From a virus, in IMG/VR virus record IMGVR_UViG_3300009610_000082, positions 1 through 25,677 of that record: DNA of 25,677 nt; one strand, given 5' to 3'. A program made the translations under genes and the position numbers. Under the pieces are notes generated by a model that was not told where the DNA came from, searched no databases, and saw only the letters and a program-made list of their open reading frames with translations. Shown here piece by piece: positions 1 through 25,677 of the stretch. How positions within the stretch are numbered: position 1 is the stretch's first letter; every line of letters begins with the position of its first letter.

Positions 1-562
1 CCTCAAGCTCTTCAGGCGTGGGCGGAGCCATACCACCAGCTTGCTGCTCAGATACCTGCTGACCTAGCTGTGGACCACCTGCCGGTACAGGCATACGGCT
101 GGCCTGTTGGGGCGTTCCCGGTGGGGCCATACCCTCCTGCGGCGGGCCGTTAATAGCAGCGCCGCCGGCAGAGGGGCCATTAATACCAGCCCACTTAGCC
201 AGGTCACCATAGCCCGCTCCGGCCCAGTCGACGTTGTACCCAGCGTTAGCCCTGTCCATTTGATGCTGCTCGTTCTGACGGATAGAGCCCAGTCTCTTCT
301 CATCCTCTGGGTTCATAGATACAGTTTGTACTGGTCGCCCATCTGGCCCAGTACTCCAGGTCAAGTCACCATAGGCTGTCTTCTGATTAGCTCGGTTGTC
401 CCTCAGAGTCTCGCCATACCTGCGATTCTCCTCCTGAATATCCGCTTCCCGCATCTTCTTGGCGTCCTCAGCGGCTTGCTTAGCTGCCTTCTCCTTGGAC
501 TTGCTACCCATAATACCCCCGACGAGACTCACCGCTGCTCCAGCTGCCATAGCCCAGGTCAT
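1..562 (-). CDS. Putative virion ejection/internal protein (3' end beyond window)
   Basis: The open frame runs off the left edge; 187 codons are visible. The ATG at 562 overlaps the stop of the upstream gene as ATGA and has a GGAGGT ribosome-binding site four bases upstream. The N-terminus is a short glycine/alanine-rich hydrophobic segment, then a lysine/alanine/glutamate-rich helical stretch (about residues 20-55), then a G-D-L-T-W-S-T-G-P-D-G-R-P segment resembling N-terminal parts of podoviral internal or ejected virion proteins. The visible C-terminal part is rich in Pro, Gly, Gln and Met. Position after the tail nozzle-like gene fits a DNA-ejection or internal core protein. The family assignment is inference from composition and synteny; the MTWA start resembles that of the gene at 13158-13859. 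Confidence 0.6.
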   Translation of the reverse strand, partial: MTWAMAAGAAVSLVGGIMGSKSKEKAAKQAAEDAKKMREADIQEENRRYGETLRDNRANQKTAYGDLTWSTGPDGRPVQTVSMNPEDEKRLGSIRQNEQHQMDRANAGYNVDWAGAGYGDLAKWAGINGPSAGGAAINGPPQEGMAPPGTPQQASRMPVPAGGPQLGQQVSEQQAGGMAPPTPEELE

Positions 563-969
563 AGTACCTCCAGCTTGTCAAATTCCTCGTATGAGGAGCA
601 AATCTGCTCCTCTTCCAGCTTATCCATGTCCGTCTCATCTGTACCGTGCGCGCTAATCCAGATCGTATCCTCATGGAAGTACGATATGTTCTTCGTACCT
701 GCCGGAGACACCCAGATGCATGGGGCAGTCCGCTCTATGACACCTTCCGGCGTCTTGATAGACACTCTCCCCTTAAGCAGGGCGTTAACCTGCGAGTACT
801 TGTGCAGCTTCCCGATAGACACTGTACCGGCGGGAGTGGTGAGACTGCGCACGTAGACGCGATGCGCAAAGTAGTGATCCAGTGGGCGGTCTGTCTCTTG
901 CGGCATGGCCGCAACGATGTCCTGGAACTGGAGGACTTGGGCACGGTGGGCCTTCACGATGTCGTTCAT
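559..969 (-). CDS. Cupin-like phage structural-region protein
   Basis: A 136-residue protein. Residues about 38-110 look like a small cupin/jelly-roll beta-barrel: a V-Y-V-R-S-L-T-T-P-A-G-T strand pair, then K-L-H-K, then an N-A-L-L-K-G-R-V-S-I segment, then P-C-I-W-V-S-P-A-G-T, ending with H-E-D-T-I-W and an acidic D-E-T-D-M-D-K-L-E tail. Small cupin-like proteins of this pattern are common near tail genes of podophages and their role is not established. The ATG at 969 overlaps the upstream stop (ATGA), and its own stop overlaps the next ATG, so it is tightly coupled in the late operon. Confidence is high that it is a gene, moderate for the fold. Confidence 0.85.
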   Translation of the reverse strand: MNDIVKAHRAQVLQFQDIVAAMPQETDRPLDHYFAHRVYVRSLTTPAGTVSIGKLHKYSQVNALLKGRVSIKTPEGVIERTAPCIWVSPAGTKNISYFHEDTIWISAHGTDETDMDKLEEEQICSSYEEFDKLEVL

Positions 970-2681
970 AAGCCAATGCCTATTTCGAACAGGGCCTCGT
1001 GGTCAGTGTAGGCTATTTGCCCTGACCCGCGTATGGCTATCTGTAAAGAGAGCTTCTTGCCGAAGCCGGACACTCCAAACCACTTATGGAACGATCCATC
1101 AGCCTCTCCCCACTTAGAGAAGTCCCAAACAGCATCGGCTGTGTTGGGTGGAGCGCCCGCCCACAGTGCCTTATCATCTTTGTTAGGAGTGGGGGCGCTG
1201 ATGGGCTCCTCAAGGTGGTACTCGGGCAGGTAACGGGCGAAGAATGATGGGTCAGACTGAGACCGTCCGTACAACTTTACTCGGAGCATCCTTTTATTCA
1301 GGTTGGGTTCCCCATAGTCAAAGAACGCACCTTGTATACGTGCTGTGACTATGTCTCCGTGCTTCAATCCATCCGCAGGCACTCCATCCTCATTTCCAAA
1401 GAATGCTTGGTTAACCATGCCGTCAGCTGTACCATAGATAAACTGCCCATAGAACACGTCAGCACAGCGGAAATCCATACCTGACACAGTACACCAGGCA
1501 CTCGTAACGGAGTTCATGGCTACAGTTTGTCGGTTCCCCAGCATATCTAGCAATGGAGTACCTACTACAAGCATCTCCTCCGTAGCATAGGGATGCAAGA
1601 ACCAATATTGTTTGTCAATTGAGTCCGAAATCTGTCTGGACAAGCGGGGATTGAACTTATATCCCATTGAGCCGGATAGGGTAGTTGTGTGTAGACGCCC
1701 TGATACAAGGTCGGATATATCAACCACCCCGTACTCGCACAGAAATACTATGTTACCACCATGATCGCAGAAATTACGTCGTCCATAGGGGAACCGTCCT
1801 GCATACCACCTGCCCTTGAGTTGAAACGTCGCTGCATTGTCTGGATCGGTGCCTTGATAGACGATTATCTGGCCCTCAGTAGAGGCCAAAACTAACCCAT
1901 CATCTATGCCTTCACCGGAATCGTATGTCCAATTAGAAGCCCAGAGTAAGGAGCCACCTTGATTAAGTTGCTGACCAAAGTCAAATGCATGGGCCTCCCC
2001 CACCATCTGCCCCACGGGCAAGTAGAACGCCACAGATGAGTTCTTCATCAAGAACCAGACTCTGTTCTTCCACATCCAAATGAAGGCGATATTCTTGGTT
2101 GATGCGATGGAGTACCCAACCGGCCAGTAGATCGTGTTAGCTGCGGGCAGGGTGGGTAGGGTTGGTGGCGGCCCCACCACATTGAGTACCTCAACCCATT
2201 CAGTGGGGGTACGACCAGTTTGGTACGTGTAGTACCCAGCTCCTGAGCTAACTGTTAGCAGGAAGTTACCACCCTGGGATACAAAGTTGGTGTAGTACCA
2301 CTCACCAGGTACGTCCGATACAGTACTTGGAGCCTTGGACAATACTGGGGCCACACCTTGTGTTGTAACATCGTATATGTTGCTTACACTCCCCGCCGCC
2401 CCTGTGGGGGATGCGAATATGCGTGATTGTGACCGAACACTTCCCTGATACGTCATGATCGTATTAACTGCACCAGTGAGCTTATTGGCTAGTGGAATCC
2501 AATGCCTCCAGCCCTTTCTGATCTCACACCCATAGGCTCGGGGCAGTACATTATCAAGAACGTAGGCATCCTGGTCTGGGAAGTCCATCGTCGAATTGAT
2601 AAAGTTAAGCCCACCTACAGGTGACGGTAGCCGCACCTGTTTCTGTTGAGGCTTACGAATGGCGTTAGTACGCAGAGCCAT
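966..2681 (-). CDS. Tail nozzle / tail tubular protein B-like
   Basis: A large beta-rich protein of 571 residues from the ATG at 2681. The N-terminal region has the pattern L-P-S-P-V-G-G-L-N-F-I-N, then M-D-F-P-D-Q-D-A, then L-D-N-V-L-P-R and R-K-G-W, which is typical of podoviral nozzle/tail tubular B-type proteins (P22 gp10 or T7 gp12 functional class). The rest has many W, Y and G residues, as expected for a beta-propeller-like virion protein. The frame is open upstream to a GTG at 2732. I prefer 2681 because the conserved-looking part begins just after it and it overlaps the upstream adaptor gene by only 17 bases; no strong ribosome-binding site decides between them. Role: completes the short tail below the adaptor ring. 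Confidence 0.8.
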   Translation of the reverse strand: MALRTNAIRKPQQKQVRLPSPVGGLNFINSTMDFPDQDAYVLDNVLPRAYGCEIRKGWRHWIPLANKLTGAVNTIMTYQGSVRSQSRIFASPTGAAGSVSNIYDVTTQGVAPVLSKAPSTVSDVPGEWYYTNFVSQGGNFLLTVSSGAGYYTYQTGRTPTEWVEVLNVVGPPPTLPTLPAANTIYWPVGYSIASTKNIAFIWMWKNRVWFLMKNSSVAFYLPVGQMVGEAHAFDFGQQLNQGGSLLWASNWTYDSGEGIDDGLVLASTEGQIIVYQGTDPDNAATFQLKGRWYAGRFPYGRRNFCDHGGNIVFLCEYGVVDISDLVSGRLHTTTLSGSMGYKFNPRLSRQISDSIDKQYWFLHPYATEEMLVVGTPLLDMLGNRQTVAMNSVTSAWCTVSGMDFRCADVFYGQFIYGTADGMVNQAFFGNEDGVPADGLKHGDIVTARIQGAFFDYGEPNLNKRMLRVKLYGRSQSDPSFFARYLPEYHLEEPISAPTPNKDDKALWAGAPPNTADAVWDFSKWGEADGSFHKWFGVSGFGKKLSLQIAIRGSGQIAYTDHEALFEIGIGL

Positions 2682-3429
2682 AGCCGGTATCTGGGATGTT
2701 ACGGATAGCATTGATGTACGGGTAGCCCACACCTGGTACGAGGCTCAGAGCCGTAGCTCCCTTGTCTGTACCAGCCTCGTAGTTGAAGGCCTTCATGAAG
2801 TCGGCTACCGCAGCTGTGGCATCGTAGCCCTCATTCTCCATCCACTTGACCCGTGTGAACAGAATCATGAGTTGGGGACTGTAGATGTGGAAGTCTGTAT
2901 CCTTCTCCATCGTCTCTTGGCCAACTTCGGTAGCTGTGGCCTCATCCACACCTACGGCCCAGTACTTGGACGTGTACTCGAAGCTGAGAGGTTGAGGACT
3001 GCCCGGCGGTGGGGGCGACTTCACCCACAACTGGCCGTCGCGGATACGCCACATGAAACGCGTCGTGATCTGCGTGTTACGCACGACGAGCCACTGCCAA
3101 TCCTGAGCATTGACGGGGCCAACGGCAGGAAGCTGAGTCGAGCGGTTCCAATGCGTATCGTCCGTCATGACCTTAAAGTCAGGCGGAAGATCGAATGCCT
3201 TCTCTGTCTGAGCAGGAGTATCGGCTACAATGTCTATCACAGCCGTCTTAGACAGCTTCTGCCAATTAGACATGGTCATTAACTGCTGACCAGCTAGGTT
3301 AGTGTAGTACTGTAGCCGCTGAATCGCCTCATCTTGAGATGTCGCGACGGTAGTTGCCTTAGGATGGCCAACCGAGCGTGCGACTGTATTAACTATCTCA
3401 ATAAGAGTAGCACCTTTAGGAGCTGGCAT
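2665..3429 (-). CDS. Tail adaptor / head-completion protein (gp4/gp11-like)
   Basis: A 254-residue protein. The N-terminus (E-I-V-N-T-V-A-R-S-V-G followed by a Q-R-L-Q-Y-Y-T-N-L-A-G-Q segment and N-W-Q-K-L) is the helical core usual for podoviral adaptor proteins that bind the portal. It is followed by F-D-L-P-P-D-F-K and a beta-rich middle with many W/R residues. The gene lies between capsid-region genes and the nozzle-like gene, as in P22- and T7-type modules. The ATG at 3429 has CAGGAC upstream. Between this gene and the next upstream one is a short 56-bp spacer containing CGTAGT/ACTACG arms. Functional class by pattern and synteny, not by search. Confidence 0.8.
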   Translation of the reverse strand: MPAPKGATLIEIVNTVARSVGHPKATTVATSQDEAIQRLQYYTNLAGQQLMTMSNWQKLSKTAVIDIVADTPAQTEKAFDLPPDFKVMTDDTHWNRSTQLPAVGPVNAQDWQWLVVRNTQITTRFMWRIRDGQLWVKSPPPPGSPQPLSFEYTSKYWAVGVDEATATEVGQETMEKDTDFHIYSPQLMILFTRVKWMENEGYDATAAVADFMKAFNYEAGTDKGATALSLVPGVGYPYINAIRNIPDTGYGSAY

Positions 3430-3485
3430 ACGTAGTCCTGATTACTACGGACACCGGCAGACACTATGTCGAGCCGGTACAGCTG

Positions 3486-4043
3486 TTACTGCTTGGGCGA
3501 CTTCGCGGCAGACTGGTTAGCCGTCAACTCTGCGATCTTTCTCTCCAGCTCTGCGACTCGTGCATCTGTACCGTTCGCAGCGTCCAGGAACTTCTGAGCC
3601 TTCTGCTTGTAGCTCTGGAATCCCTGGAACTTCTGCCCTACCTCGTCACCGGTGGAGGCCAGCTGTTCCACCGTGTGGATGCCGAAGAACTTGAACTCTT
3701 CGACCATGGAGCGAGTGATGAAGGGCACGGCGTCGAGCCTGGTACCGACGATCTGACTGCCCTCGCCGGCCTTGAACTTGGCGTAGTGGTCAGGGAACCG
3801 AGCCTTGTCGTCAGATGATGCGGGGCGATCCACGATGGAGAGTTTGTCTCCTGGCACCATGATACGGACGTGCTCAACATCGGAGAAGATGGGGCGATTC
3901 GCCTCATTTGAGGCCGTCTCCATGATCATAGGGCGCAGGTAGAAATGCACATGGAGCTTAGAATCCATGGCGTACCGGCCATCAGTCTCCATCTGAAAAT
4001 CTTTAACTTGAGACCAATCGGTAGGGGCTGTCGGTTGTTCCAT
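3486..4043 (-). CDS. Conserved phage virion-region protein with C-terminal coiled coil
   Basis: A 185-residue protein with an ATG at 4043 preceded by GAGGAAA. The middle has a V-R-I-M-V-P-G-D-K-L-S-I-V-D-R-P segment, then a F-P-D-H-Y-A-K-F-K-A-G-E segment, then G-T-R-L-D-A-V-P-F-I and an E-F-K-F-F-G-I-H-T-V-E-Q-L-A helix-hairpin-like segment. This arrangement recurs in a phage protein family found in capsid/tail modules whose exact role I cannot state. The last 30-40 residues (A-R-V-A-E-L-E-R-K-I-A-E-L) form a clear coiled coil. Between the lipoprotein gene and the adaptor; could be a decoration or head-tail joining accessory protein. Confidence 0.8.
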   Translation of the reverse strand: MEQPTAPTDWSQVKDFQMETDGRYAMDSKLHVHFYLRPMIMETASNEANRPIFSDVEHVRIMVPGDKLSIVDRPASSDDKARFPDHYAKFKAGEGSQIVGTRLDAVPFITRSMVEEFKFFGIHTVEQLASTGDEVGQKFQGFQSYKQKAQKFLDAANGTDARVAELERKIAELTANQSAAKSPKQ

Positions 4044-4049
4044 GTTTCC

Positions 4050-4655
4050 TCAGGGATTGGGTACCACTGGTGGGACTACCACCACAGGAGGTACGATTGC
4101 AGGCATACTACCATTACCACCTACTACAACTTGACCACTATCATTAACAACCTCGACATTGGTGTTAGTCGTCGTGGTAGTGTTAGTGGTAGTGTTCGGA
4201 CGGATGGTTGACAGATCGAGGGGAGGGAGCTTGAATGCCGTCACCGCATTAAAACCTGCGTCGGCGATGCCGTTCATTGCCCCATAACCTGCGATGCTAA
4301 CGTCAGCAGCGTTATTCGACTGAGTAACACCAAGGCGATAACCAAAGTAACCCATAGCAAGAGTCGAAAGACTGGGGACAAGGACGCGAGCCCATTCAAG
4401 AGCTTCGTTTTGAGGCGGTGCAATTTGGACATTCTTCTGTCCGTTCTGCGCACCGAGCGCCAGCATGATGACAGCGACCGTCCTTGTGGTCGGGTCGCTG
4501 CCAAACTTCGCAAGCTCCATCATCGCCGCCGACTGCTCCCGCGCGATTGACGCATTCGCCTCAGCTACACGAGCCATGGCGTTAGCGTAATCCTGATAGC
4601 TGGTAGTCTGGCAACCAGTTAGCGTCAGGAGCAGAAGGAGCGATGTCTTGCGCAT
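4050..4655 (-). CDS. Putative lipoprotein in the capsid operon
   Basis: The 201-residue product starts at the ATG at 4655, overlapping the upstream stop as TAATG; the frame stays open further upstream but the signal peptide begins here. M-R-K followed by a leucine-rich core and L-T-G-C (Cys15) is a textbook type II signal peptide with lipobox. After it comes an alanine-rich helical stretch, a second hydrophobic region around residues 95-110, then a G/A-rich part, a threonine/asparagine-rich run around residues 160-175, and a V/P-rich tail. In Gram-negative hosts the mature protein would be anchored to a membrane. Function unknown: superinfection exclusion, lysis accessory or a virion component are all possible. 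Confidence 0.75.
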   Translation of the reverse strand: MRKTSLLLLLTLTGCQTTSYQDYANAMARVAEANASIAREQSAAMMELAKFGSDPTTRTVAVIMLALGAQNGQKNVQIAPPQNEALEWARVLVPSLSTLAMGYFGYRLGVTQSNNAADVSIAGYGAMNGIADAGFNAVTAFKLPPLDLSTIRPNTTTNTTTTTNTNVEVVNDSGQVVVGGNGSMPAIVPPVVVVPPVVPNP

Positions 4656-5422
4656 TACGTTACCGCAGGTGATGCGGCGGTTGCCGAGCCGAACGCATTC
4701 GCACCGGCTGGGAGGGAAAGACCTGATCCCGACCACGTGGTACGGTTGATCCAACCCGCCTCGATGGCCACACCTTGAGCTATTGCGCCGGCTGCCGTGA
4801 CAACCTTCATACCGAAGCCTGTACGCGGATTAGCCGCACCTGCATCGCGTGAAGCACCGTTCCCCATTGCGAGGAGCGGTTGAGCGACGTAGGGCAGAGG
4901 ATCAGCTCTTGCCAGCGAGTAGTCCGTTGGGCTAGCCCCAACTGGCTTAGTCATAACCATCTTCCCACCGCCAATGACGAGAAATCTGGCATCCGGAGCT
5001 GCCACGAGAGCCGTAACAGGGGCCGTCGGAGGCAATACCGTTTGGTTGTAGTTAAGCCCAGGTTGGTAGTCGTCAGTGAAACCGTTGACAGACGCAGGTT
5101 TGGTACGGTCGTACAGCGGACTAGCGATGCCGATTGCTCCTGTTACGGCATCTCCGCTGTCGTTCAAGGCGAAGCCGATGCCCGTCGACAGCCCACCCGT
5201 GCTGTGGTCATCTGTCTTCAGGACTCGGGTTGCGTACCCAGGCGTATACGTCAGCTTAGGGTACTCCATCGCATCGAACGGTGAACCCAGAGGTCCACTG
5301 AACGGATCGAACGTGGCCGGCATACTGCCCACAATTTTAGGCGGATTTGCCCCTTGTTCGTACACCGGATACAGTGGAACCGGCGCTGCTACAGCCGGCC
5401 CACCAGCTGGATATGCTGACAT
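4655..5422 (-). CDS. Putative capsid-associated structural protein
   Basis: The 255-residue product begins at the ATG at 5422, which has an excellent AAGGAGG six bases upstream; the longer open frame upstream is only read-through into the capsid gene region. The protein is rich in Ala, Gly, Pro and Thr, with few charged residues, beginning with a proline-rich linker (residues 1-35). It follows the major capsid gene directly, a usual place for decoration proteins or a second head protein. I do not recognise a named family. Its stop codon overlaps the ATG of the lipoprotein gene (TAATG), suggesting coupled translation. Confidence 0.75.
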   Translation of the reverse strand: MSAYPAGGPAVAAPVPLYPVYEQGANPPKIVGSMPATFDPFSGPLGSPFDAMEYPKLTYTPGYATRVLKTDDHSTGGLSTGIGFALNDSGDAVTGAIGIASPLYDRTKPASVNGFTDDYQPGLNYNQTVLPPTAPVTALVAAPDARFLVIGGGKMVMTKPVGASPTDYSLARADPLPYVAQPLLAMGNGASRDAGAANPRTGFGMKVVTAAGAIAQGVAIEAGWINRTTWSGSGLSLPAGANAFGSATAASPAVT

Positions 5423-5432
5423 CGTGGCCTCC

Positions 5433-6416
5433 TTACGCGATGTTCGCGATCCGGCCTTGGAATTGCGAGCCAGACATAGCGAGGTTGCCCGCCCAGGCCA
5501 GGATTTGAACTTCCGCATCCTGGTTGATCGCATACCGGCGATTCGGGCTCAACGGGACCATGTTCCGTGCCGAGTGCGGCATGAGGAAGATGTACTTCGT
5601 GTTGAGCATGAAGCCAGTCGACGCTGGGCAGAAGCCACCGATACCGCCGTCCAGAACAACGTCCGCATCCATGTACTTGATGGACGGGAAGCCCAGCTTG
5701 CCGGTCTCAGCTTGCGTAAAGCGTTGCTGAGCTTGGAGCGAAGCCAGGTAAATCTTCCACAGCACGTTGTCCAGCACGATCAGATCGGGACGATCAGAGC
5801 CACGAACCAGTTTGGCCCACGACGAGTTCAGGACTTCCCCGAAGTTGGAGGGGGAGAACGGAGCAGGTGTGGAGAGGTCGGACTGCTTGGTCAGCTTCGA
5901 CTGCCAGAAGACCCACGCAGCGCGGTCGATGCCACCATACGTGCCGGCGACGTTGTTGAGCGGCACGGCAGCGTTCAGGCCCGTGAGCTCTTTACCACCC
6001 GCGCCCGTACCGTCAGCGTAGATGCCACCAGCGAGCAGGTTAGCCATCGTGGACTCGGCCACAGTGATGCGGCCTTCGAGCAGGTCGATCATCTGCTCCC
6101 GTCCCGCATTCTGGAGTTGCTCCAGACCGGACATAATGATGGGGCAGGCGAGCTGCTTGATGGAGAACTCTGCCGCGCTGATGACGTCTTGCGCTGCTAC
6201 CGGCAGGAGGTCGTAACCGCTGTACCACCCACCGTTGCCGTTTTGCGCGAAGCTGAGTTCACGCATGATCGTGTTACCACCGCTGAACGTCTTCACGTTA
6301 CCCCGCTGGCTCAGACGTGCCGAGAGAGCGTTGTTGAACGTGACGTTGTCAGCAATGGCTTTCGACCGATTCTGAATCGTCGTGGCGACGATATCAGTTA
6401 CATTCGGGAAAGACAT
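5433..6416 (-). CDS. Major capsid protein (HK97-fold type)
   Basis: A 327-residue protein directly downstream of a scaffold-type gene and followed by other head genes. Size, position and features fit a podoviral HK97-fold capsid protein: an N-terminal helix (N-V-T-D-I-V-A-T-T-I-Q-N), an extended-loop region with R-E-L-S-F-A-Q-N-G-N-G-G-W-Y-S-G-Y, a long spine-helix candidate around residues 105-135, and A-domain segments such as P-D-L-I-V-L-D-N and F-L-M-P-H-S-A-R. The ATG at 6416 has AGGAGA upstream. A 523-codon open frame lies on the opposite strand here but is a shadow of this gene's codon bias. No separate protease is visible, and no N-terminal delta domain is apparent. Confidence 0.85.
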   Translation of the reverse strand: MSFPNVTDIVATTIQNRSKAIADNVTFNNALSARLSQRGNVKTFSGGNTIMRELSFAQNGNGGWYSGYDLLPVAAQDVISAAEFSIKQLACPIIMSGLEQLQNAGREQMIDLLEGRITVAESTMANLLAGGIYADGTGAGGKELTGLNAAVPLNNVAGTYGGIDRAAWVFWQSKLTKQSDLSTPAPFSPSNFGEVLNSSWAKLVRGSDRPDLIVLDNVLWKIYLASLQAQQRFTQAETGKLGFPSIKYMDADVVLDGGIGGFCPASTGFMLNTKYIFLMPHSARNMVPLSPNRRYAINQDAEVQILAWAGNLAMSGSQFQGRIANIA

Positions 6417-6425
6417 TGTTGTCTC

Positions 6426-7448
6426 CTAGAGAGGTTGGGCATCGTCAAAGGCTGCTTCAAGCGTCTCACGCAACGAGCCTCCGCCAGCGGCTCCGACATG
6501 TGCGGCCCCGGGGACACCGGGCGCACCACGGACACTGGAAGATGCTCTGCGTGCGGCGTTCGCACGGTTATTCTTCATAGCCGCGCGGCTTTGAGCCTCT
6601 CTCGTCAGGAGGATTTGACGAGTGGCCGGATTAGACCACACGGCTGACTGATAAGCGTCTTCAAGCGTTTTCGCGTGACCGAGCTCAATCAGGTCTGCCA
6701 TCTGGTTCCGTACATCGTCAAGAAACTCATGCTTGGGATCAGCTGCGAACCCAACTACCGACTTCTCAGCCTCTAATTGGGTTTGATACTCTACTCCAGC
6801 GGACTGCTGGCGAATCACTGCATTAGCACGGGCTGTAGCCATCCGTGCCTCTAGCACCTCCGGTGGCGCTTGTATGCGTCCCGTTAGAACTTGGTCTAAC
6901 GCGCGCACATCCACACCGTAGGCCTGTACTATGTTAGCTACAGTCTCGGCCTTCAGCCGATCATCGCCGTGTGCGAGAGATCGAATGGAGGCGAATACGT
7001 CATGTACAAATGCTGATGGGGAGACTCCATTAGTCTGGAGTGCCTGCGAAAATGGGGCGATATGACTCTGTAGCTCGTCCGCCATGCGGAGCTTGGGACC
7101 GACGCTGCCGATAAGGCGCATCGAGTCACCTTCCCGCCGAAGCACCTCTTCCTGTACCTCGCGGGGGAGCTGGTTCCACTTCTCACGTACAGCCGGTTTC
7201 CACTGAGCAGGAGCCTTCAATTCCTGACTGGGAACGCTGACCTCCTTGGAGGCTGGGTCCGCAGCTGGTTTCTCGGGCGCCGCAGGGACAGGGACCTGCT
7301 GCTCAGTGGAAGGCTTATCAGGTGTCTCCTTAGAGGCACCTTCTAAATTGGGATCAACCTCGTCAATCGCCGCTTCAAGGGATTCACGAAGACTTGGTTC
7401 CGGTGTTTCTACCGGCTCGTCAAGGACTTCTGCGTCTAGGTCAGCCAT
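6426..7448 (-). CDS. Capsid scaffolding protein
   Basis: A 340-residue protein, strongly acidic and proline-rich in its first 75 residues (D-A-E-V-L-D-E-P-V-E-T-P-E-P), then helical and charged throughout (Q-W-K-P-A-V-R-E-K-W-N-Q-L-P, R-M-A-D-E-L-Q), ending in an arginine/alanine-rich segment and a glycine-rich linker. This is the usual make-up of podoviral scaffold proteins, and it lies immediately before the capsid gene and after portal and one small gene. A motif is used twice: S-L-R-E-S-L-E-A-A-I-D-E near residue 19 and S-L-R-E-T-L-E-A-A-F-D-D near the C-terminus. The ATG at 7448 has AGAGAG upstream, overlapping a promoter-like sequence. Confidence 0.85.
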   Translation of the reverse strand: MADLDAEVLDEPVETPEPSLRESLEAAIDEVDPNLEGASKETPDKPSTEQQVPVPAAPEKPAADPASKEVSVPSQELKAPAQWKPAVREKWNQLPREVQEEVLRREGDSMRLIGSVGPKLRMADELQSHIAPFSQALQTNGVSPSAFVHDVFASIRSLAHGDDRLKAETVANIVQAYGVDVRALDQVLTGRIQAPPEVLEARMATARANAVIRQQSAGVEYQTQLEAEKSVVGFAADPKHEFLDDVRNQMADLIELGHAKTLEDAYQSAVWSNPATRQILLTREAQSRAAMKNNRANAARRASSSVRGAPGVPGAAHVGAAGGGSLRETLEAAFDDAQPL

Positions 7449-7485
7449 ACGATATTATCTCTCTTTTCAGTCTGAAAGTAAAGGA

Positions 7486-7824
7486 TTATTTTCTGCCCTT
7501 AGTCTCTAATTGATGTATCGCTCGACCAATATCGTCCTTGGTTACCGTCCCACGCTTACCCGTGTAGTAATCATCCCGGCGCTGACGAGCGTGCTTCCAT
7601 GTATCAGTGAAGTCGTCTGCTGTGGTGAGGCCGTTCTGACGCATGTATTCCCGATGCTTGGTCCGAGTAGAAATATCATGACCGTCAGTAGTCCGAAGAC
7701 CATCATAGATAGCGTCAGATGTAAGGTGGTTACGGGCATCGTCCCTCCCTGGTTGTTCGTAGTCGGGGGTCACCTCAACTAAGGTATCCAGCTCCCTGTC
7801 CCAGATGAACCTACGCCTTGTCAT
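7486..7824 (-). CDS. Small conserved portal-scaffold intergenic protein
   Basis: A 112-residue highly charged protein. It starts R-R-R-F-I-W-D-R-E-L-D-T-L-V-E-V, followed by repeated Asp/Arg/Thr segments (D-A-I-Y-D-G-L-R-T-T-D-G-H-D-I-S) and a S-T-R-T-K-H-R-E-Y-M-R element. Small proteins with this start and a basic 'K-H-R-x-Y' element are found between portal and scaffold genes of podophages; role unknown. The ATG at 7824 overlaps the portal stop by 14 bases and has GGAGG and AAGGG upstream. Predicted cytoplasmic or virion-associated, no membrane segment. Confidence 0.8.
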   Translation of the reverse strand: MTRRRFIWDRELDTLVEVTPDYEQPGRDDARNHLTSDAIYDGLRTTDGHDISTRTKHREYMRQNGLTTADDFTDTWKHARQRRDDYYTGKRGTVTKDDIGRAIHQLETKGRK

Positions 7825-9991
7825 GACCCTTGCCTCCAGTTGGGAACATCTCTGCTAAGTGCATATCCATCTCATGCCGCTGAGCCGAGTGTTGCATCTC
7901 TTGACCGAATTCTTGCCGCTTCAGCTGCGACTGGATGCCAGCCTGTTCCACCTGTCCAGCCACTTTCTGCTGCCCCAGTTCGCGATCCACCTGCCCCTTC
8001 TGTATGACTTGACGGAGCTTAACTTGGCCTTCTTGCTCCTTGAATCGGAGCTTCTGTTGACCTTCCTTCTCTTGCATCTGTAGCTTCTGTTGTCCTTCAG
8101 CAGCACGTTGTTCTCCCTCTTTCTCCATGAGCTTGAGTTCACCCTCGACCTTCTGCTCTTCAGGAGTAGGTTGCGGCTCGGGAGGATTGGCCAGCTGTTC
8201 CTCAAGCTGCTTAAAGGTCTTGTCCATCTCACCTTCAAACTTCTTACCAGTCTTGAATCCAGCGAGGGAGAACTGTAGGAGTCGCATGAGGAACGGGCCC
8301 ATGATAGGGTCGCCCTGCATGGTGGGGAGCACCTCTTTGAAGTAATTAGTGATAGTGGACATGTACTCCATCCGATCCTGCTTCTCGGCCTGGAAATCAA
8401 TGTCGCTAAGGGAATCTGACTCTACGCAGCAGCGGAGGAGGAAGTCAGGCTGCTTAATCAGCTGTAGCGCCTGCTGTACTAGCTCCTGATCCTCACCCAT
8501 AGCCTCTATCTGAGCGAGCTTAGCAATCTCCTGTATGTCGAAATGCTTGCGCATAATCTGCGCTTGAATGTCGAATACACTTGATGCGTACTGGACTACG
8601 TTCTTCTGCCGCTGTTGAATACGCATTGATGCATACTGTGTCTTGATCTTCTGTGCACCTAGCGTTTCGCTTGCCTTTGTCTGACCACGGATGATGTCCG
8701 ACATTCCCGTGACTTCGTAAATCTGATTCTTGATGTCTTCACGGTTACGGGTGAGTTGGTCGATGGTCTGTACGACCTGATCCAGCGGAACCCAGTCAAC
8801 TGCCCCTTTGATGCCTCCCCTCTCAGCGAACGCTGCCCACTGATCCACAGGGACCAGTTGGTTCTCGGCTGCGTTCGAGAGGACATTCGCGATCTGTGGG
8901 CTAGCCTTGTCATAGACGCCCACAAGTCGGCAAGCTCGGACAAGTAGCGAGATGCGGGTATTAATCTCATTGAGTTCCCGATACTGATCCTTAGCATAGT
9001 GGAAGTCGGGGACAGGTATATATTGGCCATTTGACACAGTCGATACGAGCGGGACTGGGCATGGGAAGAAGTCATCGAGTTCAAGGAAGTCCTCTTTCTC
9101 TTCAATTATCTTGTCGTAACCCTTGCTAACCCATATGACCACTTCCTTGGTCTTATCCCAGATTTCATAGATCACCGCTTGCTGCATGATCATGTTCTTG
9201 GACTGGACGGAGTTGTCATCCTTCTTGGGTTTGAAATCGAGCGGTATGTCCTTGCCCTTCTTGCCCCACCGCTTTACTAGCTGATCCCGGCTGAGGTACG
9301 TCTTGCGAGCGATCCACCTCACCTCGTCGTAGCAACGTGCGGGAGACCACAGCAAGTCCTCCCAATACACGTACTCATCCACGATACACTCAGAGACCAC
9401 CTCCCCATACTCAAGGCTCTCAGCTAGAGTCTGTTTCTCTGGCTTCTCCTGCGCCTCACCGTCTAGGTTCAGCCCCGCCGTCGGGTTGTATGACTCTGTC
9501 CCACCCGCATCCACAGTCTCCTTCTTGTTCTCGATCTCAGCGTAGTAGGTGTGCCAGCTTATACCAATGCCGGGTACCAACATGTCCTGCACTACGTTGG
9601 AGAGAAGCTCCGACATATGGAAATTGCGTCCATTGTGGGAGGTGATCGCCCGTTCCATGATCTGACACGCAACCCGGCCTATATCATCGTTCGAATCGCA
9701 GAACATGCGATCCACGGACACGGCGGGAGTCTGGTTGATCAGGGAAGTCTGGAGGATGTTGACGTTGGCGGGGAACAGATTGTACTTCCGTTCCATGCTA
9801 GTGTCAATACCTGAGATGTCCGACTCAGCTGACCGGAATTGCTGGGTGATCTTCCGACCTACACGGTGGAACTTGGTCAGCTCCTTCTCTGCAGCGGCAA
9901 TCTCGCCGATCCAGCGCAGATACTTGCCGCCTGTCTTACCCTCATCTTCCTTCAGACTTTCTATCTTGGTGTAGGATTCAGTAGCCATCAT
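7811..9991 (-). CDS. Portal protein
   Basis: At 726 residues this is in the size class of large P22-like podoviral portals. Features: a charged N-terminal region, R-K-Y-N-L-F-P-A-N-V-N near residue 70, a helical I-M-E-R-A-I segment, G-I-G-I-S-W-H-T-Y-Y, repeated W/Y-rich wing motifs, Y-R-E-L-N-E-I-N-T-R-I in the stem/helix region, and R-G-Q-T-K-A-S-E-T-L-G-A-Q. The last 120 residues are a long Q/E/K-rich coiled coil (barrel-like). It follows TerL directly, overlapping it by 14 bases. Two ATGs occur in tandem (9991 and 9988); AAGGGA is better spaced for 9988. It forms the dodecameric DNA channel of the procapsid. Confidence 0.92.
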   Translation of the reverse strand: MMATESYTKIESLKEDEGKTGGKYLRWIGEIAAAEKELTKFHRVGRKITQQFRSAESDISGIDTSMERKYNLFPANVNILQTSLINQTPAVSVDRMFCDSNDDIGRVACQIMERAITSHNGRNFHMSELLSNVVQDMLVPGIGISWHTYYAEIENKKETVDAGGTESYNPTAGLNLDGEAQEKPEKQTLAESLEYGEVVSECIVDEYVYWEDLLWSPARCYDEVRWIARKTYLSRDQLVKRWGKKGKDIPLDFKPKKDDNSVQSKNMIMQQAVIYEIWDKTKEVVIWVSKGYDKIIEEKEDFLELDDFFPCPVPLVSTVSNGQYIPVPDFHYAKDQYRELNEINTRISLLVRACRLVGVYDKASPQIANVLSNAAENQLVPVDQWAAFAERGGIKGAVDWVPLDQVVQTIDQLTRNREDIKNQIYEVTGMSDIIRGQTKASETLGAQKIKTQYASMRIQQRQKNVVQYASSVFDIQAQIMRKHFDIQEIAKLAQIEAMGEDQELVQQALQLIKQPDFLLRCCVESDSLSDIDFQAEKQDRMEYMSTITNYFKEVLPTMQGDPIMGPFLMRLLQFSLAGFKTGKKFEGEMDKTFKQLEEQLANPPEPQPTPEEQKVEGELKLMEKEGEQRAAEGQQKLQMQEKEGQQKLRFKEQEGQVKLRQVIQKGQVDRELGQQKVAGQVEQAGIQSQLKRQEFGQEMQHSAQRHEMDMHLAEMFPTGGKGHDKA

Positions 9992-11312
9992 TGTCCCTTA
10001 GCATCGGATTGGTGTTCCGATTGGTGAACAAATCTTCAAGGTTGAACGCATATGTCGCGCCCTTCTCACCTCTAAGATGTTCGGGGAGAATGAGGTTGGA
10101 CTTCACGGGTTGTAAATTCGTAAAGACAACGCCCAAATACCTGAAAGCATCTGCAATGTGGGAAGACCAGTCATGTACTGGCCGATCCCGGTAGCAAGCC
10201 AACTTCTCATCCCATTCCCTGCGGTAGGACTTCATCGCCTCGATGGCACTAGAACAGAGAGGTTGATTCCAATAAACGAATGGGAGTAATTTCCGTGCCG
10301 AACTGATCCCATCTCGCAATTTATGGTCCGGTACAAGTTTGGGATGATACCCTCTTCTGAAAGTTTGTTCGACAATGCTTCGGCCAGTTTGAAGGTTCTT
10401 AGCCTTGGCGTCGTGCGGGAGATACACGTCACGTACGTCACGAGATTCCATTTCGTCCAAATACACGTCCCACTCTTGCTCGTTGTTGGAGTAGACTTCA
10501 TTAATAAGGATTCCAGACGGTCCTCTCTGAAAGAAGATAAGTACAGTATCGTCTGTGTATCCAAGATCAGTAATGACATCGACAGGAAGGTTGGGGTCCT
10601 GTGCAAACTCGCTAACTCTGCCCTCCTTTTCGGCCAACTCCATTTCTGCGCCATAGATCGCTCCCTTCAGCGCAGCGTCGAAGCTGCATTCATACTCTTG
10701 CTGGTAATCTGATTCATCCATCATCGAACGAATCAGAGCCAACTCGTCCTTGGGAATGATCCCGGACTCGCTGGCTTTCAGCATCAATGTGTAAGCTTTT
10801 GGGTCTGCCTTTGATCGGTTGTATGAATCATAGAAGTGATTCTTGCCACGGGGAGTGCCCATCTTGACCAACCAGCCCTGTCGATCCGACAAGCAGGGCA
10901 TAATGACCTGCGACACCATAGTCGGCCGCATAAGGGGGAACTCATCAAGTATTGCACCGTCCAAATAGATGCCCCGAAGAGCATCAGCATTCTCGGATCC
11001 AAGTAGGTATATCTTGGCTTCATTCTTCAGGGTGACTCGAAGTTCTGATTCGTGGGTTTGTTCGATAAGGGGCGCTGCGTATTCTTTGGTATACTCCCAA
11101 GCAATTCTCTTTGCCATTTGGTAAGTGGGAGCAATGTAAGCAAGTTGCGGTCGCTTAAGTTGGCACTCAAGGGCACCAATGATGAGGTCATTAACAGCTG
11201 CCACTGTCTTCCCCGCCCGTCGATGACATACCAGATCAGAGAAGCGGGCTTTTCTGTTGTGGAAGGGGAGGAAGGCTCCACGGGGCTCATATTTGAGCTG
11301 TATCTTTGACAT
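9978..11312 (-). CDS. terL: Terminase large subunit
   Basis: A 444-residue packaging ATPase-nuclease. A Walker A-type C-H-R-R-A-G-K-T lies at residues 29-36, with the preceding R-F-S-D-L-V strand, and Walker B Y-L-D-G-A-I-L-D-E-F at about 116-125, followed by a T-P-R-G-K-N-H coupling motif. The C-terminal nuclease half has I-T-D-L-G-Y-T-D-D as the first acidic cluster, a H-D-A-K segment, and the D-W-S-S-H-I-A-D-A-F-R segment with catalytic acids. This is the P22/Sf6 type of headful packaging enzyme. Start ATG overlaps the upstream stop as TAATG, and no strong ribosome-binding site is seen, so translation is probably coupled to the zincin-like gene upstream. Confidence 0.95.
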   Translation of the reverse strand: MSKIQLKYEPRGAFLPFHNRKARFSDLVCHRRAGKTVAAVNDLIIGALECQLKRPQLAYIAPTYQMAKRIAWEYTKEYAAPLIEQTHESELRVTLKNEAKIYLLGSENADALRGIYLDGAILDEFPLMRPTMVSQVIMPCLSDRQGWLVKMGTPRGKNHFYDSYNRSKADPKAYTLMLKASESGIIPKDELALIRSMMDESDYQQEYECSFDAALKGAIYGAEMELAEKEGRVSEFAQDPNLPVDVITDLGYTDDTVLIFFQRGPSGILINEVYSNNEQEWDVYLDEMESRDVRDVYLPHDAKAKNLQTGRSIVEQTFRRGYHPKLVPDHKLRDGISSARKLLPFVYWNQPLCSSAIEAMKSYRREWDEKLACYRDRPVHDWSSHIADAFRYLGVVFTNLQPVKSNLILPEHLRGEKGATYAFNLEDLFTNRNTNPMLRDNDGY

Positions 11313-12328
11313 TAAGCGCCAAGATATGGGTAGAAGTTGGTCTGCTCTGCTGGATCAAGGTCCATAGCACCAGCACGGGTGTTCGGACGAGCCGCAGCAC
11401 GCTGTTCTGGAGTCCAGTCCTTACGTGCCTCTACAGTGCGAGCCTCAGTTTCACCTTTATTCCTCTTGTAGAGCTTCATGGCCTCTTCCTCAATGGCCTT
11501 CTCCCCAGCACCCTTCATCTGAGCCCTTAATTTGTCGGCAATTGGCTTGTAGTCTGATCCTGGATCAAACCCTTCCGAATGCTGTATCGCATGTTGCATT
11601 TCATGGAGCAAAGTTGACCGAATGCTATCCTTGGGGTTCCTCACACCGATTTCCTGCTCGTAATCACCCGTAGCCTTGTTCAATTTGGACTTAAACACGC
11701 CTTCAGGTTTCACATCTGAGTTATGCAACTTGACTTTGTACTTCCGCATCTCAGGATATGCCTGGAAAAACTCAGGATGGTCGATTGCATCTTCCAAGTT
11801 ACCAGACCATGTCTTCTTCTTGCCAAAATCGGCCTTCACAACGGCCTTTGAGTCATCAATTTCCCACTTCATGTGCTGACTCTTGTAGTTCATACCACTG
11901 TATGGCTTCGAATTAGTGGGAGTATCCTGATACATACCCATTTCTTTCCAGACTGAGTCAGGACTGTCTTCAGGACCGCTTGCTCGCTTGAGCCTCTGCT
12001 CGGCTGCATCCATTGTAGCGCGCTTGCCAGGTACGTTCATGGCCCCTCTCGCCCCAGCAATCAACTCATTTGCTGGCTTACGCAGAGCCTTAACAAGTCT
12101 AGTACCTGGGATGAGGCCAGCAACGCCCTCGGCCAGTCCTGAAACGTCACCTTCATTCCACGCCCTCGCAATGTCCCTGCCTGCCATTGCTTGACCCACG
12201 CCGGGGGCCAGCCCGAGAATGCCCTGCGTTAGTGAGTCACCCCACCCTTCCTCAGGTTGCTGACTTAGTGATGTGTACTGATCAAACTTCCTACGAAGCA
12301 AGTCTGGTACATAGTCCATAACTGGCAT
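11312..12328 (-). CDS. Zincin-like (HEMQH) phage polyvalent-type protein
   Basis: A 338-residue protein. Residues about 238-254 contain T-L-L-H-E-M-Q-H-A-I-Q-H, an HExxH zinc-metallopeptidase motif (H242, E243, H246), followed about 45 residues later by G-E-T-E-A-R, which could provide the third metal ligand. This pairing is known from metallopeptidase-like domains in phage polyvalent proteins. The N-terminal 100 residues are glycine/alanine-rich with A-G-L-I-P-G-type turns, as seen in ejected or membrane-interacting virion proteins. It sits directly upstream of terL, where no capsid protease is otherwise visible. A prohead protease, an ejected protein or a tail-associated hydrolase are possible roles. 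Confidence 0.8.
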   Translation of the reverse strand: MPVMDYVPDLLRRKFDQYTSLSQQPEEGWGDSLTQGILGLAPGVGQAMAGRDIARAWNEGDVSGLAEGVAGLIPGTRLVKALRKPANELIAGARGAMNVPGKRATMDAAEQRLKRASGPEDSPDSVWKEMGMYQDTPTNSKPYSGMNYKSQHMKWEIDDSKAVVKADFGKKKTWSGNLEDAIDHPEFFQAYPEMRKYKVKLHNSDVKPEGVFKSKLNKATGDYEQEIGVRNPKDSIRSTLLHEMQHAIQHSEGFDPGSDYKPIADKLRAQMKGAGEKAIEEEAMKLYKRNKGETEARTVEARKDWTPEQRAAARPNTRAGAMDLDPAEQTNFYPYLGA

Positions 12329-12331
12329 GAC

Positions 12332-12577
12332 TTACTCCAGCCCACCCCATTTGTCAAATGCATCAGCAAGTGAGGACTTGATAGAGTCTCCAGGATATGC
12401 CTGTTTCTTCTTGGGAGCAGTGGGTTCGCCGGGAGAGGCTGATGGGGGCGGTGCGGGAGACTTCTTCACTACTGTGACTGAGTCCTTGTCGCTCTTAAGC
12501 GGGTTGCGCAAGGTGTCTACAATACGACCCTTGTACGCCTTGTTCATCTGCATATACTCTTCTGTGTCGTCAGCCAT
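12332..12577 (-). CDS. Small conserved packaging-region protein
   Basis: An 81-residue product from the ATG at 12577 with GGAG nine bases upstream; the longer in-frame extension is unlikely because it lies over the upstream gene. It is lysine- and proline-rich in the middle (K-K-S-P-A-P-P-P-S-A-S-P) and ends D-A-F-D-K-W-G-G-L-E. It overlaps the end of the upstream gene by eight bases and ends three bases before the zincin-like gene. No recognised domain. Position near terL makes a packaging or head-assembly accessory possible, not shown. Confidence 0.65.
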   Translation of the reverse strand: MADDTEEYMQMNKAYKGRIVDTLRNPLKSDKDSVTVVKKSPAPPPSASPGEPTAPKKKQAYPGDSIKSSLADAFDKWGGLE

Positions 12578-12953
12578 TGCTAGGCTCCACGTCGATAACT
12601 TGCGAGGGCGACTTGCCCGATGTGTCTCGTGTATTAAGCCAACTGAGCTCGACCTTGATCGCACCGCCATCCAGACCAGTTACCTGCGCGGGGATCAACT
12701 TCGAGTACAGCTGGTAAAACTTGTCCGGATTAGCGTGAGCCCAATGAGCCAGTCGGGGGATTCCACCGATGAGCTCAAATGCATGCTGAAACTGTAGCCT
12801 GACGTTCCTGGTCTTAGTGTAGGCCGGCAGACGGGGAGCCTTGGCCAGTTCCGCTAGGTTGTCCTCAACCTCGTAGATGCCTGGTGTAATCGGCCCTTCA
12901 TCGACCTCAGTGTTGAGGGCAGCTACTTGGCTGCTAGGGCTGGTTTCCGGCAT
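12570..12953 (-). CDS. Candidate small terminase-type or packaging-region protein
   Basis: From the ATG at 12953 this is 127 residues. The frame is open further up to an ATG at 13022, but that would overlap most of the gene upstream. Core: Q-F-Q-H-A-F-E-L-I-G-G-I-P-R-L-A-H-W-A, then N-P-D-K-F-Y-Q-L-Y-S-K-L-I-P-A-Q, a pattern I associate with a phage protein family encoded just upstream of terL that looks like a helix-turn-helix followed by an oligomerisation helix; this would fit a small terminase. That function is inference from position. The start is uncertain: only a weak GGA lies upstream. Confidence 0.65.
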   Translation of the reverse strand: MPETSPSSQVAALNTEVDEGPITPGIYEVEDNLAELAKAPRLPAYTKTRNVRLQFQHAFELIGGIPRLAHWAHANPDKFYQLYSKLIPAQVTGLDGGAIKVELSWLNTRDTSGKSPSQVIDVEPSNG

Positions 12954-13158
12954 TGGGAGGGAGTCCGTTGGTGAAGAAAGTGCCTCTGGCCTGCGATCCC
13001 TTGCCCAACTCGTACACGCCATCTACTGGCTGTACTAGGTCAAAGGCAAAATCAGTCTGCTCTGAGTACGCCTGGCTCTGAGCCTGCGCATTGAGCCACA
13101 GCTCAACCTGTAGTGGGGAGGATGGCTGTCCTGCGTCTTGATTATTCGGGTTGGGCAT
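12934..13158 (-). CDS. Small hypothetical protein
   Basis: A 74-residue polar protein rich in Gln, Asn and Pro at the N-terminus, with a Y-E-L-G-K-G segment near the end. The ATG at 13158 overlaps the upstream stop as TAATG and has AGAGGT five bases upstream. It overlaps the next gene by about 20 bases. No domain recognised; presence is supported by coupling, ribosome-binding site and operon position. Confidence 0.6.
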   Translation of the reverse strand: MPNPNNQDAGQPSSPLQVELWLNAQAQSQAYSEQTDFAFDLVQPVDGVYELGKGSQARGTFFTNGLPPNAGNQP

Positions 13159-13859
13159 TAGTACCTCTGTACTTGCGGCCCCGCTGTACCCATTCCTCCA
13201 CCTCCACGGAGGGCACCGGCCATGGCCTGAGGGTTCTGAATTTGCTGCCGAGCTGCTTGAGCCCCCTGCATACCACCCATGGAAGTCTGTCCCGGAGGTC
13301 CACCAGAGGCGCCAATGGTACCATACGGGGATGCTCCACTGGCCATCTGTCCTTGTTGGGACGCATAGGCATTCTGCCCTGATTGGCCAACGTTGCCTGG
13401 GGTAAACATACCACCGGCACCTGGTTGGGGAGCACCCTGCGGGCCTCTCTGCATAGCATTCTGCAGTTGACCCTGAGCTGAATTCATACTACCGATCTGT
13501 GCCGAGGCCCCTGGACTCATGCCCGACTGCATTCCGCCCATGGCCTGCTTTTGCGCCATGCCTGAGTTGAAGGCATTTTTCTGGGCCATAGCCTGTGCCT
13601 GCCCGCCCATCGCTTGAGCTCGCTGCATAGAGTTGCCCTGGGAGAACCTTGGGTCAGGTTGTGGCGTGCGGGAGGCCATCTGCGGCATGGCCTGGAATGG
13701 GGAGTTAAAACTGCCTTGACTGCCTTGTTGCGGTGGGCGCATAGCTGATTGCGCACTCGCGTAACGATTGGCCAGGGAGGGTGCTTGCTGGGCCTGCTGC
13801 GGCCTCTGAAGTTGTCCGCCGATTCCTTGCGCTGCTGTAGCTGCTTGAGCCCAGGTCAT
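13158..13859 (-). CDS. Low-complexity Q/G/M/A-rich protein
   Basis: A 233-residue protein beginning MTWAQAATAAQG and composed almost entirely of Gln, Gly, Met, Ala, Pro and Ser, with repeated motifs such as A-Q-A-M-G-G-Q, Q-A-M-G-G-M-Q and a second A-Q-A-M. No charged core or membrane segment. TGGAGAAG precedes the ATG, which abuts the holin-like gene's TAA. Its MTWA start resembles that of the gene at 1-562. Such disordered proteins occur in virions as ejected or tail-associated components; function unknown. Confidence 0.65.
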   Translation of the reverse strand: MTWAQAATAAQGIGGQLQRPQQAQQAPSLANRYASAQSAMRPPQQGSQGSFNSPFQAMPQMASRTPQPDPRFSQGNSMQRAQAMGGQAQAMAQKNAFNSGMAQKQAMGGMQSGMSPGASAQIGSMNSAQGQLQNAMQRGPQGAPQPGAGGMFTPGNVGQSGQNAYASQQGQMASGASPYGTIGASGGPPGQTSMGGMQGAQAARQQIQNPQAMAGALRGGGGMGTAGPQVQRY

Positions 13860-14063
13860 TTAGCTTCTCCACTTGAGTGCTGGGGCAGTGCCCGTCAGCA
13901 CGCCAATTAGGTAGACGACAGTGAGGAGGATGATGAGTCCACGGATCACCTTATTGAACGGCTCCTCCAGCCCTATGGCTCCAACGCCCCACCACAGGAG
14001 ATAGAAGATGAGCCCTACCAGGACTAGCGTGACGATTATGGCGACTAGCGAGCTGAAGTCCAT
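13860..14063 (-). CDS. Small membrane protein, holin-like
   Basis: A 67-residue protein with two strong transmembrane segments, about residues 5-27 (L-V-A-I-I-V-T-L-V-L-V-G-L-I-F-Y-L-L-W) and 40-60 (V-I-R-G-L-I-I-L-L-T-V-V-Y-L-I-G), separated by a short charged loop with E-E-P-F-N-K. Class II holins have this size and topology, but similar small membrane proteins of unknown role are also widespread in bacteria and phages. TAAGGT lies eight bases before the ATG. No endolysin is visible in this window, so the lysis role is inference. Confidence 0.7.
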   Translation of the reverse strand: MDFSSLVAIIVTLVLVGLIFYLLWWGVGAIGLEEPFNKVIRGLIILLTVVYLIGVLTGTAPALKWRS

Positions 14064-14065
14064 GG

Positions 14066-14257
14066 TCAGACCTTAGGTGGTTCAGGTTCACCACCCTCGC
14101 CCAGCTGGTAGACCTTGACTGGGGGAGCCTCTTTTGGTGCTGGTACAGATTTGCTGTACTTCTCGTTGTCTTTATCGGCCTGCTTCTCCTGTTCCTTGGT
14201 GCTTTGTACTTGTGTCTTGGGGACTGGAGCGTAGGTGTCTTCGTTCTTAGTGGTCAT
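14066..14257 (-). CDS. Small hydrophilic protein, first gene of the late operon
   Basis: A 63-residue, strongly charged, Pro/Lys/Glu-rich protein without hydrophobic segment (K-E-Q-E-K-Q-A-D-K-D-N-E-K-Y). AAGGAGAT lies five bases upstream of the ATG, the best ribosome-binding site in the operon. It is the first gene behind the TTTACT-type promoter at 14293-14321. No family recognised; probably disordered. Confidence 0.65.
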   Translation of the reverse strand: MTTKNEDTYAPVPKTQVQSTKEQEKQADKDNEKYSKSVPAPKEAPPVKVYQLGEGGEPEPPKV

Positions 14258-14292
14258 TGCGATCTCCTTGGAGATGATGGCTGTACGAGTAT

Positions 14293-14321
14293 AGTTTAGC
14301 GTATCTCAGCCTGTAAGTAAA
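14293..14321 (-). promoter_or_regulatory. Late (minus-strand) operon promoter
   Basis: Read on the minus strand: -35 TTTACT at 14321-14316, 17-bp spacer, -10 TAAACT at 14298-14293, leaving a leader of roughly 30 bases before the first late gene. The -35 and its surroundings (CTTTACTTACAG) match promoters at 17023, 19752 and 7482. Confidence 0.6.
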
Positions 14322-14451
14322 GAGAAATCGTATGAATCGCCTGAGCCGGGTATCTTCCACTGAGAATGGGCATGTATGCATATACAGTAGCCTGAGAACC
14401 GCATGTATGCATATACTACGGTGTACCCCAAAACCTTGCGCCCGGGGGGTG
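14322..14451. repeat. Intergenic stretch with two 16-bp direct repeats
   Basis: GCATGTATGCATATAC occurs exactly at 14370-14385 and 14401-14416, a 31-bp period; CTGAGAA precedes both copies. The core TATGCATA is palindromic, so each copy could bind a dimer. The repeats sit upstream of the late promoter and just left of the CA/TG-free tract. A C/G-rich run follows at 14440-14460. No gene seen. Confidence 0.6.
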
Positions 14452-14465
14452 GCCCCGCCGCTTCG

Positions 14466-14535
14466 AGCCGACGAGCGGTTAACCCCTTAATTATAAAGGG
14501 AAAATTCTCTAAAACTAGCCGACGAACGGTTAACC
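14466..14535. repeat. 19-bp direct repeat pair around CCCTTAATT element
   Basis: AGCCGACGARCGGTTAACC occurs at 14466-14484 and 14517-14535 with one mismatch, 51 bp apart. Between them lies CCCTTAATTATAAAGGG, a stem-loop that resembles the CCCTTAATTCTAAAGG element at 16204-16219 upstream of the paralogous gene. The second repeat overlaps the -35 region of the promoter at 14554. Operator or origin function is possible. Confidence 0.6.
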
Positions 14536-14559
14536 TAGATTCTCTAGAGCGCGTATAAT
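14531..14559 (+). promoter_or_regulatory. Promoter for the CA/TG-free genes
   Basis: A perfect -10 TATAAT lies at 14554-14559, with TAACCT (14531-14536, 17-bp spacer) or TTAACC (18-bp spacer) as the -35. The layout copies that of the promoter at 16371-16399. A palindrome TAACTAG-6-CTAGTTA at 14576-14595 lies in the leader. Confidence 0.55.
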
Positions 14560-14627
14560 CTCTATATCGGATAGGTAACTAGATACCTCTAGTTAGTAAC
14601 CCTAGGCCCGATACTTAGGAGAGATCT

Positions 14628-15017
14628 ATTAAGAAAACGCCCGCTCCCGTTTCTAAGTCCGGCCCTCGCTTCGCGAAGGTTAACGGAGTCGCTCGCGAGT
14701 TCGGCGAGAGGAATCCCCTTAAGGGTAATAAAGCTACCCGAAAGGCTACTCTAGTTCCTTCCGGCGTCGAGGTCGACGTAGTTATTATCGCGGCTAGAGA
14801 GTTCGCGGAAAATCGGATTTGGGTTAAGCTCCCGTCCGGAGTCGTAGGTAGAATCCTCGTACCTTCCGGAGTCGATCTTTCCGGAAAGCTCGAAATCGAG
14901 GAAGTTCTCGGTTCGATCCGGTACGAGCGAGAGCGTCTACGCCCGCCGATCCCGCGTAAGCGCGCCGATAGCCCGGTAGTCCCGGACGAAGTTAAGAAGG
15001 ACGCTTCCGAAGTTTAA
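14628..15017 (+). CDS. CA/TG-free paralogue of the 16447 protein, no NTG start (ATT proposed)
   Basis: A 129-residue open frame with no ATG, GTG, TTG or CTG anywhere in frame. AGGAGAG at 14617-14623 precedes ATT at 14628, and an in-frame TAG at 14616 rules out a longer frame. The product aligns with the 16447-16935 protein from V-N-G onward: V-V-I-I-A-A-R-E-F-A-E-N-R-I-W-V-K-L-P against V-V-I-I-P-A-R-E-F-A-D-T-R-V-W-I-Q-L-P, then G-S-I-R-Y-E-R-E against G-S-I-K-Y-E-R-E. It has no Cys, His, Met or Gln and a single Trp. Function unknown, as for its homologue: small, beta-rich centre, basic ends. The frame is intact and homology strongly supports translation; the ATT start is inferred by alignment with the homologue's ATG. 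Confidence 0.75.
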   Translation: MKKTPAPVSKSGPRFAKVNGVAREFGERNPLKGNKATRKATLVPSGVEVDVVIIAAREFAENRIWVKLPSGVVGRILVPSGVDLSGKLEIEEVLGSIRYERERLRPPIPRKRADSPVVPDEVKKDASEV

Positions 15018-15026
15018 CTAGAGAGG

Positions 15027-15050
15027 CTAGCCCGGCGAAAGCCGGGCTAG
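15027..15050 (+). terminator. Hairpin after the first CA/TG-free gene
   Basis: CTAGCCCGGC-GAAA-GCCGGGCTAG: a perfect 10-bp stem closed by a GAAA tetraloop, ten bases after the stop. No T-run follows (AAAGAAAA), so it may be a processing or stability hairpin rather than a strong terminator. Confidence 0.6.
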
Positions 15051-15057
15051 AAAGAAA

Positions 15058-15207
15058 ATAGATATTACCTATAGAATCCCGATCGGCCCCTTCGAGCTAG
15101 ACGTTCTCGTAAACCTCGGTTCGATAGTTACGGTTCTCCCGAACGGCGAGCGGATCGTTCTAGACTTTATCCCGGACGAAGCGCCGACCGCCGCGACGCT
15201 TAACTAG
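15058..15207 (+). CDS. Second CA/TG-free small open frame (ATA or ATT start)
   Basis: A 49-residue frame without any NTG codon, ending at TAG 15205-15207. Candidate starts are ATA at 15058 or ATT at 15064; the upstream sequence GAAAGAAAA is purine-rich but not a strong ribosome-binding site. The product begins I-D-I-T-Y-R, which resembles M-Q-I-T-F-K of the minus-strand gene at 15717, and both have a C-T-A-G followed by purines and AATA in front. The rest contains V-T-V-L-P-N-G-E-R-I-V-L-D-F-I-P, a small beta-like pattern. It is followed at once by a terminator hairpin. Small size and lack of a standard start make it less certain than the first frame. Confidence 0.5.
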   Translation: MDITYRIPIGPFELDVLVNLGSIVTVLPNGERIVLDFIPDEAPTAATLN

Positions 15208-15212
15208 AAAGG

Positions 15213-15239
15213 CTAGCCCCGAAAGGGGCTAGATTTTCT
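15213..15239 (+). terminator. Rho-independent-type terminator
   Basis: CTAGCCCC-GAAA-GGGGCTAG at 15213-15232 followed by ATTTTCT. Same CTAG edges and GAAA loop as the hairpin at 15027, but with a T-tract, so this probably ends the transcript from 14554. Confidence 0.75.
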
Positions 15240-15249
15240 CGCCCGCCGC

Positions 15250-15433
15250 CACAGCCGCAGGCCAGCCAACCCAGCCGCAGGCTCACTTCCAGTCTCACTC
15301 CCGCACTGAACTTCACTGTGGCCACCACTGAACTCCACTGGGCACGGATGGTCCACTGACATCGTGGGGTCACTTGCTGGCGGCCACGGTCACCGGTGGT
15401 CCACTGGATTTCAGTGAGGGCGGCGGGGCCGCA
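15250..15433 (+). repeat. CACTG array 1
   Basis: No gene seen. CACTG starts at 15304, 15314, 15326, 15336, 15354 and 15402, with variants CACTT at 15284 and CACTC at 15296 and a reverse copy CAGTG at 15412. Several are spaced by 10 or 12 bp, one helical turn. CAGCCGCAGGC also occurs twice at the left end. The array starts right where the CA-free tract stops. Confidence 0.8.
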
Positions 15434-15439
15434 GCCCCG
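15424..15439 (-). terminator. Possible terminator of the minus-strand 90-residue gene
   Basis: CGGGGC-CGCA-GCCCCG forms a six-base-pair stem with a four-base loop, five bases beyond the stop codon of the minus-strand gene. The stem is GC-rich, but no T-run follows on the minus strand. Confidence 0.35.
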
Positions 15440-15444
15440 TCCTG

Positions 15445-15717
15445 CTAGTAGACCTCGGCGGGCTTGTGATCGCCCGAAGTGGAGAGGATAAGCTTGGCGA
15501 GCGCCTTCCCGACGAGCGCTGTATTAAAGATGTCGAGGGCGACGAATAGCTCGTGTTCCTCGGCTTCCGTAAGCTGACGCTCGACGCCCGTGTCCGGCTC
15601 GTATATCTTGAGCTTATCGACGCCGTTAAGCTGGTTATACTTGAGCGTCGGGAAGTCGAGGATGACTCGGCTACCCTCGTTGGCGAGAAGTCGTACGTCC
15701 TTGAAAGTAATCTGCAT
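15445..15717 (-). CDS. Small unknown protein, coding strand lacks TG except its start
   Basis: A 90-residue protein with an ATG at 15717 preceded by AGAGGA. Start M-Q-I-T-F-K-D-V-R-L-L, then R-V-I-L-D-F-P, a charged middle with E-R-Q-L-T-E-A-E-E-H-E, and a helical C-terminus (A-L-V-G-K-A-L-A-K-L-I-L). No domain recognised; possibly a small regulator, lying between two CACTG arrays and convergent to the CA/TG-free genes. In the coding strand TG occurs only in the ATG, whereas CA is frequent. Early orientation opposite to its neighbours suggests separate regulation. Confidence 0.75.
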   Translation of the reverse strand: MQITFKDVRLLANEGSRVILDFPTLKYNQLNGVDKLKIYEPDTGVERQLTEAEEHELFVALDIFNTALVGKALAKLILSTSGDHKPAEVY

Positions 15718-15736
15718 TTATTTTCCTCTAGAGAAT

Positions 15737-15789
15737 CTAGCTCGGCGAGCTAGAACGTCTAGTATACGCCTCCTAGCGTGGAAGTCGAG
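15737..15789 (-). promoter_or_regulatory. Promoter and palindrome of the minus-strand 90-residue gene
   Basis: On the minus strand a -10 TATACT lies at 15766-15761 with TCGACT at 15788-15783 (16-bp spacer). In the leader, CTAGCTCG-G-CGAGCTAG at 15737-15753 is a palindrome with one central base, similar in design to the one at 16406-16424. Operator or 5' hairpin. Confidence 0.5.
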
Positions 15790-15796
15790 AACTATT

Positions 15797-16020
15797 CAAT
15801 GCTAGCATTGAATACCGGCATTAATAATGTCGTGCTGACACTGAAATTCATTGACCCGCATTGAAGTTCACTGACCCGGGCACTGAAGTTCACTGCTGGG
15901 GTCACTGAGGCCCACTGGCGCCAGGCGTGGTCCACTGCCATTCCACGGGCACTGTACTTCACTGTTGGCCAGGCCTTGAGAGCATGGTCCACGGGGGAGG
16001 ATGCTCCACGGGGCACCTGA
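15797..16020 (+). repeat. CACTG array 2
   Basis: No gene seen. CACTG or CATTG starts at 15806, 15839, 15849, 15859, 15869, 15881, 15891, 15903, 15913, 15933, 15950 and 15960, all in the plus orientation. Start-to-start distances are mostly 10 or 12 bp. The paired unit CACTGAANTTCACTG is repeated. It lies upstream of the minus-strand gene's promoter. Confidence 0.85.
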
Positions 16021-16048
16021 AATCCGATGTACGGTCTTTACTTTCCAG

Positions 16049-16330
16049 AGGTAACGGTAACGGTCTCGGCCTATTGTTTACTCGGCGATTTTAGGGGGGG
16101 TCGATCCCTGAATGGGGGTGTTCTGACCAGCTCGACCCCCTACCCGCGTAAAACTGTCTTTAATGTAACCGTTACCCGTTACCCGTAACCTTCCAGTTGT
16201 AAGCCCTTAATTCTAAAGGCTTTTCAGGAGTAACGGCCCGGCTGATTTTAATTTGTTAGGCGTTACCCGTTACCCTGAAACCGAACGACCGTTCTCCAAG
16301 ACCAAGAAGCGAACGCTCGTACGCCGTTAC
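16049..16330. repeat. GTTAC(C) iteron cluster, candidate origin/operator
   Basis: CGTTAC(C) or its complement occurs at 16049-16063 (twice), 16165-16190 (GTAACC, GTTACCC twice, GTAACC), 16229-16235, 16261-16275 (twice) and 16324-16330. A hairpin with the CCCTTAATTCTAAAGG element and a following TTTT lies at 16201-16224. A TTTACT box at 16037-16042 has no matching -10. No open frame is supported in 16021-16370. Confidence 0.65.
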
Positions 16331-16370
16331 CTTTTCCTCAAACGATTTCACTGTAATCAGATGAAAGTAG

Positions 16371-16424
16371 TAGACGGCACTAGTGTTTTCGGCTATAATA
16401 CTAACACTAGAGCGCCGCTCTAGT
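16371..16424 (+). promoter_or_regulatory. Early promoter with start-site palindrome
   Basis: TAGACG at 16371-16376, 17-bp spacer, TATAAT at 16394-16399. A palindrome ACTAGAGCG-C-CGCTCTAGT (16406-16424) covers the likely start of the transcript and could be an operator or a stabilising 5' hairpin. A copy of this promoter design is found at 22096-22124. Confidence 0.7.
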
Positions 16425-16446
16425 TCACTAGTCAAGGAGATTCAAG

Positions 16447-16935
16447 ATGGGCAAGAAAGCGAAGTACGACACGGATGTCACGGATACTCCGCAAAACGTA
16501 GCGACAGTGGCCGAAAACAACGAAGTCGATGTCCCCAAGGAGCCCAAAGCTCCCAAGCTCAACTACCACCTGGAGGTCAACGGCCAGCCTCGGCTCTTCG
16601 CCAAGAGGGATTGGCTCAAGCGGGAGCACCCGACAGTCCCCGCGACAGTCGAGTACAACGGCCAAGTCGAGGAAACGATAGTGGTTATCATCCCCGCCCG
16701 CGAGTTTGCTGACACTCGCGTCTGGATCCAACTCCCGAATGGAGACGCTGGCCGCTTCCTGGTCCCAGCGAGCGAGCTGGACCTCACGATCCAAATGAAC
16801 ATTAAGATCGTGGAGGGCTCGATCAAGTACGAGCGTGAGGTTCTGCGCGTCCGTCCGAAGGTTGAGCGCAAGAAGAAGGACACCGGTATCCCAGCTGAGG
16901 GCACCGAACCGGCACCTGAGACCCAACCGCAGTAA
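16447..16935 (+). CDS. First early protein, unknown function
   Basis: A 162-residue protein with AAGGAG seven bases before the ATG. The N-terminal 40 residues are charged and polar, the middle (about 45-135) contains L-E-V-N-G-Q-P-R-L-F-A-K-R-D-W-L-K-R, V-V-I-I-P-A-R-E-F-A-D-T-R-V-W and G-S-I-K-Y-E-R-E, and the C-terminus is basic then E/P/T-rich. The centre looks like a small beta-barrel; DNA or RNA binding is possible but not shown. It has a CA/TG-free paralogue at 14628-15017. Being first after a strong promoter and followed by a strong terminator, it is likely expressed early and abundantly. Confidence 0.85.
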   Translation: MGKKAKYDTDVTDTPQNVATVAENNEVDVPKEPKAPKLNYHLEVNGQPRLFAKRDWLKREHPTVPATVEYNGQVEETIVVIIPAREFADTRVWIQLPNGDAGRFLVPASELDLTIQMNIKIVEGSIKYEREVLRVRPKVERKKKDTGIPAEGTEPAPETQPQ

Positions 16936-16952
16936 GCACTACCCGCAGTAAA

Positions 16953-16978
16953 GAAATGGCCCCCGTCGGGGCCATTTC
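16953..16978 (+). terminator. Terminator after the first early gene
   Basis: GAAATGGCCCC-CGTC-GGGGCCATTTC, an 11-bp perfect stem whose 3' side ends in ATTTCTAC. Separates the first early gene from the next promoter. Confidence 0.8.
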
Positions 16979-16999
16979 TACATCTAACAGCTAAAGGCC

Positions 17000-17014
17000 C
17001 AGTGAATATCAGTG
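17000..17014 (-). promoter_or_regulatory. Reverse CACTG pair upstream of early promoter
   Basis: CAGTGAATATCAGTG; on the minus strand this is CACTG-5-CACTG, the same unit as in the two arrays, placed nine bases upstream of the -35 at 17023. Confidence 0.55.
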
Positions 17015-17022
17015 AAAAGTCC

Positions 17023-17076
17023 TTTACTTCCAGGCGTGTATACGATAGACTATCTAGATCGGACGACCCTCGTCCG
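17023..17076 (+). promoter_or_regulatory. Early promoter and 5' hairpin
   Basis: TTTACT at 17023-17028, 17-bp spacer, TAGACT at 17046-17051. The leader forms CGGACGA-CCC-TCGTCCG at 17060-17076, followed by AAGGAG. Confidence 0.6.
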
Positions 17077-17096
17077 TGACTTAAGGAGATGTCTAG

Positions 17097-17495
17097 ATGG
17101 GACTTAAGATGAAGGATTTGGTAAACCGTGTGAACACTTCTACCCCTGAGAATTATATCTTGGCGGTGGCGAAGCTGGTAACAATGAAGCCGCGAGTGAA
17201 GCCTGACGACTTGAAGGCGACGGCGATGGCCTTGTACTCGCGCTTCTGTTCCCCCCGTGGCCGTCGTGACGACGTGATCGAGCCGGTGAACGTGTGGCTT
17301 GACGGACTGAGGCCTGCTACCGTGGCCGCCTGGCAACGTGTTCTAGATGAGAACCCTGACGTAGGCGCGTGGGATCCCCGCGAAGTGTACAACGAAACGG
17401 GTTGGGCCCATGACGTAATCGCTGCTAGAGCCGCTGTCGATGCGAGCCGGGTGGTTATGGAGCGTCTGATGTATGGTAAGGTGAACACCTACTAG
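17097..17495 (+). CDS. Small early protein, unknown
   Basis: A 132-residue protein with AAGGAG eight bases before the ATG. It appears alpha-helical and basic in the first half (K-P-R-V-K-P-D-D-L-K-A-T-A-M-A-L-Y), with W-L-D-G-L-R-P-A-T-V-A-A-W-Q-R-V-L in the middle and a helical C-terminus. No family recognised. Own promoter and following hairpins suggest a separate transcription unit. Confidence 0.75.
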   Translation: MGLKMKDLVNRVNTSTPENYILAVAKLVTMKPRVKPDDLKATAMALYSRFCSPRGRRDDVIEPVNVWLDGLRPATVAAWQRVLDENPDVGAWDPREVYNETGWAHDVIAARAAVDASRVVMERLMYGKVNTY

Positions 17496-17508
17496 GAGCT
17501 GGCCACGT

Positions 17509-17550
17509 AGGACGCCTGCTCAAGCGGGCGTCCTGCGGGGAATGTTCCCC
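17509..17550 (+). terminator. Double hairpin between small early genes
   Basis: AGGACGCC...GGCGTCCT at 17509-17534 forms a 12-bp stem including one T-G pair; GGGGA-ATGT-TCCCC follows at 17537-17550. No T-run; may attenuate or process the message before the next ribosome-binding site. Confidence 0.5.
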
Positions 17551-17570
17551 AACTTAAAGCTGGAGCTTAA

Positions 17571-17834
17571 ATGATCAGAAATAAAGATGGTCGCTGGAAC
17601 GCTGGATCGTCAGATCTGAAGGCGTTCATGAATCTCTCTCCACGAAATAAGTGGCCGAAGGATGGCCTCCCACCGCGTATGATACAGGGCTGGTTAGTGT
17701 GGGTGGCTCCCCTCTCCAGCGATTCGCGTGATAATCACCGCCGTATTCACCGCGTCCGTGCTAAGTGCCCGAACTGCTCGCAAGTTATGAGCGCTGGACG
17801 TACCCACCAACACCGCTGCGTAAAGGCTGCGTAA
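17571..17834 (+). CDS. Small zinc-ribbon-like protein
   Basis: An 87-residue basic protein. The C-terminus has C-P-N-C followed after 9 residues by H-Q-H-R-C, a likely zinc-binding site, preceded by R-I-H-R-V-R-A-K. The N-terminus has G-R-W-N-A-G-S and repeated W residues. Phage proteins of this type are common in early regions and could bind nucleic acid; role unknown. TGGAG lies six bases before the ATG. The stop TAA is directly followed by the ATG of the next gene. Confidence 0.75.
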   Translation: MIRNKDGRWNAGSSDLKAFMNLSPRNKWPKDGLPPRMIQGWLVWVAPLSSDSRDNHRRIHRVRAKCPNCSQVMSAGRTHQHRCVKAA

Positions 17835-18032
17835 ATGACTATCCGACCTGAGATCCTAGAGCTGGACAAGAAGTTCAATGACTGGTGGGTTAAGGTGGAC
17901 ATCGCCCTCGTGAATATCTGCGGTATGGGCGTTGAAGACCTCCCTGACTACTGCTACCGCGATGCGTTTAACGCTGGCGAAAGCCCCCGCGCTGTCGCTC
18001 GGGCGGTGATCGCTGCTGCCAAGGACTACTGA
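17835..18032 (+). CDS. Small early protein, unknown
   Basis: A 65-residue helical protein (L-E-L-D-K-K-F-N-D-W-W, Y-C-Y-R-D-A-F-N-A-G, A-V-A-R-A-V-I-A-A-A-K). Pattern of a 'Y-R-D-A-F...G' followed by an alanine-rich helix is common in small phage proteins of unknown role. AAAGG lies upstream and the start directly follows the previous stop, so translation is probably coupled. Confidence 0.7.
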   Translation: MTIRPEILELDKKFNDWWVKVDIALVNICGMGVEDLPDYCYRDAFNAGESPRAVARAVIAAAKDY

Positions 18033-18034
18033 AA

Positions 18035-18346
18035 ATGCGCGGAATACATATAGGATCAAAGATTTACTGGAACGTGGGAACCGAAGCCACTCCCGAAGTG
18101 AGGAATGGAACGGTGACGCGAATCAGTGGGAAGTCTGGAGATGTATATGGCCGGACGTTGTTCGTGGATAATGCCCACAAGCCCGAGGACTGTATCTATG
18201 AGGTGTGGTGCTATCCTGAGGCCTATGCCGCTGAGTACGTGAATATCCTGAACCACCGGGCGAAACTGAAGAAAGACCTGGATGATTCGATGAAGTTGAT
18301 CTATGAACTCTGTAATAAGATGACCCGTGAGAACCCTGAGACTTGA
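18035..18346 (+). CDS. Small early protein, unknown
   Basis: A 103-residue protein. The first 60 residues look like a small beta-barrel of KOW/SH3 type (G-S-K-I-Y-W-N-V-G, N-G-T-V-T-R-I-S-G, Y-E-V-W), followed by a charged helix (H-R-A-K-L-K-K-D-L-D-D). The start lies two bases after the previous stop; AAGGA is present upstream at long spacing. No name assigned. Confidence 0.7.
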   Translation: MRGIHIGSKIYWNVGTEATPEVRNGTVTRISGKSGDVYGRTLFVDNAHKPEDCIYEVWCYPEAYAAEYVNILNHRAKLKKDLDDSMKLIYELCNKMTRENPET

Positions 18347-18374
18347 AGCCTGAAACTATCGACTGAAATCGTAT

Positions 18375-18412
18375 GTCTACCCCTAGACGGAGCACTTGTT
18401 TAGGGGTAGACT
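18375..18412 (+). promoter_or_regulatory. Promoter inside an 11-bp inverted repeat
   Basis: TAGACG at 18384-18389, 17-bp spacer, TAGACT at 18407-18412. The arms GTCTACCCCTA (18375-18385) and TAGGGGTAGAC (18401-18411) overlap both promoter boxes, so this could be an operator, or a hairpin ending the upstream message. Confidence 0.55.
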
Positions 18413-18446
18413 ATCTAGTAGTCCCCTTAACCAGAAAAGGAAACAA

Positions 18447-18653
18447 ATGACCACTTACTATCTCCAAGAAGGTGTTACGGACAGCGACCGTTTTGAGGTC
18501 AAGGTGCTGAAGTCCCACGTCTGTCTTCGCGGCCCGCGTGTGTTCCTCGATGACTACCTCCACGGGACCAAGGCCGAACCCTCCAAGCTCCTCCGTACCA
18601 TCGAAGCCCCGACTTGGCTCGCCGCCCGCGCCAAGCTCCCCAGCTACTTCTAA
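18447..18653 (+). CDS. Small early protein, unknown
   Basis: A 68-residue protein; ATG at 18447 with AAAAGGA upstream. Sequence is beta then helix (F-E-V-K-V-L-K-S-H-V-C-L, then T-W-L-A-A-R-A-K-L). No family recognised. Flanked by its own promoter and a strong hairpin. Confidence 0.7.
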   Translation: MTTYYLQEGVTDSDRFEVKVLKSHVCLRGPRVFLDDYLHGTKAEPSKLLRTIEAPTWLAARAKLPSYF

Positions 18654-18659
18654 CCCACT

Positions 18660-18685
18660 TCCTCCCCGCCCCAGGGCGGGGAGGA
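18660..18685 (+). terminator. GC-rich hairpin
   Basis: TCCTCCCCGCCC-CA-GGGCGGGGAGGA, a 12-bp perfect stem (effective loop of four) seven bases after the stop, without a T-run. May be terminator-like or a message-stabilising hairpin. Confidence 0.6.
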
Positions 18686-18701
18686 CACTTAAGGAGTGAA
18701 G

Positions 18702-18908
18702 ATGTCCGAACAAGACTACGCGTTGCGCCAGAAGAACCTGCGCCTGACGCTTGCTAACCTGGCGATCCTCCGCTGTGAGGTGGAGAAGCTAGCACTGAAC
18801 GCTCCCGCTGGTCTCTCGGAGCGTGCGTCCTACCAGGACGCGAACCTGGAACTCGGCCGTGCCGAGCTGGTACTTATGGAAGAACTGAACGAGGACTATA
18901 ACATATGA
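18702..18908 (+). CDS. Small early protein, helical
   Basis: A 68-residue protein; ATG at 18702 with AAGGAG upstream. Predicted long alpha-helices (L-T-L-A-N-L-A-I-L-R-C-E-V-E-K-L-A-L; L-E-L-G-R-A-E-L-V-L-M-E-E-L), perhaps a helical hairpin or coiled coil. Its stop overlaps the next ATG (ATGA). Confidence 0.7.
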   Translation: MSEQDYALRQKNLRLTLANLAILRCEVEKLALNAPAGLSERASYQDANLELGRAELVLMEELNEDYNI

Positions 18909-19108
18909 AGGTGATCCGCCGCTCTCCATTCTCCGGACAGGAGAATACGATGGACCTGGACATTACGCCCGCCCAGCTCGACCGCTGGAAAGAGGGCGCG
19001 TTGATCCAGAACGTGTTCCCCCACCTCTCCCCTGACGAGCGGGAGTTTCTGATGACAGGTATTACCTCCACGGAGTGGGCCGAAATGTTTAAGAAAGGTG
19101 AAGCATAA
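18905..19108 (+). CDS. Small conserved phage protein (I-x-L-D-R-W type)
   Basis: A 67-residue protein, coupled to the previous stop. A second in-frame ATG at 18950 has AGGAG seven bases upstream and would give a 52-residue product starting M-D-L-D-I-T-P-A-Q-L; that may be the main start. The core (I-T-P-A-Q-L-D-R-W, L-I-Q-N-V-F-P-H-L-S, D-E-R-E-F-L-M-T-G-I-T, E-W) is a pattern seen in many small phage and bacterial proteins with no known function. Confidence 0.75.
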   Translation: MKVIRRSPFSGQENTMDLDITPAQLDRWKEGALIQNVFPHLSPDEREFLMTGITSTEWAEMFKKGEA

Positions 19109-19570
19109 ATGGCTACTTATCATGATCGTCGAATGAAGTGTCTCGAAGACATCTCCCGGGGGATGTACGAGCCGTTTGCCCAGGCTCTAGTCGATGTGTC
19201 TATGCTCCCCGTGGCCCCGCAGTGGGTCGATGTATTCGCGGCTGCGCTGACCTATAAGCGCCTGATGCAAGCGAAAGCTGAGACCGCTGAGGACTTGGTC
19301 TATTCGATGCGTCCCGAAACCTATGACAAGTGGGAGAAGGAGCTGTCTACCGTCCGGTCAGATAATAAGTGGTATCGCGATGGTAACAAGGATGGCTACA
19401 CGATGGGTGGCTATAAGATTCTGTCCCTCCCATCCGCCGAGGCCGCTGAGTCCCGTAGCTTCATGGCTCAGGAAATCCTCGCTCTGCGTAAGGCGGCTCA
19501 GGAGGCTGATTATAAGTTGTGGGAGGCGCTGCGCTCGCTGTACGAGTTGAACGAAGCGACACTGCGATGA
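19109..19570 (+). CDS. Early protein, unknown
   Basis: A 153-residue protein, mostly helical with W, Y and charged residues (Y-D-K-W-E-K-E-L, W-Y-R-D-G-N-K-D-G-Y). AAAGGTG upstream; directly follows the previous TAA. Its stop overlaps the next gene's ATG. No family recognised. Confidence 0.7.
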   Translation: MATYHDRRMKCLEDISRGMYEPFAQALVDVSMLPVAPQWVDVFAAALTYKRLMQAKAETAEDLVYSMRPETYDKWEKELSTVRSDNKWYRDGNKDGYTMGGYKILSLPSAEAAESRSFMAQEILALRKAAQEADYKLWEALRSLYELNEATLR

Positions 19571-19767
19571 AACCTCGACGCACTGTAGAGACGTACAGGG
19601 GGGTAATGCGAGAGCTGTTCCCCGAGATGCCCAAGGCTACCCAGCTCGCACTTGCCTCCCGGTTATTCCACGCCTACTCTGTAGGCTTCGTCCATGGACA
19701 GGAGGCAACTGAGGCTAGACAGAAGAAAAGTCTTGAGACAGTCGAAAGTCCTTTACTTTCCACCTGA
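19567..19767 (+). CDS. Small early protein, unknown
   Basis: A 66-residue basic helical protein starting at an ATG that overlaps the previous stop (ATGA). Contains R-E-L-F-P-E-M-P and Q-L-A-L-A-S-R-L-F-H-A-Y. The last codons include the -35 of the next promoter. Confidence 0.6.
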   Translation: MKPRRTVETYRGVMRELFPEMPKATQLALASRLFHAYSVGFVHGQEATEARQKKSLETVESPLLST

Positions 19768-19780
19768 AAAGGAGTAGAAT
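19752..19780 (+). promoter_or_regulatory. Promoter of the replication genes
   Basis: TTTACT at 19752-19757, 17-bp spacer, TAGAAT at 19775-19780; upstream and downstream bases (CCTTTACTTTC, CTGAAAAG) match the promoter-like site at 7454-7482. A leader of about 105 bases follows, with no open frame, before AAGGA and the ATG at 19893. Confidence 0.65.
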
Positions 19781-19892
19781 AGGTGTTCGCGGTCGGAGAG
19801 GTTTCCTGCAGGATTCCCTCAGATCACCGAGATAAGACACCGAGTGCAATGCTCAGTCGAAATCTCCAGACCCGAACCTACCAAGGAAGCCC

Positions 19893-21995
19893 ATGGCCTT
19901 CGGAACAGTGCTAAACTTCGGCCCAGCGAAGCCTCTGTTAGAGGTTTACAATGAATATCGTGAGCCACGTGGTCTAACCGATGATATAATTGACGCTATG
20001 GGAGCGTCAGTTATGACATTGGAGGAGGCTGGTAAGAAGCCTGGAATTGGCTTCGGGATAACAGGACATAAGGCTAATGGAGCCATCGGCGCAATCGTCT
20101 ACCCCATTAGCCCAGAACAGAGCGCCTGGCAAGCTAGACTCCTGTACGACATGGGTCGTATCGACACCACTCCTGGAGTAGGTGAAACTAAGCCCAGGAA
20201 GTTACAGAAATACTATGTCCCACGAAACTCCATTAACCATCTGTATATTCCTCCACTACTTACAGATTGGTGGGACCCAGATAACAGATACGATCTGCTA
20301 ATCGTTGAAGGTGCGCTAAACGCTGCGCGTCTAGCATCGGCAGGGTTTCGCGCTGTGAGCATAACCGGCGTGTACAACTACCATATATCAGGTAAGACTT
20401 CCCCCATTATACCAGAGCTGATACGTTTTGGTCGAGCCCCCAATGTTATAGACATCTATTCCATGTTCGATTCGGATACAGGTAATCCGGATGCAGATCG
20501 CGGGCTGTACAACGCGACGAACATGTTTATGCAAGACATTATGTCCATTCGTAAGGACAGAAAGAATACTGTATTCATTTGTCGTCCTCCATCGAATCCA
20601 GATGGGAGCAAGAACGGCCCAGATGACTATCTCCATAAGGCAGGGATAGATGAGTTTCGTCGGCTGATACGACAGGAGAAACTTCAGTATAACGACCATC
20701 CATACTTCGAGTTTGAACGGCGAGCATCCGACCAGTACATACTAGAGCAGATGTCCGGTTCGTTGTGGGACTGTTCGCTTCGTGCCCTTGTATCAGTTAA
20801 ACACGCTAATCTTGAACTCTCGTCATGGGGAGAGGTCAATGATATAATGGCAAAGATGCCTAAGCGCATCGCCTTTACTGTAGATAGAGTAATGCGAACA
20901 GGTACTATACGCAAGGCTCGCGGTGTAATGATGAATCCCTCCACTAGTGAGCCATTCTTCCTCGATGAGAAAGCTGATCCACCACAATGGCGGATTAACA
21001 AGTTTAATCCAGACGATGTACCAAAGGCTATCAAAGGTGATATATCCATAGTACACGAAGTCCTTGCGTCTATCAATCGTTCCTCTCCATCCGCCACGGC
21101 TAAGATGTTAACCATCTGGGCCTATCATGCTCAAAATCCATCTCTTACTCCCAAGTATGCCAACCTAATCACTGGTGAGCCTGGTTGTGGTAAGTCAACC
21201 TTAGCCCGCCTTGTGGGGCTGTCCCTATCCAAGAAATTCACTGATATTAATGTAGACTTTAAGTCTGGATTCTCGGGCACATGGAGAGGCTTCGCCTGTA
21301 AAGAATGGGCCGAATTTCAGAAAGAGATGGACCCAGAGTGGCTCAAGAATTTAATCACTTCCCACTCCTACGAAGTGGATAACAAGTATGGGGCCAAGTA
21401 CGTCGAGCCAAATCATACGCTGAACATATTCACTTGTAACGGACTTCAGAGTAAGATACAGGAGGGTGATAGACGGTTCGTGATTAGTGGCTATGGGAGG
21501 GCGGACAATAAAGAGCTGGGACTTGAGTTCGAACGTCAAGTGGGAACAACTATGGCTCCTGGCTTACTTACCAATTACTTCAGATTCTTCCTGCTTAACT
21601 ATGACGCATCCGGCTATGATACAATGGATGTATGGACGGAGATGAGGGACGAGGTGATCGACTCTTCCAAGTCATATAAGACATCAGTCAAAGACTTGAT
21701 CAAAGAAGAACTGGATATGATGCCAGAGTTAGAATGTCCTTCCAATGCTTTACTACAAGTCTTGCTCGATCCCTACAAAGTAAACTTGATCTCATTCCTT
21801 GCAGAGAATGGTCAGCATTTCATTAAGCCACCAATTAAGTTAGTCAAGATTAACGGACATCCTTACAAGTTTACGGCTCACAAGAACCACGAAAAGTGGA
21901 GAAAGGAGATGAACACCGACGAGTACAGGGAACAGTTTAAGTTAAGTGAGAAGTTTCTGAAAATGACTCAATCTCATGGAAAGCTAGATCAATGA
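19893..21995 (+). CDS. TOPRIM primase - SF3-like helicase fusion
   Basis: A 700-residue protein. An N-terminal TOPRIM-type domain is seen at about residues 130-200: L-L-I-V-E-G-A-L-N-A at 134-143 carries the catalytic glutamate, and S-M-F-D-S-D at about 190-195 the acidic pair. The C-terminal ATPase has Walker A G-E-P-G-C-G-K-S-T at 428-436, a W-A-E-F-Q segment near 471 as Walker B, T-C-N-G-L-Q sensor-like and D-R-R-F-V-I near 525. This looks like a helicase of the phage DUF5906/SF3 group. No N-terminal zinc finger is apparent. It would unwind DNA and lay primers at the fork with the polymerase encoded downstream. AAGGA lies upstream. Confidence 0.9.
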   Translation: MAFGTVLNFGPAKPLLEVYNEYREPRGLTDDIIDAMGASVMTLEEAGKKPGIGFGITGHKANGAIGAIVYPISPEQSAWQARLLYDMGRIDTTPGVGETKPRKLQKYYVPRNSINHLYIPPLLTDWWDPDNRYDLLIVEGALNAARLASAGFRAVSITGVYNYHISGKTSPIIPELIRFGRAPNVIDIYSMFDSDTGNPDADRGLYNATNMFMQDIMSIRKDRKNTVFICRPPSNPDGSKNGPDDYLHKAGIDEFRRLIRQEKLQYNDHPYFEFERRASDQYILEQMSGSLWDCSLRALVSVKHANLELSSWGEVNDIMAKMPKRIAFTVDRVMRTGTIRKARGVMMNPSTSEPFFLDEKADPPQWRINKFNPDDVPKAIKGDISIVHEVLASINRSSPSATAKMLTIWAYHAQNPSLTPKYANLITGEPGCGKSTLARLVGLSLSKKFTDINVDFKSGFSGTWRGFACKEWAEFQKEMDPEWLKNLITSHSYEVDNKYGAKYVEPNHTLNIFTCNGLQSKIQEGDRRFVISGYGRADNKELGLEFERQVGTTMAPGLLTNYFRFFLLNYDASGYDTMDVWTEMRDEVIDSSKSYKTSVKDLIKEELDMMPELECPSNALLQVLLDPYKVNLISFLAENGQHFIKPPIKLVKINGHPYKFTAHKNHEKWRKEMNTDEYREQFKLSEKFLKMTQSHGKLDQ

Positions 21996-22111
21996 CAAGG
22001 GATGAGGAAGAAAGAGTGTACTTAGATGGGTGGCGTATGGGGTATCGCATCTATCTGATTTCCAAATTAATTCGTTTGTTAACAGCCGAAATCGCTAGAC
22101 GGCGCACGTGA
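21992..22111 (+). CDS. 39-residue microprotein coupled to the primase-helicase
   Basis: The ATG at 21992 overlaps the primase-helicase stop (ATGA). The product, 39 residues, is charged at both ends with a short hydrophobic core (Y-R-I-Y-L-I-S-K-L-I-R-L-L), as in an amphipathic helix. It ends inside the spacer of the following promoter. No family; supported by coupling only. Confidence 0.45.
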   Translation: MTRDEEERVYLDGWRMGYRIYLISKLIRLLTAEIARRRT

Positions 22112-22164
22112 GTTAGGGTATAATACTCATAGTAGACGGGCCGCGCGTAACAGCGGCGTACTAG
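22096..22164 (+). promoter_or_regulatory. Early promoter and leader hairpin
   Basis: TAGACG at 22096-22101, 17-bp spacer, TATAAT at 22119-22124, followed by ACTCAT; nearly the same as the promoter at 16371-16399. In the leader GCCGC...GCGGC arms can pair, followed by ACTAGTC and CAGGAG. Confidence 0.7.
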
Positions 22165-22177
22165 TCAGGAGTCAAAT

Positions 22178-22678
22178 ATGGAAGCAGAAGGACAGGGGTA
22201 CGTAAATCAAGATGGGGATCAAGAGGTCGAGCTAATCAGAGAGCTAGTCGACATCAAATCAGACCTCGTATCAGAGGCTCTCGCACTCTTCGAGAGACAA
22301 GTTCTAAGCCACAAGGAAATCCTCCACGAGGCACGAGTTTTCGTGCGTATCGCGGAGGAGGCACAGGCCAAGTTCGGCGGCGAGGTGCGCCTCATGACGT
22401 GGATGGGCGTAGCCAAGGCGCTACTCACGATAGACGTCAAGGACTTCAAGGAGGCGACGCCGGTCATTGAGTGGCTAGAGGAAGTAGCACACCTCAAGTG
22501 CAACGAGACCAACGACTCAACGTGGTTCGGACCAGGCGCCCGTAATTTCAGCTTCGGACCATCCTTCCAGCTTACCGCCGACCTCACGAAAGACGCCACC
22601 TGTAAGAAAGTCATCGTGGGGTACGAGGCAGTTGAGCCGCGAGCCATCTACGAGTTCAAATGTACGGAGGCACAATGA
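22178..22678 (+). CDS. Early protein, unknown
   Basis: A 166-residue acidic protein. First half helical and E/L/K-rich (V-E-L-I-R-E-L-V-D-I-K-S-D-L), then W-M-G-V-A-K-A-L-L and a C-terminal beta-rich part (F-S-F-G-P-S-F-Q-L, V-I-V-G-Y-E). CAGGAG lies seven bases before the ATG. Its stop overlaps the next ATG. No family recognised. Confidence 0.75.
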   Translation: MEAEGQGYVNQDGDQEVELIRELVDIKSDLVSEALALFERQVLSHKEILHEARVFVRIAEEAQAKFGGEVRLMTWMGVAKALLTIDVKDFKEATPVIEWLEEVAHLKCNETNDSTWFGPGARNFSFGPSFQLTADLTKDATCKKVIVGYEAVEPRAIYEFKCTEAQ

Positions 22679-22851
22679 GCTGGACACCAGAGCGGCTAGC
22701 CAAGTTTCGCCGCACTATGAAGGCGAAGGCACGTGAGAAGGAGAACGACATTAAGCCATCTAGCGTTCCACGGCCTAAGTTCAAGAAGAAGCCGCGCAAG
22801 TTCTCCGTCCAGACGTTGGGCGACGACATGATCCTGATCCGGCTGCTATGA
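22675..22851 (+). CDS. Small basic protein
   Basis: A 58-residue protein from the ATG at 22675, coupled by ATGA and with GGAGG upstream. Very basic (R-L-A-K-F-R-R-T-M-K-A-K-A-R-E-K, P-K-F-K-K-K-P-R-K), ending in a short hydrophobic strand (M-I-L-I-R-L-L). A DNA-binding or ribonucleoprotein role is possible. Confidence 0.7.
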   Translation: MSWTPERLAKFRRTMKAKAREKENDIKPSSVPRPKFKKKPRKFSVQTLGDDMILIRLL

Positions 22852-23237
22852 TAGACCTTCCCATCTCGTCCCACTTACCGGACATGGTGGACCAGTACAT
22901 CTCTACGAGAGCGCAGAGGCTGGCGGCGGATAGGTTGGCCGCCAGCCTCAAAGAGGCCGAAGATGATATGTACAAGGCTATCATTGCCAAGTATCGGGAG
23001 CAAGGGTTGACAGCCCTTGGCGGCAAGCTAGGCGTTGTAAAGATGAAGGAGTCCATCGAGCCGATAGCAATGGACTGGCCGCAAGTCTGGGCCTACATTG
23101 CGGAGCACGAGGCTTGGGAGCTACTTCATAAGAGGATCACCGTTACGGCGGTGAAGGAGCGCTGGGACGTTGGCGAAGAAATCCCTGGCGTTGGTCGAGT
23201 AACCAAATACTCGTTATCAGTATCTGGAGACAAATGA
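22848..23237 (+). CDS. Conserved small phage protein upstream of SSB-like gene
   Basis: A 129-residue protein whose ATG overlaps the previous stop. Pattern: A-A-D-R-L-A-A-S-L-K-E-A-E-D-D helix, then I-A-K-Y-R-E-Q-G-L-T-A-L-G-G-K-L-G-V-V, a W-A-Y-I-A-E-H segment, L-L-H-K-R-I-T and E-E-I-P-G-V. This layout recurs in phage proteins next to ssDNA-binding proteins; their role is not established. Stop overlaps the start of the next gene. Confidence 0.8.
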   Translation: MIDLPISSHLPDMVDQYISTRAQRLAADRLAASLKEAEDDMYKAIIAKYREQGLTALGGKLGVVKMKESIEPIAMDWPQVWAYIAEHEAWELLHKRITVTAVKERWDVGEEIPGVGRVTKYSLSVSGDK

Positions 23238-23968
23238 TGGCCGAAGCAAAGAAGGCTGAAGCAGGGACTGCCGTAATTGACTACAAGGCAGAGCTGGCGA
23301 AGCTGGCCGTAGCTACCGCAGAGGCTGAGAAGCCGAGCGGCAACTGGGTTAGCTTCAAGAGCGGTATCCTCAGTGTGGCAGGGGTTGCGATCAAAGGTAA
23401 CAAGATGCCCGTGGTCGTTCTCCACGCCATCTTCGAGAACCAGCTCTATGCTAACAAGTATGACCCGAACAACCAGCAGCCTCCGATCTGCTACGCGTTC
23501 GGTGAGACAGACGATGAGCTCAAGCCTCATCCCGAGTCGGCAGAGCCTCAGAACGTCGACTGCAAGACCTGCCCGAAGAACGAGTGGGGCAGTGACCCGG
23601 GAGGTGGTAAGGGGAAGGCGTGTAAGAACGTGCGCCGGTTGGGGATGATTCATCAAAGTGACCTAGCCGACATCGCCAAAGCGCCGGTAGCAATGGCGAA
23701 GATGCCCGTAACCAGCGTTAAGAACTGGGCAACGTTCGCCTCGCAGGTAGCGAACGTCCTGAAACTGCCCCCCGTAGGTGTGATCGCGGAGATGTCGGTC
23801 GAGCCGGATGCGAAGACTCAGTTCCAAGTGAACTTCGCGCTCCTGGACAAGGTCGACGAGCAGCTCCTCCCCGCGCTGTTGAACAAGCGGCGTGAGACTA
23901 CGCCATTGATGTACGCTCCGTATGACAAGCCGACGGAGCGGCAACCGGAACCCGCCAGGAAGTTCTGA
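23234..23968 (+). CDS. Candidate single-stranded DNA-binding protein
   Basis: A 244-residue protein with tandem ATG codons (23234 and 23237; GGAGA is better spaced for the second). The N-terminal part has W-V-S-F-K-S-G-I-L-S-V-A-G and V-V-V-L-H-A-I-F-E-N, the middle C-x2-C (C-K-T-C-P) followed by a glycine-rich loop and G-K-A-C-K, and the C-terminus is acidic to basic. A similar protein is often encoded immediately before phage family A polymerases and presumed to be an SSB or replication accessory protein. Function is inferred from gene order and the Cys pattern. Confidence 0.7.
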   Translation: MMAEAKKAEAGTAVIDYKAELAKLAVATAEAEKPSGNWVSFKSGILSVAGVAIKGNKMPVVVLHAIFENQLYANKYDPNNQQPPICYAFGETDDELKPHPESAEPQNVDCKTCPKNEWGSDPGGGKGKACKNVRRLGMIHQSDLADIAKAPVAMAKMPVTSVKNWATFASQVANVLKLPPVGVIAEMSVEPDAKTQFQVNFALLDKVDEQLLPALLNKRRETTPLMYAPYDKPTERQPEPARKF

Positions 23969-23980
23969 CGGGGGTATCAC

Positions 23981-24014
23981 CCAGGGACCCGCTCTGTTAC
24001 GGACGCGGCCCTGG
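23981..24014 (+). other. Hairpin before DNA polymerase gene
   Basis: CCAGGG at 23981 and CCCTGG at 24009 can pair, with CCGC/GCGG inside. It lies between the SSB-like gene and the AAGGAAG ribosome-binding site; it may regulate polymerase expression or end part of the message. Confidence 0.45.
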
Positions 24015-24036
24015 CTAATACTCCTGAAAGGAAGAT

Positions 24037-25677
24037 ATGGACTTACCTGTAGTAATCGACTTTGAGACCGAGGCCATTGCGCCTTGGCCTCAATATCCGC
24101 CTAAACCAGTGGGCGTAAGCATCTGGTATCCACAGGCTGAGAAACCAGTCTACTTAGGTTGGGGACATCCGAGTGAAAATAACTCTACATTTGAAGAAGC
24201 GCGCAACGCCCTCAGTGCAATCTGGGGACACGAGCTACTGTTCCATTACTCTAGGTTTGACACGGAAGTTGCTCGTGTTCATATGGGTCTGCCCTTTCCG
24301 CATGACCCGCTGCGAGTCCACGATACCCTTTTTCTCAATTACCTGTACGATGTCCACGCGCCGAGTCTATCGCTGAAGCCCAGCGCTGAACGCATACTAG
24401 GTATACCACCTGACGAGAAGGACACACTCGATGCTTGGCTCAAAGCTCATAACCTGCGACCGGGAGCTGATATATGTAAAGCCCCTGGAGATTTGGTGGG
24501 GACATATGCCAACGGGGACACGTTTCGTACCCGCAAGCTGTATGAAGCGTTGCTCGATCACGTCAACAAGACGGGTATGCTCGCTGCCTACCGACGGGAA
24601 CAATGCTTATCTCCTATACTTGCGCAATCTGAAGCCGACGGACTCCGTGTTGACAGAATCAAACTTCAATCGGACTTACCAAGCTATGAAGCAGCGTTCG
24701 TGGAGGCTACAAATAGGCTCCTGGGACTCATAGGGCCGTGCAACCCCGACTCCAGTGCGGAGCTAGCTCGTGCTCTCCTGAAGTCGGGGATGGCCCACGA
24801 GGCTGACTTCCTCCTCACTCCGACGGGGAAGCTGGCCACGAATAAGCAGAGTATGGATCAGGCGATCAAGGATCCAGTCCTACGGAATCTGATCTCTTAT
24901 CGCAGCGCTTTCAAGACCATCCTCGGTACATTTATGCGTCCGTGGATCGAATTCAGTAAGCACGACGGACGCCTGAGGCCTCAGTGGAATCAGGTTAAAG
25001 GTGAAGAATATGGAACAAGAACCGGACGACTCAGCTCCAACGACCCTAACTTCCAGAACGTCCCAACCGAGTTCAAGCTCTCCCCACCGGCGGGCTTGCC
25101 AGCGTTGCCTATGTTACGTCAGTATGTACTCCCCGATGAAGGCCACGTGCTCGTCGCTTCAGACTTCAACGGACAAGAGATGCGAATTGCTGCACATTTC
25201 GCAGAGGGACGGGCCGCTGAAATTTACCGAGATGACCCTAGAGCCGACTTCCATGAGGTCGTCAATGAGATCATTAAGCGGGACGCTGGCATGGACATCG
25301 GGCGGAAGATGGTCAAAATCACCGGCTTCTCGCTGATCTACGGCTCAGGTGTAAAGAGCCTCAGCGAGCTGCTGGGCGTTGACCGAGCGACCGCTGCGCG
25401 TATTCGCTCCCACTACTTCGCAGCGCTACCAGGATTCGAGGAGCTGATGTCGGCAGTAAGCAGCCGAGGCCGTGCTGGCTCCCCCGTCAAGACCTGGGGC
25501 GGGAGACTCATCTATTCCGAGCCTTCAAAGATCATTAAAGGTAGGCATATGGAGTTTAGCTACAAGCTCCTCAACTACTTGATCCAGGGTAGCGCTGCAG
25601 ACCAAACTAAGGAGGCCATCAATGTCGCTGGCTACAAGACTCGCGGGCGCAGGTTTCTGGTTACGGTGCACGACGAA
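24037..25677 (+). CDS. DNA polymerase, family A with 3'-5' exonuclease (partial)
   Basis: 547 codons are visible; the frame is open at the window end. Exonuclease: V-I-D-F-E-T-E at residues 6-12 (D8, E10), then F-H-Y-S-R-F-D, then G-T-Y-A-N-G-D as motif III. Polymerase: motif A V-A-S-D-F-N-G-Q-E-M-R (D376), where the usual Y-S-Q-I-E is F-N-G-Q-E; motif B R423-x3-K427-x7-Y435-G436; and the motif C V-H-D-E, with which the window ends exactly. No 5' nuclease domain. AAGGAAG precedes the ATG. It works with the TOPRIM-helicase and SSB-like proteins as a small replisome. Only the last part after motif C is missing. Confidence 0.95.
   Translation, partial: MDLPVVIDFETEAIAPWPQYPPKPVGVSIWYPQAEKPVYLGWGHPSENNSTFEEARNALSAIWGHELLFHYSRFDTEVARVHMGLPFPHDPLRVHDTLFLNYLYDVHAPSLSLKPSAERILGIPPDEKDTLDAWLKAHNLRPGADICKAPGDLVGTYANGDTFRTRKLYEALLDHVNKTGMLAAYRREQCLSPILAQSEADGLRVDRIKLQSDLPSYEAAFVEATNRLLGLIGPCNPDSSAELARALLKSGMAHEADFLLTPTGKLATNKQSMDQAIKDPVLRNLISYRSAFKTILGTFMRPWIEFSKHDGRLRPQWNQVKGEEYGTRTGRLSSNDPNFQNVPTEFKLSPPAGLPALPMLRQYVLPDEGHVLVASDFNGQEMRIAAHFAEGRAAEIYRDDPRADFHEVVNEIIKRDAGMDIGRKMVKITGFSLIYGSGVKSLSELLGVDRATAARIRSHYFAALPGFEELMSAVSSRGRAGSPVKTWGGRLIYSEPSKIIKGRHMEFSYKLLNYLIQGSAADQTKEAINVAGYKTRGRRFLVTVHDE

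Follow-up and report, generated by a model that had tools for sequence, protein, structure and literature searches.

How does a gene begin when no NTG codon is available to it, and what has emptied the DNA around it of TG? An earlier note on this viral DNA had pointed out two intact genes without an NTG start, lying in a tract from which TG is excluded. We refer to the whole stretch of 25,677 nucleotides that was analysed as the window; it is a fragment, with its right end inside polA.

A first early unit without CA, and a gene with a probable ATT start

The exclusion proved to be wider than the earlier note had stated. TG is indeed nearly gone from positions 14430-15249 (3 observed versus 47 expected), but CA is missing more strictly (0 versus 55), and the exclusion of CA reaches a log10 p of about -12 in the best 400-bp interval of the window. 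There is no TG between 14451 and 15306 save the one at 14820, inside the single Trp codon of the first gene, ORF1. In the same tract TA (66/43, observed/expected) and CG (95/60) exceed expectation, and there is no shortage of TC or GA. A sigma70-like promoter, ORF1, a possible second frame (ORF2) and an intrinsic terminator lie within the tract, whose end comes about 10 bases past the terminator; it is the first early promoter-gene-terminator unit, and TG is absent from its template strand (CA from its sense strand). Early expression of this unit is what its map position and promoter type would predict. The features of the region are as follows; the upstream motif copy comes from a motif scan, the Shine-Dalgarno site, hairpin and terminator were read from the sequence, the promoter from the sequence and from comparison with relatives and phage BUCT555, and the polymerase gene from its translation.

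14430-15249, no strand assigned: CA-free tract, the first early transcription unit including promoter and terminator; TG-free from 14451 except at 14820
14466-14484, plus strand: early-promoter motif, upstream copy, GCCGACGAGCGGT (19-nt repeat D9)
14517-14535, plus strand: early-promoter motif GCCGACGAACGGT, which most tract-bearing relatives also have ahead of their first early gene
14530-14559, plus strand: sigma70-like promoter, TTAACC-18-TATAAT
14617-14623, plus strand: Shine-Dalgarno site AGGAGAG
14628-15017, plus strand: ORF1, 129 codons, ATT start, TAA stop; no CA, one TG (Trp)
15021-15050, plus strand: hairpin region after ORF1, GGCTAGCCCGGCGAAAGCCGGGCTAG, without a T run
15058-15207, plus strand: possible ORF2, start ATA (15058) or ATT (15064); a candidate only
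15213-15240, plus strand: intrinsic terminator, CTAGCCCC-GAAA-GGGGCTAG-ATTTTCT
15445-15717, minus strand: ATG-started gene, sense strand poor in TG (1/15) with CA kept (16/17); the plus strand is CA-free
16447-16935, plus strand: paralogue of ORF1 with an ATG start and normal CA (35/39), an internal control
17097-19570, plus strand: the early genes that come next, CA-depleted to a graded extent (rho 0.3-0.7; TG 1.2-1.6), normal again by 20 kb
24037-25677, plus strand: gene for a PolA-type DNA polymerase, truncated at the contig end

Both the TG and the CA of TTGACA are lacking from the -35 hexamer of the promoter, TTAACC; in phage BUCT555 the motif GCCGACGAACGGT stands before TTGACA-TACAAT promoters. 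Motif and promoter were interpreted by eye. The position of this motif directly upstream of early promoters is common to the window and BUCT555, a Stenotrophomonas phage annotated with an adenylosuccinate synthetase, and sites, some differing by one base, occur at 14466 and 14517 of the window and at 1637, 1975, 3867 and 38137 of the related locus L103.

The start of ORF1 is in the register that had been described: AGGAG (14617-14621) stands six bases before ATT (14628-14630), an in-frame TAG lies upstream at 14616-14618, and the frame is open over 14619-15017. ORF1 contains no in-frame NTG; the sole NTG triplet in 14451-15305 is an out-of-frame TTG at 14819, which overlaps its only Trp codon, and TG is kept there because a Trp codon cannot be written without it. 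That this frame is a real gene is borne out by 48% identity over 104 residues to the ATG-started paralogue (MGKK...) at 16447, and ORF1 is also 36% identical to the first gene of the related virus G005. Its open frame of 132 codons was reached in only 1 of 2000 dinucleotide-preserving shuffles, synonymous shuffling gives z scores of -4.8 for CA and -5.3 for TG, and a single TA falls in the first two codon positions. The ORF1 product has no Pfam or PHROG match, and comparison of an AlphaFold model of the first protein (pLDDT 83) with PDB and viral folds gave nothing significant.

ATT is a poor start codon. With a good Shine-Dalgarno site before it, AUU would be a weak but workable start, and we infer that ORF1 is translated from it; this agrees with the suggestion in the earlier note that the phage may tolerate weak starts, ORF1 offering nothing else than ATT behind that site. 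Two further suggestions, altered initiation and a non-standard initiator tRNA, found no support: ARAGORN detected no tRNA in the window, nor in eight relatives represented by 16 pieces, fragments among them; NTG starts are present in the remaining genes of the window; and in most relatives the ATG is nearly the only TG in an otherwise CA- and TG-free first gene. In infC, too, AUU is the start codon, and there it serves the autoregulation of IF3. The likeness lies in an ATT behind a good Shine-Dalgarno site; the difference is that the ATT of ORF1 appears forced by the exclusion of TG, with nothing pointing to regulation by IF3. We therefore regard the missing NTG start as collateral, a by-product of the exclusion of TG and CA. 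A ban on start codons was rejected as the cause of the tract, because CA is banned more widely than TG. A short TG- and CA-free frame in the related locus L049 (reverse, 11334-11531) has the arrangement AGGAG-6-ATTAAG, like that of ORF1, its length being not significant.

The second frame is also without NTG, but its description as an intact gene is unproven: its length was reached in 345 of 2000 shuffles, the Shine-Dalgarno site before it is a weak one, and the loci compared yielded no homologue, for which reasons we leave ORF2 as a candidate.

Past the terminator, a second CA-free stretch (15433-15714) coincides with the minus-strand gene at 15445, whose sole sense-strand TG is its ATG and whose strand bias is thus opposite to that of the rest of the zone; a gene at 9912 of the relative G010 likewise has a sense strand in which TG is avoided but CA is not. 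The depleted zone is broken by two CA-rich arrays, at 15250-15432 and 15797-16046. These arrays are non-coding, rich in CACTG/CAGTG and partly inverted repeats, and they flank gene 15445; the first is also without TA, the longest TA gap in the window. Iteron-like GTAACGG/CCGTTAC repeats follow at 16047-16440, other short repeats occupy the same place in relatives, and the repeats in the window are a possible replication origin. Further right, an early gene at 22178-22678 is depleted of TG (15/31) and raised in CA (42/29) relative to synonymous expectation.

Conservation of the exclusion in related viruses

Searches with TerL yielded more than 100 related viral loci, in which the tract was judged where the divergent early region was present. 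The same exclusion stands at the same place in nine virus groups (G003, G005, G008, G010, L045, L049, L081, L101 and L117), and nothing comparable occurs elsewhere in them. L101 runs for 1451 bp without a single CA. Over the twelve first-unit genes of nine genomes, sense-strand CA occurs 4 times in 1452 codons and is missing in all three codon phases, on which ground codon-level causes (tRNA loss, avoidance of Gln or His) were rejected. Avoidance of primase sites was also set aside, since a trinucleotide rule would not remove every CA.

The fate of TG in the sense strand differs among these viruses. It is almost absent in the window, L081, L049-A and L101, is confined almost wholly to Met, Trp and Cys codons in the first unit of G010, and is normal or mildly low in G003, G005, G008, L045 and gene 1 of L049. 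The shared rule is a sense strand without CA, that is, a template strand without TG, with gene 15445 as an exception. The CA-free zone of G008 and L045 is bounded by promoter and terminator, the DNA upstream being normal; in the window, G003, G010, G005, L049 and L101 it extends into upstream non-coding, partly iteron-like DNA. In several genomes depletion fades over the 2-5 kb past the first unit. None of the cultured relatives found by DNA and protein search carries the tract, and a search for prophage relatives in bacterial genomes found none. The contigs of G003, L003, L004 and L036-L039 have their start or their end in or close to the CA-free tract, and the ends of the G003 contig overlap with poor G runs.

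The first genes of the window, G003, G005, G008, G010, L045, L049 and G009 appear to encode members of a single small protein family, several of the links resting on weak alignments, and the unrelated helical proteins of L101 and L117 obey the same CA rule. In the window, G003 and L049 the first copy of the family is CA-free and a later copy in the same genome is CA-normal. The exclusion follows position, not protein family.

It is also under continuing selection. Orthologues of the L081 first gene, 72.5-97.5% identical, differ by 21-29 synonymous codons, many of the differences being transversions, and all keep one CA (in a His codon) and one TG (the ATG). Of the possible synonymous changes 44% would create CA or TG, and random redrawing of the differing codons gives P values of 6e-4 to 5e-5; since the exclusion has been kept through 21-29 synonymous changes, selection is ongoing. 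TA is raised in the window, G010, L081 and L101. The lost words were replaced by CG and not TA in G008, G005 and L045, and by TA and not CG in L101, so that no single type of mutation explains the tract; deamination or RIP-like mutation was rejected on this replacement pattern.

Hypermodification genes and a proposed role for the tract

Several relatives carry genes of thymidine hypermodification. Pfam searches identified in G003 HMUDK_hel, which is the helical domain of the 5-hydroxymethyl-dU (5-hmdU) DNA kinase (E 1e-37), the kinase itself, an ADDT (amino acid:DNA transferase) and a thymidylate-synthase homologue, and in G010, whose TerL is 89% identical to that of the window, ADDT, the kinase and a cut HMUDK_hel. 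HMUDK components are present in G010, G003 and G005, and ADDT is over the cut-off in G003, G010, G014 and G031. The same families, namely HMUDK_hel, HMUDK_HMUD1, ADDT and the thymidylate-synthase homologue, belong to the hypermodification systems of phages M6, ViI and phiW-14. The 25.7-kb window, which stops inside polA, contains no HMUDK, ADDT or thymidylate-synthase family gene; in G003, G008 and G010 the hypermodification genes come after polA, and the virus of the window would be predicted to have its own there.

All seven tract-bearing records that include the modification region have HMUDK_hel. Conversely, the tract is present in 7 of 14 HMUDK-positive records versus 0 of 13 HMUDK-negative ones (Fisher P 0.004), a comparison from which the window, G013 and G015 were left out as their contigs end before the expected cluster, and which gives P 0.08 if these three are counted as lacking HMUDK.

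Published work bears on both the target and the consequence of such modification. The resistant sites of T-hypermodified phages contain TG or TC, and TG is modified by the kinase of M6 (PMC6449724; PMC7653180). A kinase-phosphorylated template supports 37% of normal transcription by E. coli RNA polymerase (PMC6457204). With T7 RNA polymerase, T residues of the promoter that carry bulky or charged groups inhibit transcription when they lie in the template strand, and mostly do not when they lie in the opposite one (PMC11550810). TG, a published target in the M6/ViI/phiW-14 system, is the word avoided in the tract; as TG and CA are avoided and TC and GA are not, we predict that modification in this clade is of TG only.

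We consider it likely that the tract is an immediate-early island exempt from the phage's own hypermodification, which lets the host RNA polymerase start the infection. These phages would replace thymine by 5-hydroxymethyluracil, and the DNA kinase with follow-on enzymes would hang bulky groups on the T of TpG. DNA entering a new host would then carry a bulky group at TG and be a poor template for the host RNA polymerase, which may be why the first promoter, gene or genes and terminator are kept without template-strand TG (CA in the sense strand). Some lineages would clear the non-template strand as well, and in the window the -35 would have become TTAACC and the ATG start ATT. If the island is DNA in which the phage cannot tolerate modification when it enters the host, its strand rule, its clean promoter and its early position would all be accounted for. 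The replication genes further right in the window are CA-normal and must also be transcribed, so something must help the polymerase later; the island product is a candidate, and may help it to read the modified remainder of the genome. For the fuller proposal, that the virus exempts its start-up operon by a ban on the target dinucleotide, mainly in the template strand, and that the product then licenses the polymerase, we judge the chances to be slightly better than even.

We stress that several observations count against the island reading: the seven HMUDK-positive relatives without the tract, M6, gene 15445, the CA-rich arrays and the CA-normal replication genes. In three of the seven the small first-gene module is missing, and G031 has an orthologue of the L081 first gene with normal CA. 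Pseudomonas phage M6, which is known to be T-hypermodified, has no tract: no target-free gap was seen in it, whereas the tract-bearing phages have such a gap and avoid only TG, not TC. We found no report of a target-free gap in the literature on T-hypermodified phages.

If the proposal is true, the ban bootstraps infection with the host polymerase and has reshaped a promoter, protein composition and a start codon, and the modification specificity of a phage can be read from raw sequence. It would point to a sequence-level answer to how an unmodified host polymerase reads the first genes of a phage with bulky bases, and the tract would be a case in nature of AUU apparently taking the place of AUG.

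Alternative explanations and known systems

The main rival to the island reading is that CpA is kept out of the first mRNA because a CpA-cutting ribonuclease, of host defence or of phage host shut-off, would otherwise attack it, by a logic like that of ACA-less mRNA and MazF; the first product may neutralise this ribonuclease. It would account for a first-unit sense strand nearly without CA, whichever the direction of the gene, and for an effect that fades along the early operon. It does not account for upstream DNA outside the first transcript, which is depleted of CA and often TG in G010, G003, L101 and part of the window, for the loss of TG and CA from the promoter -35, or for the avoidance of UpG, and it does not predict the association with HMUDK. 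Nothing fitting was found in the literature on CpA-specific ribonucleases, we know of no CpA-cutting ribonuclease of such a kind, and we think this explanation improbable. In the engineered MazF single-protein system an mRNA is likewise rewritten without one short word, but at the level of RNA; the tract is natural, concerns a two-base word and reaches promoter DNA. A host defence reading CA/TG in DNA (restriction, nicking or a CRISPR PAM), dodged until the first gene disables it, in the way that T5 and T7 evade restriction, appears less probable still, in spite of the early placement of the tract and the clearing of both strands in the window, L081 and L101: a double-strand target would clear both strands, yet only sense-strand CA is cleared in G003, G005, G008, L045 and gene 1 of L049, and CA and TG abound in the remainder of the genome. 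To our knowledge no two-base defence target of such a kind has been described.

Two other readings were weighed. Loss of CA and TG by mutation, for instance cytosine deamination at CpA, in a gene that simply survives it, would raise TA as in the window, G010, L081 and L101, but seems to us the most implausible of all, given the CG that replaced the lost words in G008, G005 and L045 against the TA in L101, the many transversions between orthologues, the untouched later paralogues of the same genomes and an ATG that became ATT, not ATA. That ORF1 is not translated from its ATT, being a decaying duplicate or a recombination reserve whose job is done by the gene at 16447, is unlikely, though it deserves more weight than the preceding readings; the poor start codon and the ATG-started paralogue speak for it. 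Against it stand some 130 stop-free codons in TA-rich DNA (1 in 2000) with one TA in the first two codon positions, a Shine-Dalgarno site in register, the Trp codon kept as the only TG, and homologous first genes elsewhere that keep their ATG.

The island reading has a parallel in T5 and T7, whose early regions are reportedly without restriction sites: in both cases the DNA that acts first offers an enzyme no target before early products have come into play. The enzyme belongs to the host in T5 and T7. In the tract it would seem to be the modification enzyme of the phage itself whose target is missing, chiefly from the template strand that is transcribed. Finally, Pelagibacter phage Lederberg (L106) has 579 bp without CC at 20277-20856, over its first rightward genes (E 2e-5), which is perhaps another dinucleotide exclusion in early genes.
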